Shown here: positions 1-64,000 of the stretch, in pieces | How the letters are laid out: each line of letters opens with the position of its first letter | Position numbering within the stretch: position 1 is the stretch's first letter | NCBI RefSeq assembly: GCF_001887775.1 | Contig: NZ_CP015519.1 | Location: 2,294,001 to 2,358,000, forward strand | DNA: 64,000 nt | DNA from: Syntrophotalea acetylenivorans | GTDB lineage: Bacteria; Desulfobacterota; Desulfuromonadia; Desulfuromonadales; Syntrophotaleaceae | Direction of reading: 5' to 3' | The notes under the pieces: model-generated | The model's database searches: none | Told to the model about the DNA's origin: nothing | What the model saw: the letters and a program-made list of their open reading frames with translations, nothing else | Position numbers and translations under genes: made by a program

Positions 1-228
1 CAAAATCAGACCGAGGGCGATGTCGGTAACGATTCGCAGGTCCTTGAGGACCTCGGACGAAATGAGTTGGGGCAGGCCGGTCAGATGGGCAAAGGATGGC
101 CCGACCAGCAGCCCGGTCAGCAGATAGCCGGTGACCCGGGGCACGTGTAACATGCCTGCCACGCGCCCACCGATCAGGGTGCCACAAAAAATGACCCCCA
201 GAGCGCTGAAGATAGCGGACAGGTCCAT
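1..228 (-). CDS. Cation/proton antiporter, CPA2 (KefB-like) family, N-terminal part
   Basis: The reverse strand from an ATG at 228 encodes 76 residues that continue past the left edge of the window. The start MDLSAIFSALGVIFCGTLIG and the following segment RVTGYLLTGLLVGPSF match the first two membrane helices of CPA2 monovalent cation/proton antiporters, where a G-Y-L-x-G-x-x-x-GP motif is typical. A GGAG ribosome site lies 9 bases before the ATG. It would exchange K+ or Na+ for protons across the inner membrane. The gene lies 48 bases downstream of the OmpA-type lipoprotein gene on the same strand, so the two may be co-transcribed. Specificity cannot be judged from this fragment. Confidence 0.75.
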   Translation of the reverse strand, partial: MDLSAIFSALGVIFCGTLIGGRVAGMLHVPRVTGYLLTGLLVGPSFAHLTGLPQLISSEVLKDLRIVTDIALGLIL

Positions 229-276
229 AAAACACGACTCCTTTTCGGATTGACAGGTGGGGCAGCAGGGCTCCGG

Positions 277-1743
277 TCAGGGCTGGGCCGGGATCAGGAC
301 AATGTCGATCCGTCGGTTGATGGCCCGCCCTTCGGCGGACTGATCCGACGCCAGCGGGCGTTCCGAGCCGTAGCCCTTCGCTTCGATCTTTTCCGCCGGC
401 AGGGTGTCGTTGGCGATAAGGTAAGCCTGCACTGCTTCGGCCCGCTTTTGCGACAGGGCCAGGTTGGCAGCGGCCGAGCCGGTGCTGTCGGTATGGCCTT
501 CAATGATAGCCCGCGGTTGGCCGAACAGGCCGATAGCCCGCTGCACTTTGCTCAGCAGCGGATAGTTCTGCGCTTCGATGACCGCCTGGCCGACTGCAAA
601 GCTCATCGCCTTGAGGCGGATGATCAGGCGGTCGCCTTGCTTGTAGACCTCGGCGTCACCGGGGGCGAACACATTCTGGACCTGGTTGAAGAGCTTCTGG
701 AAGCGGCGCTCCTCGTCCAGTTGCTGGCGGGCCGCCCGTTCTTCCCGGGTCGAGCCTTCAAGAGAGGCGATCTGTACGCGTAATTGATCGATGGTCGCTT
801 CTAGTGCGGCAATCTCATCCTGTTGATCCTGTCGCTGTTGCTGGTTACTGGCGATAGACGTCAGAATCCCTTCCAGCTGGCCTTCAAATACCTGGTCCCT
901 CTGGTCGGGCAGATTCAGCTGTTCAGCTGTCTGATGTAATAACCCTTCGATATATAGGGCTGTCTGTTCCGAAGGCCGGTTTTCCAGGTTTTGACTATGT
1001 AGCATGATCTGCTCCAGGCGGCGGGTATAAAAGAGGGCCTCCGCTGCTTTCTGGCGGATTTCTTCTCTTTGGTAGCGACGGTCGGTGACGAAGGCATCTG
1101 CTTCAGCGAGCTTTTCCTGTGCTTCGGCCAGGGACAGGGGGACCTGCCGAGAGGCGCGGTTGGCCGTTGCCTGGTCCAGGAGCCGGTGGGCTTCGCCGAG
1201 ATTACGTTCCTTGATGGCGCGCAATTCCAGTTGATCATAGGCATCGAACACCTTGGCCTTGTCCTTTTGAGCCGAATCGAGGTCGTTGTCTTCAATGGCT
1301 CGGGTCAGGCTTAAAAAACGTTCTTCTGTCGCAGTATATTCCGATCCGAGGTCAGCGGCGCCGGCGGCCAGGGCCAATTGACGTACCTTGATCACATCGG
1401 CAAGGACGGTTCGGGCGATTTGGGCCGTTTGCTCGGAACGTTGCAATTCAACCCGGCCGGCAGTGATCTTGAGCAGGATTTCGGACAGATCGGTCTCTCG
1501 CTCCAACATGCCCTGAGCTTCTAGATAAAGACGCTCCGCTTTAGCAAAATTGCGGGGTGACAGAACATCCAGGCTTTCTTGACGAGCCGTATCCAGGTCG
1601 CTTTCAAGGCTGACCAGCTGTTCGACCGGATCTTTGTCTTCCAGCGCTGTAGAGAGAGCTGGAGGACGTCCTCCGCAGGCGCTGAGCAGCAGCACGAGTA
1701 GCAAGGCGATCCAGGGTATGTTGGGGCGATTCGACGGATGCAT
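277..1743 (-). CDS. OmpA-family lipoprotein with DUF4398-like N-terminal region
   Basis: This 488-residue protein begins with a lipoprotein signal (hydrophobic segment, lipobox LLSAC, lipidated Cys23). Residues of roughly 30-290 are helical and charged and resemble the DUF4398 region found before OmpA domains in Deltaproteobacteria. Residues of about 295-350 (QQQRQDQQDEIAALEATIDQ and onward) should form a coiled coil. The C-terminal 110 residues are an OmpA/MotB peptidoglycan-binding domain, with IIEGHTDSTG and the NRRIDI ending. The protein probably sits in the outer membrane facing the periplasm and tethers it to peptidoglycan. It is followed on the same strand by the CPA2 antiporter. The exact role is unknown; the domain assignment is secure. 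Confidence 0.85.
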   Translation of the reverse strand: MHPSNRPNIPWIALLLVLLLSACGGRPPALSTALEDKDPVEQLVSLESDLDTARQESLDVLSPRNFAKAERLYLEAQGMLERETDLSEILLKITAGRVELQRSEQTAQIARTVLADVIKVRQLALAAGAADLGSEYTATEERFLSLTRAIEDNDLDSAQKDKAKVFDAYDQLELRAIKERNLGEAHRLLDQATANRASRQVPLSLAEAQEKLAEADAFVTDRRYQREEIRQKAAEALFYTRRLEQIMLHSQNLENRPSEQTALYIEGLLHQTAEQLNLPDQRDQVFEGQLEGILTSIASNQQQRQDQQDEIAALEATIDQLRVQIASLEGSTREERAARQQLDEERRFQKLFNQVQNVFAPGDAEVYKQGDRLIIRLKAMSFAVGQAVIEAQNYPLLSKVQRAIGLFGQPRAIIEGHTDSTGSAAANLALSQKRAEAVQAYLIANDTLPAEKIEAKGYGSERPLASDQSAEGRAINRRIDIVLIPAQP

Positions 1744-2372
1744 TCTGCAGGCCTCCTTTTCATGTTTCGCTTTTTAACCAGTTAATCTAAAACGGTCAAC
1801 GAAATTCCGAAGCCGAAAGCTCTAAATGGCATTGAACCCAATCCTGTATATTATACTTCATCAATATAGATAACGCTGTGATATCAGGAAGGGTTTCTTG
1901 CGCCAGTGTAGACTGAATAAAGGGGCATTGCAATGACAAGTCGCTAAAATAGGCGACTTCATACCGAATTATTGACCTTGTCAGGTTCAAATCCTTAGAG
2001 AATGGAAGCCTTAATATTCTGTGCTTGGCTTCCAGGAATGAAGCTTAAGGGACATAGTGTTTTCAGCTGCAGCTATGAAAAGAAAGCAGAAAGGTCCCTT
2101 CCTCAGGGGTTAATCAAGCAATAGAGAGCTTTGACGGTGTCCTTTAAGGGCAAAAAGGTGTATGATGTGACTTTACCCTCCCACAACAGATCTTCTCTTC
2201 AACTATTCAATCGCCCTTCATGTCTTGTGAGGATGATCCCTCGGCATGGAGAGATTCGGCGGCCCTTTCGACTTTTGGACCGTCTCTTGTCAAGCCTGTT
2301 CGATAGATTCCAGTGGTCTCCCTGATTTTTATCGGACATGTCTTGGCCAGCCCCAAGGAAGGAAGTACCGTT
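1744..2372. other. Intergenic region, no supported gene
   Basis: This 629-bp space separates two divergent genes. It contains one 8-bp inverted repeat, TGGAAGCC at 2003-2010 and GGCTTCCA at 2027-2034. I see no RNA gene. A TTGACG at 2131 and a TATGAT at 2161 look like promoter boxes but are 24 bp apart, too far for a sigma-70 promoter. Short open frames here lack ribosome sites and family resemblance. Confidence 0.5.
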
Positions 2373-2777
2373 ATGCAAGATGCCACGCTTTCCGTCGGTG
2401 ATTCTATCGAAGGCCGCTGTACTAAATGTCGTAAAAATACCGCTCATATCATCGTGACTCTGGTCGAAGAGAATCCCGGCAAGGTGCAGTGCACCGTTTG
2501 TAATCGTGAGCATAAATATCGGCCGCCCACAGCGGCAAGAAAGCCGGCAGCACGTCGAACAGTCGATCCCAAAGAGGCCGAACGCCAGGAATGGCAGGCG
2601 TTGCAGCCAACCATGAATCCTGCCAAGGCGACGGATTACTCCATGGACGCGACTTACAAGGTCAATGCACTGATTAATCATCCTAAGTTTGGACTTGGTG
2701 TGGTGCAGCGAGTGGTGGGGCCGCAAAAAGTTGAAGTGTTGTTTGAGGACGGCCGAAAGATGATGCGCTGTCAATAA
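2373..2777 (+). CDS. Small zinc-ribbon protein, unknown function
   Basis: A 134-residue protein. I chose the ATG at 2373 because AAGGAAGG lies about 10 bases before it; an upstream GTG at 2313 has no ribosome site. The N-terminus has two CxxC knuckles (CTKC near residue 16 and CTVC near residue 40), as in a zinc ribbon. A basic linker follows, and the C-terminal 40 residues (NHPKFGLGVVQRVVGPQKVE, then VLFEDGRKMMRC) look like a small beta-barrel of the kind found in CarD/Tudor-like modules. The two parts suggest nucleic-acid or RNA-polymerase contact, but that is inference. Another small zinc-ribbon gene follows 67 bp downstream. Confidence 0.7.
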   Translation: MQDATLSVGDSIEGRCTKCRKNTAHIIVTLVEENPGKVQCTVCNREHKYRPPTAARKPAARRTVDPKEAERQEWQALQPTMNPAKATDYSMDATYKVNALINHPKFGLGVVQRVVGPQKVEVLFEDGRKMMRCQ

Positions 2778-2844
2778 GATTTGCCGCTGTGTTTTCCGGA
2801 CATGGCAGGCAGTAGGTTGGAAGTGGAAGCCAGCAAGGAAACGT

Positions 2845-3057
2845 ATGAAAATTTGTAAGCTGTGTGAAGAACAATCTGAAAAAGCGCGCAATGGAAAGCC
2901 CCATGAATCTTTAACCAAGGTCGATGGGGCGCGCATTTTTAAAGGACACAACAAGCGGGGCTTTGAGGAACAGGATTATCAGTGTCTGAGTTGCAAGGCT
3001 AAATTCACTCACAGCACCAATAAAAATGATTTGGCCTGGACTTTATGGCAGGGGTAG
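2845..3057 (+). CDS. Small CxxC/CxxC zinc-ribbon protein
   Basis: A 70-residue cytoplasmic protein with CKLC at residues 4-7 and CLSC at about 47-50, spaced as in a zinc ribbon, ending in NDLAWTLWQG. AAGGAA lies 5 bases before the ATG. It lies in tandem with the zinc-ribbon gene ending at 2777 and may share its transcript. I do not recognise a named family. Confidence that it is a real gene rests on the ribosome site, the paired cysteines and the ordinary codon use. Confidence 0.65.
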   Translation: MKICKLCEEQSEKARNGKPHESLTKVDGARIFKGHNKRGFEEQDYQCLSCKAKFTHSTNKNDLAWTLWQG

Positions 3058-3091
3058 CTGCCTTTTATGCCAATCGTTGAGGTTGCTCAGC

Positions 3092-3112
3092 GGGCGCAGA
3101 AACCCTGCGCCC
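3092..3112. terminator. GC-rich hairpin between convergent genes
   Basis: GGGCGCAG at 3092-3099 pairs perfectly with CTGCGCCC at 3105-3112 around a 5-base loop. It sits between the end of the small zinc-ribbon gene (+) and the end of the 48-residue gene (-). There is no clear T-run on either side, so it may slow polymerase or stabilise 3' ends rather than act as a full intrinsic terminator. Confidence 0.4.
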
Positions 3113-3126
3113 TCACAGCGGCTGGA

Positions 3127-3273
3127 TTAAGGAATTGTTGATTCGTCAACTATCTGCTTTGAAGGGCTTTCGGCATTGTCTTCTTGTTTGCGTTTTTTCT
3201 TTTCTTCTTTTTTGGCTTTTTTGGCGAGTTCCTTCTGACGTTTTTCATAACCATAATTCGGTTTTCTAGCCAT
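3127..3273 (-). CDS. Short lysine-rich conserved-type protein (48 aa)
   Basis: On the reverse strand an ATG at 3273 opens a 48-codon frame beginning MARKPNYGYEKRQKELAKKA, followed by a run of Lys/Glu and a short acidic tail ending STIP. AAAGGA lies about 8 bases before the start. Small highly basic proteins with the same M-A-R-K-P-N-Y-G opening are widespread in proteobacteria, usually annotated as hypothetical. The charge suggests nucleic-acid or ribosome association, but no function is established. It is easily missed because of its size. It lies downstream of the cold-shock gene on the same strand, beyond that gene's terminator. Confidence 0.7.
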   Translation of the reverse strand: MARKPNYGYEKRQKELAKKAKKEEKKKRKQEDNAESPSKQIVDESTIP

Positions 3274-3344
3274 GGGCCGGTCCTTTCCGTTTGAGGTTTG
3301 GCCTGTCCAGGCATCCGGGCAGTAATGTCCTCGAAGATTGCTGA

Positions 3345-3385
3345 AGAAAAAAGAGCCCCACGAAGATTCGAGGGGCTCTTTTTTT
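3345..3385 (-). terminator. Bidirectional intrinsic terminator after the cold-shock gene
   Basis: A run of A, then GAGCCCC, an inner CGAA/TTCG pairing, GGGGCTC and a run of T form a long stem flanked by A and T tracts on both sides. It can end transcription in both directions. On the reverse strand it sits about 20 bp past the cold-shock stop codon. Confidence 0.9.
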
Positions 3386-3406
3386 AGCTATATGCAAAAT
3401 TTAACT

Positions 3407-3607
3407 TTAGATTTTGCGTACATTGGCCGACTGGGGGCCTTTTTGACCTTGGGTGACCTCAAAGCTTACGCGGTCGCCTTCGGCAAGGGATTTGAAACCA
3501 TCACCCTGGATCTCGGAAAAGTGAACGAATACGTCAGGGCCGTTGTCCTGCTCGATGAAACCAAAACCTTTTGCGTCGTTGAACCATTTTACTGTGCCTT
3601 CTGCCAT
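3407..3607 (-). CDS. Cold-shock domain protein (CspA family)
   Basis: A 66-residue protein that is a single cold-shock domain. It has both RNA-binding motifs, KGFGFI (RNP1) and VFVHFS (RNP2), and the usual opening [11 protein letters not shown]. It binds single-stranded RNA/DNA and acts as an RNA chaperone or antiterminator. I start it at the ATG at 3607, 6 bases after GGAG; a longer upstream frame runs through the leader and is not plausible. The gene has a strong promoter (-10 near 3743-3748) and a leader of about 128 nt that contains a terminator-like hairpin. A bidirectional terminator follows. Confidence 0.95.
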
Positions 3608-3666
3608 TTTTTTCTCCGTGTCCCCTTTGCAGGGACTTTTTGGTTGTGTAAATCCGCTCGTCCAAA

Positions 3667-3700
3667 TAAAAAAACACCTGCCCAAGAGGGCCTGTGTTTT
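3667..3700 (-). promoter_or_regulatory. Terminator-like hairpin in the cold-shock 5' leader
   Basis: On the reverse strand AAAACAC pairs with GTGTTTT, and inside it GCCC pairs with GGGC around a TCTT loop, with two mismatches between the stems. The stem runs directly into seven T (TTTTTTTATTT). It lies about 35 nt after the predicted transcription start and 60 nt before the coding start. Cold-shock mRNAs are known for long structured leaders; here the structure has the form of an intrinsic terminator, so it could work as an attenuator. Confidence 0.55.
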
Positions 3701-3742
3701 GATCCGAGCTGACACCTTGTCAATTCGGTGAGCGACAAAAAA

Positions 3743-3771
3743 TTTACACAAACTTGCTTAAGTTTTTTCAA
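3743..3771 (-). promoter_or_regulatory. Sigma-70-type promoter of the cold-shock gene
   Basis: Reading the reverse strand: TTGAAA (3771-3766), a 17-bp spacer, then TGTAAA (3748-3743). Predicted start of RNA is near 3736, which gives a leader of about 128 nt before the cold-shock ATG. Confidence 0.6.
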
Positions 3772-3773
3772 GT

Positions 3774-4227
3774 TAACATGGCCACCTAGTAAAAGGCAAG
3801 CGATAACTGCTTGTGGCATAAAAGAAAATTCTTCTGGCGCTCAATTTGATTCAAAAACTGAGGGTGTGGTCGGCAAAAAAAGAAAATGATTCTGAATGAA
3901 TGTGGGCTCCGGCTTACAGTCTTCTTCCCAACAGTCTTACTGTAATAGAGCTGTAAAACAGCAAAGTTTTTGACCCAATGGAGATCCAGTACTCGGGGTA
4001 AATTTAAGACATTTGGTTGGATAACGTTCTTTGAGAGGGCTTTTTAGGTTGCCTGGTTGCCGCCAGTAAACGGCTTTGGCAATGAAATGCCGGCGCCTGG
4101 AGGAAAAGCTTGCCGAGACAGGCGCCGGCGTATGGTCATTTGTGAGTACGCGCAAGGTGAACGATTTGAGTGCTCAAAGGGTAAGGGCCTCAGCTGACTC
4201 TAATCGTTATATTTTCAAATGCTCCAT
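3774..4227. other. Intergenic region with an 11-bp GC palindrome
   Basis: No supported gene is seen upstream of the cold-shock promoter. GCCGGCGCCTG at 4089-4099 and CAGGCGCCGGC at 4119-4129 form a perfect 11-bp inverted repeat with a 19-nt loop. It lies about 100 bp past the stop of the reverse-strand finger-repeat gene and could protect its 3' end. No T-run follows. Confidence 0.45.
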
Positions 4228-4578
4228 TTATAGCTCGTCAGAGGTAAATTCAACCCCACAGGTCGAACACTTGATCAGCGGACCTTTCTGGTGGTCGGGA
4301 TTACTCTGCAGGTGTTTTTTCAGGCTTACATGCGAAGTAAGGTCCACTCCACATGTTGAGCATTTGATCAGTGGGTGCGTTGCGGTGGTAATCTTATGTT
4401 CTGGATGGCTTTTTACATGCTGCTCCGCGGCCGATTTGGAGGTGAAGTCCACACCACAGGTGGAACATTTGATGAGAATGCTGGCGTCCTCGGCTTGAGG
4501 GGCTGCCATTAATGTCCCCGTGGAACCGAAGGCGACAAACGCTGAAACCAATATTGCGAGAACTAGAAATCTTGACAT
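4228..4578 (-). CDS. Exported protein with three C2H2-finger-like repeats
   Basis: A 116-residue protein with an N-terminal signal peptide (hydrophobic residues 4-24, likely cleavage after about Ala25 or Ala26). The mature part is three tandem units starting IKCSTCGV. Unit 1 has Cys38, Cys41, His54, His58 and His61; unit 2 has Cys73, Cys76, His89 and His96; unit 3 has Cys104 and Cys107 and stops before any histidine. The C-x2-C-x12-H-x3/6-H spacing is that of C2H2 zinc fingers, which are rare in bacteria and rarer still in exported proteins. GAGGAG lies 6 bases before the ATG. Metal binding or a redox role in the periplasm is possible; the function is unknown. Confidence 0.75.
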   Translation of the reverse strand: MSRFLVLAILVSAFVAFGSTGTLMAAPQAEDASILIKCSTCGVDFTSKSAAEQHVKSHPEHKITTATHPLIKCSTCGVDLTSHVSLKKHLQSNPDHQKGPLIKCSTCGVEFTSDEL

Positions 4579-4892
4579 GTCTGACTCCTCGTAAATAGTT
4601 TGCCCTTCTTTTATTCTATGCTATCTCGCCAATTTAAATCTATTAGCAAGTCCAACTTTTTTCTTTGACCGCTTTTCCAACCCGGTTTTTCGGCTGTCAG
4701 GGCTTAAAGCCATAAATGCTCAGGTAACTGTAGTCGCCCTTACAGTTAATGGGATAAATATAACGGAATAGGGCGGCGCAATGCATGGACCCTCGACCAA
4801 AGGGTAAGAGTCCGCCGGACAAGGGCTCGGTTGGAACGGGGGGCGAGCCTAAAAAGCTCGAAGGTGACTTATGGCTGTTAAGGCGGTGGGAG
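4579..4892. other. Intergenic region, nothing supported
   Basis: This 314-bp stretch lies between the 3' end of comM and the 5' end of the finger-repeat gene. It should hold the promoter of the latter, but I could not pick boxes with acceptable spacing. No RNA motif or gene was recognised; a 90-codon forward frame overlapping the comM end has no ribosome site. Confidence 0.4.
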
Positions 4893-6422
4893 TTAAGAGG
4901 ATTTCCGGTCCAACGACCGGTACTGAATCGCTTCGGCCAGGTGCGATTGGTGAATCTGCTCTTCTCCGGCCAGGTCGGCGATAGTTCGGACTACTTTGAG
5001 GATGCGAGTGTAGGTGCGGGCCGAGAAGCCGAGCCGGTCGGTGACCGTCTCCATTAATTTCTGGCCTGCTTCGTCGAGGGAGCAAAAGCGGCGCATCTGG
5101 CGAGGGGTCATGGCCGCGTTGCACACTGTGGAACTGGTGGAAAAGCGTTGCTGTTGCCGCAGGCGGGCTTGTTTTACCCTTTCGCGAATGGTCTCGCTGG
5201 CCTCTGCCTCGCCGCTGGCCGAGAGCTCTTTGTGGCTGATTCGCGGCACCTCGATGTGCAGGTCAATGCGGTCGAGCAATGGTCCGGACAGGCGGTTGCG
5301 GTAGCGGCGGGTCATCAGCGGAGTGCAGCTGCATTCGTGCAACGTATCGCCAAGATACCCACAGGGGCAGGGGTTCATGGCCGCCACCAGCATGAAATCG
5401 GAGGGATAGGTGAGGGTTGAGGCCGCTCGGCTGATGGTGACAACGCCGTCCTCCAGGGGCTGGCGCAACATTTCCAATACATTCTTCTTGAATTCGGGCA
5501 ACTCATCGAGAAACAGCACCCCATTGTGTGCTAAGGAAACTTCACCCGGTTTGGGTACCGTGCCACCGCCGATCAGGCCGGCGTCGGATATGGAGTGATG
5601 GGGGCTGCGAAATGGTCGAGTGCAGACCAGGGCGTCCTGCCGGGGCAGCAGGCCGACGATGGAATGGATCTTGGTGGTGACCAGCGCCTCGTCGAAGCAG
5701 AGGGCGGGCAGAATGCTTGGCAGGCGCCTGGCGAGCATGGTTTTGCCGCTGCCTGGCGGCCCGACCATGAGCAGATTATGACCGCCGCTGGCGGCGACTT
5801 CGAGGGCCCGCTTAACATGTTCCTGGCCACGGACTTCGGCAAAATCCACCGGATGCATGGACGACTGAATAAAAAGATCGTCCCTGTCCATGGGACAGGG
5901 TTCCAAGGCTCCTTCGCCGTTAAGAAAGTCGACCAGTTGGCCAAGATCGGAGACGCCGTAGACCGGCAGATCGCCGGCGATGGCTCCTTCGCGGGCATTA
6001 TCCGCGGGCAGGATCAGGGCTGTGGCGCCCCATTGGCGAGCAGCTACAGCCACTGGCAGGGCGCCACGCACCGGCTTGATCAGCCCGTCGAGGCTCAGTT
6101 CGCCCATGAAGGCGAAACGGCGAGGTCGATGGTTTTTGATCACTCCGGTGGCGGCGAGAATGCCGATGGCCATGGGCAAATCAAAAGCGGTACCATCCTT
6201 TTTGATATCAGCCGGCGCCAGGTTGATGGTGATGCGTCGCACCGGGAAGTCGTAGCCCGAGTTCTTGATAGCCGACTTGACCCGGTCCTTACTTTCTTTG
6301 ACTGCTCCTTCGGCGAGGCCGACGGTGGCGAACTGGGGCAGGCCCTGGGCGATATCGACTTCCACCTCTACCGGATAGGCATCGATTCCGATCAGGGCTC
6401 CGGACAATACTTTGGCCAGCAT
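4893..6422 (-). CDS. comM: YifB/ComM family Mg-chelatase-like AAA+ ATPase
   Basis: A 509-residue protein of normal family length. The N-terminal 170 residues are the ChlI-like fold seen in this family (IGIDAYPVEVEVDIAQGLPQ, FATVGLAEGAVKESKDRVKS). Walker A is GPPGSGKT at 221-228 and Walker B GVLFLDEL at 301-308, followed by a C-terminal Mg-chelatase domain with CPCGYLGD. ComM is a hexameric helicase that promotes branch migration when DNA taken up by transformation is integrated; many bacteria without known competence also carry it. It lies downstream of trxB on the same strand, 48 bp away, and may share its transcript. Confidence 0.95.
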   Translation of the reverse strand: MLAKVLSGALIGIDAYPVEVEVDIAQGLPQFATVGLAEGAVKESKDRVKSAIKNSGYDFPVRRITINLAPADIKKDGTAFDLPMAIGILAATGVIKNHRPRRFAFMGELSLDGLIKPVRGALPVAVAARQWGATALILPADNAREGAIAGDLPVYGVSDLGQLVDFLNGEGALEPCPMDRDDLFIQSSMHPVDFAEVRGQEHVKRALEVAASGGHNLLMVGPPGSGKTMLARRLPSILPALCFDEALVTTKIHSIVGLLPRQDALVCTRPFRSPHHSISDAGLIGGGTVPKPGEVSLAHNGVLFLDELPEFKKNVLEMLRQPLEDGVVTISRAASTLTYPSDFMLVAAMNPCPCGYLGDTLHECSCTPLMTRRYRNRLSGPLLDRIDLHIEVPRISHKELSASGEAEASETIRERVKQARLRQQQRFSTSSTVCNAAMTPRQMRRFCSLDEAGQKLMETVTDRLGFSARTYTRILKVVRTIADLAGEEQIHQSHLAEAIQYRSLDRKSS

Positions 6423-6470
6423 GGTTTCTCCTCATGCGGTGGCGTTGTCCCTCTAACTGCCCGCCGCTAG

Positions 6471-7397
6471 CTAAATTTCGTCGAGATATTTTTCCGTGGC
6501 GATAGCGGCCACAGCGCCGTCGCCGACAGCGGTGGCGATCTGCTTGAGGATTTTGCTGCGTACATCACCGGCGGCAAAGACGCCTGGCATGGAGGTGCGG
6601 CATTCTTCATCGGTGACGATGTAACCCTCGTTGTTTAGTTGTAGTACTTCCGCCAGGAAGCGGGCCTTGGGGATCACACCTATGGCAAAGAAGACCCCTT
6701 CTACCGCCAGGGAACTTTTCTCGCCGGTTTTTTTGTTGGCGAGACGCAATTCGTTGACCCCACGCTGGTCGGCAAGGACTTCTTCCGGGATCGTATCCCA
6801 GAGCACTTCGATTTTATCGTTGGCCAAAACACGCTCTTGCAGGGTTTTTGTGGCTCGCAATTGATCGCGGCGATGGATCAGATAAACTTTGCTGGCAAAA
6901 CGGGTCAGAAATAAGGCTTCTTCGGCGGCTGTATCCCCACCACCGACCACGGCTACCGGAACTTCGCGAAAGAAAGCGCCATCGCAGGTGGCACAATAAG
7001 AGACCCCGCGGCCGGTAAGTTTTTCTTCGCCGGGGATACCGAGTTTGCGGGGTTCGGCTCCGGTAGTGATGATGACCGCCTTGGCGCGCAGTTCTTTGCC
7101 GTCGACGGTGACCACCTTGTGGTCTCCGGCATCGACCAGTTTCTGTGCTTCACCGTTGCTGATCTGCAGGCCAAACTCCTGGCAGTGCTCATGAAAACGT
7201 CCTACCAGGTCCGGACCGTCGATTCCCCCCGGAAAGCCGGGATAGTTCTCTACCTTGGTGGTGGTCATGACTTGACCGCCCACCAGCATCTGCTCCACCA
7301 GCAGAGTGTTCAGTTTGGCGCGGGAAGTGTAGAGGCCGGCGGTCAGGCCGGCCGGGCCTCCACCGATGATGATTACGTCATAAAGCTGGTCGTCCAT
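6471..7397 (-). CDS. trxB: Thioredoxin reductase
   Basis: A 308-residue flavoenzyme that passes electrons from NADPH to thioredoxin in the cytoplasm. Visible motifs are the FAD-binding GGGPAGLTAG at 12-21, the redox-active pair CATC (Cys135/Cys138), the NADPH site GGGDTA from about 152, and the C-terminal GVFAAGDVR. GGAG lies just before the ATG at 7397. Length and motif order are those of bacterial low-molecular-weight TrxB. The gene precedes comM on the same strand. Confidence 0.97.
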   Translation of the reverse strand: MDDQLYDVIIIGGGPAGLTAGLYTSRAKLNTLLVEQMLVGGQVMTTTKVENYPGFPGGIDGPDLVGRFHEHCQEFGLQISNGEAQKLVDAGDHKVVTVDGKELRAKAVIITTGAEPRKLGIPGEEKLTGRGVSYCATCDGAFFREVPVAVVGGGDTAAEEALFLTRFASKVYLIHRRDQLRATKTLQERVLANDKIEVLWDTIPEEVLADQRGVNELRLANKKTGEKSSLAVEGVFFAIGVIPKARFLAEVLQLNNEGYIVTDEECRTSMPGVFAAGDVRSKILKQIATAVGDGAVAAIATEKYLDEI

Positions 7398-7582
7398 GAA
7401 AAACTCCTTAGTGGTGCTCGCAAGGCGAGTTGTTTATAGCATAATTTTTATTAGTTGTGAATAATGAAAGAGGGCGCGGTTTATAGAGTTGAAGGCTCCC
7501 CCTTGCCTGTTATTGCCGATTGCCCTATGATGGGCGCGCTCTTTTACCATATGTAATGCCAGCCGGACAACAGGGTTGTCAA

Positions 7583-7933
7583 ATGACGAAAAAAAAGCGA
7601 AAAACACCGTCAAAACCATCTATAGGACGCCGCCTGGGCGGTTTCTTGTTCTGGACAGCGCTATTTCTGCTGCTCCTGGGCGCTGCCGACCAGGCACTGC
7701 TGCGCCTGACTCCGAAGAACTCGCTGTTGGCCGAGCTGCAGGATTGTTATCTGGACCTTCGCCGTCGCCTGCTGACCCGCCCGCCGGATTCCATCGAAGG
7801 GTTGTTAGAGCAGACCCCCTCCCCGAAAAAAAGCTATTTCTACGCGGATCGTCAAGGTGAACTTCATTTCGTTGAAAGTCTGCAAGAGGTTCCGCTTCCT
7901 TACCGCAACGATGCCCAGCCGTTGACAGATTAG
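7583..7933 (+). CDS. Single-pass membrane protein, DUF4124-like tail
   Basis: I start this 116-residue protein at the ATG at 7583 (MTKKKRKTPSKPSIGRRLGG). A basic N-terminus is followed by one membrane helix (about residues 19-37, FLFWTALFLLLLGAADQ), so the rest probably faces the periplasm. The tail, SYFYADRQGELHFVESLQEV then PLPYR, follows the Y-x-D-x-x-G-x-x-H-F pattern of DUF4124-like segments. Upstream in-frame TTG (7520) and ATG (7556) codons are possible starts, but none has a good ribosome site. It is divergent from trxB. The function is unknown. Confidence 0.65.
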   Translation: MTKKKRKTPSKPSIGRRLGGFLFWTALFLLLLGAADQALLRLTPKNSLLAELQDCYLDLRRRLLTRPPDSIEGLLEQTPSPKKSYFYADRQGELHFVESLQEVPLPYRNDAQPLTD

Positions 7934-8095
7934 CGATGGCGTAGCATAAAGTCCACTCTCCTTCTTTGCAGCTCCTTTTCGACCCACGGCTGCAGCTATG
8001 AATCTTCAAACGAGCTAAAGACTGTTCTCAATTATCCCAATTTTCTCTTCGGCCGGTATTGTCCGCCAAGATCCAGGCCGTTGCGAAGACATCAA

Positions 8096-8887
8096 TCAGA
8101 GCAGAGTACCGTAGATTTCCGGCCGCCGATCGTGCCAGGCTGGAATTTCTTTCCGATAGGCGTTCATGTCGGCAAAGTCGAGCAGTGCTGTTGCTTCGGT
8201 AGCCTCCTCTCCTCCTTCAGCAAGGAATTCACCCCGCGGAGAAACAATCAGGCTCATACCAAAAAAACTCAGGCTGCCCAGCTGACCGCAGCTGTTGGTG
8301 GCGACCAGGAAGAACTGATTTTCAATCGCTCGGGCTCGTATCAGGGTGCGCCAGTGTAGCTGACGAGGGCTTGGCCATTGAGCGGGCAGGCAGACCACTT
8401 CTGCTCCATCCAGTGCCAGCTTCCGAAACATCTCGGGAAAGCGCAGATCGTAGCAGATGGCGACCCCGAGGCGCCCGGCAGAGGTGGCTATCACAAGGGT
8501 TGAGTCGCCCGAAGCCAGGAAGCGGTCTTCTTTCATCGGTGAAAAAAGGTGCAGTTTGCGATAGCGACCGACTTCCTGTCCTCGATCATGAATGAAGGCT
8601 GTGTTGTACAGAGAACCCCGGTCCTTTTCCGGCATACTTCCGACGATTACCATATTGAGGTTTGCGGATAGTTCACTTAGTTCGGCCGCAATCCGTGGTG
8701 TTGCATCAGCCAATGTGGGGAGTCGTTTGTAGTCGTAGCCGCTACTCCACATTTCAGGCAGTACGGCCAAGTGCGCGCCATGAGTGTGGGCCCGTTGAAT
8801 GGCTATGCGTGCCTGCTTCAGGTTGGCGTCGACATCCCCGGCAACGATGGGAAACTGTATGGCAGAGGCGCAAATTCCGGCGTTCAT
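8096..8887 (-). CDS. Carbon-nitrogen hydrolase (nitrilase superfamily, omega-amidase-like)
   Basis: A 263-residue single-domain enzyme of the nitrilase superfamily. The catalytic triad is complete: Glu45 in LPEMW, Lys111 in RKLHLF and Cys145 in AICYDLRFPE. The DLRFPE context and short length are closest to the Nit2/YafV omega-amidase branch, which hydrolyses alpha-ketoglutaramate or similar amides in metabolite repair. The substrate is inferred from the branch only. It stands alone; neighbours give no pathway clue. Confidence 0.9.
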   Translation of the reverse strand: MNAGICASAIQFPIVAGDVDANLKQARIAIQRAHTHGAHLAVLPEMWSSGYDYKRLPTLADATPRIAAELSELSANLNMVIVGSMPEKDRGSLYNTAFIHDRGQEVGRYRKLHLFSPMKEDRFLASGDSTLVIATSAGRLGVAICYDLRFPEMFRKLALDGAEVVCLPAQWPSPRQLHWRTLIRARAIENQFFLVATNSCGQLGSLSFFGMSLIVSPRGEFLAEGGEEATEATALLDFADMNAYRKEIPAWHDRRPEIYGTLL

Positions 8888-9010
8888 GGAAAACCTTTTC
8901 CTGTAGGGCAGGTTTAAGAATGGCTAATATTTTTCTGCACCAGCTTGAACAAGCAAATTTAGGATCCGGAAAATCAGGTTGCATTGAGAGCTATAGGAAG
9001 TCGATCTCTT

Positions 9011-9035
9011 TATCTAAAGGCAAAGCCTCTAGATA
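9011..9035. repeat. 25-bp imperfect palindrome
   Basis: TATCTA at 9011-9016 pairs with TAGATA at 9030-9035, and AGGC at 9018-9021 with GCCT at 9025-9028, around an AAA loop with one mismatch. It could be an operator or an RNA hairpin. It is 156 bp before the predicted -35 box of the Mrp operon and 124 bp upstream of the nitrilase start. Confidence 0.45.
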
Positions 9036-9166
9036 GCGGCTTGTTCCCGGCGCCAAGAAGAATGGCGAAGCTCGATTATAGTCCAGAGCCTTAGGTAGGG
9101 CAAGTTGCTCGCCTGAAAGGGAATGCAGCCGGGTGTGTAATCAATTTCGCTGGGTGGATACGATGC

Positions 9167-9195
9167 TTGACCCCCATCTGTAACCGTGCTAAAAA
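9167..9195 (+). promoter_or_regulatory. Candidate sigma-70 promoter of the Mrp operon
   Basis: TTGACC at 9167-9172, a 17-bp spacer and TAAAAA at 9190-9195. The -35 is good, the -10 weak. It lies 185 bp before the first operon gene. Confidence 0.4.
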
Positions 9196-9379
9196 TCCTG
9201 TGTTGAAGCGGCTTGGACCTTGGTTGGGGGCGCTTTCTGCCCTAGCTCAAAAGGTCTTGAGATGTTCGGCCTTTGTTTGCCTAAGCACCGGATTCTCTGA
9301 AGTCCTGTTGCTCTGGCCCTCGCCTGATCCTTGTTAGGCATGCGCCCGTTGCTTTGCCCGCCGGAGGAAAGTTCTGTTC

Positions 9380-9865
9380 ATGGCCACCAAAATCGCCACC
9401 TTTATTACCATGCTTCTGTTCTGGGTGATGCTGTCGGGCATGTTCGATGCCTTCCATTTTTCCCTGGGGATGGTCAGCTGTCTGCTGGTGACCCTGTTCA
9501 GTCAAGAACTCCTCTTCTATGGCGGTAAAAAAAGATCCTGGATCCTGGGCACCCTCGGTGCAATGCTCTATTTTCCCTGGTTGTTCTGGCAGATTATCCT
9601 GGCCAATCTGGAGGTGGCTTATATCGTCTTGCATCCAAAGATGCTCGATAGGATCGATCCGCACCTGGTCCGTTTTAAAACCCGGCTCCAGCGGCCCATT
9701 GCTAGGGTCGCCTTCGCTCAATCGATTACCCTGACCCCCGGAACCATTACCGTCGATCTCCACGACGACCAATTCACTGTCTATGCCCTGACCCGCAGCG
9801 CCGCCGAATCCCTTCCCGGGGAGATGGAACGGCGAGTCGGCAAGGCCCTTGATTCGGCATCCTGA
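9380..9865 (+). CDS. mrpE: Mrp antiporter subunit E
   Basis: A 161-residue MnhE/MrpE-family membrane protein, first gene of a ten-gene operon. The two N-terminal hydrophobic segments, the middle motif EVAYIVLHPK and the soluble C-terminal part with TLTPGTITVDLHDD are typical of the family. GGAGG lies about 12 bases upstream of the ATG. MrpE supports assembly or activity of the multi-subunit cation/proton antiporter in the inner membrane. The stop overlaps the ATG of mrpF by one base. Confidence 0.92.
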   Translation: MATKIATFITMLLFWVMLSGMFDAFHFSLGMVSCLLVTLFSQELLFYGGKKRSWILGTLGAMLYFPWLFWQIILANLEVAYIVLHPKMLDRIDPHLVRFKTRLQRPIARVAFAQSITLTPGTITVDLHDDQFTVYALTRSAAESLPGEMERRVGKALDSAS

Positions 9866-10149
9866 TGGAAAACTTATTTCTTGCTAGCGGTATGATCTTT
9901 ATGGTTTTGGTAGCCCTCTGTCTGCTTCGTGTGGTCGGCGGGCCGACAGTTCTCGACCGGATTCTTGGCGCCAATGTCATCGGCACCAAGGTGACCGTAC
10001 TGCTTCTGATCATCGGAGTCTTGTATAACAAGGTCGAAATGTTTGTCGACATAGCCATCGCCTATGCTTTGTTGAACTTTATTACCACCCTTGGAGCGGC
10101 CAAGTATTTCCTGCACCGCAAAAAGGCAGGTTTGCAGGAAAACGACTGA
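9865..10149 (+). CDS. mrpF: Mrp antiporter subunit F
   Basis: A 94-residue protein with three membrane helices. The motif RVVGGPTVLDRILGANVIGT marks MnhF/MrpF. It overlaps mrpE by one base and is followed 16 bp later by mrpG, so translation is coupled. It is a small core membrane subunit of the Mrp complex. Confidence 0.93.
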   Translation: MENLFLASGMIFMVLVALCLLRVVGGPTVLDRILGANVIGTKVTVLLLIIGVLYNKVEMFVDIAIAYALLNFITTLGAAKYFLHRKKAGLQEND

Positions 10150-10165
10150 CGGAAAGGACGCTGGT

Positions 10166-10489
10166 ATGCACTGGATTGCTGGCTTTTTGATAGTGGCAGG
10201 TCTGTTCTTTTTTGCCGTGGGGGTTCTCGGCATCCTGCGCTTCCCCGATTTTTACACCCGTCTGCACGCTGCAGGTAAATGTGATTCCCTGGCTGCAGTG
10301 CTGATTATCGCCGGCGTCGCTCTCTACAATTTGACAGACTATTCTTTTGCCAATTTGCTGGTCAGTTTAAAAATCATGGCCATTGCGGTGTTTGTATTCG
10401 TCGCCAGTCCCACAGCGACTCATGCTATTACCAAGGCGGCGCTGGTGATCGGCGTTGAGCCCTGGAGCCGAAAGGATCGGGATCAATGA
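10166..10489 (+). CDS. mrpG: Mrp antiporter subunit G
   Basis: A 107-residue three-helix protein of the MnhG/MrpG family (GVLGILRFPDFYTRLHAAGK is the family signature). I start it at the ATG at 10166 after GGAAAGGA; a longer frame from 10091 overlaps mrpF without a ribosome site. It overlaps the next gene by 4 bases. Confidence 0.93.
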   Translation: MHWIAGFLIVAGLFFFAVGVLGILRFPDFYTRLHAAGKCDSLAAVLIIAGVALYNLTDYSFANLLVSLKIMAIAVFVFVASPTATHAITKAALVIGVEPWSRKDRDQ

Positions 10490-10731
10490 TCTGGCAACTC
10501 GATCAATTTGCTCTGCTGCTGGTGGTGATCTGCGCGGTGGCGGTTATTACCGTTCGCGACCTGCTTAGCGCAGCGGTTATCTTCGGCGTCTACAGCTTTC
10601 TCATGTGCCTGTTGTGGGCCAAGATGGGGGCGGTGGACGTGGCTTTTACCGAGGCGACGGTTGGCGCCGGCATCAGTACCGTGCTGTTTATTGCCGCCAT
10701 CTATCGCACCACGCGAAGGAGCAAGGATTGA
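10486..10731 (+). CDS. MbhD-like subunit (DUF4040; MrpA C-terminal piece)
   Basis: An 81-residue membrane protein with the DUF4040 motif DLLSAAVIFGVYSFLMCLLW and GAVDVAFTEATVGAGIST. In canonical Mrp this region is fused to the C-terminus of MrpA, and in membrane-bound hydrogenases it is the separate subunit MbhD. Here it is a free gene. The ATG overlaps the end of mrpG (ATGA), and its stop overlaps the start of the next gene. Confidence 0.9.
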   Translation: MIWQLDQFALLLVVICAVAVITVRDLLSAAVIFGVYSFLMCLLWAKMGAVDVAFTEATVGAGISTVLFIAAIYRTTRRSKD

Positions 10732-11000
10732 AAATATTCGCCTTACTCGCCACCTTGGCAACCGGTATCGTACTGTTATACGGCACGGGCGATTTCGCGC
10801 CTTGGGGCGACCCGAATTCGCCGGCCAACAGCCACCTGTCGCCGGTTTATATCGAGCGCGCGGTGGAGGAAACCCACGTGCCCAACCTGGTAACGGCCAT
10901 TCTCGGCGATTATCGTGGTTACGATACCATGTTTGAAACGGTGGTTATCTACTGTGCCGGGATGGCGGTAGTCAGCGTCCTGCGAAGGAGCCGTTCATGA
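10728..11000 (+). CDS. MbhE-like subunit (MrpA C-terminal/MrpB N-terminal-type piece)
   Basis: A 90-residue protein starting with TTG at 10728, which overlaps the stop of the DUF4040 gene; GAAGGAG lies 5 bases upstream. The segment VEETHVPNLVTAILGDYRGY followed by DTMFETVVIYCAGMAVV is the MbhE-like signature of hydrogen-evolving hydrogenases and of Mrp antiporters. There is one helix at each end with a loop outside the membrane. The ATG-based frame opens further upstream in the wrong context, so the TTG start is preferred. It overlaps mrpB by 4 bases. Confidence 0.85.
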   Translation: MKIFALLATLATGIVLLYGTGDFAPWGDPNSPANSHLSPVYIERAVEETHVPNLVTAILGDYRGYDTMFETVVIYCAGMAVVSVLRRSRS

Positions 11001-11476
11001 AACAGCTTCAGGAGCAGGCCGGTCGGAACCCGGAGGGGGACAACCTGATCATTCGTACAGCAGTGCGTTTGTTGGTGCCCTTCATCCAGTTGTACGGCCT
11101 GTATGTCATTGTTCACGGCCATTACAGCCCCGGCGGCGGGTTTCAGGGCGGTGTAGTGCTCGGCGCTTCGTTCATTCTGCTGGCTCTGGCCTACGATTTG
11201 AAAACCTCCCTGAGTTTTATGTCGGAGCGGGTCAATGGCCTGCTCAGCAACGTCGGTGCGCTGATTTTTGTCGGCATTGCCTTGCTTTGTGCCCTGCTTG
11301 GCGGACTGTTCCTCGATTATGCCGCCTTGGCGCGCCTGATTCCCATGGCCGCTGAAGAATGGCGTTCCTTCGGGATTTTTCTCGTTGAATTGGGAGTCGG
11401 CTTGGCGGTTATGAGCATTATGGCTTCACTGTTCTGGGACCTCGCCTCGGGCGGCGACATGGGGGAAGGGCTCTGA
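10997..11476 (+). CDS. mrpB: Mrp antiporter subunit B
   Basis: A 159-residue membrane protein with the MnhB motif HGHYSPGGGFQGGVVLGASF, four predicted helices and GAAGGAG before the ATG. It is a core subunit between MrpA-type and MrpC-type subunits. One base separates its stop from mrpC. Confidence 0.95.
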   Translation: MKQLQEQAGRNPEGDNLIIRTAVRLLVPFIQLYGLYVIVHGHYSPGGGFQGGVVLGASFILLALAYDLKTSLSFMSERVNGLLSNVGALIFVGIALLCALLGGLFLDYAALARLIPMAAEEWRSFGIFLVELGVGLAVMSIMASLFWDLASGGDMGEGL

Positions 11477-11477
11477 T

Positions 11478-11867
11478 ATGGATCAACTGCTGACGGAAAT
11501 CGTCGATAAATACAATTATTGGCTCTACGTGGTGCTGATGATGATCGGCTTTTACGCCATGATCGGCAAACGCAATCTGGTTAAGAAGCTGTTGGGCATG
11601 AATATCTTTCAGACCGCTATTATTTTGTTTTATGTCTCTACCGGGGTTAAGCGCGGCGGCCAGATTCCCATTCTCGACAAGTATGCGGCGCTGAGTCACG
11701 GCGTTGATGCCAGCCAGATAATTAATCCCCTGCCCCATGTGCTGATGCTCACCGCTATTGTCGTTTCGGTGAGTGTTACCGGTGTGGCGCTGGCCATTCT
11801 GGTTCGTATCTATCGAGAATATGGCACTCTTGAGGAAGACGAAATTCTGGAGAAGATTCGCTCATGA
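11478..11867 (+). CDS. mrpC: Mrp antiporter subunit C (NuoK-like)
   Basis: A 129-residue three-helix NuoK/MnhC homologue. GMNIFQTAIILFYVS and DPLPQ-like INPLPHVLMLTAIVVSVSVT are the family signatures. NuoK-type subunits carry one of the charged residues of the proton path. It overlaps the following antiporter gene by 4 bases (ATGA). Confidence 0.93.
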   Translation: MDQLLTEIVDKYNYWLYVVLMMIGFYAMIGKRNLVKKLLGMNIFQTAIILFYVSTGVKRGGQIPILDKYAALSHGVDASQIINPLPHVLMLTAIVVSVSVTGVALAILVRIYREYGTLEEDEILEKIRS

Positions 11868-13354
11868 CCGCCACCAATCTACATCTCTACGTCATGGTGG
11901 CGCCGCTGCTGAGTGCCTTTGCCGTGAACCTGCTCGGTCGCCGCAATCGCACCTGGATCGGCCCGATCGCCGTCGGTGCTTTAAGTTTTTCCACCATAGG
12001 CGCTTTGCTGACCATGCAACGAGTTTGGCAGCATGGTGCTTATCGCTATACGGTTGGAAATTGGAAGCCTCCCTACGGCATTGAGCTGGTCATCGACCCC
12101 CTCAGCGCCTTAATGCTTTTGCTGGTCTCGACAGTGGCCCTCATTGCCACGGTCGGTGCTTTGAAAAGTGTCGAGCAGGAACTGCCGGGGCGGGACCACC
12201 TCTTCTTTACCCTTTATCTGATTCTGGTGGCCGGATTGCTTGGCCTGGTCATGACCGGCGATGCTTTCAATCTCTATGTGTTGCTGGAGATCACCTCCAT
12301 CACCACCTACGGTCTGATTGCCATGGGTCGCGGTCGTGCGCCGCTGGCGAGCTTTAATTACATCATCATGGGCTCCATCGGTGCCTGCTTCTATCTGCTT
12401 GGGGCCGGCTACCTGTATATACTTACCGGCACCCTGAACATGGCCGATATCGCCTCGATCCTGCCCGGCCTCCAAAGTCATGCCGCGATGGCTACCGCCT
12501 TCGGTTTCATGATCGTTGGGTTGTGGGTCAAGATGGCCTTTTTCCCCCTGCACAACTGGTTGCCAAACGCCTACAGTCTGGCGCCGACCGGCGCCGGAAT
12601 GATGATTGCGCCCCTCATGACCAAGGTCACGGTCTATCTGATGATCCGGATCATGTTCTCGGTCTTTTCACCGGAATACACCTTTTTTGCTCATGCCGGA
12701 GTACAGTCCGGCATCGTCTGGGTTGCCTCCCTGGCTATTTTGTGCGCTTCGGCTCTGGCCCTGGCGCAACGCAATCTGCGGCGGATGCTGACCTATATCC
12801 TGGTGGCCGAAGTGGGATACATGGTCGGCGGAGTATGGCTGGCCAATAGTACCGGCATGACCGGAGCGGTGTTGCACATCGTCAACGATGCGTTAATGAC
12901 CCTCTGTCTGTTTTTGGCTGCCGCGGCCATCATCTATCGTACCGGCAGTCTCGATTTCGACCGTTTGACCGGTCTCTATCGGCGCATGCCTCTGACCATG
13001 GCTGCTTTTACCGTGGGCGCTTTTTCCATGATCGGGGTGCCGCCGACCTGCGGTTTCTTCAGTAAGTGGTATCTGATCCTCGGCGCGGTGGAGGCAGGGC
13101 ACTGGGAGTTTGTGGCGGCACTGCTGCTCAGCAGCCTGATCAATGCGGTACTGTTTTTTCGTATTATTGAGATCGCCTATTTCAAGCCTGCTCCCCAGCC
13201 AACCTCTGGCGGTGTGCTGGCCGGTGAGGCGCCGCTGATGCTGCTTAAACCCCTTCTGTTGACCGCCTTTGCTTTGATTGTGGTCGGTATCAGCTCCGGA
13301 CCTCTGGTCAGTCAAATTATTCGTTTGGCTCTGCCGGCTGGGTTTGCCCCGTAA
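11864..13354 (+). CDS. mrpD: Antiporter-like subunit D (first of three)
   Basis: A 496-residue NuoL/M/N-type membrane protein with about 14 helices. Key features are the helix-5 glutamate in VLLEITSITTYGL, the lysine-bearing VKMAFFPLHNWLPNAYSLAP and the GVPPTCGFFSKW motif. These subunits translocate protons and, in Mrp, exchange Na+ or K+. It is one of three such subunits in this operon. A 177-bp gap follows. Confidence 0.93.
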   Translation: MTATNLHLYVMVAPLLSAFAVNLLGRRNRTWIGPIAVGALSFSTIGALLTMQRVWQHGAYRYTVGNWKPPYGIELVIDPLSALMLLLVSTVALIATVGALKSVEQELPGRDHLFFTLYLILVAGLLGLVMTGDAFNLYVLLEITSITTYGLIAMGRGRAPLASFNYIIMGSIGACFYLLGAGYLYILTGTLNMADIASILPGLQSHAAMATAFGFMIVGLWVKMAFFPLHNWLPNAYSLAPTGAGMMIAPLMTKVTVYLMIRIMFSVFSPEYTFFAHAGVQSGIVWVASLAILCASALALAQRNLRRMLTYILVAEVGYMVGGVWLANSTGMTGAVLHIVNDALMTLCLFLAAAAIIYRTGSLDFDRLTGLYRRMPLTMAAFTVGAFSMIGVPPTCGFFSKWYLILGAVEAGHWEFVAALLLSSLINAVLFFRIIEIAYFKPAPQPTSGGVLAGEAPLMLLKPLLLTAFALIVVGISSGPLVSQIIRLALPAGFAP

Positions 13355-13531
13355 CTACTGCAGTCTTTGTTTTTGGCCCATACAGCAAAGGCTGGGGGCG
13401 TCTTCAATTATTGATCTTGTTTTAATGGGGGTCGAAAAGACCTCAGCTGGTGTCTAATGCCCGCCCATGGGCTTTAAGGGTGGAGAGTAACTGCCCGCCA
13501 AGGAGATGGCGCCTCTGGTGCCGAAACAATC

Positions 13532-15001
13532 ATGAGCTATTACCCTTCCCTATTGCCTTTGGCGGCGATCTGCGTATCGTTGCTGGCTACTGTGCCGATC
13601 CTGCTGTCGGACCGCAAACCGAATCTGCGTGAATCCTGGACTCTGCTGGCCGCCATCACTAAGTTTTGTCTGGTGGTTGTCATGCTGCCAAATGTGCTGG
13701 CAGGCCAAGGCTATGCTTTGACCTTGGCCGAGGTGATCCCCGGGGTTCCAATTCAACTGCGGGTGGATGCCATGGGCATGCTTTTCGCCCTGGTGGCTTC
13801 CCTACTGTGGATCTTCACCTCCATCTATTCCATCGGCTACATGCGTTCCTTACAGGAGCACGCCCAGACCCGTTATTTCGCTTCTTTTGCGGTGGCCATC
13901 GGGTCGACCATCGGTGTGGCGTTTTCCGCCAACCTGCTGACTCTTTATCTCTTTTACGAACTGCTGTCTCTCTCCACCTACCCGCTGGTGACCCATAAGC
14001 AGAACGACGAGGCGCGTGCTTCGGGGCGTAAGTATTTAAGCTATATCCTCGGTGGTTCAATCGGCCTGGTGTTGCCGGCCATGCTGATTACCTATTCGCT
14101 CGCCGGTACCCTCGATTTTACTCCCGGTGGCATTTTGGCCGGGCAGGCGTCGAGTGCCACCCTGACCCTGTTGCTGGTGCTATTCCTGTTTGGCTTTGCC
14201 AAGGCGGCCCTGATGCCGATGCACGGCTGGCTGCCGGCGGCGATGGTGGCGCCGACACCGGTCAGCTCCTTTTTGCACGGGGTGGCGGTGGTCAAGGTCG
14301 GGGTCTTCTCCGTCCTGCGGGTGATCTTCGGCATCTTCGGCACCGGCCTGCTCAGCGACCTTGATCTCGGCATAATTATCACCATCGTAGCCTCAGTGAC
14401 GACCCTGACCGCTTCTCTTATTGCCCTGACCCAGGACAACCTCAAGCGCCGGCTGGCTTATTCCACCATCGGCCAGCTCGCCTATATTATCCTTGGTGTG
14501 TCGATCCTTTCCCCGGTGGCGATGACCGGCGGGGTCATGCACATCGCTTGTCATGCCTTCGCCAAGGTGACCCTGTTTTTCTGCGCCGGAGCCATCTATG
14601 TTGCCAGCCATAAGAAGAACGTTTCCGAAATGAGTGGACTCGGTCGGGTTATGCCCTTTACCTTCGGCGCCTTCGCCGTCGCTTCTTTAAGCATGCTCGG
14701 CGCTCCGCCTTCGGCCGGTTTTGTCTCCAAGTGGTTGATGCTTAACGGTGCGGTGGATGCCGGTCAGTTCGCCCTGATCGCGGTGTTTCTGATCAGCGCC
14801 CTGCTCAACGCCGCGTATTTTATTCCAGTGGTCTATCAGGGGTTTTTCGGTAAACCATCGGAGGAAATAGCTGCTATCGACGGTATGCGGGAGGCTCCCC
14901 TGGCATTGGTGATTCCGCTGTCGGTCACGGCGGCCATTTCCATGGCCATCGGTATTTATCCCGATTTCTTTTTGCGTTTAGCTGAGGTTGTGCAGCCATG
15001 A
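13532..15001 (+). CDS. Antiporter-like subunit D (second of three)
   Basis: A 489-residue NuoL/M/N-type protein. Helix 5 carries LFYELLSLSTYPLVTHKQ, the broken-helix region AKAALMPMHGWLPAAMVAPT and VSSFLHGVAVVKVG, and the C-terminal part GAPPSAGFVSKW. Strong similarity to MrpD, with MrpA/NuoL traits (SSFLHG). The ATG at 13532 has only a distant AAGGAG (13500-13504), so the start is less certain. It overlaps the next small gene by 4 bases. Confidence 0.92.
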   Translation: MSYYPSLLPLAAICVSLLATVPILLSDRKPNLRESWTLLAAITKFCLVVVMLPNVLAGQGYALTLAEVIPGVPIQLRVDAMGMLFALVASLLWIFTSIYSIGYMRSLQEHAQTRYFASFAVAIGSTIGVAFSANLLTLYLFYELLSLSTYPLVTHKQNDEARASGRKYLSYILGGSIGLVLPAMLITYSLAGTLDFTPGGILAGQASSATLTLLLVLFLFGFAKAALMPMHGWLPAAMVAPTPVSSFLHGVAVVKVGVFSVLRVIFGIFGTGLLSDLDLGIIITIVASVTTLTASLIALTQDNLKRRLAYSTIGQLAYIILGVSILSPVAMTGGVMHIACHAFAKVTLFFCAGAIYVASHKKNVSEMSGLGRVMPFTFGAFAVASLSMLGAPPSAGFVSKWLMLNGAVDAGQFALIAVFLISALLNAAYFIPVVYQGFFGKPSEEIAAIDGMREAPLALVIPLSVTAAISMAIGIYPDFFLRLAEVVQP

Positions 15002-15258
15002 CCCTTGTTCGGACCATCGAAGCCCTTCGCCAGCGCTGGTCGCTGTTAGTGCGGATGTTTATTGTGCTGTTGGTTCTGCTCGTGCTCATCGATGCGGTGC
15101 CGTTTTTGATCGACAAAGAAAAGGCTCATACAGCTATGGAGTCGATTCCCGGGTTCTGGTCCCTGTTCGGTTTCTTCAGTTGTGTGCTGATCGTCTATAT
15201 CTCCAAGTATCTCGGCAAAATAGGCCTGCTGCAGCGGGAGGATTTTTACCATGACTGA
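14998..15258 (+). CDS. Two-helix membrane protein of the Mrp operon
   Basis: An 86-residue protein with two membrane helices (about 19-37 and 53-72) and a charged C-terminus (LGKIGLLQREDFYHD). It overlaps both neighbours, the antiporter subunits on either side, so it is almost certainly made with the complex. I do not recognise it as a standard Mrp subunit; it may be an accessory or assembly subunit. Confidence 0.75.
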   Translation: MTLVRTIEALRQRWSLLVRMFIVLLVLLVLIDAVPFLIDKEKAHTAMESIPGFWSLFGFFSCVLIVYISKYLGKIGLLQREDFYHD

Positions 15259-17035
15259 GCTGTGGATCCATCCTGCCCTGATCCTGTTGGTGGGAGCGGC
15301 GTTGCTGCCCCTGGTGCCTGAGCGCATTCGAGCGGGTTACCTGTTGCTGGTGCCGCTGCTGGTTTTTGCCCGGGTGCACGGCATGGCGCAGGGGGTTTAC
15401 GGCGAGGTTCGCTACCTCTCCTGGGACCTGGTTTTTGGCAGGGCCGACGCAATTGCCTCCCTGTTCGCTTATATCCTGGCCCTGATGGCCGTGTTGGGTA
15501 CCCTTTACGCCCTTAAAGTGAAGAAAAGGAGCGAGTTCGCTGCCGCCTGGGTGTACGTGGCCGGCTCCCTGGGGGTCGTCTATGCCGGAGATTTGCTGAC
15601 GCTCTTTTTGTTCTGGGAGATGATGGCGCTCTCCTCGGTGTTTCTTATCTGGCTGCGCGGTCGAAAGGAATCCCTCGCCGCCGGATTTCGTTACTTGCTG
15701 GTCCATTCGGCCGGTGGCGCCTGCCTGTTGGCCGGTATCCTGGTATACAGCCGGGGGGCTGAATCCCTGGCCTTTTCCGGTTTCAATGTGCAGCATCTCG
15801 GTATCGGCGGCTGGCTGATTCTTATCGGTTTTCTGCTCAATGCCGCCGTTCCGCCGTTGCACGCCTGGTTGCCCGACGGCTACGGCGAAGCCACCTTCAG
15901 CGGCTCGGTATTCCTCTGTGCATTTACCACCAAAACAGCTGTTTATGCCTTGATTCGCGGCTTTGCCGGCCTGGAAATTCTGATCTGGTTGGGGGTCATC
16001 ATGGCCCTTTACGGTGTGGTCTACGCAGTGCTGGAAAACGACAGCCGCCGCTTGCTGGCTTATCACATAATCAGCCAGGTAGGGTACATGGTGGCGGGGG
16101 TGGGCATCGGTACGCAGCTGGCCATTAACGGGGTCTGTGCGCATGCCTTCGCCCATATCCTGTACAAGGGGCTGCTGTTTATGGGTTGCGGCGCGGTGCT
16201 GCAGATGACCGGCCAGAGCAAATTCACCGAATTGGGCGGCCTCTATCGCAAGATGCCCTGGACCTTCTTGTTTACCCTGATCGGTGGCCTATCCATATCC
16301 GCCTTTCCCCTGTTCAGCGGATTTGTCAGCAAGTCGATGACCGTCGCGGCGGGTTTCGAGGCCCACTTGTTGTGGCCAGCCTTCCTGCTGACCCTGGCTT
16401 CGGCGGGTACCTTTCTCCATACCGGTCTCAAGGTTCCGTATTTTATCTGGTTCGGCAAGAACAACTGCAAGCCTGAGACCTGGGAGCAGGCTGCCGATCC
16501 CTCCTGGAATATGATCGCCGCCATGGCCATCGGTTCGGCATTGTGTATCTTCATCGGGGTCTACACACCCTACCTCTACGACATGCTGCCTTATCCGGTG
16601 GAGTACAATCCCTATACCGCTTATCACATCTCCGAGTCGATGCAGATTCTGCTCTTCACCATGCTCGGGTTCTTCCTGCTGCTTAAGAAACTCCAGCCGG
16701 CACCTGCCGTTGCCGTCGACACCGATTGGTTGTATCGCCGCGGCGCGAGGGTTTTCCGGCGCTGGGACGATCGTCTTTTGAACGGTCTCAACGCCTGGTG
16801 CGAGGAGCTTATTGTGCGTCGTGCTCTGCCCTGGCTGTCGCGCTTTTTCGAGGCGCCGGGCGGCTATCTGCAGGTGGCCGGGCTGCGCTTGCTGGCCCGC
16901 TTAGGAGGCGCCGATCGACAGGAGACTGAAGTCGCCGTCCAGTGCCGCAGCCGCCTAGGAACCTATCCGGTGGGCATCGGCGTGCTGCTGGCGGTACTCT
17001 ACCTGGCGGCCATGTCGCTGCTGTTTTTTTTCTAG
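15251..17035 (+). CDS. Antiporter-like subunit, NuoL/MrpA-type (third of three)
   Basis: A 594-residue membrane protein. It has the helix-5 Glu (LFLFWEMMALSSVFLIW), the PPLHAWLPDGYGEATFSGSV segment and the lysine-containing LYKGLLFMGCGAV. The extra C-terminal 110 residues after the last conserved helix (DTDWLYRRGARVFRRWDDRL and on) resemble the lateral-helix region of NuoL-type subunits and end in one more helix. It is probably the MrpA-like main subunit without the usual C-terminal fusion, because MbhD- and MbhE-like pieces are separate genes upstream. It is the last gene of the operon. Confidence 0.9.
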   Translation: MTELWIHPALILLVGAALLPLVPERIRAGYLLLVPLLVFARVHGMAQGVYGEVRYLSWDLVFGRADAIASLFAYILALMAVLGTLYALKVKKRSEFAAAWVYVAGSLGVVYAGDLLTLFLFWEMMALSSVFLIWLRGRKESLAAGFRYLLVHSAGGACLLAGILVYSRGAESLAFSGFNVQHLGIGGWLILIGFLLNAAVPPLHAWLPDGYGEATFSGSVFLCAFTTKTAVYALIRGFAGLEILIWLGVIMALYGVVYAVLENDSRRLLAYHIISQVGYMVAGVGIGTQLAINGVCAHAFAHILYKGLLFMGCGAVLQMTGQSKFTELGGLYRKMPWTFLFTLIGGLSISAFPLFSGFVSKSMTVAAGFEAHLLWPAFLLTLASAGTFLHTGLKVPYFIWFGKNNCKPETWEQAADPSWNMIAAMAIGSALCIFIGVYTPYLYDMLPYPVEYNPYTAYHISESMQILLFTMLGFFLLLKKLQPAPAVAVDTDWLYRRGARVFRRWDDRLLNGLNAWCEELIVRRALPWLSRFFEAPGGYLQVAGLRLLARLGGADRQETEVAVQCRSRLGTYPVGIGVLLAVLYLAAMSLLFFF

Positions 17036-17162
17036 GCGCGAGTTAGAAGACCTATCCACGGTTTTTCAACATCGCAAGCCGCAAGTAAAACTTCCGTCGT
17101 GTTCACCAAATCAAGGACTTAATAACCTGTCCTCGATTATATTCGCCTTTCCATGGACTCCA

Positions 17163-17184
17163 CAGGCTGTTTTTCAACAGCCTG
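17163..17184. repeat. 9-bp hairpin, short repeat CAGGCTGTT/AACAGCCTG
   Basis: CAGGCTGTT at 17163-17171 pairs with AACAGCCTG at 17176-17184. The core TTTTTCAACA also appears at 17072 and near 39999-40043, always between genes. It lies just before hemW and may end the Mrp transcript or belong to a small dispersed repeat. Confidence 0.45.
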
Positions 17185-17196
17185 CCGGCGTGGGTA

Positions 17197-18360
17197 ATGA
17201 TCCCAGTGGCAAACCAAGAACCTCAAGGTCCCTCCCTCTATCTGCATGTGCCCTTCTGTCGCAGCAAATGCCCCTACTGCGATTTCTATTCGGTTGTCGG
17301 CAACCAGGCCCAGTTGGACGGCTATGTCAAACTGCTGTTGCAGCAACTGGCCTGGCTGAACCGGCGGCAAGTTTTTACCGCCCCGCTGGCAACGGTCTTT
17401 TTCGGCGGCGGCACCCCCTCGCTGTTGGCTCCTCGCCAGGTGGCCGCTATCCTCGACCGCATCCGGTACACGGCGGGTTTAAGCGCCAATGCCGAGATCT
17501 CTCTGGAGGCCAATCCGGGCACGGTCGATGCGGCCAGTCTGCAGGGTTACCGGGATGCCGGAGTTAACCGTCTGTCCTTTGGCGTGCAGTCTTTGCAAGA
17601 CGACGCTTTGCAGCTTTTGGGGCGCGGTCATTCGGCCAAGGAGGCCGTTCAGGTCGTGACCTGGGCCCGGCAGGTCGGTTTTGAGAACGTTGGTTGCGAT
17701 CTGATGTTCGGTTTGCCTAACCAGGGCCGGAAGGAATTACTACAGGATCTTGACGCTCTGTTGCAGTTACAGCCGGATCACATGTCTTGTTATGGTTTGA
17801 CTGTGGAGGCGGGAACTCCCTTTGAGCAACGGAGGCTTCGAGGAGCACTGGCGTTGCCGGATGAGGATGAATTCCCGGAGCTTTACCTTACCGTTCATGA
17901 ACAACTCACTGCCGCCGGTTTTGAGCATTACGAGATCTCCAATTATGCTCTCCCCGACCGACGCTGTCGTCACAATCTTGCTTATTGGCGTCGCCAACCC
18001 TGTTTTGCCGTAGGCGCTGGAGCCCACTCCTTTATTCCCGCTGGTTACGGTACGCGGCGGGAGGTCCCCGCCGATCTGGATCGCTACCGGCAACGGCTTA
18101 TGCAGGGGCGCGACCCGGCGGTGACCCTGGAGACTTTCGATCGACAGGGGGCTATGGCGGAGACCCTCTATTTGGGCTTGCGTTGCCAGGAAGGGGTTTC
18201 GGATAAAGATTTTTTTCGCCAGTTCGGTCTTGGTGTCGCCGAGGCTTTTCCTGAAGCTGTGCGGCGTTGCGGCCAGCGTCTTACCCTCGATGCAGGGCGC
18301 TGGAGATTCGATTTGCAGGGTTGGTTGTTGTTCGATCATTTCATCTCTTTTTTTCTTTAA
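17197..18360 (+). CDS. hemW: Radical SAM heme chaperone HemW
   Basis: A 387-residue radical SAM protein. The 4Fe-4S cluster ligands are Cys21, Cys25 and Cys28 in PFCRSKCPYCDF. The family motifs FFGGGTPSLL, LEANPGT, NRLSFGVQSL and GLPNQ follow. HemW lacks the extra cysteine of true coproporphyrinogen oxidase HemN and delivers heme to target proteins; this protein has the HemW form. The start is the ATG at 17197 without a clear ribosome site. The stop codon lies inside the left end of a 179-bp palindromic element. Confidence 0.9.
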   Translation: MIPVANQEPQGPSLYLHVPFCRSKCPYCDFYSVVGNQAQLDGYVKLLLQQLAWLNRRQVFTAPLATVFFGGGTPSLLAPRQVAAILDRIRYTAGLSANAEISLEANPGTVDAASLQGYRDAGVNRLSFGVQSLQDDALQLLGRGHSAKEAVQVVTWARQVGFENVGCDLMFGLPNQGRKELLQDLDALLQLQPDHMSCYGLTVEAGTPFEQRRLRGALALPDEDEFPELYLTVHEQLTAAGFEHYEISNYALPDRRCRHNLAYWRRQPCFAVGAGAHSFIPAGYGTRREVPADLDRYRQRLMQGRDPAVTLETFDRQGAMAETLYLGLRCQEGVSDKDFFRQFGLGVAEAFPEAVRRCGQRLTLDAGRWRFDLQGWLLFDHFISFFL

Positions 18361-18537
18361 CCCGTCTTATTCATGAAGACATCTGCTGCAACAGGCAATA
18401 GCACGCAATTTCAAGCCGTGCTCGCTCGTTGCGCTTCGACGTACTGCAAGTACGTCTGCAGGGCAATTGCCTGCGCTTGGTTCGATCTCACGCACACTTG
18501 CCGGTTTCGCTACAAAGCCCCATGAATAAGGCGGGTT
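18359..18537. repeat. 179-bp symmetrical palindromic element
   Basis: The ends are 17-bp inverted repeats with one mismatch: 18359-18375 (AACCCGTCTTATTCATG) and 18521-18537. The exact centre (18447) is a perfect 8-bp hairpin, GACGTACT-GCA-AGTACGTC at 18438-18456. Intermediate segments (GGCAAT near 18395 and ATTGCC near 18465) also pair. The left end covers the hemW stop codon. It is like a long REP/MITE-type element or a strong terminator; there is no coding capacity. Confidence 0.75.
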
Positions 18538-18567
18538 GAAAGTAGTTATTTTCCTCCTGCCTTTCCC

Positions 18568-18596
18568 TTGACAAAGCCTATACCCGTTGTTATGTT
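18568..18596 (+). promoter_or_regulatory. Sigma-70 promoter of the hrcA-dnaK operon
   Basis: TTGACA at 18568-18573, a 17-bp spacer and TATGTT at 18591-18596. The predicted RNA start is near 18603, at the edge of the CIRCE operator, as expected for HrcA repression. Confidence 0.85.
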
Positions 18597-18604
18597 GTGC
18601 TCCG

Positions 18605-18631
18605 TTAGCACTCCGCTTGGATGAGTGCTAA
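18605..18631. promoter_or_regulatory. CIRCE operator (HrcA binding site)
   Basis: TTAGCACTC at 18605-18613, nine bases, and GAGTGCTAA at 18623-18631: a perfect match to the CIRCE consensus. HrcA binds it to repress the heat-shock operon; the adjacent hrcA gene confirms the assignment. Confidence 0.98.
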
Positions 18632-18741
18632 CAGGTTGGATCGGCCGGGTTTTTCCGGCTTGAACTTTTTTCAGCCGGGATCTCTTTTGGGGCCTGGCAG
18701 GTGTCTTTTGCTAAGAGGCAAGACACGGGCGGGTGGATGCG

Positions 18742-19782
18742 ATGAGCGAAGAACTGAGCGAACGCAGTCGACTGATCCTGCAAGCGATCATCGAAGACTA
18801 TACGACTACCGGTGAACCGGTGGGCTCACGGACGTTAAGTCGTCGAACCGGCATCAACCTGTCGCCGGCATCAGTGCGCAATGTTATGGCCGATCTTGAA
18901 GAGCTCGGCTATCTTTATTCGCCCCATACCTCCGCCGGACGCATACCGACGGACAAAGGGTATCGTTTTTACGTAGCTAGTCTGCTGCGGGTTCAGCAGC
19001 TGAGCCACGAAGTACGGGACCATCTGCGGCGGGAATGCCAGGTTCCTGAACTGGATACCGAAGGTCTGCTGCGTGAAGCAGGACGTATTCTGTCCGCTAC
19101 CTCCAACTATACCGGTCTGGTTATGGTGCCGCGCTTTACTTCGACGGTGTTTCGCCGTATCGAATTTGTGCGATTGGCAGAGCAGCGTGTGTTGGTGGTT
19201 TTTATCACCCAGACCGGCATTGTGCAGCATAAATTGGTAGAGGTCGATGTCCCCCTCACCCAAGGCGAACTGGATGAGGTGACAAACTACCTTAATCAGG
19301 AATTTTCCGGACTGTCCATTCAAGAAATCAAGAGCCGTATAGCTTCCGAAATGGCTCAAGAACAAGCTCTGTTCGACAGTTTGCAACGCCGGGCTTTGCT
19401 CCTTTCCAGCTATGTGCTTCAGCTCGATCTGGGGGGGCAGGTGTTTGTCGAAGGCGCGAGTAATATTCTGGAGCAACCGGAGTTTGCCGATCTGTCCACC
19501 ATGAAGCGCCTGTTACGGACTTTTGATCAAAAAAGCCTGCTGGTCGAGCTGCTCGACAAGGCTCAGCAGGTTGAGGGAGTGCAGATTCTCATCGGCAGCG
19601 CCGACAACCACAGCGAAATCGAAGGTTGTAGTCTGGTTACCTCATGTTATTCCAGCCGCCGCGGCACGACCGGCATTCTAGGTGTGATCGGACCAACGCG
19701 CATGCCTTATGCCATGGTGATTCCTCTGGTCGACTATGCCGCCAGCCTGGTCAGCGATATTTTAAATAGCGAATCGGAATAA
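18742..19782 (+). CDS. hrcA: Heat-inducible transcription repressor HrcA
   Basis: A 346-residue repressor with an N-terminal winged helix (SERSRLILQAIIEDYTTTGE, PVGSRTLSRR) and a C-terminal GAF-like domain ending in MVIPLVDYAASLVSDILN. I chose the ATG at 18742, after GGGTGG; a GTG at 18733 is also in frame. HrcA needs GroE for activity in well-studied bacteria and binds CIRCE, which is present 110 bp upstream. First gene of hrcA-grpE-dnaK-dnaJ. Confidence 0.96.
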   Translation: MSEELSERSRLILQAIIEDYTTTGEPVGSRTLSRRTGINLSPASVRNVMADLEELGYLYSPHTSAGRIPTDKGYRFYVASLLRVQQLSHEVRDHLRRECQVPELDTEGLLREAGRILSATSNYTGLVMVPRFTSTVFRRIEFVRLAEQRVLVVFITQTGIVQHKLVEVDVPLTQGELDEVTNYLNQEFSGLSIQEIKSRIASEMAQEQALFDSLQRRALLLSSYVLQLDLGGQVFVEGASNILEQPEFADLSTMKRLLRTFDQKSLLVELLDKAQQVEGVQILIGSADNHSEIEGCSLVTSCYSSRRGTTGILGVIGPTRMPYAMVIPLVDYAASLVSDILNSESE

Positions 19783-19803
19783 AAGATAAAGGAGAAAAAG
19801 CCC

Positions 19804-20376
19804 TTGCCACAGAAAAAGAAACAAGAACAGGACAAAGCAGCGGCCGTAAATCAGGTGCCTCAAGAAGAGGAAGCGTCTGTAGCCGAAAAGTCAGAGCCCT
19901 CTGCGGAAGAGGTTCTGGCCGAAAGTCAGGCCGAGGCTCAAAAGAATTGGGATCTCTATCTGCGGGAGCGGGCTGAGCTGGAGAATTACCGCAAGCGCAT
20001 GCAGCGTGAAAAAGAGGACTTGGCTCGTTTTGCCAATGAGAACCTGCTTCGCGATATGCTGCCGATCCTCGATAATCTGGAGCGGGCCGTGGACCATGCT
20101 GAGCAAGATCAGGAAGGCGGCCTTCTCGAAGGGGTGCAGATGACTCTCGACCAGTTCCGCAAGACCCTCGAGCGCCTCGGCGTCGTCCCGGTAGCAGCCA
20201 TTGGCGAAACCTTCAGTCCCGACTGTCACGAAGCGATGGGGCAGTTGGAGAGCGCCGAACATGCACCGAACACCGTAGTGCAAGAAATGCAAAAGGGATA
20301 CACCTTGAATGACAGGCTGTTGCGGCCGGCACTGGTAATGATTGCCAAAGCTCCGGCGGACTCGTCCAAGGATTGA
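19804..20376 (+). CDS. grpE: Nucleotide exchange factor GrpE
   Basis: A 190-residue protein starting with TTG at 19804, with AAAGGAG upstream. An acidic, disordered start is followed by a long coiled coil (RAELENYRKRMQREKEDLAR) and the C-terminal beta domain with PDCHEAMGQLES and MQKGYTLNDRLLRPALVMIA. It releases ADP from DnaK. It sits 21 bp after hrcA. Confidence 0.97.
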   Translation: MPQKKKQEQDKAAAVNQVPQEEEASVAEKSEPSAEEVLAESQAEAQKNWDLYLRERAELENYRKRMQREKEDLARFANENLLRDMLPILDNLERAVDHAEQDQEGGLLEGVQMTLDQFRKTLERLGVVPVAAIGETFSPDCHEAMGQLESAEHAPNTVVQEMQKGYTLNDRLLRPALVMIAKAPADSSKD

Positions 20377-20448
20377 TTAAATATTAACCGGCCTTTGATT
20401 TTACGCTAAGCCATATAAAGAAAACATCACCAAGGAGGATATAAAGTT

Positions 20449-22356
20449 ATGGGTAAAGTAATCGGTATAGACCTCGGCACCACCAATTCCTGTGTTGCCG
20501 TTATGGAAGGTGGCGAGCCCATCGTTATCGCCAATGCAGAAGGTTCCCGTACCACACCGTCCATGGTAGCATTTTCCGAGAGCGGTGAGCGTCTGGTTGG
20601 CCAGCAAGCGAAGCGCCAGGCAGTAACGAACCCGGAAAATACCCTGTTCGCCATCAAGCGTCTGGTCGGTCGCAAGTTCGACAGCGATGCGGTACGCAAG
20701 GATATCGAGATCAGCCCCTTTAAGATCATTAACGCCGACAACGGCGATGCCTGGGTCGAAGCCCGCGGCAAAAAATACAGCCCGCCGGAAATTTCGGCCA
20801 TGATCCTGCAGAAGATGAAGCAGACCGCGGAGGACTATCTGGGCGAGGCGGTAACCGAGGCGGTTATTACTGTTCCGGCCTACTTCAACGACTCCCAGCG
20901 TCAAGCCACCAAGGACGCCGGCAAGATCGCCGGCCTCGAAGTATTGCGTATCATCAACGAGCCGACCGCCGCTTCTTTGGCCTACGGTATGGACAAGAAG
21001 GGCGAAGAGAAGGTCGCCGTTTTTGACCTCGGTGGCGGTACCTTCGATATCTCTATCCTCGAATTGGGTGATGGTGTTTTCGAAGTCAAATCGACCAACG
21101 GCGATACCTTCCTCGGTGGCGAGGATTTCGACCAGCACATCATCGACTATGTGGCGGCCGAGTTCAAAAAAGACCAGGGTATCGACCTGCGGGGTGACAA
21201 GATGGCCCTGCAGCGCCTCAAGGAAGCCTGCGAAAAGGCCAAGTGCGAGCTCTCCAGCTCCATGGAGACCGATATCAACCTGCCCTTTATCACTGCTGAT
21301 CAGTCCGGCCCCAAGCACATGAACATCAAGCTGACCCGCTCCAAGCTGGAAAGCATCTGTGCCAGCCTGCTGGACAAGCTGGTCGGCCCCTGCCGCACCG
21401 CGCTCAAGGATGCCGGACTGTCCGCCTCGGATATCGACGAAGTACTGCTGGTCGGTGGTATGACCCGCATGCCGGCGGTGCAGAGCAAGGTGCAGGAAAT
21501 CTTCAACAAGGCACCTAACAAGGGCGTTAATCCTGATGAAGTGGTTGCGATCGGCGCCGCGATTCAGGGTGGCGTTCTGAAGGGTGACGTCAAAGACGTA
21601 CTGCTCCTGGACGTTTCCCCTCTGTCCCTGGGTATCGAAACCCTCGGTGGGGTGATGACCAAACTCATCGAGAAGAACACCACCATCCCCTGCAAGAAGA
21701 GCCAGATATTCTCCACCGCGGCCGATAATCAGCCGGCGGTGTCGGTGCACGTGCTGCAGGGCGAGCGGGAAATGGCCGAGGGCAACAAGACCATCGGCCG
21801 TTTCGAGCTGGTCGGTATCCCGGCCGCGCCTCGCGGTGTGCCGCAGATCGAGGTTACTTTCGACATCGACGCCAACGGCATCCTGCATGTCTCCGCCAAG
21901 GATCTCGGCACCGGCAAAGAGCAGTCGATCCGTATTACTGCCTCTTCCGGTCTCAGCGACGAGGAAATCGACAAGATGGTCAAGGACGCTGAGACCCATG
22001 CCGACGAGGACAAACATAAAAAAGAACTCGTCGAGGTGCGCAATCAGGCTGACGGCATGGTCTATACCACTGAAAAATCCCTCAAGGAACATGCTGATAA
22101 GATCGATGAGGAGACCCGCAAGAATATCGAGCAGGCTCTCGAAGATTTGAAAAAAGCCATGGAAGGCGATGATTCCGCCGACATCAAACAGAAGACCGAA
22201 GCGCTGGCGACGGCTTCTCACAAGCTGGCCGAAGCCATGTATAAGCAGGAAGAGGCCGGTGCTGGCGGTGCCGAAGGTCCGTCTGAAGAGGCCGAAGCTG
22301 CTGATGAAGGGGTCGTCGACGCCGAGTTCGAGGAAGTGGACGAAGAGAAAGACTAA
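20449..22356 (+). CDS. dnaK: Chaperone DnaK (Hsp70)
   Basis: A 635-residue Hsp70. It opens with [20 protein letters not shown], includes the phosphate loop [19 protein letters not shown] and [14 protein letters not shown] before the substrate-binding domain, and ends with an acidic tail typical of Gram-negative DnaK ([13 protein letters not shown]). AAGGAGG lies 10 bases before the ATG. It acts in protein folding with DnaJ and GrpE encoded on either side. Confidence 0.99.
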
Positions 22357-22390
22357 TCCTTCGTTAACGCTATTGTTGTATTCATGACGG

Positions 22391-22420
22391 CAGGAGCCGG
22401 GGAAACCCGGCTCCTGTTGT
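22391..22420 (+). terminator. Strong hairpin between dnaK and dnaJ
   Basis: CAGGAGCCGGG at 22391-22401 pairs with CCCGGCTCCTG at 22406-22416 around GAAA, an 11-bp stem with a stable tetraloop, followed by TTGTTGTTC. The interrupted T-run suggests partial termination or protection of the dnaK mRNA 3' end, lowering dnaJ relative to dnaK. Confidence 0.6.
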
Positions 22421-22478
22421 TGTTCACTGATTCTGCGTCGGGCGTCTGCCCGGCGGTTATTCCCCAAGGGGCACAGAC

Positions 22479-23591
22479 TTGGAAAAGCGCGATTATTATG
22501 AAGTGCTCGGTGTTCACCGCAATGCCGGTGAAACCGAAATCAAGAAGGCCTATCGTAAGCTGGCCATCAAGTATCATCCCGACAAAAACCCCGGCGATAA
22601 AGAGGCTGAAGAGACCTTCAAGGAACTCTCCGAGGCTTATTCCGTTCTTTCCGACCGCCAGCAGCGGGCCAACTATGACCAATATGGTCATGCCGGTCTC
22701 GGTGGCGGCGGCGGTTTCTCCAGCGGCGGTTTCGGCGGCAGCCCCTTTGAGGATCTTTTTGGTGACATCTTTGGCGATCTGTTCGGTGGTCGAGCCGGTG
22801 GCCGCACAAGTCGTGGCCAGCGCGGCGACGACCTGCGCTATAACCTGGGCATAAAATTCGAAGATGCGGCTTTCGGTCTCGAAACCAAGGTGCAGATTCC
22901 CCGCTATCAGACCTGCGAGCCCTGCGATGGTTCGGGCGCCAAGCCGGGAACCAGTCCCCGTACCTGCGAGGTCTGTCGCGGTGCCGGCCAGGTACGCTAT
23001 CAGCAGGGCTACTTTTCCTTGACCCGCCCCTGTCCCGAATGTAACGGCGTCGGCCAGGTCATCGACCAGCCGTGCCCCGATTGCGGCGGCCAGGGACGAG
23101 TCAAAGGCAAGAAGAATATTTCTCTGAAGATTCCCGCCGGGGTCGAGAGCGGTAGTCGTCTTAAACTGACAGGCGAAGGAGAACCCGGCCTTCAGGGCGG
23201 ACCTCCCGGCGATCTCTATGTGGTGATAAACGTTCAGGAGCATCCTTTGTTCCGCCGCGAGGGACAGGAAATAATCTGCGAGATCCCCATTTCCTTCCCC
23301 CAGGCAGCCCTCGGTTGCGACCTGGAAGTACCGACCCTGGAAGAGAAAATGACCATCAAGGTGCCAGCCGGCACTCAGTCGGGAAAAGTGGTTCAGTTGC
23401 CGGGTAAGGGCTTCCCTTCATTGCAGGGATATGCCCGGGGCGATCAGTTGGTGGTGCTGCGGGTCGAAACCCCCACCAAGTTAACCGGCCGGCAAAAAGA
23501 ATTACTCGAAGAATTTGCCCTTGAGGGAGGGGAGGATATCCACCCTATGGGCAAGACCTTCTTTGACAAAGTCAAGGAACTGTTCGGCTGA
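22479..23591 (+). CDS. dnaJ: Chaperone DnaJ (Hsp40, type I)
   Basis: A 370-residue protein starting with TTG at 22479, after AAGGGG. It has a J domain with the HPD motif (YHPDKNPGD), a Gly/Phe-rich segment, four zinc-binding CxxCxGxG repeats ([32 protein letters not shown]), and the C-terminal substrate-binding domains. It stimulates DnaK ATPase. It follows a strong hairpin that may adjust its expression. Confidence 0.98.
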
Positions 23592-23623
23592 TTCGGCCAC
23601 CACCCATGCTCGGGAGTGCGAAG

Positions 23624-25546
23624 GTGAAATTATCCAGCCGCAGGGTAGCGAAAAAAACGTTGATACCGGGTAAAAGCCCGGCTTCGATTTTGGTATTGCT
23701 GTTAACCCTGCTAGTGTTCTCGATGGCACCCGGGGCCGCCCAAGGGGCGCCGGCACCCGCTGCCGATATTCTGCAGCAAGGTTTGCACTATTATCGCATC
23801 GGCGAGTTGGATCAGGCTCTGGCCCTCTTACTTGACTTCATGGCTGGACAGCCCGACTCAACCCAGGAACCGGAAGCCGCTCTGATTCTGTCTCGTATCT
23901 ATTACCAACGGGGTGACTACGAGCAGACGCTTCATTTCCTTCAGGTTATTCCGCCTGCCCTGCGGGGCAGCGAAAATCGCTTACTCGAAGGCTCGGCCTT
24001 GACCAGGCTCGGTCAGAGTGAAGAGGGGATCGCCCTTCTCAGCAGTCTGGATGAAACGAGTTTATCCCGGAACCAGCAGGCCCAGCGCCTGGCGGCTCTT
24101 GCCAAAGGTCATCTCGACCAGCAGAACTGGTTGCAGGCCCTCTATTTCATCCATGCCTATCTACCCCTTTCTATCGATCAAAAACAAACCGATCATTTGA
24201 TCGAGCTGGCTGGAAACGTGGTCCGTGAACAGCTTAGTTCAGCACAACTTGCTGAAGCTGCCTTCATGTTTTCCCGTTCGCCTGTTGGTCAGGCCGCTGG
24301 CCTGCAGTTAGCTCTAAGCAGCTGGCAGGCCGGCGATACGGTCACGGCTCGCCGGCACGTGGAGGCCGTTCTGCAACAGCCCACCGCCTTTCCCGGACGG
24401 GATGAGGCGGTGCGATTGCGGGATCGTTTGACCGGTGCGCCGATCAAAAGTCGGGTGCTCGGGGTGATTCTGCCCCTGTCGGGGCGTTACGCCGCCTTCG
24501 GCAAGGCTGTGCAGCGTGGTATGGAACTGGCTCTGGAACAGCTCGGGAATACCGAATACCCGATAAAGTTTTTGTTCAAAGACAGCGCCGGAGATCCTGA
24601 GCAGAGCTCACGGGCAGTTTCGGAGCTGGCCAATGCGGAACAGGCTCTAGCCATACTCGGTCCTCTCACCGGCAACGCTGCCGAAGCCGCGGCGCAACGG
24701 GCCCAGCTAGAGCGCTTGCCGCTGCTGACGTTGAGTCAGCGCAATGGCTTGGCTGAAGTGGGTCCCTATGTGTTTCGTACTTCCCTGACGAGCGTCATGC
24801 AAGCTCGTGCCCTGGCGCGCTACTCCATCGAAGAGCGTGGCTTGCGCACCTTTGCGGTAATGGCCCCTGACAGCCGTCTTGGGAAGGAGATGAACAAGCA
24901 TTTTGTGGCTGAGGTTGAGCGGCTTGGTGGAATTATCGTTGCATATCGCAGCTATGCGGCCGACGCTACCGACTTTCGGCGACAGATTCTCCTGCTTAAG
25001 GGCGAAGACCCCGATGCACCCGAACCGCCGCCCCCCCCAGAATCGTCGCCTGAGTTGGAAACAGAGATTCCGGAGTTGCCCTTCGAGGCGCTGTTTATCC
25101 CTGACTATGCCGAACGCATCGGGCTCATCGCACCGCAACTGGCTTATTATGGGATTCGGGACGTCACCCTGCTCGGTATCAACGGCTGGAATGATCCGGA
25201 GTTATTACGTCTGGCAGGTAGCTACGTGGAGGGGGCGGTCTTTACCGATGGCTTTTATCGCTACAGCCCTTACCCCTTTGTTCAGGCTTTCGTCAACAGC
25301 TACTTCGAGCGTTTTGGTTCGGAGCCGACCATACTCGAAGCACAGGGATACGATGTAGCCGGCATATTGCTGGCACATCTAAGTCGTGGTGAACAACTGA
25401 CCCGAGATGATCTGCGAAACGCCCTGAACCGGGTGCAGAACTATCCCGGGGTGGCCGGTGCCACCTCTTTTGATGCTCAGGGGGATGCGCAGAAGGTGTT
25501 GTTTCTGCTGCAGGTGCAGAATGGGAATATTGTGCAGATCAACTGA
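23624..25546 (+). CDS. Periplasmic LpoA-like protein: TPR region plus type 1 binding-protein fold
   Basis: A 640-residue exported protein. I prefer the GTG at 23624, 7 bases after GGGAG; an in-frame ATG at 23606 lacks a ribosome site. A signal peptide (ILVLLLTLLVFSMAPGAAQG) is followed by about 220 helical residues with TPR character, then a periplasmic-binding fold starting SRVLGVILPLSGRYAAFGKA. This order is that of LpoA-type activators of penicillin-binding proteins, but no lipobox is visible, so it is likely soluble. A proline-rich loop (EPPPPPESSPELE) interrupts the binding fold. It lies 32 bp after dnaJ and is ended by a terminator at 25579. Peptidoglycan or small-molecule binding is inferred. 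Confidence 0.8.
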   Translation: MKLSSRRVAKKTLIPGKSPASILVLLLTLLVFSMAPGAAQGAPAPAADILQQGLHYYRIGELDQALALLLDFMAGQPDSTQEPEAALILSRIYYQRGDYEQTLHFLQVIPPALRGSENRLLEGSALTRLGQSEEGIALLSSLDETSLSRNQQAQRLAALAKGHLDQQNWLQALYFIHAYLPLSIDQKQTDHLIELAGNVVREQLSSAQLAEAAFMFSRSPVGQAAGLQLALSSWQAGDTVTARRHVEAVLQQPTAFPGRDEAVRLRDRLTGAPIKSRVLGVILPLSGRYAAFGKAVQRGMELALEQLGNTEYPIKFLFKDSAGDPEQSSRAVSELANAEQALAILGPLTGNAAEAAAQRAQLERLPLLTLSQRNGLAEVGPYVFRTSLTSVMQARALARYSIEERGLRTFAVMAPDSRLGKEMNKHFVAEVERLGGIIVAYRSYAADATDFRRQILLLKGEDPDAPEPPPPPESSPELETEIPELPFEALFIPDYAERIGLIAPQLAYYGIRDVTLLGINGWNDPELLRLAGSYVEGAVFTDGFYRYSPYPFVQAFVNSYFERFGSEPTILEAQGYDVAGILLAHLSRGEQLTRDDLRNALNRVQNYPGVAGATSFDAQGDAQKVLFLLQVQNGNIVQIN

Positions 25547-25578
25547 AGTGTTGATGCTAGACAAACGATAAATTTTTT

Positions 25579-25614
25579 CAGGCCGGCTGCTAGTATGCAG
25601 ACGGCCTGTTTTGT
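25579..25614 (+). terminator. Intrinsic terminator after the LpoA-like gene
   Basis: CAGGCCG plus CTGC pairs with GCAG plus CGGCCTG across one mismatch, with a TAGTAT loop and TTTTGT after the stem. It lies 33 bp past the stop and probably ends the hrcA-dnaJ-LpoA-like transcript. Confidence 0.8.
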
Positions 25615-25637
25615 CTGGTCAGAAACGGAAGATAACA

Positions 25638-25845
25638 CCGCGGGGTCGCGTCCCCGCTCGACGCCTTACTCTCTTTTTACGCGAAAAGAGAGTAAGCAGA
25701 GAAACGCGTCCCGGCTCCTTGCCCTGCGGGTACCCTACGCTACGCAGACGTTTTGCGGGCGGGGAAAAACTCGCTTCGCGCAGACAGTTTCCCCGCCTGT
25801 TTCGCAAAAGCGTCCACTTCGCTCCGGTAGCGTCACAGGGGGGGA
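25638..25845 (+). repeat. Dispersed repeat, module A, copy 1
   Basis: About 208 bp running from CGGGGTCGCGTCCCCGCTCG through TTACTCTCTTTTTACGCG, CGGCTCCTTGCCCTGCGGG, GACGTTTTGCGGGCGGGG and CTTCGCTCCGGTAGCGTCAC to a G-run. The same ordered blocks recur at 27461, 41832 (inverted), 43661 and 49762, and in diverged form at 36814 and 50290. It contains inverted repeats (TTACTCTCTTTT/AAAAGAGAGTAA). Open frames across it are by-products. Confidence 0.9.
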
Positions 25846-25892
25846 TAGGTCAAAGTTGTTAAGAATCAGTTTGAAGCTTTTCACTTTTTTGA

Positions 25893-26026
25893 TTTCATCC
25901 CCTGAGAGTGCCGCCGAACGGAGGGATTTTAATCCGGAATAGAAAGACGTCTGAGCGTAGCGAATCTCGTCTTTCCCGGATTAAAACTCTCGGAGAGAGG
26001 GAACCCCGTAGGGGCAAACGGTGGGG
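25893..26026 (+). repeat. Dispersed repeat, module B, left of the insertion element
   Basis: A block starting TTTCATCCCCTGAGAGTGCC and ending GGGGCAAACGGTGGGG. It has a long inverted repeat, GATTTTAATCCGG against CCGGATTAAAACT, about 60 bp apart. A near-identical block lies at 50026-50158. Here it is cut at its right end by the IS481-family element. Confidence 0.85.
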
Positions 26027-26027
26027 T

Positions 26028-27338
26028 GTACGAGTCAAGGACATAGGTAACACAAAAGTTCGCATACATAGGTTACACATTAAGCTTCAAGTAGTCGTTG
26101 TGGGCTTTCTTGATATCCCGCATATCGAAGCTGCCTAATCTCAATGGTCCAAAATGAACGTCCCAGATGCCATCAGCGGTTTCTTCGACACCGACCTTTT
26201 CGCTCTTGAGAAGGCCGGCGACGTAAACACGATGCCCTTGATGATGAATGATGCCGCTGTGATGAACTAAGGCAATTCGAAAGTAGCCAGGATACTCTAT
26301 CTCCGGTAGCTTTTCAGGCATGCTGCGTGTTGAGGGACTGTACTTCGATGCCGGTGTTGTTTGTCCAAGGCTTTCATGAGGGCGTTCGTTATTGTACTGC
26401 TGGCGAAATGCATCAAACGCCTGCTGTTGAAGCTGGGCTGTTGGCGCCGGAGGAATGGCCGTAGCGTTCTTAAGTGTTCTGTGCATCCGTTCATGCCGCC
26501 CATTTTGTTGAGGCTTTCCCGGTTCAATTCGTTCTGGCACGATGCCCAGGCGAATCCACCATTTGGATAGCTGGGACAGTCCACCGGGCGAGTTAGAGGC
26601 AAAGGGTACGCCATTATCGGTACGAATGCGCCATGGCAACCCATACTCCCGGAAAAGGGATTCAAAAGCGTCTCTGGTTGGTTCTAGCCGCGGCCCTGGA
26701 AAATTTATGCATTCTAAAAGGTAACGGCATTGATGATCCATTACGGTGAGTGGATAACACCAAGTGCCATCTCTAGTCTTGAATTGCCCTTTGAAGTCCG
26801 CCGACCAGACATCGTTCGGGTGATGCACTGGAGAAAAGGGCTGCTGACCGACAGGAACCGGTTTGCGCCGTCTTTGAGGACGAATCAATCCTTCCTCCGC
26901 CAGGACCTTGTAGATGGTCGTCTTGGAAGGGATGTCCCATTCTGGGTGGTTCTGCCTCAGTAGCACTTGAATCTTTTTCGGCCCCGGCGGATCCCGCTGG
27001 CTTGAACGGAGGCCAATGATCGCTTTGCGTACGGTAAAGGGTGTCTTCAGGGGGTGTTGATGGGGCTTCCGAGGTTGGTCTTGCAACCCCTCGAAACCTA
27101 GTTCCCTGTAGCGAGCCACCCACTTGTAGCCGGTCTTTCGGCTAATACCGTAACGGTGACAAAGGCCTTTGAAGGTGTCCATCGCTCGAAGGTGGTCGGC
27201 AATAAACAGCAGCTTCTGGTCCATAGGTTTCACCTCTTTCCAGGGCATGGGCACCTCCTTGTAGAAAGTGCCTATAGGATACAAAAAGTGTTACCCATGT
27301 ACCTGAACTAAAGTGTTACCTATGTTTATGAACCGTAC
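26028..27338. mobile_element. IS481-family insertion sequence
   Basis: About 1.31 kb with imperfect terminal inverted repeats of roughly 53 bp. Both ends start GTACG and carry ACATAGGTAACAC at the same offset (26041-26053, and inverted at 27313-27325). The single transposase gene fills it. The ends were placed by comparing with the uninterrupted repeat near 50.15 kb, where GGTGGGGCGACC is continuous; here the halves are separated by the element, possibly with a GG duplication. It looks intact. Confidence 0.85.
26073..27248 (-). CDS. IS481-family transposase
   Basis: A 391-residue transposase. I start at the ATG at 27248 (MPWKEVKPMDQKLLFIADHL), which follows AAGGAGGT; the upstream in-frame codon lacks one. 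An N-terminal helix-turn-helix (GISRKTGYKWVARYRELG) is followed by an integrase core with all three acidic residues: Asp in VWSADFKGQF, Asp in RTDNGVPF and Glu in PQQNGRHERMHRTL. The stop lies inside the left terminal repeat. No frameshift or premature stop is seen, so it may be active. Confidence 0.95.
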   Translation of the reverse strand: MPWKEVKPMDQKLLFIADHLRAMDTFKGLCHRYGISRKTGYKWVARYRELGFEGLQDQPRKPHQHPLKTPFTVRKAIIGLRSSQRDPPGPKKIQVLLRQNHPEWDIPSKTTIYKVLAEEGLIRPQRRRKPVPVGQQPFSPVHHPNDVWSADFKGQFKTRDGTWCYPLTVMDHQCRYLLECINFPGPRLEPTRDAFESLFREYGLPWRIRTDNGVPFASNSPGGLSQLSKWWIRLGIVPERIEPGKPQQNGRHERMHRTLKNATAIPPAPTAQLQQQAFDAFRQQYNNERPHESLGQTTPASKYSPSTRSMPEKLPEIEYPGYFRIALVHHSGIIHHQGHRVYVAGLLKSEKVGVEETADGIWDVHFGPLRLGSFDMRDIKKAHNDYLKLNV

Positions 27339-27340
27339 CC

Positions 27341-27415
27341 GGCGACCTTCTTTTGCTTACTTTTCTTGGTCGTCAAGAAAAGTAAGACGCCTGGCCGGGC
27401 GGAACCGGCCGACCT
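27341..27415 (+). repeat. Dispersed repeat, module C, right of the insertion element
   Basis: GGCGACCTTCTTTTGCTTAC, then a perfect hairpin TTACTTTTCTTG-GTCGT-CAAGAAAAGTAA, then CGCCTGGCCGGGCGG and CCGGCCGACC. The same block lies at 50159-50232, where it directly follows module B. Confidence 0.85.
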
Positions 27416-27460
27416 TTGGTTTGGGTCTTTATTTGCAAACGCTACAGGACAAGATTCAAG

Positions 27461-27672
27461 AACGCGGGGTTGCGCCCCCGCGCGACGCCTTACTCTTTTT
27501 ACGCGCCAAAAAAGAATAAGCAGAAAAAGGCGCCCCGGCTCCTTGCCCTACGGGTTCCCTACGCTACGCAGACGTTTTGCGGGCGGGGAAAAACTCGCTT
27601 CGCTCAGACAGTTTCCCCGCCTGTTTCGCAAAAGCGTCCACTTCGCTCCGGCTGCGTCACAGGGGGAGGGTG
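27461..27672 (+). repeat. Dispersed repeat, module A, copy 2
   Basis: About 212 bp, same blocks as copy 1 (GCGGGGTTGCGCCCCCGCGC, TTACTCTTTTTACGCGCC, GACGTTTTGCGGGCGGGG, CTTCGCTCCGGCTGCGTCAC). With modules A, B and C to the left it makes the composite A-B-C-A. The remaining 60 bp up to the aldo/keto reductase stop holds only an A/T-rich stretch with TCACCGATCACTGATCACG. Confidence 0.9.
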
Positions 27673-27735
27673 GATCAGGTTTTACCGATTACTCATCACC
27701 GATCACTGATCACGTCTTACGGATTCCCGTAAAGA

Positions 27736-28887
27736 TCAATCCTCCGGCTTTTCGCTCAACACCCGATGAGCTTCCTCCAGCATGTCCATAATCTGTATAT
27801 GCTGTGGGCAGGCCGCTTCGCACTGACCGCAGCGGGTGCAGTTGCTGGCCAGATCAGAGGCGTTCATGGTGATGGTGTAGATACGGTGCGGGAAACGCTG
27901 GTCACCATAGATAAAGCAGTCGTTGTAAATGGAGAAAATGCGGGGAATGTTGACCCCTGCCGGGCAGGGCAGGCAATAACCGCAGGCGGTGCAGGGTACT
28001 TTGATACGGTGTCGCAATTGATCCCGTACCTCATTGGTCAGGGCTTTCTCTTCGTTACTCAAGGAATCCGGTTGTACCGTGCCGGCCAGGTGACAGTTTT
28101 CCTCCAGTTGTGACAAGTCGTTCATGCCGCTCAGCAGGCAGGTGACCTCCGGGCGATCCCACACCCAACGCAGCGCCCATTCGGCCGGACTGCGCTGAAC
28201 CGCGGCCCGGTCCCACAATCGCTGGATTTCAGGCGGTGCCGGACGGGCCAGGTGTCCGCCCCGCAGCGGCTCCATGACGATCACCCCCAGGCCCTTCGCC
28301 GCCGCATATTCCAGACCGACCCGACCGGCCTGAATCTCCTCGTCCATATAGTTGTACTGAATCTGGCAGAAGCTCCAGTCGTACGCATCGACGATGGTTT
28401 TGAACAGCGGCAGCTCGTCGTGAAAAGAGAATCCGGCACAGCCGATACGGCCGTCGGCAATGGCCCGGTCGAGAAAATCAAGGACTCCCAGGTCGTAAAG
28501 TTTAGTCCACCAGTCGGACTTGAGGGCGTGCAGTAGATAGCAGTCGATATGGTCGGTACGCAGCCGCTGCAATTGCTCGTTAAGATAGCGGTCAAAGTCC
28601 TTGGGGCTTTCGATGGCCCAGGACGGCAACTTGCTGGCCAGCTGCACACGGTTGCGTAGGCCGTTACGCTCCAGAGCTCGACCCAGGAAGGTTTCGCTGT
28701 GGCCCTGATGATAGGGGTAGGCGGTATCGAAATAGTTGATGCCACGATCGATGGCTCGGTACAGCAGCTCACTGGCTCGGGCTTCGTCGATACGGCTTTC
28801 GTTGCCATCAATGACCGGTAGGCGCATACAGCCCATACCGAGAATCGAGACGCTGTGGTCGAAATGGCCGAGCCGGCGATATTGCAT
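27736..28887 (-). CDS. Aldo/keto reductase with C-terminal ferredoxin-like domain
   Basis: A 383-residue protein. Residues 1-275 are an aldo/keto reductase barrel (QYRRLGHFDHSVSILGMGCM, the catalytic-site NYFDTAYPYHQGHSE, LASKLPSW and DCYLLHAL). Residues of about 290-370 add Cys-rich motifs CTACGYCLPCPAGVN and CTRCGQCEAACP, suited to 4Fe-4S clusters. This fusion is common in anaerobes; the substrate is unknown, and electrons may come from ferredoxin-like partners rather than NADPH. GGAG lies 7 bases before the ATG. Confidence 0.92.
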   Translation of the reverse strand: MQYRRLGHFDHSVSILGMGCMRLPVIDGNESRIDEARASELLYRAIDRGINYFDTAYPYHQGHSETFLGRALERNGLRNRVQLASKLPSWAIESPKDFDRYLNEQLQRLRTDHIDCYLLHALKSDWWTKLYDLGVLDFLDRAIADGRIGCAGFSFHDELPLFKTIVDAYDWSFCQIQYNYMDEEIQAGRVGLEYAAAKGLGVIVMEPLRGGHLARPAPPEIQRLWDRAAVQRSPAEWALRWVWDRPEVTCLLSGMNDLSQLEENCHLAGTVQPDSLSNEEKALTNEVRDQLRHRIKVPCTACGYCLPCPAGVNIPRIFSIYNDCFIYGDQRFPHRIYTITMNASDLASNCTRCGQCEAACPQHIQIMDMLEEAHRVLSEKPED

Positions 28888-28908
28888 GAAACTCTCCTTA
28901 TGCCGTGA

Positions 28909-29531
28909 TCAGAGAAAATCCCTGGTCATCAGTTCTTCGATTTTATCCGCGCAAACAGGTCGGCTGAAAAAGTATCCTTGCCCTATTTCGCTGCCTTTTT
29001 GCTGTAAAAAGTCAATTGCTGCCCCGATTCGATGCCCTCGGCAACGACTTGGAGATCTAGGCTGCGGGCAAGGGCCAATACCGATGAAACTTAATGCCTT
29101 GCCAGATCTCTTTCCCGTCGTATTTTCTGCTCGGTCTTCTCGGCCATGGTCCGCAAGTGGGCCTTGCGCTGATTAATGTGCTGCTGAGTGTCGGCGGGAC
29201 AAATCTGCTCGATAACCGGACTCACATTGCCTCGATCATCGTGTATGGGCAAACAGCGGGCTTGCAGGTTTCCTAAATGTGGATGGTTCTTGTGGCGATT
29301 CAGAGTCTGACCTCTGACGAAGACCTCCTTGACATGACAGTTGTCGCAGCAACGATCCTGGTCGGGATAGAAGAGCTCGAAACAACGAGGCGAGTCTTTA
29401 GATCTCAACGGAGTGGCCCCTTCGTCAAGAAGAGGCATGTTGTAGTAAGGGACGCGCTGATGACGGTCGGTTACTGCGATGAGGCCGGTGCTGTCGGAAA
29501 AAAACTTTTCTAAAAACTCGTAAGACAACAT
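28909..29531 (-). pseudogene. Remnant of a PAS...EAL signalling protein
   Basis: The reverse strand from ATG 29531 encodes 146 residues of a PAS-like sensor with a CCDNCHVKE cysteine cluster, ending at a stop at 29091-29093. In the same frame directly after that stop is the C-terminal end of an EAL phosphodiesterase (LALARSLDLQVVAEGIES). It then needs a single frameshift near 29010 to read FLQQKGSEIGQGYFFSRPV and IEELMTRDFL before a final stop at 28909. The expected GGDEF and most of the EAL domain are missing. An internal deletion plus later mutations explain this. The PAS part could still be translated as a short protein. Confidence 0.75.
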
Positions 29532-29746
29532 TGGCAGGTCGGCAGTAGGCGGTCGATGGTGGCGTTACTTAAATACTCTGAGCAAGGATTTGCAGTCATC
29601 CAGCAACACTAAGCCCTGAGAGCGCGGGAGTCAACCCGCGAGATGCCTCTTGCAAAGTTGGTTGACGACCGCACTAGAGGTGATAAGCATGTAAAGAGAG
29701 TTTCTGTTTCCATGTTAACGGAATCTGTTGCCAAAAGGAGCAGCTT

Positions 29747-30196
29747 ATGCGCGTAGGAGAGGTCTGTAATCGAGAAGTGGTGGTTATCGGCAGAGAAGCT
29801 ACCCTGCTGGAGGCAGCCAAATTGATGCGCAGCCAGCATGTCGGCAATGTGGTTGTGGTTGAGGAACAGGATGGAAACCCCATCCCCGTCGGCATCCTTA
29901 CTGATCGCGATATGGTTATTGCGCTGATTGCCGAGGGAGTTCCACTGAATGCTGTCTCCGTTGGTGATGTCATGAGTTTTGAGCTGATTATTGCCCGGGA
30001 AAGCGATAGTCTATTCGCAACCGTGGAGCACATGCGCGATCGAGGTATTCGCCGTTTGCCGGTGGTGGCTGAAAACGGAAGCCTGGTGGGTATTCTCGCG
30101 GTGGACGATGTGCTTGACTTGCTCGCCGAACAGCTCACCGCCCTGGTCAAGCTGGTCGCTTGCGAGCGCCGCCATGAGGAGCAGCGGCGCGCCTGA
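29747..30196 (+). CDS. Two-CBS-domain protein
   Basis: A 149-residue cytoplasmic protein made of a CBS pair. CBS1 spans about 5-60 (VGNVVVVEEQDGNPIPVGIL, TDRDM) and CBS2 about 72-128 (RGIRRLPVVAENGSLVGILA, VDDVLD). CBS pairs bind adenosyl nucleotides and sense energy state; no effector domain is attached. AAAGGAG precedes the ATG. Its last 50 bp overlap the end of the convergent patatin gene. Confidence 0.92.
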   Translation: MRVGEVCNREVVVIGREATLLEAAKLMRSQHVGNVVVVEEQDGNPIPVGILTDRDMVIALIAEGVPLNAVSVGDVMSFELIIARESDSLFATVEHMRDRGIRRLPVVAENGSLVGILAVDDVLDLLAEQLTALVKLVACERRHEEQRRA

Positions 30197-31076
30197 GGCG
30201 CAGTTTTCGTCGAATCAATTTCCGCAGAGTGGGCAGATGTTCGTAGACTTCGTTGCGACCGCTAGCCACCGCCTCGTCAAATTGGGAGAAGTCGGCCCAA
30301 TGATTGCTGCCCGCTTCCGGAGTGAGCAGGCAGTCGGCCTCGTGGCAGAGTTTGTTTGTCAGAGTCCAGCGGGTTACCGCTTCGGCCCGGGCAGCCACGT
30401 CCAGAGCAGTGTCCGGCTGGACAAATGGGTCGAGGTCGCTGTAGACATCCACGCCAATGACTACCTCAGCGCCCAAATATCGCGCTGCCGCCACAGGTAC
30501 AGCGTTGATCCAGCCACCGTCGATCAGAAACCGGTCGCCTAATTCAACGGGCGGCAACAGTCCGGGAATGGCGCAGCTGGCGGTTACAGCCTGCCTCAGG
30601 CTACCCTCTCTAAAAATAAACTCTTCGCCCCGTACCAGGTCGAGGGCGGTGGTACAGAAGGGAAGGCGGGTTTCAACCAGATCGATATCGTCGATGAGCA
30701 GGGCGAAGTTCTGGCGGGTCGTTTCCTTATGAATGAAGGAGTTGCGAGTCATAATCAGGGTGTAGAACACACTCTTTCTGGCAAATTGCGATAACCAATC
30801 GAAAAACCCCTCCTTTTCATGATTGTTTCCAATCAGGTAGTCAAAGCGCGAATCCTTGAATGCTTCGCTTTGCAGGTAGTTGGTGAACCGACCTTTCACC
30901 GCAGCAGCGTTGGGCTCGGTAGCGTACATGGCACCAACTATGGCGCCCATGCTGGTGCCGGCGATCACATCGATGGGCAGACCACATTCCTCAAAGGCCT
31001 CCAGCACACCGATATGGGACAGGCCGCGAGCGGCACCGCCTCCCAGGGCCAATCCAATTTTAGGTCGTGAAAACAT
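30147..31076 (-). CDS. Patatin-like phospholipase (RssA-type)
   Basis: A 309-residue hydrolase. It has the oxyanion glycine motif GGGAARG (12-18), the nucleophile elbow GTSMG with Ser42, and the dyad aspartate in LIDGGW. Length and motifs match the RssA/YlbK group, whose substrates are mostly unknown. The C-terminus is very basic (KLIRRKLRLRRAAAPHGG) and is encoded by the segment overlapping the CBS gene on the other strand; the extension may be recent. Confidence 0.92.
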   Translation of the reverse strand: MFSRPKIGLALGGGAARGLSHIGVLEAFEECGLPIDVIAGTSMGAIVGAMYATEPNAAAVKGRFTNYLQSEAFKDSRFDYLIGNNHEKEGFFDWLSQFARKSVFYTLIMTRNSFIHKETTRQNFALLIDDIDLVETRLPFCTTALDLVRGEEFIFREGSLRQAVTASCAIPGLLPPVELGDRFLIDGGWINAVPVAAARYLGAEVVIGVDVYSDLDPFVQPDTALDVAARAEAVTRWTLTNKLCHEADCLLTPEAGSNHWADFSQFDEAVASGRNEVYEHLPTLRKLIRRKLRLRRAAAPHGGARKRPA

Positions 31077-31224
31077 CCGTTTTATTCCTCTTTGTCGATT
31101 ACGCTAAAAAGCTTTTCAATGGACTCGGTCCTTTGCCTATAATTATATATCGGCGTGAAATATTTTAAATTGGTATTTTCTATAGCCCGTGTTAGGTTTG
31201 GCTAATCTTTTTCTGGGAGGTGGT

Positions 31225-31908
31225 ATGTATCGCATCAAAGATTGGCCGGAGGATGAGAGGCCACGGGAAAAATTGCTGCAACGGGGCGCTCAGATTCTCA
31301 GTGCAGCGGAGTTGCTGGCCCTGGTACTGCGCACCGGCGATGCAACATCAAAAATGAGTGCTCTGGACCATGCTCGAATGCTTCTCGAGCGGTTCGGTTC
31401 CTTGCAGCAGCTGGCAAGTGCTTCATTGGCCGAACTGCAAACAGTCAAAGGGATCGGACCTGCTAAAGCGGCGGAACTGCAGGCTGTGTTCGAAATAGCT
31501 CGCCGCTTTCAGGAGCAGCCGTTGCGTGCCGGCAGTCGCTACAGCCATCCGCAGGAGGTCTATCAACACTTTTGTGGTCGCCTGGCCGATCGCAAGCGGG
31601 AACTGTTCATCGTATTGCTACTCGATAGTAAAAACCGGTTGTTGCGGGAGGTTCAGATCTCCCAAGGCAGCCTGACGGCGAGTATTGTCCATCCCCGGGA
31701 AGTCTTTTCTGCAGTGGTACGGGAATCGGCTGCTGCCTTGCTGTTGGTGCATAATCATCCCTCCGGCGATCCAACCCCGAGTCGCGAGGATCGGGAGATT
31801 ACAACCCGCCTCAAGGAAGCCGGCGACCTGATGGGGGTGAGGGTCCTCGATCATATTATCATCGGGGCTGAGGGTTATGTCAGCTTTGCCGACCGGGGTC
31901 TGCTGTAG
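31225..31908 (+). CDS. radC: RadC/MPN-domain protein
   Basis: A 227-residue protein starting at the ATG at 31225 after GGGAGG. It has an N-terminal helix-hairpin-helix (LQTVKGIGPAKAAELQAVFE) and a C-terminal JAMM/MPN domain with VHNHPSGDPTPSREDRE, which provides the zinc ligands. The family was linked to DNA repair, but the role remains unclear. A terminator follows at 31972. Confidence 0.93.
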   Translation: MYRIKDWPEDERPREKLLQRGAQILSAAELLALVLRTGDATSKMSALDHARMLLERFGSLQQLASASLAELQTVKGIGPAKAAELQAVFEIARRFQEQPLRAGSRYSHPQEVYQHFCGRLADRKRELFIVLLLDSKNRLLREVQISQGSLTASIVHPREVFSAVVRESAAALLLVHNHPSGDPTPSREDREITTRLKEAGDLMGVRVLDHIIIGAEGYVSFADRGLL

Positions 31909-31971
31909 TCGCGTTGTAGCGGTTGCTCCGCAAGGCCGGAGCGTGATAGAGTTACAGGACGTTGCATGATA

Positions 31972-32005
31972 GAGACCGGGTGGGAAGCCCGGTCTCTTTC
32001 TCTTT
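31972..32005 (+). terminator. Intrinsic terminator after radC
   Basis: GAGACCGGG pairs with CCCGGTCTC around a 7-base loop, followed by TTTCTCTTTT. Confidence 0.9.
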
Positions 32006-32088
32006 TCGGTCAATTTATCTAACCAGAGATCTCAGGTTACAGTCTTTCCGCTTCGGCGGCGTCACAGAGGATAGAAAGAGCAATCAGC

Positions 32089-34458
32089 ATGATCAAGCCC
32101 AACCCAAAACCGCAATTACTTGCCCCCGCCGGTAGCCTGGAAGCCTTCTTCGCCGCCATGGAAAACGGCGCCGATGCCGTTTATTGCGGCCTCAAGGAAT
32201 TTTCCGCTCGGGCCAAGGCGCGCAACATCAGCCTCACCGAACTTGAGGGCATGCTGTCTTACGCCCGGCAGCGCGACCGGCAGATCTACGTGACCGTCAA
32301 CACCCTGGTCAAGGAAGCCGAGCTGCCCCGTTTGGCCGAGACCCTGGCGGCTCTGGAAGCTTTGGCGGTGGATGGGGTGATTTTGCAGGATCTGGCCGTA
32401 TGGCGATTGATTCGCAAACACTTTCCCGGTTTGCGACTGCACGCTTCGACCCAGATGACCATTCACAATAGCGCCGGGGTACGCATGTTGGAACGGATGG
32501 GTTTCTCCCGCGCCGTGCTGGCCCGTGAGCTGACTTTGGAGGAAATCGCAGTCATCCGTCGCAACACCTCTATGGAGCTGGAGCACTTTGTTCATGGTGC
32601 CCTGTGCTTTTGTTTCTCCGGTCAGTGTTACTTCTCTTCCTGGCTCGGTGGCCGAAGCGGTAATCGCGGCCGCTGCGCCCAGCCTTGCCGGCGTATCTAT
32701 CACAGTCGGGGAAAAGACGGCTATTACTTTTCACCCAACGACCTGTCGGCCATCGATCTGCTGCCGGAATTAGCCGCTGCGGGCATCGGCAGTTTTAAGA
32801 TCGAAGGACGAATGAAGAGTGCCGAATATGTGGCCAACGTGGTGTCGGCCTACAGACAGGTACTCGACGCTCCGCAAAAGCAACGTACCGCCGCACTCAA
32901 GCAATCCAAGGAATTGCTCAAGGCTTCCTTCGGCCGTTTGCCGACCAAGGGTTTTCTCACCGGTCCCAATCCCACCGATATCGCCATACCGACCCTCAAG
33001 GGTGCTACCGGTCGCTTTCTCGGTGAGGTACAGGCGGTTCGGGGAACTCAGCTGACTTTTAAGAGTCGCGACCGGCTGCATGTCGGGGACCGCCTGCGAA
33101 TTCAGCCCAAAAGCGACCGAGCCGGCACCGCCTTTACTGTACGTGAACTATTTCTGGCCCGTAAGGCGGTCAAGCAAGTGACCGCCGGCGCCCAGGTGAC
33201 CGTCAACAGTCCGTTCCGCGATACCTTTAAGGTGGGCGATACGGTCTTCAAGGTCTCATCCGGCAAGGCCTTTACCCTCAGCGAGGCGGCCTGCCGGCGC
33301 AAGCTGCAGCAAGCCGGACAAGCCCCGTTGCCGGTGAGCATGGAGGTCGGACTGGCCGATGAAATCCTCACGGTGGCGGCTCAGTGCGGTCCCTGGAGTC
33401 TGGAGTGCAGTTATCCGGTGGCCGTTCATGCGGCCAGCAGCAGTCCAATCAGCAAGGAGACCCTGCAGGGGGTTTTTGAACGCAGCGGTGAAGCTCCCTT
33501 TGTCTTGCACAGCTTCCGGGCCGGCGAACTACCGCCGGTGGTTATCCCACCGAGTCGGCTCAAAGAGTTGCGCCGTGATTTTTATCGACAGCTGGCCGAC
33601 CTGGTGGCTCGCGAGCGAAAGGCCGCCCGCTATAGTCATTTACAACAGGCCCAAGCCGCGCTGCTTTCTCCACAGGTCTCTCAGCGAGCGGTGTCGCGGC
33701 AGATCACCGTGGCGGTGGGGCAGCCGCGAGATGCCCATATTCTTAACGATGCTGGGGTGGATTGCGTCCAGATACCCCTTTCGGCCGCTGCCATTCAGGG
33801 ACTTGGACGGCGGTTGACGGGTCGTGAATCCCAAGTGATATGGGATGTGCCCTTTGTCATCCTGGATCAGGACTGGGCCGACTATCGTGCCGCCGTGACG
33901 CTTCTTGTCGAGAGGGGCTTTAAGTCTTTTCGCCTCAATAATCTCAGCCATTTCGATCTGTTCGACGACGCTTCTTCGCTGCAATTGAGTACCGGTTTTC
34001 GCTTGTTCAGCCTTAACAGCCAGGCGGTTCAAGCCTGGAGGGAATTGGGCGCACGGGAAACGGTTCTTTATCTGGAGGATGAGCGGAACAATCTGGCTGA
34101 TCTGCTGGCCCGCCAGGGCGATGGCCATGCGGCCATTACCGTGTACGGTTCGGTACCACTGATCACCTCCCGTATTCGTATTGGCGGTCTGCGACCGGGC
34201 AGTCGGCTGCAGTCCGATCGGGGCGATGGCTATCGCATCGAAAAACGGGCCGGGCTGACGGTCCTCTGTTCGGAGACCGACTTTTCCCTGCTCGATCGCT
34301 TGCACGACTTACAGCAGCTCGGTTGCCACCGGTTCATCATCGACCTGTCCCATATCGGTCCCTTCTCAGCGCAAGGGAAAAAAGTACTTGAAGCTCTCAA
34401 CCGGGGCCAAGGGGTGGCCGGTACTTCGCCTTTTAACTACGATGCCGGTATAGAGTAG
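32089..34458 (+). CDS. Peptidase U32-family protein with DUF3656-type insert (RlhA-like)
   Basis: A 789-residue protein. The N-terminal barrel starts QLLAPAGSLEAFFAAMENGA and holds the U32 signature ELEHFVHGALCFCFSGQCYF with RCAQPCRRIY, whose cysteines probably bind an Fe-S cluster. The centre (about 360-620) is the insert found in long U32 proteins, and the C-terminus repeats a barrel-like part. In E. coli the long U32 protein RlhA hydroxylates a 23S rRNA cytidine and shorter U32 proteins modify tRNA; an RNA-hydroxylation role is inferred here. It ends 7 bp before the convergent lipoprotein gene. Confidence 0.88.
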   Translation: MIKPNPKPQLLAPAGSLEAFFAAMENGADAVYCGLKEFSARAKARNISLTELEGMLSYARQRDRQIYVTVNTLVKEAELPRLAETLAALEALAVDGVILQDLAVWRLIRKHFPGLRLHASTQMTIHNSAGVRMLERMGFSRAVLARELTLEEIAVIRRNTSMELEHFVHGALCFCFSGQCYFSSWLGGRSGNRGRCAQPCRRIYHSRGKDGYYFSPNDLSAIDLLPELAAAGIGSFKIEGRMKSAEYVANVVSAYRQVLDAPQKQRTAALKQSKELLKASFGRLPTKGFLTGPNPTDIAIPTLKGATGRFLGEVQAVRGTQLTFKSRDRLHVGDRLRIQPKSDRAGTAFTVRELFLARKAVKQVTAGAQVTVNSPFRDTFKVGDTVFKVSSGKAFTLSEAACRRKLQQAGQAPLPVSMEVGLADEILTVAAQCGPWSLECSYPVAVHAASSSPISKETLQGVFERSGEAPFVLHSFRAGELPPVVIPPSRLKELRRDFYRQLADLVARERKAARYSHLQQAQAALLSPQVSQRAVSRQITVAVGQPRDAHILNDAGVDCVQIPLSAAAIQGLGRRLTGRESQVIWDVPFVILDQDWADYRAAVTLLVERGFKSFRLNNLSHFDLFDDASSLQLSTGFRLFSLNSQAVQAWRELGARETVLYLEDERNNLADLLARQGDGHAAITVYGSVPLITSRIRIGGLRPGSRLQSDRGDGYRIEKRAGLTVLCSETDFSLLDRLHDLQQLGCHRFIIDLSHIGPFSAQGKKVLEALNRGQGVAGTSPFNYDAGIE

Positions 34459-34465
34459 TCTGAGA

Positions 34466-35068
34466 CTACTGGCCTGAGACTCTGTCGGGCAGGGAGGCGA
34501 AGAGTTCTCTAGCCAGGTTGGCCAGCGCCTCCTGGCGTAACGCAATGTGAGAGATCACCGGAAACGCCGATTCTCCCCCTGACTGACCGATACCCCGGTC
34601 CCGCCACAATTCCTTACCGCTTTGTTTGTCTATCAGCCGCGCCTCGCCGGCGATCTCCCCTTCCGGCGGCGGATTGCGTTCAGAGAGGGTCGCGGACAGA
34701 AACAGGAAGTCGATATGCAGAGCCAGCACCGCATCGGCTTCCTGTGGCGCCAGCGCGGCCAGGTCAACGGCGCGCGCCTCGCCGCGGTAGATCTCTTCCC
34801 CCCGGTCCACAAGAAGCAGCTGGTAGCCCTTGGCTGCCAGTTCCTGTTTCAACACCCGCCTCAGTTCCCCCGTTAGATCGAGTCCCGGGGGTGGTCGATA
34901 GCGCCGATCATAGCTCACCGTCACCAGGGCGATTCGTTCCAAGGCCCCGGGCCAGGCCGCCCTATCCAGAAAGAGCGCCTTGGGCGCAACCGGAGTGCAT
35001 GCCCAAAGCAGTAAAGCTGTCAGAACAACCATGGTTGGCCCGATGTTTTGCCTGATTAGTCTATTCAT
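34466..35068 (-). CDS. Outer-envelope lipoprotein, unknown function
   Basis: A 200-residue protein starting at the ATG at 35068 after GGAG. The lipobox LLWAC gives lipidated Cys24. The mature part (ERIALVTVSYDRRYRPPPGL, RRVLKQELAAKGYQLLLVDR, AVLALHIDFLFLSATLSE) resembles DUF799/GNA1162-like lipoproteins that build fast-varying alpha/beta domains, but the assignment is loose. It probably sits in the outer membrane facing the periplasm. Confidence 0.75.
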   Translation of the reverse strand: MNRLIRQNIGPTMVVLTALLLWACTPVAPKALFLDRAAWPGALERIALVTVSYDRRYRPPPGLDLTGELRRVLKQELAAKGYQLLLVDRGEEIYRGEARAVDLAALAPQEADAVLALHIDFLFLSATLSERNPPPEGEIAGEARLIDKQSGKELWRDRGIGQSGGESAFPVISHIALRQEALANLARELFASLPDRVSGQ

Positions 35069-35199
35069 GAGCTCTCCTCCCTGGAAACAGAACCTGCCTT
35101 TTAGTTTAACATTCTCCCCCCTTAACAGCCTTTTATTCTGAATCAAACATCCTGCAAATATGGGCGGGCTTTACTTCAGTCAAACGTTAAGGAGTTGTT

Positions 35200-35400
35200 A
35201 TGGCCCGTTTTAAAACCAAGCCGACGGTGATCGAAGCCTTTCAGGTTTCCGAGCGTATCGTCATTCCGCCGACCGAAACCTTTTGTCAGCATATCTTCGT
35301 CGTTTATCCCGGCGACTATCTCTGCACCGATGACCAGGGATTCAAGGTCCCCAGTCGTCCGGAAGTTTTCGAAAAGCTTCACGAGCCCATGGCTGAATAA
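35200..35400 (+). CDS. Small protein with PGDYL motif
   Basis: A 66-residue protein with AAGGAG before the ATG. The sequence VVYPGDYLCTDDQGFKVPSR followed by PEVFEKLHEPM resembles short phage-associated proteins with the P-G-D-Y-L/I pattern. The function is unknown. A 54-residue zinc-ribbon gene follows 28 bp later, probably on the same transcript. Confidence 0.65.
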   Translation: MARFKTKPTVIEAFQVSERIVIPPTETFCQHIFVVYPGDYLCTDDQGFKVPSRPEVFEKLHEPMAE

Positions 35401-35428
35401 GTCAGCCCTCAACAAAGGAGAGTCAGAT

Positions 35429-35593
35429 ATGTACGAACGATGCACAGCTTGTAATCGCACCTTCTATGTCCAGGAGTATCCACCTCGCCTCTGTCCCATT
35501 TGCGAAGAGGAGGCCATTCGGCGCGTTGAGGCGGAATTCCTTCTGGCCTCACGTAAACCCTTAACACTTCAGCAGGAAGGGCGACCCAGTTAG
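35429..35593 (+). CDS. Small zinc-ribbon protein (54 aa)
   Basis: Starts at the ATG at 35429, after AAAGGAG. CTAC (5-8) and CPIC (about 23-26) form a zinc ribbon in a compact protein starting MYERCTACNRTFYVQEYPPR. A longer frame from 35330 overlaps the upstream gene and lacks a ribosome site. The function is unknown. Confidence 0.65.
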   Translation: MYERCTACNRTFYVQEYPPRLCPICEEEAIRRVEAEFLLASRKPLTLQQEGRPS

Positions 35594-35877
35594 AATCGTG
35601 CAGTGCATTGCTAAGTAAAACATTGGAGAGGATCGGCTGATCACAGCAGGTCCCTTTTTTTGCAATCCATTCAAGTTCTGTGAGAGTTATTCTTTCGATT
35701 CCATCTATGGTCTGCGGTCTTGGGCAGGACAGATCAGCTCATCGATAGCAAAGCCGATCTCCCTGGCACGTTGCAGGAGTGAGTGCAGCACAGTGCGGGC
35801 CCTTTTTCGCAGTAGATTCATTTCGAAATCAGGCACCCTCCTAAAACCAATAAACCTTCCACTCTTGTGGAAATCTC
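35594..35877. other. Intergenic region with a doubtful 38-codon frame
   Basis: A reverse-strand frame at 35705-35821 encodes 38 residues (MNLLRKRARTVLHSLLQRAR and on), with GGAGG 15 bases upstream, too far to be convincing. Nothing else is seen. Confidence 0.3.
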
Positions 35878-36759
35878 ATGCATAATGATTCCATGTCCAA
35901 GCAGAAAAGTAATCCCCGCAGCATCGGCGCAACAGTTAGCTTTCAGTATCGGGAACGGGAATTGTCCGGTGTGATTGCTCGCCTCACCGGCCAGGCGGCC
36001 TTTGTTCTCGGCAATGACCAATGCAGCTATCGAATCCCTATCGATCAGTTGCAATCGCCTTGCGCGGAGCCTGTTGCCATCGCCGCTGAAGCAGCGACCG
36101 CGCCAGTGCCTTCCGCAGCCACCCTGCAGGTCAATGAAGAGATCACCTTTCATTGCCGCGGGCAGCAGCTTAGCGGCCGCATTGTACGGCTCAATCCACG
36201 CCGGGCTCATGTCCTGTGCGAGAATAACGAGGAATACGCCGTTCCCTATGCGCGGATCGCGGCTAAGTGTCCACAATCCCGGAATGACGTCGGAGAACGT
36301 TTGTCGACTGTTCGCCAGCTGGCCGTTGATTTATTGGATAAACATGGTCTGGCAGGCTGGTCCTTCGATTTCGATCATGCTGTCCGCCGAGCCGGCTGTT
36401 GCGACTATCGCCGTAAGCGCATCTCCCTCGCCCTGCAGTTCGTTCGCCAAGTTTCCGAGGAAGAGATTCACGACACTCTGCTGCATGAAATCGCCCATGC
36501 CCTGGTCGGCAAAAAGCACAATCACGACGCCGTCTGGAAGGCCAAGGCTCAAGCTATTGGCTCCTCCGGGGAACGCTGTCACGATACACGTTTCTGTCCA
36601 CCTCGCTATATTGTTGCCTGCCGCAATGGTTGCTGGCGGGTGACTGCCGAGCGGCGCCGTCGCAACGTGGTTTGTGGCCAGTGTCGGGGGGAGATTGTTT
36701 ATCAGACTTTTACTGAGAAGCGCTGGCGGGAGAGTCGGGACTCCAAGGATCATCGTTGA
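35878..36759 (+). CDS. SprT-like metalloprotease with duplicated N-terminal module
   Basis: A 293-residue protein. Residues of about 17-58 and 85-128 are two copies of one beta-rich unit (RERELSGVIARLTGQAAFVL versus RGQQLSGRIVRLNPRRAHVL), SH3/Tudor-like in pattern. A SprT-like domain follows with the zinc-protease motif HEIAH (203-207), the downstream His in KKHNHDAVW, and a zinc ribbon with Cys248, Cys252, Cys266 and Cys269. SprT/Spartan-type proteases in eukaryotes cut DNA-protein crosslinks; bacterial members are little studied. An in-frame ATG at 35893 is an alternative start. Confidence 0.8.
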   Translation: MHNDSMSKQKSNPRSIGATVSFQYRERELSGVIARLTGQAAFVLGNDQCSYRIPIDQLQSPCAEPVAIAAEAATAPVPSAATLQVNEEITFHCRGQQLSGRIVRLNPRRAHVLCENNEEYAVPYARIAAKCPQSRNDVGERLSTVRQLAVDLLDKHGLAGWSFDFDHAVRRAGCCDYRRKRISLALQFVRQVSEEEIHDTLLHEIAHALVGKKHNHDAVWKAKAQAIGSSGERCHDTRFCPPRYIVACRNGCWRVTAERRRRNVVCGQCRGEIVYQTFTEKRWRESRDSKDHR

Positions 36760-36813
36760 TGGTACAGGATGGTTTGGTTGGAGATACGATCGTTTATGTT
36801 TAGCATTAAAATC

Positions 36814-36985
36814 GGCAGGTCGCGTCCCGCCAGAAGTCTTCCCTTTTGTCCAGACGGCAACAAACGTGTTGACCACTACCCTGCACCGCGCAGACATTTT
36901 GCGGGCGGAAAAACCCGCTGCCCTCGGACCATTTTTCGCCTTGATCGCAAAACGTCCACTCCGCTCCAGCTTGGTCACAGGGGAT
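36814..36985 (+). repeat. Dispersed repeat, module A, diverged copy
   Basis: Same block order but more changed: GGTCGCGTCCCGCCAGAAGT, CCGCGCAGACATTTTGCGGG, CGCAAAACGTCCACTCCGCT and GTCACAGGGG. It shares the CGTCCCGCCAGA variant with the copy at 50290. It fills most of the space between the SprT-like gene and panE. Confidence 0.75.
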
Positions 36986-37038
36986 GTAGGGTCAAAAAGC
37001 AACAGAACTTACACCGTTGTCGATCTATTTCCGCTGAA

Positions 37039-37953
37039 TCAGTTTCTTTCGCCTAATTCCAGCAGCGCATGCAGCATTCTGACGCGCACCATCTCTACTC
37101 CGCAGGCTGTGGCCCTGGTCAGGGGGACGCCGTAGATGGCCTCCAATTCGAGGGGGTGGCCTTCGAGGCGATCGATCATCATGCTCGGCCGGTAGCCGTC
37201 CATGGTTTCCGTGGCGCTAATCATTTTCTCGATGAAGATTTCGGCCTCAATCGGCGTGTTCAGGTCCTGGGCGTTACCGGCGGCGATCACCTCGCCCATG
37301 ATGGCGATGATTTCTCTGCGGCTCGGTTCATGCCTCAGCAGTTCGGTGACGTTCTTTCCGGTGAGGGCACTGAGGCCGTTGAAGGGGATGTTCCAGACCA
37401 GCTTTTCCCAGCGGGCCCGGCGCAAATCGTCTACGGCCTCGCAAGGCACCTGGGCCTGATTGAACATCCTTGCCAGGGCTGTGGCTCGCTCGGAAAAGCC
37501 TCCGGAAAGTTCACCAAGGCGGATGCGTCCCTGACCCATGTGGTGCACGGTGCCCGGTTCGCCGCGGTTGGAGCAGAGAAAGGCAATGCCACCCAGCACC
37601 CGTTCGGCACCGAAGGTTTTTGCCAGCAGCTCCTCGTTGCCGAGGCCGTTCTGCAGGGTGAGCACGCAGGTATCGTCTTGCATCAGCGGAGCGACCAGTT
37701 CAATCAGCCGGTGGTTGGCAAAGGTCTTAAGGCCGACCAGGACCAGATCGACGGGGCCGAGTTCAGCGGGATCGAGCGCGCACTGCACGGCCTGCAGGTG
37801 AAAGTCCCCGTTGGGGGAGGTGACGCTCAGGCCATCTTTACGAATGGCCTGATAATCCCGGCGCAGCAGAAAGCGAACATCATTTCCGGCCCTTTGCAGC
37901 ATGGCACCGTAGTAGAGCCCCAGAGCTCCGGCGCCGACGATGGCTATTTTCAT
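37039..37953 (-). CDS. panE: 2-dehydropantoate 2-reductase
   Basis: A 304-residue enzyme starting at the ATG at 37953, 7 bases after GGAG. It opens with the NAD(P)-binding MKIAIVGAGALGLYYGAMLQ and has LQNGLGNEE and the catalytic-lysine region RARWEKLVWNIPFNGLSALT. It reduces ketopantoate to pantoate for coenzyme A synthesis. Several paralogues of the family act on other 2-keto acids, so the substrate is probable, not certain. It is divergent from carD. Confidence 0.88.
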   Translation of the reverse strand: MKIAIVGAGALGLYYGAMLQRAGNDVRFLLRRDYQAIRKDGLSVTSPNGDFHLQAVQCALDPAELGPVDLVLVGLKTFANHRLIELVAPLMQDDTCVLTLQNGLGNEELLAKTFGAERVLGGIAFLCSNRGEPGTVHHMGQGRIRLGELSGGFSERATALARMFNQAQVPCEAVDDLRRARWEKLVWNIPFNGLSALTGKNVTELLRHEPSRREIIAIMGEVIAAGNAQDLNTPIEAEIFIEKMISATETMDGYRPSMMIDRLEGHPLELEAIYGVPLTRATACGVEMVRVRMLHALLELGERN

Positions 37954-38074
37954 GGAGTGTCTCCATTTGATGAGGGGGGGCAGCCCCTGCGGATTGAGTG
38001 GACACCTTATCTGTAACACAGTCGACAGGCGAGCGCTATCCTTGCCGTGTTGACCCGCAAAAAAGGCCGTTTCC

Positions 38075-38104
38075 TTGACGGGTCGGGGTATTTTGTGATA
38101 TTCT
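38075..38104 (+). promoter_or_regulatory. Promoter of the carD gene
   Basis: TTGACG at 38075-38080, an 18-bp spacer, then TATTCT at 38099-38104. The coding start is 26 bp further on. Confidence 0.65.
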
Positions 38105-38129
38105 TTCAGGATTCTAAAAGGAGAAACTC

Positions 38130-38612
38130 ATGTTTAAAGTTGGAGATTTAGCTGTCTATCCCACTCAGGGAGTCGGGGTGATTGAAAAGATTGAATCCAA
38201 GGAGTTTGTTGGCGAAAAACATGATTTCTACGTGCTGAGAATTCTCGACAGCGATATGACCATCATGATTCCGGTGAACAATACCGGCTCGGTGGGTATG
38301 CGCACGCTGATCGATAAGGAGCGGGTGGCGAGTATCTACGATGTGCTCAACGACAAGGCGGAGATAGGTCAGGCCATCGCTTCCTGGAGTCGCCGTCAGC
38401 GCGGCTACAACGAAAAGATCAAGTCCGGCGACCTGTTCGAGGTGGCCGAAGTGTTGCGCGACCTCTATCAGATCAAAGAATCCAAAGAACTTTCCTACGG
38501 CGAAAAAAAGGTTCTGGAGCTGGCCCGCAAGTTACTGGTTAAAGAAGTGGCTTTGGCTGCCGGCACCGAGGAAGAGCAAGTCGTCGAACGGGTCGAGAGT
38601 TTCTTTCACTAA
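38130..38612 (+). CDS. CarD/CdnL-family transcription regulator
   Basis: A 160-residue protein with an N-terminal Tudor-like RNA-polymerase-interacting domain (FKVGDLAVYPTQGVGVIEKI) and a helical DNA-binding C-terminal domain (LYQIKESKELSYGEKKVLEL). Proteins of this family bind the polymerase beta subunit and stabilise open complexes at rRNA and other promoters. AAAGGAG precedes the ATG. The neighbouring ispD-ispF follow, an arrangement often seen in bacteria with CarD. Confidence 0.95.
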   Translation: MFKVGDLAVYPTQGVGVIEKIESKEFVGEKHDFYVLRILDSDMTIMIPVNNTGSVGMRTLIDKERVASIYDVLNDKAEIGQAIASWSRRQRGYNEKIKSGDLFEVAEVLRDLYQIKESKELSYGEKKVLELARKLLVKEVALAAGTEEEQVVERVESFFH

Positions 38613-38624
38613 TGTTCTTTTTTG

Positions 38625-38650
38625 AAGCCGGGTAGAGACCCGGCTTTGAA
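38625..38650 (+). terminator. Hairpin after carD
   Basis: AAGCCGGG at 38625-38632 pairs with CCCGGCTT at 38639-38646, with a six-base loop and only a short T-run. Possibly a weak terminator between carD and ispD. Confidence 0.5.
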
Positions 38651-38731
38651 TGTCTGTAGTGCCTTTCCACCGGTAGCGTCAAACCAGGGCCAGGTTGAAC
38701 CCTGTTCTGCCAGAGCCTGAATGTTATTCTC

Positions 38732-39433
38732 ATGAGTGTCATCGTTCTCATACCTGCTGCCGGCATGGGGCGCCGCATGGGCGCTACCGTCAATAAGCAG
38801 TATCTGCCTCTCAACGACCGGCCGATCGTCGGCCACACCATCGCCCTGTTCGACCAGCATCCCCTTATCGACAAGATTTACGTCATTACCCCGGTCGCGG
38901 AGTTCGAGCAATGTCGCCGTGAAGTGCTGGAGCCCGGAAATTTCCACAAGGTGCAGGACTTGGTGCCGGGCGGTGCCGAGCGCCAGGATTCGGTGCGCAA
39001 CGGTTTGCTGGCTTGCGCCGCCGGTCCCGACGACATCGTGTTGATTCACGACGGGGTGCGGCCGTTGTTGCAGCCAGCACTCATCGATAAGGTCATCGAA
39101 ACCGTTCGCGGGCAGGGTGCCTGCCTGGTGGGGGTACCGGTCAAGGACACCATCAAACAGGTGGTGGATGGCTGCATCGAGGGGACTCCCGATCGCAGCG
39201 GTCTGTGGCAGGCCCAGACGCCTCAGGCCTTTCGTTATAGCCAGATCCTGGAGGCCCATGAGCGGGCGCAGCAAGACGGCTTTCGCGGTACCGACGACGC
39301 TTCGCTGGTGGAACGCCTTGGCCAGCCGGTGATGGTGATTGCCGGCAGCTATCGCAACATCAAACTTACCACGCCCGAGGACCTGCTGTTGGCCAGGGCT
39401 TTTCTCGACAGTCCGGAGGAGGTTTGCCCATGA
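38732..39433 (+). CDS. ispD: 2-C-methyl-D-erythritol 4-phosphate cytidylyltransferase
   Basis: A 233-residue enzyme of the non-mevalonate isoprenoid pathway. Motifs: [20 protein letters not shown] (CTP binding), [19 protein letters not shown] and [12 protein letters not shown]. It makes CDP-methylerythritol. No strong ribosome site precedes the ATG. Its stop overlaps the ispF start. Confidence 0.97.
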
Positions 39434-39915
39434 TGCGCATCGGTCACGGCTACGATGTTCACCAATTGGTCGCCGAGCGGCAGTTGATTCTCGGTGGTGT
39501 CGAGGTGCCCTACAGCCTGGGTCTGCTCGGCCATTCCGATGCCGACGTGTTGCTGCACGCTATCTGCGATGCGATTCTCGGAGCCTTGGGTCAAGGTGAT
39601 ATCGGTAAGCATTTTCCCGATACCGACGCGGCCTATAAGGGAATCTCCAGTCTTAAACTGCTGCGGCATGTGGTGGATCTGGCCGCCGGGCAGGGTTATA
39701 CGATCGGCAACCTCGACAGCACAATTATTGCTCAGCGGCCTAAGCTGGCCCCTTATATCGGTGAGATGGTGGATAAGATCGCCGTGGCTTGCGCAGTCTC
39801 GGCCAGTCGCATCAACGTAAAGGCCACGACTACCGAGGAGCTCGGTTTCGAGGGGCGCGGCGAAGGTATTTCGGCCCACGCGGTCGTATTACTACAACGG
39901 GTCGCCGAGGACTAA
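39430..39915 (+). CDS. ispF: 2-C-methyl-D-erythritol 2,4-cyclodiphosphate synthase
   Basis: A 161-residue enzyme. [13 protein letters not shown] and [16 protein letters not shown] contain the metal-binding Asp/His; the C-terminus has [15 protein letters not shown] start at the ATG at 39430, within the ispD stop (ATGA) and after GGAGGAGG; the next codon is also ATG. It forms the cyclic diphosphate after IspD and IspE. Confidence 0.97.
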
Positions 39916-40062
39916 GAGGCTATCGCCCTGCGAACAGGCAACTCGACGGTTGCTTTTCTGACTAAAATCTGCCACTTTCTGAACTGTTCGGAAGGTGGTT
40001 TTTCAACAGTCTGCGGCTTTTGGGCTGCGTTTTTCAACATTACGATCAGGACGACAGCGATC

Positions 40063-41778
40063 ATGGATAATAGTAACGACAGCAACGCTCCTGCGGCACC
40101 GAGCAACTTTATTCGTACTCTCATCGACAAGGACCTGGCCGCCGGCAAGAACGACGGTGCCGTGATCACCCGTTTCCCGCCGGAGCCCAACGGCTATCTG
40201 CATATCGGTCATGCCAAGAGTTTTTGTCTCAATTTCGGCTTGGCCCGCGACTATGCCGATGCGCCAGGAGGTGCCCGCTGCCATCTGCGTTTTGACGATA
40301 CCAACCCGGTTAAAGAAGAGCAGGAGTATATCGACGCGATCAAGGAGAACGTGCGCTGGCTCGGTTTCGATTGGGGGGAGCACGAATACTATGCGTCGGA
40401 TTATTTCGACCAGCTCTATGCCTGGGCGTTGCAGCTCATTGAGGCCGGCAAGGCCTACGTCGACGATCTGTCGGCGGAGGAGATACGTACCTATCGCGGA
40501 ACCCTGACCGAGCCGGGCAAAAACAGCCCTTATCGCGACAGGTCGGTGGCGGAGAACCGGGAACTGTTCGAGAAGATGAAGAATGGCGACTATCCGGATG
40601 GCGCCAAGGTGCTGCGGGCCAAGATCGATATGGCTTCGCCCAACCTGAATATGCGGGATCCGGTCTTGTACCGTATCCTCCACGCCGAGCACCATCGCAC
40701 CGGCAGCAAGTGGTGCATCTATCCCATGTACGACTTTACCCACGGGCAGAGCGATTCTCTGGAGGGGGTCACCCACTCGATCTGCACCTTGGAATTTGCG
40801 GACCATCGGCCCCTTTACGACTGGTTCATCGAGCAACTCGGCATCCATCATCCCCAGCAGATCGAATTTGCCCGCCTCAACATCAACTATACGGTGATGA
40901 GCAAGCGTAAGCTGCTGGAACTGGTGGAAGGCGGCCATGTCAGCGGTTGGGACGATCCGCGCATGCCGACTTTGGCCGGCATGCGCCGCCGTGGCTACAC
41001 TCCGGCCTCGATTCGCAACTTCTGCGAGCGGATCGGTGTCTCGAAAAAGGGCAGCTGCGTCGATATCGGCTTCCTCGAAAGCTGCATTCGCGAAGACCTC
41101 GACCACAATGCGCCTCGGGCCATGGCGGTTCTCAATCCCCTGCGGGTGGTGATCGACAATTATCCCGAAGATCAGGTCGAAGAGTTCCAGGCGCCGGTTC
41201 ATCCCCAGCAACCCGAACGGGGCACCCGCACAGTGCCTTTCTCCAAAGTTCTGTACATCGAACGGGAAGATTTCATGGAGGAAGCGCCGAAGAAGTTCTT
41301 CCGTCTCGCCCCGGGCCGCGAGGTACGGCTGCGCTGCGCTTATTTCATTCGCTGCGAGGAGGTAATCAAGGATCCGGTCAGCGGCGAGGTCGTCGAGTTG
41401 CGCTGCAGCTACGATCCGGCTAGTCGCGGCGGTGCCTCCCCTGACGGACGCAAGGTCAAGGGAACCCTGCACTGGGTGTCTGCAGAGCACGCCCTGGACG
41501 CGGAAATCCGCCTCTATGACCGCCTGTTTCTCACGGAGAATCCTTCGGCGGATAAGGATGTCGATTTCAAGAGCCAGCTCAATCCCGAATCGCTGCAGGT
41601 GCTGAGCGGTTGCAAGGTGGAGCCGAGTCTGGCCGATGCTGTACCGGAGAGCCGCTACCAGTTTGAACGGCAGGGCTATTTCTGTGTCGACCAGGTCGAC
41701 AGTGTTGCCGGCCGGCTGGTGTTTAACCGCACCGTGACCTTGCGGGATTCGTGGGCGAAGATGGGTGGGAAGAAGTAG
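40063..41778 (+). CDS. glnS: Glutaminyl-tRNA synthetase
   Basis: A 571-residue class I synthetase. The HIGH signature is at 47-50 within [20 protein letters not shown]; the second signature is VMSKRKL near 278. The C-terminal anticodon-binding beta-barrels are present ([36 protein letters not shown]). The length is that of bacterial GlnRS. Its presence means this organism can charge tRNA-Gln directly. It is separated from ispF by 147 bp containing TTTTTCAACA repeats. Confidence 0.97.
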
Positions 41779-41831
41779 AGAAGGGACCCGTAAATCGTAA
41801 TCCGTGAGGCGTAATAGGTTAAATCTGCTGC

Positions 41832-42047
41832 CCCTCCTTCCCCTGTGACGCAGCCGGAGCGGAGTGGACGTTTTACGAAACAGGCGGGAAAACTGTTTGA
41901 GCGCAGCGAGTTTTTGCCCGCCCGTAAAATGTCTGCGCAGCGCTGGGGACCCGAAGGGCAAGGAGCTGGGGCGCGTTTTTTCTGCCTACCCTTTTGCCGC
42001 GCAGAAAAAGAGTAGGGCGTCGAGCGGGGACGCAACCCCGCGGTGTT
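41832..42047 (-). repeat. Dispersed repeat, module A, inverted copy between glnS and cysS
   Basis: The reverse complement carries the same series: CGGGGTTGCGTCCCCGCTCG, CCTACTCTTTTT, GGCAAAAGGG, CTTGCCCTTCGGGTCCCC, CATTTTACGGGCGGGC and CTCCGGCTGCGTCACAGGGG. It fills most of the 354-bp gap. The other 100 bp hold no recognisable gene; a GTTGAAAAC motif (42083) is similar to the TTTTTCAACA repeat. Confidence 0.9.
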
Positions 42048-42132
42048 GCCTTGAAGTTGGACAACCAATAACGGATAAGGCTCTGTTGAAAACTATGGAG
42101 TCTATCCGCTGAAAACAAGGAGAACCCGTTCC

Positions 42133-43578
42133 ATGAGCTTGCGAGTCTACAATACCCTCACCGGCGGCAAAGAAGAATTCCAGCCGCTGGTCCCCGGCAA
42201 AGTCGGCATGTACGTTTGCGGTGTCACCGTTTATGACTACTGCCACATCGGCCACGCTCGGGCCAATATCGTTTTCGATGTTATCTACCGTTATTTGCAG
42301 TTCGCCGGTTATGAAGTCAACTACGTGCGTAATTATACGGATGTTGACGACAAGATCATCAACCGCGCCAACGAGCGGGGGATCGACAGCACTACCCTGG
42401 CCGAGGAGTTCATCAAGGCTTTTGACGAGGATATGGCCAGCCTCGGTCTGGCTCTGCCGACCTGTTCGCCCAAGGCCACAGAGCATATCGAGCAGATTGT
42501 CGAAATTGTCGAACGTCTGATAGAGAAGGGTCTGGCCTACGAATCGGCCGGTGATGTCTATTATGCGGTAGAAAATTTCCCCGGTTACCTGAAACTGAGC
42601 AAGCGCAACATGGACGACATGCGCGCTGGGGCGCGCATCGCTCCCGGCGAGCAGAAGCGCAACCCCATGGACTTCGCCCTGTGGAAGGCCGCCAAGCCAG
42701 GCGAGCCTGCATGGGAATCGCCCTGGGGACCGGGCCGGCCCGGTTGGCACATCGAGTGTTCGGCCATGAGTATGAAATATCTCGGCGAATCCTTCGATAT
42801 TCATGGCGGCGGCAAAGACCTGGTCTTTCCCCATCACGAAAACGAGATCGCCCAGAGCGAAGGGGCTTCTGGCAAACCCTTCGTCAAGTACTGGCTACAC
42901 AACGGTTTTGTCAACGTCAATCAGGAGAAGATGAGCAAGTCTCTGGGCAATTTCTTCACCATCCGCGATATTCTGCAAAGCTACGATCCTGAGGTGGTGC
43001 GCTTCTTTATCCTCACCGCCCACTATCGTTCGCCCATCGATTTTTCCGATCAGAATCTGCAGGACGCCCTGGTCGGTTTGAGCCGTTTTTACGAGGCTCT
43101 GCAGGTCTCCGCTGAAGCGGTGGCGGATTTGCCCGAGAGCGATACCGTCAGCGAAGAAGGCGCGGCTCTGGAAGCTAAATTCCGCGAGGCCATGGATGAC
43201 GATTTCAATACCGCCGCGGCTATCGGTCACCTCTTCGAAGGGGTGCGCACCATGAATCGTCTGTGCGCCACTAAAAAGTTCCGCAAAAAAGCCGATCTGG
43301 TGGCGCAAGTGCAGGACCTGCAACGGACTGTGATCCGCCTCGGTTCGGTACTCGGCCTGTTCGATTCCGAACCGGCCGTGTGGCTGGATAAGCAGAAGTT
43401 TGCCGCCTTGGCCGGACTCGACATCAGTGCGGAACAGATCGAGCAGTTTATCGCCGAGCGCAACCAGGCCCGCAAGGACAAGGACTTTGCCCGCTCCGAT
43501 GCGATTCGTGACGAGCTCGATGCGAAGGGGATTGTGTTGCTCGATTCGGCTCAGGGGACGAGCTGGAAGATTAAATAA
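42133..43578 (+). CDS. cysS: Cysteinyl-tRNA synthetase
   Basis: A 481-residue class I synthetase. Zn-ligand Cys29 in [14 protein letters not shown] at 38-41 ([16 protein letters not shown]), WHIECSAMS, and [10 protein letters not shown] near 266-275. GGAG precedes the ATG. The terminator at 43606 follows. Confidence 0.98.
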
Positions 43579-43605
43579 GCATCGCGTTAATCACCGGAAA
43601 TATGG

Positions 43606-43641
43606 AGAGGGCTGCTCGTATGGGTGGCCCTCTTTCTCTTT
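43606..43641 (+). terminator. Intrinsic terminator after cysS
   Basis: AGAGGGC at 43606-43612 pairs with GCCCTCT at 43627-43633, followed by TTCTCTTT. Confidence 0.75.
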
Positions 43642-43660
43642 GGACAGGCGTAACTACAAG

Positions 43661-43780
43661 ACCGCTCGGTTGGGTCCCCGCTCGACGCCCTACTTTTTTA
43701 CGCGCCAAGAAAGAGTAGACAGAAAAAGGCACCCCAACTCCTTGCCTTTCGGATGCCCTGCGCTGCGTCACAGGGGGGAG
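43661..43780 (+). repeat. Dispersed repeat, module A, short copy
   Basis: GGTTGGGTCCCCGCTCGACG, TACTTTTTTACGCGCCAAGA, CTCCTTGCCTTTCGG and then directly CTGCGCTGCGTCACAGGGGG. The middle 100 bp (GACGTTTTGCGGGCGG to CACTTCGCTCCGG) are missing, apparently deleted between the repeated GCGCTGCG/GGCTGCG words. Most of the space between cysS and the permease gene is this element. Confidence 0.85.
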
Positions 43781-43890
43781 AAGGGCTAAAGCTTTAGAAC
43801 CGTGAAAATGCTTTCCACGCCACGTTTCCTGCTTGCTCCACGCCAAGCAGAAGAGTACTCTAAGGCAATAGTAATATTCAGGAGATTAGG

Positions 43891-44787
43891 ATGCATCGGT
43901 GGATTTGGCGTGGCAGCAATTATCTACTTTTCTGGTTATTCTTGGATGCTTGTTATGTCTTGGCTTTGTTTGCCATACCGACCGCTCGTCCACTGTCCCT
44001 TTCTACCTTTGCGCTGGCGCACCTCGCCGGCATCGCAGTCGGCACTTTGGTGATGTACACCGGGGTGGGAGCCGGTGTGGTCTGGTTCCCCTTTTTCACT
44101 TTGCTCGGCTTTCATCCTGCGGATGCCGCGTCTTTTTCTCTTTTTAATCAGCTGGCCGGTAAGGGCAGCGGTTCGTTTAAGTATTTGCGCGAGGGCATGA
44201 TCGATTGGCCGGTGGTGCGCCGTTGCGTGCCCATGGCGTTGCTCGGTGTTAGCGCTGGTTATCTGCTCGGGATGGTGATGCCTCATCGATACGATCCTTG
44301 GCTGTTGCTGGCCTTTGCCGTGGTGGTACTCTATCTGTTGTTGGCTTTGTTGTGGCGCAAGCTTCATCCCGTTCAGGTTGACGAAGGTGTGATAGAAGTT
44401 CCTACGGCTAGTCGTTTGCTGGTAGTGATTTCATCGATTTTTACCGGGCTGCTCAGTGTCGGCACAAGCGATTGGCTGATTCCACATCTGATGCGGCGTT
44501 TGCACATGCCGGCCAGTCGGGCGGTGGCCAGCGGTATATTTGTCATGTTTGTTACCGCGCTGTTCTTTTGGATGCTGATCGCTTTCGGCGTGCTGGTCGG
44601 GTGGCGCGCCTGGCCGGCTAATCCGCCGATGCTGTTTGGCACCGTGCCCGGGGTGATGATCGGAGCTCAGTTCGGTTCGCGTCTGGTGCGCTTTGCAACC
44701 ATGAAACGAGCTCAGCCGGTAGTATTTATGGCGGTTCTGGCGCTATCCACCGGACATATGGTCTATGAGTTTCTGCGGCGGCTGTGA
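43891..44787 (+). CDS. TauE/SafE (TSUP) family membrane permease
   Basis: A 298-residue protein with about eight membrane helices in two halves. The TSUP motif appears as GVGAGVVWFPFFTLLGFHPA and TGLLSVGTSDWLIPHLMRRL. Members export or import sulfite, sulfonates or similar anions; the substrate here is unknown. CAGGAG lies 8 bases before the ATG. A methyltransferase gene follows 19 bp later. Confidence 0.88.
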   Translation: MHRWIWRGSNYLLFWLFLDACYVLALFAIPTARPLSLSTFALAHLAGIAVGTLVMYTGVGAGVVWFPFFTLLGFHPADAASFSLFNQLAGKGSGSFKYLREGMIDWPVVRRCVPMALLGVSAGYLLGMVMPHRYDPWLLLAFAVVVLYLLLALLWRKLHPVQVDEGVIEVPTASRLLVVISSIFTGLLSVGTSDWLIPHLMRRLHMPASRAVASGIFVMFVTALFFWMLIAFGVLVGWRAWPANPPMLFGTVPGVMIGAQFGSRLVRFATMKRAQPVVFMAVLALSTGHMVYEFLRRL

Positions 44788-44806
44788 ATAGAGAAAGGGA
44801 GTTTTG

Positions 44807-45397
44807 GTGGCGAACGATTGGAACAAGGTCTGGCAGGAACGGGGAGAAAAACCTCTTCTTTTCGATCCCTGGCTGCAGCGGGTGCTGCCCCTGTTACCGC
44901 AGGGCAAGCTTCTCGATATCGCCTGTGGAAGGGGACGTAATGCTCTGCCGATGGCTGAGCTGGGTTACTCCGTCACCGCCTTGGATGCCTCGTCTCAGGG
45001 TTTGAGCCAGCTTTCTGAAGAAGCTCGACGCCGCGGCCTGGCTATCGCCACAGTGCAGCAGGATCTGGAGCAACTACCTCAACTGCCAAGCGCGTATTTT
45101 GATGTGGTGCTGCAATTCTTTTATCTGCAGCGTTCTCTTTTTGATGCAGTGCGGGCTGCGGTGCGGCCCGGCGGTGTGGTAGTGGCCCGCACCTTCAGCC
45201 GAGCCGGTGATTTTGCCGGTGGGCCGGGTAATCCCGACTATGTCCTGGAGGTCGGTGAGTTGCTGACGCTGTTCCATGATTGGGATATTCTGCTTCATGA
45301 AGAGGGGATTGATGAGGCAGAGCGGGGCGGTGGTCTGGCGGGGATCGTGGCCCGCAAGCCACAATCGACAACTGAAAGAGAGCGACCGTGTGCCTGA
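44807..45397 (+). CDS. Class I SAM-dependent methyltransferase (TehB-like)
   Basis: A 196-residue protein starting with GTG at 44807, 5 bases after GGGAG (a TTG three bases earlier is also possible). The SAM motif LLDIACGRGRNALPMAELGY, the acidic TALDAS loop and VRPGGVVVARTFS are clear. The substrate is unknown. It overlaps the following NRDE gene by 10 bp, and the three genes from the permease on look like one operon. Confidence 0.87.
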   Translation: MANDWNKVWQERGEKPLLFDPWLQRVLPLLPQGKLLDIACGRGRNALPMAELGYSVTALDASSQGLSQLSEEARRRGLAIATVQQDLEQLPQLPSAYFDVVLQFFYLQRSLFDAVRAAVRPGGVVVARTFSRAGDFAGGPGNPDYVLEVGELLTLFHDWDILLHEEGIDEAERGGGLAGIVARKPQSTTERERPCA

Positions 45398-46149
45398 TTT
45401 TAATGGCCTGGCAGCAGCACCGGGATTATCCCCTGGTACTGGCTGCTAATCGCGACGAATACTACTGTCGACCGACGACGCCTGCCGGGCCTTGGCAAGA
45501 CCAGCCTGGAATTATCGGTGGACGCGACCTGTTGCAAGGGGGCAGTTGGCTGGCTATGGGTCCCAATGGTCGCTTTGCCGCCGTCACCAACTTTCGTGAA
45601 CCGCCGCCAGCAGTCGAACCGCCCCGGTCGCGGGGCCGGCTGGTCAGCGATTTTCTGCAGGGGGTGAGCGATCCGGCCGAGTACCTGGCGGCTGTCGAGC
45701 AGCAGGGACACCTCTATCGTGGTTTCAGCCTGTTGGTCGGTGATCGCAGCACCGTTGGCTATTTGTCCAATCGTGTTCGCGGGTATCGGTTGCTGGAGCC
45801 TGGCCTGTACGGTGTCAGCAACGCCTTGCTCGACGCTCCCTGGCCCAAGGTAGTCGCCGGTAAGGCAGGTCTGGCGATGCAGCTGACATCTTCTACTCTG
45901 GACAGTACGGGGCTTTTTGAGTTGCTGACTGATGAGTCTTTGCCGGAACTTCCGGCAGGAATCTCCGCTAATGGCGATCTGGTCGCCGGGCCCCAGGCAC
46001 CGATCTTTATCCGCACCGCGGAATACGGTACTCGCTGCTCCACCCTGCTGTGGACCGAGCGGGCTGGCGGCATGACTTTGCTGGAACGCAGTTTCGAATC
46101 CGGCAGCCGCCAATGGAGCGAGGTTTGTCACCGGTTCGGTGATTCTTGA
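45388..46149 (+). CDS. NRDE-family (TANGO2-like) protein
   Basis: A 253-residue protein with GTG start and an N-terminal Cys2 after processing (MCLILMAWQQHRDYPLVLAA, NRDEYY). NRDE and GGSWLAMGPNGRFAAVTNFR are the family signature. The fold is Ntn-hydrolase-like with Cys2 as possible nucleophile. Human TANGO2 has been linked to heme or lipid handling; the bacterial role is unknown. It overlaps the upstream methyltransferase. Confidence 0.9.
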   Translation: MCLILMAWQQHRDYPLVLAANRDEYYCRPTTPAGPWQDQPGIIGGRDLLQGGSWLAMGPNGRFAAVTNFREPPPAVEPPRSRGRLVSDFLQGVSDPAEYLAAVEQQGHLYRGFSLLVGDRSTVGYLSNRVRGYRLLEPGLYGVSNALLDAPWPKVVAGKAGLAMQLTSSTLDSTGLFELLTDESLPELPAGISANGDLVAGPQAPIFIRTAEYGTRCSTLLWTERAGGMTLLERSFESGSRQWSEVCHRFGDS

Positions 46150-46267
46150 TGGCATCGTAAAAAGTTCACCCTACGACGTTGCAGTGCTTTTTCAGGACTT
46201 CGACATACTATCTGTATGCCTTTCCCCCGAAAACTCACTTCGCCTTGTAGGACGATTTTTTGCTTAG
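46150..46267. repeat. Imperfect long palindrome upstream of lon
   Basis: The left half (CCTACGACGTTGCAGTGC..TTTTTC) and the complement of the right half (CCTACAAGGCGAAGTGAG..TTTTCG) align over about 45 bp with scattered changes. The centre is CATAC-TATCT-GTATG near 46207-46218. The core, CTTCGACATACT, resembles CTTCGACGTACT in the centre of the element at 18359, so both may belong to one family. It lies between the NRDE gene and the lon promoter. Confidence 0.55.
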
Positions 46268-46298
46268 CCATTTATGGCTTTTTGCAAAAGGGCCATTC

Positions 46299-46327
46299 TT
46301 GACAGCTTGATTAATCTCACCGATGAT
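46299..46327 (+). promoter_or_regulatory. Candidate promoter of lon
   Basis: TTGACA at 46299-46304, a 17-bp spacer and GATGAT at 46322-46327. The -35 is perfect, the -10 fair. RNA would start near 46334, 70 bp before the lon ATG. Confidence 0.5.
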
Positions 46328-46405
46328 GGCCAAGTGCCTGTCGGATTATACGGGCCTGAAAGCTGTTGGATGCTAAACAACAACTTGTTGGAGGATAACT
46401 GGGAT

Positions 46406-48745
46406 ATGCCTTTGCAAGATTTCGATATGCCCGAGCAACTGCCTCTATTGCCGGTGCGAGATACGGTGGTCTTTCCGCATATGGTTTTGCCCCTTTTTGT
46501 TGGCCGCTCGGCTTCTCTGGAAGCGGTGAAACAGGCCATGGAAGAGAGCCGGCTGATCTTTTTGGCGACGCAGAAGATCCTTGGTAATGAAGAGCCCGGC
46601 AAAGACGATATCTATCGGATTGGCACTGTGGCGATGATCATGCGCATGGTCAAGCTGAATGACGGCCGGGTCAAGATTCTGGTGCAGGGGTTATCCAAGG
46701 GACGCATCGAAGAGTATCTGCGGGAGGAACCCTTTTTCGAGGTCAGGATTACCTCCCTTGAGGAGCCGGAATTAGGCGAATTGCCACTGGAAGTCGAAGC
46801 GTTGATGCGCACGGTGCAGAATCAGCTATCCCAGTTGCAGGCCATCAGTAATGTTTTGTCCCCGGAAGTTATGGTCGTGGTGGACAATATCGAAGATCCC
46901 GGCGGCTTGGCCGATCTGGTGGTCGGCAATCTCAATCTCAAGATTTCCCAGTCTCAGGAACTGCTGGAGGTTTGCGATCCCGTCGAGCGACTGATGCAGG
47001 TTAACGATCTGCTCAATAAAGAGCTGGAGCTGGCTACGATGCAGAGTCGTATTCAGTCCCAGGCCAAAGAGGAGATGGGCAAGACGCAGAGGGAATATTT
47101 TTTGCGCGAGCAGTTGCGGGCCATTCAGGAAGAGCTCGGCGGGAGCGATGCAAAAACGGACGACCTGGCGGAACTGGAACAAAAGCTCAAGGATGGAAAG
47201 TTGCCCGATGAGGCCATGACCGAGGCGACCAAGCAGCTGCGTCGGCTGGAGGGCATGCAGGCCGAAGCGGCGGAATATTCCATGCTTCGCACCTATCTCG
47301 AATGGCTGGCGGATCTGCCCTGGCAGAAAACCACCCGCGACAATCTCGATCTGCATAAGGCGCGGCGCATTTTGGATGAAGATCACTACAGCCTCGACAA
47401 GGTCAAGGAACGGATTCTCGAGTTTCTAGCAGTACGCAAGCTGAAAAAGAAGCTCAAGGGACCGGTCCTTTGTTTCGTCGGTCCCCCGGGAGTCGGCAAA
47501 ACCAGTCTTGGTAAGTCCATCGCCCGGGCCTTGGGCCGTAAGTTCGTACGCGTCTCCCTTGGCGGCCTGCGGGACGAAGCGGAGATTCGCGGCCATCGCC
47601 GCACCTACGTCGGGGCCTTGCCGGGGCGTATCATTCAGGGCATGAAACAGGCCGGGACCAGCAACCCGGTCTTCATGCTCGACGAACTGGACAAGGTCGG
47701 CGGCGCCGATTTTCGCGGGGATCCTTCCGCTGCTCTGCTGGAACTTCTCGATCCGGAGCAGAATCACGCCTTTTCCGACCACTACATCAATCTGCCCTTC
47801 GATCTGTCCAACGTGATGTTTATCGCCACAGCTAATATCATGGATCCCATCCCCTCGGCTCTCAAGGACCGCCTCGAGGTGCTGCGTCTGGCCGGTTACA
47901 GCGGCGAGGAGAAGCTGGCCATTGCCGAGCGTTTTCTGTTGCCCCGGCAGCTGGAAGATAATGGGCTTAAGGGGCAGGACGTTCGTTTTTCCCGCTCGGC
48001 CCTGCAGCGAATCATTCGCGAATATACCACCGAGGCCGGGCTGCGAAACCTGGAGCGAGAGATCGGCAGCATCTGTCGCAAGGTGGCCCACCGTCTGGCC
48101 GAAGGCCGCAAAGGTCCGGTGTCCATTACCCGAACCAACCTCGAACGCTTTCTCGGTCCGGCCCGTCATCTGGCTGAGGATAAATTGGCTGAAAATGAGG
48201 TCGGAGTCGCCACCGGTCTGGCCTGGACGGAGCGGGGCGGCGAGATTCTGCATGTCGAGGTCACCACCATGAAGGGGGCGTCCAAGCTCACCCTGACAGG
48301 CCAGCTGGGCGACGTCATGAAAGAGAGCGCCCAGGCGGCCCTCTCCTATGCCCGCTCCCACGCGGAAGAATTGGGTGTCGACCCCGACTTTGCAGAACGT
48401 CTGGATATTCATATCCATGTGCCGGCCGGAGCCATCCCCAAGGATGGACCTAGCGCCGGGGTGACCATGGCCACAGCGCTGGTCTCGGCCTTGAGTGGCC
48501 GGCGGGTCGACCGGGAGGTGGCCATGACCGGTGAGATTACCCTGCGGGGCAAGGTGCTGCCGGTGGGCGGTTTGAAAGAAAAAGTGTTGGCGGCGGTTCG
48601 TGCGGGTATAACAATTGTGGTCGTCCCTCGTCAGAATGAAAAGGACCTGGTGGAAATTCCCGCTGCTCTTCGCCGCAAGGTGACCTTCGTCCCGGTAGAC
48701 AACATGAGCCAGGTACTGGAACAAGCTCTGGAGAGCAACCCATGA
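46406..48745 (+). CDS. lon: ATP-dependent protease Lon
   Basis: A 779-residue protease. I start at the ATG at 46406 ([20 protein letters not shown]), preceded by GGAGG 11 bases upstream; earlier in-frame codons lie in the promoter region. It has the Lon N-domain, the AAA+ Walker A GPPGVGKT near 359 and the C-terminal Ser-Lys dyad ([10 protein letters not shown] at about Ser683, [10 protein letters not shown] at about Lys726). It degrades damaged and regulatory proteins. Stop and thiL start overlap (ATGA). Confidence 0.97.
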
Positions 48746-49731
48746 AGCTGGCCGATCTGGGTGAGTTCGGATTTATCGAGCGTATTCGAGGGGCGGTCGC
48801 CAGAAGCGAAGGCACCGGAGTTCGACTCGGAATCGGTGACGATTGCGCGGTGCTCGAATTACCGCCGGGGCAGGTACTTCTGACCAGTACCGATCTGCTT
48901 ATCGAGGAGATCCATTTCCGCTCGGATTGGAGCGACTGGCGGGCGCTGGGTAGCAAGTGCGTGTCCGTTAACGTCAGCGACGTAGCGGCCATGGGCGGCA
49001 GCCCGCGGCATCTCTATCTCGGGTTGGCGATTCCGGGCACGATGGCGATGGAAGACCTCGATGCCTTTTTGGAAGGTTTCCTGGAAGCCGCAGCAGGATA
49101 TGGAGCGGTGCTGGTCGGTGGCGATACCTGCCGTTCGCCGGGACCTCTGATGATTTCGGTGACCGTCGAAGGGGCGGCACCCACGGAACAGGTCGTTACT
49201 CGAGGCGGTGCTGGTCTCGGAGATTCCATCTATGTTTCAGGTACTCTCGGCGACAGCGCCCTGGCCCTGCAACGGTTGCAAGCCGATCGGCCGGTGACCG
49301 TTGAACTGGCTGATCGTCATCACCGGCCGCAAGCCCGGGTCGCCCTCGGTCGGGCTCTGGCCGAAGCGCAGTTGCCGAGCGCGATGATCGATGTATCCGA
49401 TGGAGTGTTGGCAGATCTCGGACATATCCTCGAAGCTTCGGCGGTCGGTGCCCGTTTGGAGCAGGCACTATTCCCCCTGTCATCGGGATTTTCCCAGGCG
49501 ATGGACGAAGAGCCGAGCCTTTTTGAATTGGCTCTGTCTGGTGGAGAGGATTACGAACTGCTGTTTACCGTGCCTGCGGACAAGGAACACGTGTTGGCTG
49601 AATTGATTGCCGACGTTCCGGTTACGCGTATCGGTACTGTGACGGAAGCGGAGCAGGGGTTTTTGCTGGCCGATCAGGCCGGGCAGGTGAGGCCGGTAAA
49701 GGCTAAGGGATTTAATCATTTTGCTGGTTAA
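48742..49731 (+). CDS. thiL: Thiamine-monophosphate kinase
   Basis: A 329-residue PurM-like enzyme. GIGDDCAVLELPPGQVLLTS, FRSDWSDWRALGSKCVSVNV, LVGGDTCRSPG and ALSGGEDYELLFTVP are the family motifs. It converts thiamine monophosphate to the diphosphate. It overlaps the end of lon by 4 bp and is probably translated from the same mRNA. Confidence 0.96.
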   Translation: MKLADLGEFGFIERIRGAVARSEGTGVRLGIGDDCAVLELPPGQVLLTSTDLLIEEIHFRSDWSDWRALGSKCVSVNVSDVAAMGGSPRHLYLGLAIPGTMAMEDLDAFLEGFLEAAAGYGAVLVGGDTCRSPGPLMISVTVEGAAPTEQVVTRGGAGLGDSIYVSGTLGDSALALQRLQADRPVTVELADRHHRPQARVALGRALAEAQLPSAMIDVSDGVLADLGHILEASAVGARLEQALFPLSSGFSQAMDEEPSLFELALSGGEDYELLFTVPADKEHVLAELIADVPVTRIGTVTEAEQGFLLADQAGQVRPVKAKGFNHFAG

Positions 49732-49761
49732 TCGGCCTTCAGTTTGCTTTTCCGAACTACA

Positions 49762-49973
49762 AGACCGCGGGGTTGCGTCCCCGCCCGACGCCCTACTCTT
49801 TTTACGCGCCAAAAAAGAGTAGGCAGAAAAAGGCGCCCCGGCTCCTTGCCCTTCGGGTCCCCTGCGCTGCGCAGACGTTTTGCGGGCGGAAAAAAACTCG
49901 CTGGCGCTCGGACAGTTTTCCGCCTGTTTCGCAAAACGTCCACTTCGCTCCGGCTGCGTTACAGGGGGAGGGA
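49762..49973 (+). repeat. Dispersed repeat, module A, copy in the second composite
   Basis: ACAAGACCGCGGGGTTGCGT, CCTACTCTTTTTACGCGCCA, CTTGCCCTTCGGGTCCCC, GACGTTTTGCGGGCGG, GTTTCGCAAAACGTCC and CTTCGCTCCGGCTGCGTTAC. The GACGTTTTGCGGGCGG and CCGCCTGTTTCGCAAAACGT parts form a long inverted repeat. Followed by an A/T-rich link (TTACGTATTACGCTTTACGC). Confidence 0.9.
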
Positions 49974-50025
49974 GGGGCACCAGCTTTTACGTATTACGCT
50001 TTACGCCTCACGAATTACGGTTTTC

Positions 50026-50232
50026 ACCCCCTGTGAGTGCCGCCGAGCGGAGGGATTTTAATCCGGAAATGAAAGACGTCTGAGCGAAGCGAATCTCGTC
50101 TTTCCCGGATTAAAATTCCCGGAGAGAGGGAACCCGCCGCAGGCGGGCAAACGGTGGGGCGACCTTCTTTTGGTTACTTTTCTTGGTCGTCAAGAAAAGT
50201 AACGCGCCTGGCCGGGCAAGACCGGCCGATAT
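50026..50232 (+). repeat. Dispersed repeat, modules B and C joined (uninterrupted)
   Basis: Module B (TCACCCCCTGTGAGTGCCGC to GGCAAACGGTGGGG) runs straight into module C (CGACCTTCTTTTGGTTAC, hairpin TTACTTTTCTTG-GTCGT-CAAGAAAAGTAA, then GGCCGGGCAAGACCGGCC). This is the intact form of the site split by the insertion element at 26028-27338. Confidence 0.9.
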
Positions 50233-50289
50233 TATGGTTTGCTTGGATTTCTGTTTTAGCTTTAGCAGGGTTGATTTACGAATAACAAC

Positions 50290-50606
50290 ACCGGCGGGTC
50301 GCGTCCCGCCAGACGCCTTCCTTTTTGTCCAGGCGGCAACAAAAAGGAAGCAAAAAATGCCTTGCCACTGCGTGGGGCATGCTGTGATGGATGGCAGGAG
50401 AAGGCCAAAAACTTTTGACCTGGCACACCGTGCTGGCGATTTCTTTGGGCGGCCCCTCTTCCGAAAGTCGATTGCTATCTTGATCGGTCCCTTTTTCTTG
50501 CCAACATTGATCGTAGGGGTTGCTGGGTTTAAAACCTTCAAACTAATTCAAGTTCGCTGCTTTCCCTGCGGGCGCCTTGCGCTGCGTCACAGGGAATGGA
50601 GGGGAA
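50290..50606 (+). repeat. Dispersed repeat, module A variant with an internal insert
   Basis: It starts CCGGCGGGTCGCGTCCCGCC, continues ACGCCTTCCTTTTTGTCCAG with its complement AAAAAGGAAG, then has about 190 bp of unrelated sequence (from GCATGCTGTGATGGATGGCA) before TTCCCTGCGGGCGCCTTGCG and CTGCGTCACAGGGA. It is the fourth part of the A-B-C-A composite. The remaining 170 bp up to lolA show no gene. Confidence 0.75.
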
Positions 50607-50782
50607 CCAGGTTTTACCTGTTACGCCTCACGCCTTACGGATTACGGATTTCACCCCATAGGGGCAAAATAAAAATTAAAGCTGTAATCTTACAGCTTGT
50701 TTTTACGTCCAAACGGAGAAGACACGGAAACCGGCCGATTGGGTGTAATTTGGACTATTAAAAGCAAAGGAGAAAAACTTCT

Positions 50783-51544
50783 ATGAAACATATATCTTTT
50801 CTCGCCATTCTACTGGTAACACTCCTCGCCACCAGCGCCCTGGCCAACGGCAGCGATGAACTGCTGGGCAAGGTGGTGCGCGGTCTGGAACATCAATTCC
50901 GCGCCAATGCAGCGCCCGGAGCCTCCATTGAGGACCTGCAGGCGGATTTTCTGCAGCAGGCCTATCTTGGTTCCCTCGACCGGGTTGAGGAGGGCCAGGG
51001 CCGGGTGGCCGTTCGCTTCGACCGCCGCGGTCAACAGTTGCAGCCGCGTTTTCGTTGGGAGTACCAGGTTCCGAGTGTGCAGCAGATCATTTCCGACGGG
51101 AGCACGGTGTGGGTCTATCTGCCGGAGAACCAGCAGGTGGTCGAGTCGCCGCTGCCCGCTAATGGCAGCGAGGGTGTCGACGATCCGCTGGCTTTTTTGA
51201 CCGGCCTTGGTCAGCTCTCCAAACGTTTTACCGTGGCCTGGGCCAGTCCCGCTCTCGATAGCGAAGGGCATTACCGCCTGTTGCTGAAACCTCGCCAGCC
51301 ATCGGCGATTGTCGAACGACTCGAACTGGTCATCGACCGGGCCGTGGTTAATCATAACGCCAGCGGGAGCAAACCCGTTTATCCGGTGCGGGTCGCCACG
51401 GTATTCGGTCCCAATGAAAGTCGTACGACCATTACCTTTCACAATGTGCGTTTAAACAAGGGATTGAAAGACAGTTTGTTCGATTTTAAGATACCGGAAG
51501 GAGTCGAGGTACTGAGGCCAGATCAGAATCAGTTCGGATTTTAG
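50783..51544 (+). CDS. lolA: Outer-membrane lipoprotein carrier LolA-like protein
   Basis: A 253-residue periplasmic protein with signal peptide (HISFLAILLVTLLATSALA). IEDLQADFLQQAY, GQLQPRFRWEYQVP-type strands (QQLQPRFRWEYQVPSVQQII) and SDGSTVWVYLPENQQVVES are LolA features; the fold is an open barrel that carries lipoproteins through the periplasm. AAAGGAG precedes the ATG. Several lipoproteins in this window could be clients. Confidence 0.9.
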   Translation: MKHISFLAILLVTLLATSALANGSDELLGKVVRGLEHQFRANAAPGASIEDLQADFLQQAYLGSLDRVEEGQGRVAVRFDRRGQQLQPRFRWEYQVPSVQQIISDGSTVWVYLPENQQVVESPLPANGSEGVDDPLAFLTGLGQLSKRFTVAWASPALDSEGHYRLLLKPRQPSAIVERLELVIDRAVVNHNASGSKPVYPVRVATVFGPNESRTTITFHNVRLNKGLKDSLFDFKIPEGVEVLRPDQNQFGF

Positions 51545-51681
51545 TTTCGAAGTCGGTTTTTTGATTCGGTTCCGGAGACCCCGCGCTGTTAAAACTTCCC
51601 CTATGATCGCCTTTATGCTATAAGTCCTTGTTTCATTGAAGAAATATCCATTTGCAGGAGCGCCACAGGAAGGGTAAAAAG

Positions 51682-52167
51682 ATGCCAAGTTTCGATATTG
51701 TATCCAAAGTCGACATGCAGGAAGTCGATAACGCCGTCAATCAGTCCTTGAAGGAGATTGGTCAGCGTTACGATTTCAAGGGCACTCATAACGAGATTGA
51801 CCTGCAGGAGAGCGCTATCGTGCTGTTGGGGGCCGATGACTACAAGCTGCAGGCGGTAGTCGATGTTCTCAAGGGCAAGCTTGTGCGCCGGGGTGTTTCG
51901 CCTAAGTGCCTTGATTTTGGCAGTAAAGAACCGGCTTCCGGCGGTGCTGTAAGACAGCGGGTGACTATCGTCCAGGGGATTTCCAAGGAAAAGGGCAAGG
52001 AGATTGTCAAGCGGATCAAGGACACCAAACTCAAGGTCCAGGCGCAGATCATGGATGACCAGGTGCGTGTGTCGAGTAAGAAAATCGATGCCCTGCAGGA
52101 GGTCATGCAGTTGCTCAAGACCCAGGACCTGGGTGTCGAACTGCAGTTTGTCAATATGCGTTCTTAG
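51682..52167 (+). CDS. yajQ: YajQ-family nucleotide-binding protein
   Basis: A 161-residue protein starting at the ATG at 51682 ([20 protein letters not shown]), after [27 protein letters not shown] and the C-terminal [15 protein letters not shown] are family hallmarks. YajQ proteins bind nucleotides, and some bind cyclic di-GMP. Here the presence of a PilZ protein and an EAL remnant shows c-di-GMP signalling exists in this organism, but a link is only inference. Confidence 0.95.
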
Positions 52168-52212
52168 GCCGTCAGGCCCCAGTGCCTTGTAAGGCCCTTT
52201 GCAAGAGAGAAA

Positions 52213-53583
52213 GTGATCATTTTGAGTAGACAAAAAGTAAGCATGGTCAGCCTCGGCTGTGCCAAAAACCTGGTCGATGCCGAGGTTATGCTGGGTCATC
52301 TTCCGGCTGAGCGGTTTGAAATCGTTACCGACGAGTCTCAGGCCGAGATCATTATCGTCAATACCTGTGCTTTTATCGAGGATGCCAAGGAAGAATCGGT
52401 GGAAACCATTCTCGAAGTGGCCGACTACAAGCAGAACGGCAACTGTCGTCTGCTGGTGGTGACCGGCTGCCTTCCCCAGCGCTATGCCAAGGAGCTGGCG
52501 ACGGACCTGCCGGAGGTCGACATTTTTATCGGTACCGGTGAGTTGACGCGTCTGGTCGAACTGATCGACGCGCATCAGCCGCAGGGCGGCTCCCTGCAGG
52601 CGATTGACATCCCCCAGTATCTCTACGATCACACCACGCCGCGGGTTAAATCTTCGCCTTTCTATTCGACCTACGTCAAGATTGCCGAGGGCTGCGATAA
52701 TCATTGCTCTTACTGCATCATCCCCCAATTGCGTGGTCCGTTGCGTTCGCGCAGCATCGAATCAGTGGTGGCTGAGGTTACAGCCCTGGTGGCCGATGGG
52801 GTGAAGGAGGTCAACCTTATCGCTCAGGATCTGACCGCCTTTGGTCATGACCGTAACGACGGTTCCACCCTGGCCGGTCTGCTGCGGGAACTGGTTAAGA
52901 TCGACGGTCTGCATTGGTTGCGCCTGCTCTATGCCTATCCCGAAGGCATCAGCGACGAACTTATCGAGTTAATGGCCGCCGAAGATAAGATCTGCAATTA
53001 TCTCGATGTGCCTTTCCAGCACATCAATGATAAGGTCCTCAGCCTGATGAACCGGCGTATCGACCAACAGGCCATTCGCGGTCTGGTCGAGCGTTTGCGC
53101 CAGGCCATTCCCGACCTTACTCTGCGCACCTCCTTCATCGTCGGTTTCCCCGGTGAGACCGAGCAGCAGTTCTCCGAATTGATGGCCTTTGTGAAAGAGG
53201 GACACTTCGATCGGGTAGGGGTGTTCCGTTATTCCCGCGAAGAGGGCACCCCGGCGGCGACCCTGCCGGACCAGGTCGCCGAGCGAACCAAAAAGAGTCG
53301 CGTGGAAAAGTTGATGAAGGCCCAGCAGCGGGTCTCTTTCCGCCGCAACCGGGCGCTGGTCGACCGAATTGAACCGGTGCTGGTGGAAGGCTACAGCGAA
53401 GAGACCGAACTGCTGCTCAGCGGTCGCAGTGTCCGTCAGGCGCCCGATATCGACGGTCAAGTCTACATCACCGACGGTCAGGCGGACATTGGCGATATTG
53501 TGCCGCTGCGCATTACCGACTCTTCCGATTACGATCTGATCGGCGAGATTGTCGATCCGTCCGAGGCATTGTCCGGCGAATAG
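52213..53583 (+). CDS. rimO: Ribosomal protein S12 methylthiotransferase RimO
   Basis: A 456-residue radical SAM enzyme. The N-terminal cluster ligands are Cys16 ([10 protein letters not shown]), Cys52 (NTCAFIEDA) and Cys86 (TGCLPQRY); the radical SAM ligands are Cys161, Cys165 and Cys168 ([12 protein letters not shown]). A TRAM domain closes the protein. It methylthiolates an aspartate of ribosomal protein S12. The start is a GTG at 52213; a TTG at 52222 is also possible. Confidence 0.96.
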
Positions 53584-53622
53584 GGTTTCTGGCTGGCCGG
53601 ACATCTCTGAAAGGTTGCTCCT

Positions 53623-55353
53623 TTGTCCCGCCTGCGTCTGATTCTGCCCTATTTCGCCCCCTACCGCTCCCTGCTGCTGGTCGGGCTGGGCTGGTTGCTG
53701 CTCACCGATTTTCTCGGGCTGCTCCTGCCCTGGATGCTTAAGGTCGGGGTTGATTCCGCGCAACAGGGCGCACACCGGCAATTGCTGCTGGCAGCGGCGG
53801 TGCTGTTGGTTGGGGCGCTGCTGCGTTTCGGTACCCGGTTGTTGTCGCGTTTTGCCTTTTTACATAGCGCCTGCCGTCTGGAAATCGATCTGCGACGGGA
53901 TTTGCTCTCCAGTCTGCTGTGTCGAGAAGGTCCCTTTTTCGATAGCCACCGCACCGGCGATCTTCTGTCCCGTTGCACCAACGATCTGAGCAATATCCGC
54001 ACCATGGCCGGGTTCGGCCTGTTGATTCTGCTCAATACGGTTCTGGTCTACCTGCTGACCCTCTCCCTGCTCTTTTCCTTGTCACCCTCATTGACCCTGC
54101 TCGCCCTGATTCCCTATCCCCTGCTGTTGTTGTTGGTTAAATACCTGAGCGGCCGTTTGTTAACAGCATCCTCCGCAGTACAGAAGGGTTTAGGACGCAT
54201 CAGTGAAGCCCTGGAAGAGGGGATTTCCGGTCATGCGGTAATCCGTAGTTATAGTCTGCATGGCGTACGATGCGATCACTTCGAGCAGCTCAATGGAGAG
54301 TACCTGTCCAGTTCTCTCAAACTGGCGAAACTGCGGGCTCTGATCGGCCCGGTCATGGCTTTGATTGCGCCGATCAGTACCTTGCTGATCCTCTATTTCG
54401 GCGGTGGGCGGGTCGTGGCCGGAAAGTTGTCCCTCGGCGAGTTGATCGCCTTCAACGCCTATCTCATGCAACTGGCTATGCCGACCTTGATGCTCGGCTG
54501 GGTGCTCAGTCTGGGCCAGCGGGCCATGGCCAGCATCGAACGGTTGCGTAGCCTGCTTACGCCCCTTCCCTCGACTGAAAGGCTTCGGCTGGCGGCGGCT
54601 TCGACGGCGCCAACGGTGGAAATTCAGCGTCTTAATTTTGCCTATGATGGTCAGCCGGTGTTGAAGGATCTTTCCCTGACCTTGACCGCTGGCAGTCTGA
54701 CCGGGATCAGCGGCACAACCGGCTCCGGCAAGAGCACTCTGTTGCAATTGCTGGCCGGTTTCTATCCCGTCAAGCCGGGAGAGATCAACATTGACGGTCA
54801 GGACTTGACGACTCTCGACCCGGTGGAGCATCGCCAACGTTTGGCGGTTGTACCTCAGGAAGGCCGGTTGTTTTCCGGTACTCTGCAAGATAACCTCCTC
54901 TACGGTGTGCCCGGCGCCGACACCGAACTGTTGCAGCGGGTGGCCGATGCAGTGTGCCTGAGCGATGAAGTGGCTGCTTTTGAAGAGGGGTTCTCCACCC
55001 GCGTCGGCGAGGGAGGTAAAGCCCTGTCCGGTGGACAGCGGCAACGGGTTGCTCTCGGACGGGCTTTGGCCCGCGACGGTAGCCTGTGGTTGCTCGACGA
55101 TCCTTTCAGCCATCTTGATGCGGCGACGGCCCGCCAGGTATGGCAGGCCCTGCAGCCTCTGTTGCGGGATAAGACGGTGCTGCTGGTTTCCGCCCGGGTA
55201 TCGTTGCTGGAGATGGCCGATGATATAGTGATTCTCGATCAGGGACGGGTTGCGGAGCAGGGGTCTCATGTCGAGCTGCTGGCACTGGAGGGCCGTTATG
55301 CGCGCCTGCTGGAGCAGGAGCGTCTGAAGCAGGAACTGGAGGGACTGGCATGA
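53623..55353 (+). CDS. ABC exporter half-transporter (degenerate site partner)
   Basis: A 576-residue protein with TTG start: six membrane helices, then a nucleotide-binding domain. Walker A is GTTGSGKS, the signature LSGGQRQRVALGRAL is perfect, and Walker B is LWLLDDPFSHLD, with Asp where the catalytic Glu is expected. This is the pattern of one half of heterodimeric exporters such as MdlAB or TM287/288. It overlaps the next half-transporter by 4 bp. Substrate unknown (drug or lipid). Confidence 0.93.
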   Translation: MSRLRLILPYFAPYRSLLLVGLGWLLLTDFLGLLLPWMLKVGVDSAQQGAHRQLLLAAAVLLVGALLRFGTRLLSRFAFLHSACRLEIDLRRDLLSSLLCREGPFFDSHRTGDLLSRCTNDLSNIRTMAGFGLLILLNTVLVYLLTLSLLFSLSPSLTLLALIPYPLLLLLVKYLSGRLLTASSAVQKGLGRISEALEEGISGHAVIRSYSLHGVRCDHFEQLNGEYLSSSLKLAKLRALIGPVMALIAPISTLLILYFGGGRVVAGKLSLGELIAFNAYLMQLAMPTLMLGWVLSLGQRAMASIERLRSLLTPLPSTERLRLAAASTAPTVEIQRLNFAYDGQPVLKDLSLTLTAGSLTGISGTTGSGKSTLLQLLAGFYPVKPGEINIDGQDLTTLDPVEHRQRLAVVPQEGRLFSGTLQDNLLYGVPGADTELLQRVADAVCLSDEVAAFEEGFSTRVGEGGKALSGGQRQRVALGRALARDGSLWLLDDPFSHLDAATARQVWQALQPLLRDKTVLLVSARVSLLEMADDIVILDQGRVAEQGSHVELLALEGRYARLLEQERLKQELEGLA

Positions 55354-57125
55354 AGCGGGGCATGTTCGACATGGACGAGGTGACCGGTCGTTCTCTCGAC
55401 TGGTCTCTGTTTCGGCGGTTTCTTGGTCTGGTGGTGCCTTACCGGCGTAGTGCGGCGGGAGCCATGCTGTTGTTGCCCTTGTCCACCGCCGCCCGCCTGG
55501 TTCAGCCATATCTGGTCAAGATCGCCATCGATGAGCATATCGTTCCGGCGCAATTGGCGGGCCTGGAATGGATCGTCGCCCTGTTTTTGTTCACGGTCTT
55601 TGGCGAAAGCCTGCTCGGTTTCGGGCAGGCTTATCTGGCCCAGGGGGTCGGTCAACGGATCATGGCGGATCTGCGTAAGAATGGCTTTTCCCGCTTGCTC
55701 AGACTGCCGGTGAGCTTTTTCGATCGTCATCCCTCCGGGCGGCTGGTGACCCGCCTGAGTGGTGACGTGGAAAATGTTGGCGAACTATTCGGTTCGGGGG
55801 TCGCTGCGGCCTTTGGCGAACTCTTTTCCCTGGTGTTTATCGTCGGCCTCATGTGGTGGCTGAATCCCGAGTTGACGCTGGTGGCCTTTACCTTGATTCC
55901 GTTGTTGCTCCTTATCCTGTGGTTGTTTCGTCGCAGCATGCGCGGCGCCATGCGCCAGGTGCGGTCCAGGGTAGCGGATCTCAACGGCTATCTTGCCGAG
56001 CGCCTGGCCGGTATCCATGAAGTGCAACTGTTCGGTCAGGAGCAACGTACCCTGGAGGAATTCGGCGATCTGCAGGAAAGATATCGGCAGAGCTCCTTTC
56101 GGGCCATTCATTGGGATGCTTTCTTGTTCAGTGCCCTGGAAACCCTCAGTGCCCTGGCCATCGCCGGCATTCTCTGGCGCGGTGGCAGCGGGGTTCTTGC
56201 CGGTACCGCAACCTTCGGTACCCTGGTGGCCTTCATCGAATATGTACAGCGTTTTTTCGCTCCACTGCGGAAATTGTCGGCTCAATACTCCCTGCTTCAA
56301 TCGAGTAATGCCTCTTTGGAGCGACTGTTTCAATTGTTGGATGAGCCACCGGAAGAGACCGGAAATCCGCTGCCAGGCGGAGGCAAAGGCGCCCTGAGAT
56401 TGGAGCAGGTTTCTTTCAGTTACGATGGGCGGACCCCGGTGCTGAAGAACATCGACCTGAGCATCGAACCGGGACAGACCGTTGCCCTGGTCGGCGATAC
56501 CGGAAGCGGCAAGACCACTATCGGTCGCCTGTTGCTGCGCTTCTATCAACCCGGTTCCGGACGTATTCTCCTCGATGGTGACGATCTTGCCGGTCTTGAC
56601 CCGGAGCTGGTCCGTCAGCGCATCGGTTGGGTCGCACAGGACCCCTTTCTTTTTGCCGGCACGGTGCGCAATAACCTTGATCCACGGCGGTTTCACAACG
56701 ACCAGGAACTATTCAAACTCATAAAGCGTAGTGGCTGTTCTACGGTGGTGGAACGATTAGGAGGGCTGCAGGGCCGCATCGAAGAGCGAGGAAAAAATCT
56801 TTCAGCCGGCGAGCGGCAATTGCTTTGCCTGGTGCGTGCCCTGGTGCAGCAGCCCGCCATCATCGTCTTCGATGAGGCGACCAGCCGTCTCGATGCCGGT
56901 ACCGAGGCGTTGGTCAAGGCCGAAATGGACCAGGCTCGCAAGGGGCGCAGCGCACTGATTATCGCCCATCGATTGCGATCGGTAAGTACAGCCGACCGGA
57001 TCCATGTTCTGCACCATGGTTGTATTCGTGAAAGTGGCAGTCACGACCAATTACTGGCTGAAAATGGCCTATATGCCCGCCTCTGGAGGCTTCAGGATCT
57101 GGCCAATGGCAGCGAAGAACTATAG
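55350..57125 (+). CDS. ABC exporter half-transporter (catalytic partner)
   Basis: A 591-residue protein with the same architecture. Walker A GDTGSGKTT, Walker B AIIVFDEATSRLD with the catalytic Glu, and a variant signature NLSAGERQLLCLVRAL. Combined with the upstream half, one ATP site is canonical and one degenerate. GGAGGG precedes the ATG, which overlaps the upstream stop (ATGA), so the two are made together. Confidence 0.95.
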   Translation: MKRGMFDMDEVTGRSLDWSLFRRFLGLVVPYRRSAAGAMLLLPLSTAARLVQPYLVKIAIDEHIVPAQLAGLEWIVALFLFTVFGESLLGFGQAYLAQGVGQRIMADLRKNGFSRLLRLPVSFFDRHPSGRLVTRLSGDVENVGELFGSGVAAAFGELFSLVFIVGLMWWLNPELTLVAFTLIPLLLLILWLFRRSMRGAMRQVRSRVADLNGYLAERLAGIHEVQLFGQEQRTLEEFGDLQERYRQSSFRAIHWDAFLFSALETLSALAIAGILWRGGSGVLAGTATFGTLVAFIEYVQRFFAPLRKLSAQYSLLQSSNASLERLFQLLDEPPEETGNPLPGGGKGALRLEQVSFSYDGRTPVLKNIDLSIEPGQTVALVGDTGSGKTTIGRLLLRFYQPGSGRILLDGDDLAGLDPELVRQRIGWVAQDPFLFAGTVRNNLDPRRFHNDQELFKLIKRSGCSTVVERLGGLQGRIEERGKNLSAGERQLLCLVRALVQQPAIIVFDEATSRLDAGTEALVKAEMDQARKGRSALIIAHRLRSVSTADRIHVLHHGCIRESGSHDQLLAENGLYARLWRLQDLANGSEEL

Positions 57126-57177
57126 GATTCCAGCGGGGCTTGTGCGGCCGAGGTGAGGATTGTTCCGGTCGGCTGTT

Positions 57178-57774
57178 CTACCGGGGCGTTGACGGAGCAA
57201 AGGCGGGTTCTTTTTGGAAGGGGGCCTCAAGGGCGGTCGGCAGTTTAGGGTCGGGATCGATTTCAGGCAATAAAAAAGGGTAACGGGAGTTGGCCACATA
57301 CTCCACCAGGGCATTGGCGAAGGATAGACGATAATCCCCTTCTTTGGGTTGGTAGCTCAGCAGGGGAGGATGCAACAGGCGTTGGCCGGGAAGGTCCATG
57401 GCCAGATTATCCAGCTGCTGCGGAAATCGACCTTGCTCAAGGCGATAGTTACGCAGAGCCAGGCGAACTTCTTCGCCCCGGTTCAGACACTCGTCAAAAG
57501 CCCGGCCGGCGATCGTCTGACCAGCGAACCAGGCACCGATAAACAGCAGCGCCGCGGCCAGTAGGGTGGTGCGTACATGGAAGCTGTCTCGATGGGGAGC
57601 CAGAGCCGCAGTGGCCAGGGGCAGGGCGATAAGGGCCAGCAACACCCTGCTTGAGATCAAGGGAAGGAAACCTTCCCCAAACCAGAAGCCGGTCAAGCCG
57701 GTGCCTGTAAGGAGTGCTGCGGAAATAAATTTGCGTAGCGGGGTTGAAAGCATGTCGGTACGGCTTCCTGGCAT
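57178..57774 (-). CDS. Membrane protein with pseudopilin-like tail segment
   Basis: A 198-residue protein with hydrophobic segments at about 16-32, 38-56 and 68-85, followed by a soluble part. The part RGEEVRLALRNYRLEQGRFP followed by QQLDNL resembles the periplasmic domain of GspG/pilin-like proteins, but no type IV prepilin leader is present. An ATG at 57753 is an alternative start, with AGGAAG 10 bases before it. The function is unknown. Confidence 0.65.
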   Translation of the reverse strand: MPGSRTDMLSTPLRKFISAALLTGTGLTGFWFGEGFLPLISSRVLLALIALPLATAALAPHRDSFHVRTTLLAAALLFIGAWFAGQTIAGRAFDECLNRGEEVRLALRNYRLEQGRFPQQLDNLAMDLPGQRLLHPPLLSYQPKEGDYRLSFANALVEYVANSRYPFLLPEIDPDPKLPTALEAPFQKEPAFAPSTPR

Positions 57775-57839
57775 CCCGGGAAAGAGAAGGTTCCGTGCAT
57801 TTTTAAAAAGGAAAGGCCCAGGCCTTCTATCCGGAAGGA

Positions 57840-58595
57840 TTAGTTTGACACGGGTCGCCCGTTTTTTGATGCTTTGAGCTCAGGTTTATGGTCGGCATCG
57901 TGGGAGATATGCTCCCAGACCGCCAACAGGTCCGGCAGGCTCAGGGACAAAAACTGCAGTCCCATGCCGGGGGGCATGCCGGGGTTGACCGGTTGCCCTG
58001 GTGTATTGATCCAAGCTACGAAGGCTTTGCAGATGATCGGCTGGGAGACATTGGGCAGACTGAACTCAAGAAACAGTTCCTGGTCCGGCGCATAGGGTTC
58101 GTCCGTTTCAATGAACACGCCGCCGGAACTGAGGTTGACGGAAAAGGCGTGGAACAGGTTTTTCGAATCGACTCCGTAGCGGACGATGAGCCGGGTCGGA
58201 ACCCGGGGAAACGAACGATAGGCCAGGCCGAGAATGCGCCGGGCGGTGGCCAGAAGCAGATGATTGCTGAGGGGCTTGAAGATAACGTCGGTGCATTTGA
58301 CCTTCAGGCAGCGGGCCAGGTCCTCTTTGCGCTGGCTGTCGATGACCAGGATCACCGGTGTCGCCTGCAAGGTCAGGTCCTGGCGTATCATCTCACAGCA
58401 GGCATCCCCCGCCAGACCGCCGCAGTAGAGATCCAGAAAAACCAGGTCCGGTCGTTCCTTTTCGATCAGGTCCCAGGCATGTTGGCCGTCGCGGGCGATA
58501 AAAATATCGAACCCTTCCCGCATGGGGAAATCTACGTCAAGATCAAGGGAAGGGATTATCTCGGAAGAGATAAGGATTTTGGGGTTGCCAGCCAT
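57840..58595 (-). CDS. Receiver-PilZ protein (c-di-GMP-responsive)
   Basis: A 251-residue protein. Residues 1-120 are a CheY-like receiver with the phospho-acceptor Asp55 (LVFLDLYCGG) and the conserved Lys (VIFKPL), but the usual acidic pair at the first strand is reduced to SSEIIP. Residues of about 128-235 are a PilZ domain with RVPTR and NLSSGGVF, the c-di-GMP contacts. It may link phosphorylation and c-di-GMP, for example in motility or attachment. No histidine kinase is nearby. Confidence 0.88.
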   Translation of the reverse strand: MAGNPKILISSEIIPSLDLDVDFPMREGFDIFIARDGQHAWDLIEKERPDLVFLDLYCGGLAGDACCEMIRQDLTLQATPVILVIDSQRKEDLARCLKVKCTDVIFKPLSNHLLLATARRILGLAYRSFPRVPTRLIVRYGVDSKNLFHAFSVNLSSGGVFIETDEPYAPDQELFLEFSLPNVSQPIICKAFVAWINTPGQPVNPGMPPGMGLQFLSLSLPDLLAVWEHISHDADHKPELKASKNGRPVSN

Positions 58596-58740
58596 TAAAT
58601 TGCTCCTTGGCGCCGTTGATTTCTGCCTGGAAAAGCGTGCCGGTTGAATGAGTGGCAGTAATTATAACCGCTTATGGGCATTAGGCCAAGTTTTTTGCTG
58701 GACATATATTTTGCGATGCTAACAGAAACCAAATCAGTAA

Positions 58741-58777
58741 AAAATGGCCCGCGGATTTGATCCGCGGGCCATTTTTA
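58741..58777. terminator. Strong bidirectional hairpin with no adjacent gene
   Basis: AATGGCCCGCGGAT pairs perfectly with ATCCGCGGGCCATT around TTG, flanked by A-run and T-run. No coding gene ends next to it on either strand: nifS has its own terminator at 58899-58936, and the PilZ gene points away. Confidence 0.8.
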
Positions 58778-58898
58778 TGGGGCTGGCTTTGGCGAACTAA
58801 GAAGTCTGCATTCCGTTGGACCTTTCCCCAATAAAATACCCCCTCAGCCTAGCTAGAAGGTGCTCATGGCCAAAGCAGTGCAGGTCACACAGATTTTA
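58778..58898. other. Gap between two terminators, possible small RNA
   Basis: This 120-bp stretch lies between two strong bidirectional terminators and has no open frame of note. An RNA ending at 58741 (reverse strand) or at 58936 (forward strand) would be 100-200 nt long. I could not find a clear promoter. Confidence 0.3.
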
Positions 58899-58936
58899 TA
58901 AAAAAGACCTCCCGGTAAAGGGGAGGTCTTTTTTGG
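58899..58936 (-). terminator. Intrinsic terminator of nifU-nifS
   Basis: AAAAAAGACCTCCC, a loop and GGGAGGTCTTTTTT form a stem with T-run on either strand, 12 bp after the nifS stop. Confidence 0.9.
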
Positions 58937-58948
58937 TCAAAACTTTGG

Positions 58949-60172
58949 TTAACCGTGAACGTGGTGCTCGACGTCGCCGCCGGTGAGGAAACTGCTCGGC
59001 GGTTTGCCGGCCTGATAGTCTTTCCAGAAGGGGGACATTTCGCGGATGCGCTCGATGATCGGCGGCATCACCTTGATGACATGGTCGACGTCCGCATCGG
59101 TGTTGTAGATGCTGAGGCTGAAGCGCACCGAACCGTGGGCGGCGGTAAAGGGCACGCCCATGGCCCGCAGCACGTGGGAAGGTTGCAGCGAACCGCTGGT
59201 ACAGGCCGAACCGGAAGAGGCACAGATGCCTTCTTCGTTGAGCAGCATCAGAATCGATTCGCCTTCGATATATTCAAAACTGATGTTGCTGGTGTTGGGC
59301 AGGCGATTGAGGGGATCGCCGTTAATCAGGGTGTTGGGGATGCGTTGAATCAATTCCGTCTCGAGACGGTCGCGCAGGGCTCGTACCCGGGTGTTTTCTT
59401 CTTCCATGTGATCGGTAACGAACTCGGCGGCCCTCCCCAGGCCGACAATGTAAGGGACGTTCTCGGTGCCGCCCCGTCGTCCGCCTTCCTGGTGTCCGCC
59501 GATCATGAAGGGGGAAAATTTGGTTCCTTTGCGCAGGTACAGAGCGCCGATGCCCTTGGGAGCGTGCAGTTTGTGACCCGAGAGGGAAAGCAGATCGATA
59601 GGGCTGCGGCTCATGTCCATAGGGATCTTGCCCACCGCCTGCACCGCATCGGTGTGAAAGGGAATGCCCCGTTCCTTGGCGATGGCGGCAATCTCGTCGA
59701 TGGGAAACAGCACCCCGGTTTCGTTGTTGGCAGCCATGATGCTGACCAGGGCGGTGTCTTCTTTGAGAGAGGCCCGCAGTTCATCGAGATTGAGTTTACC
59801 TTGGCGATCGACCCCCAGCTCAGTGACGCGATAACCGCGAGCTTGCAGGTGGTGGCCGACGTTGAGCACCGCCGGGTGCTCTACGCGGCAGATGACGATA
59901 TGCTTTTTCTCCGGGTAGGAGTAGAGGGTGCCCATGATCGCGGCGTTATTGCTTTCGGTGCCGCAACTGGTGAAGATGATCTCTGCAGGGTGAGCGCCGA
60001 TCAGGGCTGCGACCTGTTCCCGGGCACGGGCGAGATGCTTGCCCACCTGTCCGCCGAAGCTGTGCATGCTCGAGGCGTTGCCGTAGAGTTCACTGAAAAA
60101 GGGCAGCATGGCTTCGACCACCTCGGGGGCGGTGCGGGTGGTGGCGTTGTTGTCGAGATAGACGGTTTTCAT
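58949..60172 (-). CDS. nifS: Cysteine desulfurase NifS
   Basis: A 407-residue PLP enzyme. It starts MKTVYLDNNATTRTAPEVVE, binds PLP through Lys201 (SLSGHKLHAPKG) and has the catalytic Cys324 (CASSGSACTSG). It takes sulfur from cysteine for Fe-S assembly on NifU. It overlaps nifU by 4 bp. No nitrogenase gene is seen here; in Desulfuromonadales-like bacteria the NifUS pair is used for general Fe-S assembly (inferred). Confidence 0.97.
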   Translation of the reverse strand: MKTVYLDNNATTRTAPEVVEAMLPFFSELYGNASSMHSFGGQVGKHLARAREQVAALIGAHPAEIIFTSCGTESNNAAIMGTLYSYPEKKHIVICRVEHPAVLNVGHHLQARGYRVTELGVDRQGKLNLDELRASLKEDTALVSIMAANNETGVLFPIDEIAAIAKERGIPFHTDAVQAVGKIPMDMSRSPIDLLSLSGHKLHAPKGIGALYLRKGTKFSPFMIGGHQEGGRRGGTENVPYIVGLGRAAEFVTDHMEEENTRVRALRDRLETELIQRIPNTLINGDPLNRLPNTSNISFEYIEGESILMLLNEEGICASSGSACTSGSLQPSHVLRAMGVPFTAAHGSVRFSLSIYNTDADVDHVIKVMPPIIERIREMSPFWKDYQAGKPPSSFLTGGDVEHHVHG

Positions 60173-61014
60173 CCCTTCACCTCCTCCACTACCAGGTCGG
60201 GGCTGACAAATTCACGCAGCTTTGCCTCGACGAAGTTTTTCAGGGTGAACTGGGACTGGGGACAGAAGGAACAACTGCCGCGTAGAGCTACATAGATGGT
60301 GTCGCCGGCGACGTCAATCAGCTCCAGATCACCACCGTCGGAGCGGATCGGCGGCAGGATCTCCCGCTCCAGGGTTTCCTGAATCAGCCGGATCTTTTGC
60401 AGGTTGGTCAGTTTCTGACCCGCCGGAACCAAATTTTCTGCCGGTTCCACCGGTTTTTTCCCCCACAGTTTCGTGAGAATCGCCTCGATCTTGGGATGAC
60501 AGGCCTGGCAGCCGCCGCCGGCCTTGGTGAAGTCGGTGATCTGTTCGAGACTGGTCAGGTCGTTTTCGGTGGCGACCCGCTCGATTTCCTTGTCGGTGAC
60601 GCCGAAGCATTTGCAGACGATCTCGAAATCTTCCTTGACCGCCTCTTCGCCCCGGTAGTTGGCGATGGCCGCTTCCAGGGCTTCCTTGCCCATGACCGAA
60701 CAGTGCATCTTCTCTTCCGGCAGGCCGCCGAGAAATTCAGCCAGATCCTGATTAGAGATTTTTTCCGCTTCTTCCAGGGTCATTCCCTTGGCGATTTCCG
60801 TCAGGGCCGAAGATGAAGCGATGGCGCTGGCGCAACCGAAGGTCTGAAACTTGATGTCTTGAATGCGTTTGTTTTCGTCGAGTTTAAAGGTCAGGCGCAG
60901 GGCATCGCCGCAGGCCAGTGAGCCGACCTCGCCAATGGCATCGGGGTTTTCGACTTCGCCGACGTTGCGCGGGTGCAAAAAGTGATCCTTGACTTTATCG
61001 GTATAATCCCACAT
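60169..61014 (-). CDS. nifU: Fe-S cluster scaffold NifU
   Basis: A 281-residue three-domain NifU. The N-terminal IscU-like domain has Cys35, Cys61 and Cys105; the central domain has CKCFGV and CQACHPK (2Fe-2S); the C-terminal Nfu domain has SCSFCPQS. I start at the ATG at 61014 (MWDYTDKVKDHFLHPRNVGE), after AGGAG. It builds Fe-S clusters with sulfur from NifS. A promoter and a Fur-like box lie upstream. Confidence 0.96.
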   Translation of the reverse strand: MWDYTDKVKDHFLHPRNVGEVENPDAIGEVGSLACGDALRLTFKLDENKRIQDIKFQTFGCASAIASSSALTEIAKGMTLEEAEKISNQDLAEFLGGLPEEKMHCSVMGKEALEAAIANYRGEEAVKEDFEIVCKCFGVTDKEIERVATENDLTSLEQITDFTKAGGGCQACHPKIEAILTKLWGKKPVEPAENLVPAGQKLTNLQKIRLIQETLEREILPPIRSDGGDLELIDVAGDTIYVALRGSCSFCPQSQFTLKNFVEAKLREFVSPDLVVEEVKG

Positions 61015-61076
61015 CGAGTCATCTCCTGTTGGATGGGTTGCGGCTGCTGCTATTGCTGCCTCTGTCTGCAAGGCTA

Positions 61077-61091
61077 TTATAATTATTATCC
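61077..61091. promoter_or_regulatory. Fur-like box in the nifU leader
   Basis: On the reverse strand GGATAATAATTATAA matches 13 of 15 positions of the 7-1-7 Fur consensus (TGATAAT-n-ATTATCA). It lies right after the predicted RNA start, where a bound repressor would block transcription. Confidence 0.45.
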
Positions 61092-61102
61092 TGTTTTATC
61101 CC

Positions 61103-61131
61103 AATGTATATAGCTCTGATGAATTTGTCAA
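61103..61131 (-). promoter_or_regulatory. Sigma-70 promoter of nifU-nifS
   Basis: Reverse strand: TTGACA (61131-61126), 17 bp, TACATT (61108-61103). RNA would start near 61096, about 80 nt before the nifU ATG. Confidence 0.7.
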
Positions 61132-61426
61132 AAGGTGATTGGAAAGGTAACAATTCAATGCCTTAGTTTCGAAGGGAGTTTTCCCAATGGAATCAACCGG
61201 TTTCAATTCTGGAGTTCGGTGAGGAATTTCTCCGTAGAATGGGTGCGAAAGAATAGACGAATAAGACCCGCCATCAAAAAATAACTTATTTGACGGAGAA
61301 TCGGTCCCGTCGAAACTCCTATTATATTGTCATCCTTGAACTATTCCTTGGGCTGAAGGGTTGCGTTGCAAGGAAAAGACGGCTATTAATCAGGGATCAT
61401 TTTTCATGACTGTTGGGAGGGTTATT
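61132..61426. other. Upstream region of the amino-acid symporter gene
   Basis: Some 295 bp upstream of the symporter start. No confident promoter, gene or riboswitch was found. TTGACG at 61294 and TATTAT near 61321 are too far apart to be a standard promoter. Confidence 0.35.
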
Positions 61427-62773
61427 ATGCAATCGCTGATCGATACGCTGAACGGCTGGGTCTGGGGCCCGGTGACAATCGTCCTGCTGGTAGGCAGCGG
61501 GGCCTTTATTACCCTGTTGCTCGGGCTGGTGCAGCTGCGTCATTTCGGCTATGCCTGGAAACTGATTTCCGGAAAATTCGACAATCCGGATGACAAGGGG
61601 GAAATTACCCATTTCCAGGCTCTGAGCGCTGCCCTGTCCGCCACCATCGGCACCGGCAATATTGCCGGAGTCGGCACCGCCGTGGCTCTTGGGGGGCCGG
61701 GAGCGGTGTTCTGGATGTGGATGACGGCCCTGTTCGGCATGGCCCTCAAGTACGCCGAGTGCCTGCTTTCGTTGCATTTTCGCACCATTCACGAAGATGG
61801 CTCAGTCAGCGCCGGGCCGATGTATTACCTGGAGAAGGGGTTGGGCCAGAAATGGCTCGGGATGCTGTTTGCCTTTTTTGCCATGATGGCTTCCTTCGGT
61901 ATCGGCAACATGGCGCAGGCCAATTCGGTGGCCGAGCCGCTGCAGACCCATTTCGGGATACCCAAGGTAGTGACCGGTGTGGTTATCGCAACCTTGGTCT
62001 TTGCGGTGATTGTCGGCGGTATCAAGCGCATCGGCAGGGTGGCCAGTAAGCTGGTGCCCTGCATGGCGATCTTCTACGTGTTGGGAGCCTTGATGGTCAT
62101 AGGCCGCCACTATACGCTGTTGCCCGACGCCTTCGCCTTGATTTTTCGCAGCGCTTTCAGCGGTAGTGCGGCGACCGGTGGCTTTGCCGGAGCGGCCGTG
62201 TCCCAGGCCATCCGCTTTGGTGTGGCTCGGGGCGTTTTCTCTAATGAAGCGGGCCTCGGCAGTGCACCCATCGCACACGGTGCGGCCCAGACCGAGGAGC
62301 CGGTGCGCGAAGGACTGGTGGCCATGCTCGGCCCTTTCATCGATACCATCACCATCTGTACCATGACCGCCCTGGTGATCATCCTCACCGGTGCCTATCA
62401 GAGCGGCTTGAGCGGCGCCGATTTGACCGCCAGTGCTTTCAATCTTGGTATGCCGGGCAAAGGGGGCTATATAGTGGCTATCGGCATCGCCTTTTTTGCT
62501 TTTTCCACGGCCATCAGCTGGTCCTACTACGGCGACCGTTCGGTGGAGTATCTGTTCGGCCCTAAGCTTATTCTGCCCTACCGGGTGTTTTTCTGTCTGC
62601 TGCTGCCGGTGGGGGCGGCCATTGAACTGAAGCTGGTGTGGAATATCTCAGATATTTTCAACGCTCTCATGGCCTGGCCCAACCTGGTCGGGCTGCTATT
62701 CCTCAGCCCTCTGGTGTGGCGCAAGACCCGGGAGTATTTCAGTGATCCGGCGAGGGTTTATCCTAGAGACTGA
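61427..62773 (+). CDS. Sodium:alanine/glycine symporter (AgcS family)
   Basis: A 448-residue protein with about ten or eleven helices, starting at the ATG at 61427, 6 bases after GGGAGG; two upstream in-frame starts are poorer. ATIGTGNIAGVGTAVALGGP, GMALKYAECLLSLHFR, VFSNEAGLGSAPIAHGAA and ISWSYYGDRSVEYLFG are AgcS motifs. It imports alanine or glycine with Na+, fitting with the Na+-based antiporter operon in this window. Confidence 0.95.
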   Translation: MQSLIDTLNGWVWGPVTIVLLVGSGAFITLLLGLVQLRHFGYAWKLISGKFDNPDDKGEITHFQALSAALSATIGTGNIAGVGTAVALGGPGAVFWMWMTALFGMALKYAECLLSLHFRTIHEDGSVSAGPMYYLEKGLGQKWLGMLFAFFAMMASFGIGNMAQANSVAEPLQTHFGIPKVVTGVVIATLVFAVIVGGIKRIGRVASKLVPCMAIFYVLGALMVIGRHYTLLPDAFALIFRSAFSGSAATGGFAGAAVSQAIRFGVARGVFSNEAGLGSAPIAHGAAQTEEPVREGLVAMLGPFIDTITICTMTALVIILTGAYQSGLSGADLTASAFNLGMPGKGGYIVAIGIAFFAFSTAISWSYYGDRSVEYLFGPKLILPYRVFFCLLLPVGAAIELKLVWNISDIFNALMAWPNLVGLLFLSPLVWRKTREYFSDPARVYPRD

Positions 62774-62867
62774 TTGGCACCCGTTGTGGGTTATGCTGTT
62801 GACGTGTAATATTAAATAGGCGCATAGGTAGTGCGGTTATGCCTTGGTCAAATTTGCGGAGGAAGGC

Positions 62868-63398
62868 TTGAATCTCTATTTTCGATTACTCTGGATGATG
62901 TTGCGGCTCTGGTTCCGACCGGGTACTGTATCGCTGACAGAGCCTTTTCGGCGTTCTTTTCGCGTATTGCCCACCGACTGCGATTTTAATCTGCATCTGA
63001 CCAACAGCCGATATTTTGCCTTGATCGATGTAGCCCGGGTCGAGCAGCTGGCGCGCTTGAAATTAATCGGGCCGCTATTGAAAAAACGCTGGCTGCCGTT
63101 TCTGAACGCTAGCGAGATCACTTTTATTCGGCCTTTGCCCCCTTTAAAACAGTTCGATATCGTCACCCGTATCGTGACCTGGGATGACAAATATCTCTAT
63201 CTTGAGCAGCGTTTTGAGACCCCCGGTACCCTGCACGCTGTTTCATTGGGGCGCGCGGCCTTTGTTCATGGGAGGGATTTAGTACCGCCGTCGCAGATTG
63301 CGGCATTGGCCGGGCATGCGGGAGAGGCGCCGGTCTGTCCCGCTGTGATCGAAGGCTGGCATGTTTTGCTTAAAGAGAAAAAAGACCATTTTGCATAA
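62868..63398 (+). CDS. Acyl-CoA thioesterase-like protein (4HBT fold)
   Basis: A 176-residue hotdog-fold protein. I choose the TTG at 62868, next to GGAGGAAGG; the longer frame from 62844 has no ribosome site. A hydrophobic N-terminus (LYFRLLWMMLRLWF) may anchor it to the membrane. RVLPTDCDFNLHLTNSRYFA is the THEM6/4HBT_2 signature (the D-x-N-x-H-x-x-N-x-x-Y pattern). The substrate is unknown. Confidence 0.85.
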   Translation: MNLYFRLLWMMLRLWFRPGTVSLTEPFRRSFRVLPTDCDFNLHLTNSRYFALIDVARVEQLARLKLIGPLLKKRWLPFLNASEITFIRPLPPLKQFDIVTRIVTWDDKYLYLEQRFETPGTLHAVSLGRAAFVHGRDLVPPSQIAALAGHAGEAPVCPAVIEGWHVLLKEKKDHFA

Positions 63399-63447
63399 AA
63401 ATCCTGAGGCCGGCAATTTTCAAGTTTTCGAGTTAAGGAGAAATGCA

Positions 63448-63987
63448 ATGAAGCAGACAGACGATCCTGGTAGTTGGAATCCTTACCTGGCTGGTGCCTT
63501 GACCGGTCTGGTGGCGGTGGCATCGGTGTTCTTTACCGGCAAGTATTTCGGCGCATCGACGTCCTTTGTGCGCACTGCAGGCATGTTGGAGCGGCTGGTC
63601 AACCCCGAGCGAGTAGCGCAGAACAGTTATTTCAGCAAATACCTCGAGTCCGGCGTGTCGGGTATAGATTGGCAATGGATGTTTGTCGTCGGCATTCTGC
63701 TCGGAGCCCTGATTGCTGCCGTCACTTCCGGATCTTTTCGCTTGCAGGCGGTGCCCGACATGTGGCAGCGTCGTTTCGGCGTTAAAACCGGTCTTGGCAG
63801 GTTTCTGACCTCCTTTATTGGCGGCGCGATCCTGCTGTTTGGTGCTCGGCTGGCCGGCGGTTGCCCCAGCGGTCATGGCCTGAGCGGGGTGATGCAACTG
63901 GCGGTGAGCGGCCTGGTGGCCCTGGTCTGTTTCTTCGCCGGCGGCATGCTGGTCGCACGCCTGCTGTACCGAAAGGGGGACGAATAA
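63448..63987 (+). CDS. YeeE/YedE-family permease subunit
   Basis: A 179-residue membrane protein starting at the ATG at 63448 after AAGGAG. Helices at about 13-30, 75-95, 115-135 and 145-165; the motif AGGCPSGHGLSG is the family hallmark. YeeE/YedE proteins import thiosulfate or other sulfur compounds. The stop (TAATG) overlaps the start of a further gene, as in the split two-gene form of the transporter. Confidence 0.9.
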   Translation: MKQTDDPGSWNPYLAGALTGLVAVASVFFTGKYFGASTSFVRTAGMLERLVNPERVAQNSYFSKYLESGVSGIDWQWMFVVGILLGALIAAVTSGSFRLQAVPDMWQRRFGVKTGLGRFLTSFIGGAILLFGARLAGGCPSGHGLSGVMQLAVSGLVALVCFFAGGMLVARLLYRKGDE

Positions 63988-64000
63988 TGAATCTGCTGAT
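63987..64000 (+). CDS. Start of a gene cut by the window edge, probably second YeeE/YedE half
   Basis: ATG at 63987 overlaps the stop of the YeeE/YedE gene, with AAAGGGGG 8 bases upstream; only MNLL is visible. Split YeeE/YedE transporters are usually encoded by two adjacent genes, so the second half is expected here; this is inference. Confidence 0.45.

Follow-up and report, generated by a model that had tools for sequence, protein, structure and literature searches.

Alternating inverted intergenic repeats in Syntrophotalea acetylenivorans and its relatives share a covarying head with two predicted pseudoknots and a putative third strand

Downstream of thiL, the chromosome of Syntrophotalea acetylenivorans carries a long block of palindrome-rich repeats, and similar sequences recur between other genes of the same 64,000-nt stretch of DNA (hereafter the window). 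This raises the question of whether such repeats represent a structured RNA, a mobile element, sites of use to the host, or ordinary old intergenic sequence. We addressed it by comparing the repeats within the window, across the genome, and across related bacteria.

Repeat units of the window and their arrangement

A self-BLAST of the window recovered both the repeated blocks (49761 to ~50657, and 25634–26026 plus 27341–27699) and the single copies (36813–36996, 41788–42048 in inverted orientation, and 43652–43767) noticed in a preliminary description of the sequence. These repeats are real and far beyond chance. Their organization is not the A-B-C-A succession of modules initially proposed: B and C are not separate modules and jointly, once inverted, constitute a diverged A, while the last "A" (from 50287 onward) belongs to a third type, which shares the head of A and has a different body. 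Aligning A with reverse-complemented B+C gave a score of 104, whereas none of 200 dinucleotide shuffles exceeded 72 (z 8.2); without inversion, z was −1.2. In addition, an HMM trained only on four A1 copies recovers A2 units, reversed, in this genome and in related ones. Since B+C is a diverged homologue of A on the other strand, the block after thiL reads A1(+) A2(−) A3(+), and the window blocks are alternating inverted units of a single repeat family. The corresponding features are listed below by window position; R1 denotes a covariance model of the unit head (79 positions, 17 pairs, from 22 heads).

49761..49968, + strand: unit A1 after thiL, with h1, h2 and third strand, GGGTCCCCT, long hairpin h4, and a CACAGGGG-type end
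49767..49784, + strand: head hairpin h1, GCGGGG-loop-CCCCGC, with loop GCGT predicted to pair with ACGC just 3' (pseudoknot PK1)
49792..49823, + strand: head hairpin h2, a 12-bp stem whose loop is predicted to pair with GGCGC downstream (pseudoknot PK2)
49824..49831, + strand: putative third strand CAGAAAAA, past its C the parallel complement of the h2 5' arm
49874..49940, + strand: long hairpin h4, with an apical loop in this copy of c(GNNA)g on the bottom strand
50030..50236, − strand: unit A2 (formerly B+C), diverged inverted homologue of A1, with its head at 50157–50233
50287..50600, + strand: unit A3, type-3 head and body, with a short A1-like tail at the end (GCGTCACAGGG)
25634..25846, + strand: unit A1 left of the split A2 (self-BLAST, R1)
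25900..26027, − strand: tail part of the IS-split A2 unit (self-BLAST)
26073..27284, − strand: IS481-type transposase ORF in the insertion splitting A2 (PF13683/PF13011 matches)
27340..27416, − strand: head of the split A2 unit (R1)
27457..27668, + strand: unit A1 right of the split A2 (self-BLAST, R1)
36813..36996, + strand: degenerate unit with a type-3-like start and an A1-like tail (no R1 head match)
41840..42048, − strand: unit A1 upstream of cysS, a site that is empty or otherwise filled in relatives
43655..43775, + strand: short A1 unit without h4 (self-BLAST, R1)

Run over the window, R1 identified eight full-length heads (25634+, 27340−, 27458+, 41969−, 43658+, 49761+, 50157−, and 50287+) and none in the unit at 36813. 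The split copy reported at 25638–27672 is indeed an A1-A2-A1 block as after thiL, interrupted by an IS481-type element inside A2; this element (26030–27340) has GTAC on either side. The unit at 36813 is degenerate, and the inner hairpin is missing from the copy at 43658, as it is from another at genome position 2125759, the deletion sitting at a GCTGCG repeat. Degenerate TTACGCCTCACGAATTACGG-like runs, apparently repeated, occur in spacers beside units (50000–50020, 50618–50650, 27690–27712, and 41790–41815), and open frames of 130–192 aa cross the repeats at 27366–27791 (+), 50183–50761 (+), and 41676–42068 (−). Such frames could be mis-annotated as proteins.

The basic unit spans 210–300 nt and comprises a conserved ~80-nt head followed by one of at least three bodies. 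The third type, assigned by eye, numbers 19 copies with the same head, most of which continue into a different conserved body of ~290 nt, a few losing the body after the head. In the loci retrieved from relatives, neighboring heads <800 bp apart had opposite orientations in 103 of 109 pairs and the same orientation in 6, a count that refers to loci hand-picked around known matches, many for their array-like look; in S. acetylenivorans itself, 8 such pairs were opposite and none the same. The count for relatives was drawn from R1 matches in loci L175–L254, excluding partial echo matches, the window, cross-phylum loci, and three weak full-length matches (L188 148−, which overlaps another head, L179 1883−, and L205 340−). 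Spacing in these loci was 349–473 bp tail to tail (one of 132) and 99–210 bp head to head. In eight arrays from six genomes, mean identity was 57–65% to the next unit and 81–99% to the next but one, indicating that two types alternate. Head types A1 and A2 are thus paired tail to tail in inverted orientation, and such pairs are extended into alternating arrays. One pair in a Caballeronia locus (L171) has tails complementary to each other, with 22 bases matching exactly, and in a relative (G039:C4, 26895–35270) an 8.4-kb region contains two alternating, satellite-like arrays whose repeat length is ~640 bp.

Copy number, spread, and turnover

Contrary to the possibility that only the window copies exist, many more were found in the same genome and in relatives by both BLAST and R1. 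A BLAST search of the 3.22-Mb genome with A found 27 matches (E ≤ 0.001), and R1 found 48, of which 41 are full-length (E ≤ 6.4e-8), one is full-length and weak (0.003), and six are partial, matching the palindromic stem from the opposite strand. The resulting 42 heads lie in 30 loci, and 17 of these loci are clustered within a single 400-kb region, compared with 12 at the 99th percentile when 33 points were placed at random 2000 times. No R1 match occurs over ~1 Mb at 0.92–1.96 Mb, while 26 of the 42 heads lie within 400 kb at 1.97–2.34 Mb.

Of 147 genomes of relatives (own genome included), 101 gave a BLAST match to A-B-C, and 125, from 48 of 61 genera, an R1 match at E ≤ 1e-5, with at least 32 matches in one relative (G006); ten of the 22 genomes lacking a head at this threshold belong to other orders, and several are incomplete. 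A scan of the phylum with R1 gave matches at E ≤ 0.001 in 25 of 297 genomes (own included), many of them weak (E 1e-4 to 1e-8), and 27 classes of these were examined. A head pattern of 28 specified bases retrieved 56 stretches from a collection of species genomes, all titled as Desulfuromonadales or its members, Geobacteraceae, or plain Deltaproteobacteria. A search of a plasmid collection with a head consensus returned 12 records, from Caballeronia, Paraburkholderia, Pseudoalteromonas, Variovorax, Chitinibacter, and Ilyobacter. R1 matched all eight loci taken further (six of these records and two viral contigs; best E 1.5e-14 to 6.8e-6), although these loci had been selected with searches for that motif, by pattern or query, and the scores are partly so by construction. 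One of the loci (L168) holds a complete A unit with its tail, and comparison of the window unit with phage and plasmid DNA by DNA similarity gave no match. From these motif matches, heads appear to be carried by replicons of some Beta- and Gammaproteobacteria and of Ilyobacter.

Copy number and orientation vary among relatives at the same gene pairs. At the cysS site, where S. acetylenivorans has one A1(−), one relative (G001) has a short A1(+) and an A2(−), and seven others (G005–G009, G016, and G017) have gaps of 37–106 bp, too small for a unit; the 106-bp gap of G007 may contain what is left of one. The 25.6-kb site is occupied by five alternating units in G002 and by a single A1 unit with remnants in G003, and is a 369-bp gap in G004. 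The same gene pairs hence hold other copies or none, which is not the pattern of identical copies at identical loci that ancient sequence would leave.

Within S. acetylenivorans, 16 of the 42 heads lie between convergent, 25 between tandem, and one between divergent genes, and the 25 between tandem genes show no strand preference (13 on the same strand as the genes, 12 on the opposite one). One third of the heads (14 of 42) are ≤100 bp from a stop codon. These are raw counts, not set against the genome's own share of such gaps, obtained with a simple home-made gene caller that placed weak ORFs over four heads.

Covariation of stems, pseudoknots, and a putative third strand

We evaluated conservation of the fold on two alignments, one of 38 of 45 full A units (30 genomes, 244 columns; two aberrant units and five near-duplicates omitted) and one of heads (A4), fitted to R1 and made from the best 150 of 247 R1 matches, i.e., 131 distinct heads. 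Strong covariation in the stems, the check suggested in the preliminary description, was evident in both as well as in a mutual-information scan. RNAalifold predicted 46 pairs on the A units, 26 with double changes. Across the 131 heads, Watson-Crick pairs accounted for 731 of 776 h1 cells (3 G-T, 7 A-C, 35 other) and 1396 of 1436 h2 cells (6 G-T, 11 A-C, 23 other), and double changes were many (at one example pair, C-G 73, T-A 55, and T-G 1). Mismatches of the wobble type on the top strand were rare in h1 and h2 together, both as G-T (9 cells) and as A-C (18). The mutual-information scan (80% sequence weighting, 23.4 effective sequences) ranked highest mainly the stems, triplets linking a third strand to both arms of h2 (41-65-74, 43-62-76, 44-61-77, and 42-64-75), and the pairs 15-34 and 18-31, from which a second predicted pseudoknot (PK1) was recognized. 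Taken together, these comparisons indicate that the ~80-nt head covaries in two predicted stems, two predicted pseudoknots, and a putative third strand. Long-range pairs 27–31/229–233 of a first consensus fold were weakly supported (columns 28-232 broken in 9 of 38 units) and were dropped.

Both pseudoknots recur with different sequences. In PK2, the h2 loop pairs with bases past the third strand (GCGCC/GGCGC, TGCCC/GGGCA, CACC/GGTG, TGTC/GACA, CGACC/GGTCG), with a mean longest match of 4.36 in 77 classes (1000 shuffles: mean 3.19, maximum 3.48). In PK1, the h1 loop pairs with the h1–h2 spacer (GCGTC/GACGC, CTCGCC/GGCGAG, GCGGC/GCCGC), with a match of 4.20 in 64 classes (2000 shuffles: mean 3.36, maximum 3.73); 23 of these classes reach ≤3 bp, and the longer matches use, for their fifth pair, the base that begins the h1 3' arm. 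Some heads from other orders (L231–L233) have loops of 3–4 nt, which leave no room for PK2.

A linker of one C and ~7 purines connects the h2 3' arm to the second strand of PK2, and its purines are the parallel, not antiparallel, complement of the h2 5' arm (e.g., TTCTTTT/AAGAAAA, TTTTCTT/AAAAGAA, TCTCTTT/AGAGAAA, and TTCTCTT/AAGAGAA). In the A4 heads, 626 of 631 cells in columns 40–44 are complementary (131/131, 125/126 with 74 C-G and 51 T-A, 121/121, 124/124, and 125/129, respectively), with weaker flanks (108/129 in column 45, 72/126 in column 46, and only 2/131 in column 39). The 29 arm/linker classes score 160 of 203, against a maximum of 144 in 2000 shuffles; over three variable columns, the weighted complement fraction is 0.987 at offset 33 and 0.40–0.66 at six other offsets; and the triplet columns rank together in the mutual-information scan. 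Because the alignments were gathered with models holding the consensus linker, A/G is favored there by construction, but a match to the arm is not. An earlier test on 93 units, two of them unparsed, gave 6.73 for the parallel match (shuffle maximum 6.14) and 5.63 for the antiparallel one (5.61). Among 43 heads outside A4, the 27 distinct classes found in other orders within the phylum (e.g., TTTTCTTT/AAAAGAAA and TTTCTTTTTT/AAAGAAAAAA) scored 8.04 in parallel (maximum of 500 shuffles, 7.48) and 7.15 in antiparallel, under its shuffle mean of 7.39, while seven classes from outside the phylum, almost all with a single symmetric pattern, are uninformative (7.14, shuffle maximum 7.29). An antiparallel or direct-repeat account of the linker was rejected on these antiparallel scores.

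No Watson-Crick fold that we could think of explains a parallel complement, which points to a base-triplet helix, and we interpret the linker as the putative third strand of an intrastrand triplex along h2. H-DNA alone was discarded as it leaves the pseudoknots unexplained. The head has three consecutive blocks on one strand (Y-R-R or its complement), the order that characterizes the PIT class. By the definitions of PMC4666352, the top strand would be a purine motif (class II), while the bottom strand, which runs from a Hoogsteen block through a pyrimidine to a purine block, would be class IV; the complement of TM_ECO is called class III in the same source. The bottom strand can also be modeled as an H-type pseudoknot, in which a pyrimidine loop would run across the deep groove of a long stem. 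The apical loop of the inner hairpin h4, taken on the bottom strand of 93 copies, is c(GNA)g in 58 copies and c(GNNA)g in a further 10, with 20 not fitting and 5 unparsed; loops of this type are unusually stable in DNA. In the pseudoknots of telomerase RNA and SAM-II, a pyrimidine strand crosses the deep groove and forms triples.

Candidate mechanisms and relation to known repeats

Beyond the established homology, alternation, copy turnover, and covariation of stems, pseudoknots, and third strand, our preferred reading, which we put at about even chances, is that of a BIME-like, non-coding, and non-autonomous repeat family whose single strand folds and is recognized in folded form. The head would fold as one strand into two hairpins, each loop pairing with sequence 3' of its hairpin, and the third strand would lie along h2, as a purine motif (class II) on the top strand and a pyrimidine motif on the bottom one. 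This fold could form when the DNA is single-stranded (replication, repair, or conjugation) or when it is transcribed, and would be recognized by a protein acting in trans, while arrays would probably grow and shrink through recombination between same-strand units 500–640 bp apart. The earlier suggestion of a mobile, possibly trans-mobilized element fits the turnover and the spread; on the other side, no enzyme, target duplication, or clean end was found, and a RAYT fits poorly. Filled and empty sites were too diverged for junction reading, and no target-site duplication or precise end was found between them; deletion and recombination alone could account for the turnover. A more specific and rather speculative version, which we consider doubtful, would make the double-pseudoknot, triple-helix head the recognized end of a new class of mobile repeats, spreading across several phyla via a folded single strand (bottom-strand RNA or ssDNA) and a putative enzyme. 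If true, the triplex, so far an in-vitro property of BoxC-like repeats, would be a selected working form.

Covariation strongly supports the "structured" half of the structured RNA proposed initially, and the molecule could be RNA or DNA. It is possible, if on balance unlikely, that the bottom strand is a transcribed structured RNA, with a double pseudoknot, a pyrimidine linker in the deep groove of h2 forming U.A-U and C+.G-C triples, and possibly a part in its own spread. The bottom-strand third strand is a parallel pyrimidine strand, which is the geometry of such triples, and the pseudoknots are what would be expected of a structured RNA. Bottom-strand G-U is commoner than top-strand G-U in h1 and h2 (18 vs 9) and at PK1 columns 18-31 (25 to 0), and the bottom-strand h4 loop is of the c(GNA)g or c(GNNA)g type in 68 of 93 copies. 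The excess is reversed, however, at PK1 columns 16-33 (2 to 12), wobble pairs are very few for an RNA family, orientation is unbiased relative to genes and alternates between units, and Rfam gave no match over the window at the gathering cut-off (a relaxed search of 49700–50700 gave five, all under it). The strand symmetry may point to DNA over RNA, with the reservation that A-C is rare in h1 and h2 as well as G-T. According to PMC4666352, purine-motif triplexes are impossible in RNA and pyrimidine-type ones, which are driven by T-A-T, possible, which would again favor the bottom strand for an RNA.

Among the remaining alternatives, selection for sites of use to the host (gyrase, IHF or other nucleoid proteins, terminators, or mRNA 3' protection) appears improbable: the single head between divergent genes and the 14 near stop codons would suit it as raw counts, yet copies turn over at the same gene pairs, some close relatives' sites and 22 of 147 genomes are without one, and duplex-binding sites need no covariation of a third strand or pseudoknots. 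A host function is not needed to account for the family. A classical REPIN/BIME family moved by a RAYT (Y1_Tnp) would explain the inverted pairs, the alternating arrays, and the intergenic position, mostly at gene 3' ends, and Y1_Tnp co-occurs with heads in most genomes (it is present in 127 of 147). We nonetheless regard it as very improbable, since Y1_Tnp does not follow the heads when tables are compared by inspection rather than by correlation: heads occur without a Y1_Tnp match in G031 (100% complete, 8 heads), G024 (2), G019 (1), and the less complete G051 and G103 (27 each), and Y1_Tnp occurs without a head at E ≤ 1e-5 in G050 (26 matches) and G140 (27, many partial). In addition, the only match in S. 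acetylenivorans, at 1504848, is 0.46 Mb from the nearest head. Ordinary ancient sequence or chance palindromes, for which the intergenic position and nothing more speaks, deserve next to no credence given the inverted homology, R1 counts, covariation, turnover, alternation, and spread over genomes.

The Y1_Tnp (RAYT-like) gene of S. acetylenivorans (within genome region 1503348–1506671) is flanked by its own repeat, GGGGACACCATACTCATTAG, from a different small family. The heads do not fit the BIME/REPIN pattern of 20–40-bp REPs with a RAYT in the genome and near them, as judged for adjacency at this gene and at the other listed places. A TnpB/omega RNA system was rejected, as PF07282 had no match in the genome. 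The single reverse transcriptase match there (RVT_1, 3213104) is not near heads; its gene (L307 1282–2535; PF00078, E 8.8e-43) looks of group II intron type by eye only.

Compared to described repeats, the closest known system is the intrastrand triplex repeat BoxC/PIT/TM_ECO of E. coli (PMC4666352), next to which the present family looks like a larger, distinct relative. In the text available for it, TM_ECO shares with the present heads a Y arm, a loop, an R arm, a short spacer, and a third R strand on one strand, as well as an intergenic position, lack of strand bias, and unstable loci; no transposase remnants are reported there, just as no enzyme was found for the present repeats. Where TM_ECO motifs lie as close inverted pairs, one member is always of type A and the other of type B, a pairing observed here with other sequences, as seen from the alternation and array identities. 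Unlike TM_ECO, which is G/C-rich with a fixed consensus of 34–37 nt and a first loop of 3–6 nt, the present heads are A/T-rich and pseudoknotted, have loops mostly ≥6 nt, and lie within a 210–300-nt unit; the ITxF search of PMC4666352 allowed loops of 1–6 nt and may therefore miss many of them. The main text of that paper contains no occurrence of pseudoknot, Desulf-, Pelobacter, Geobacter, or Burkholderia. The new point relative to known triplex repeats is three-way covariation, across families. Whether intrastrand triplex repeats act as triplexes in cells is an open question in the field, with no stable in-vivo footprint reported in the available text of Holder et al. (PMC4666352). Judging from its consensus, TM_ECO is probably too conserved for an evolutionary test, whereas in the present family the third strand tracks a variable stem sequence, so that the question becomes testable by comparison and by arm/linker swaps.

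Like REP/BIME/REPIN elements (PMC2817692 and PMC3116915, as far as their available text goes), the units are extragenic, palindromic, alternating, and regularly spaced, but they are several times longer, with no consistent RAYT link and with a predicted triplex and pseudoknots. They resemble MITEs in being short, non-coding, multi-copy, and intergenic with inverted ends, and differ from them in that no parent IS (looked for unsystematically) or target duplication was found. A "CGTC-tagged REP" identity was set aside, one spacer base being variable and the queried genus names being absent from the available text of PMC3733652. Multicopy sequences are described from the related bacteria Pelobacter carbinolicus (PMC3543383) and Geobacter bemidjiensis (PMC2996986), some G. 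bemidjiensis families being palindromic and intergenic, and the available text of these accounts names no triplex or pseudoknot. The present family was not found described in the available text of the repeat literature searched (including PMC3733652, PMC2267715, and PMC2674063), a search that stopped short of the supplementary multicopy lists for the two species. The family is a widespread and apparently undescribed part of Desulfuromonadales intergenic DNA, prone to protein mis-annotation.

BoxC might once have been a tail of such units. The TM_ECO consensus (CCCTCNCCCN3-6GGGNGAGGGN3GGGNGAGGG) is absent from 306 of 307 fetched loci, and in the remaining one it lies outside the heads. In that locus, from Variovorax paradoxus (CP063167.1), a TM_ECO inverted pair at 1680–1712 and 1756–1788 sits between two tail-to-tail heads.
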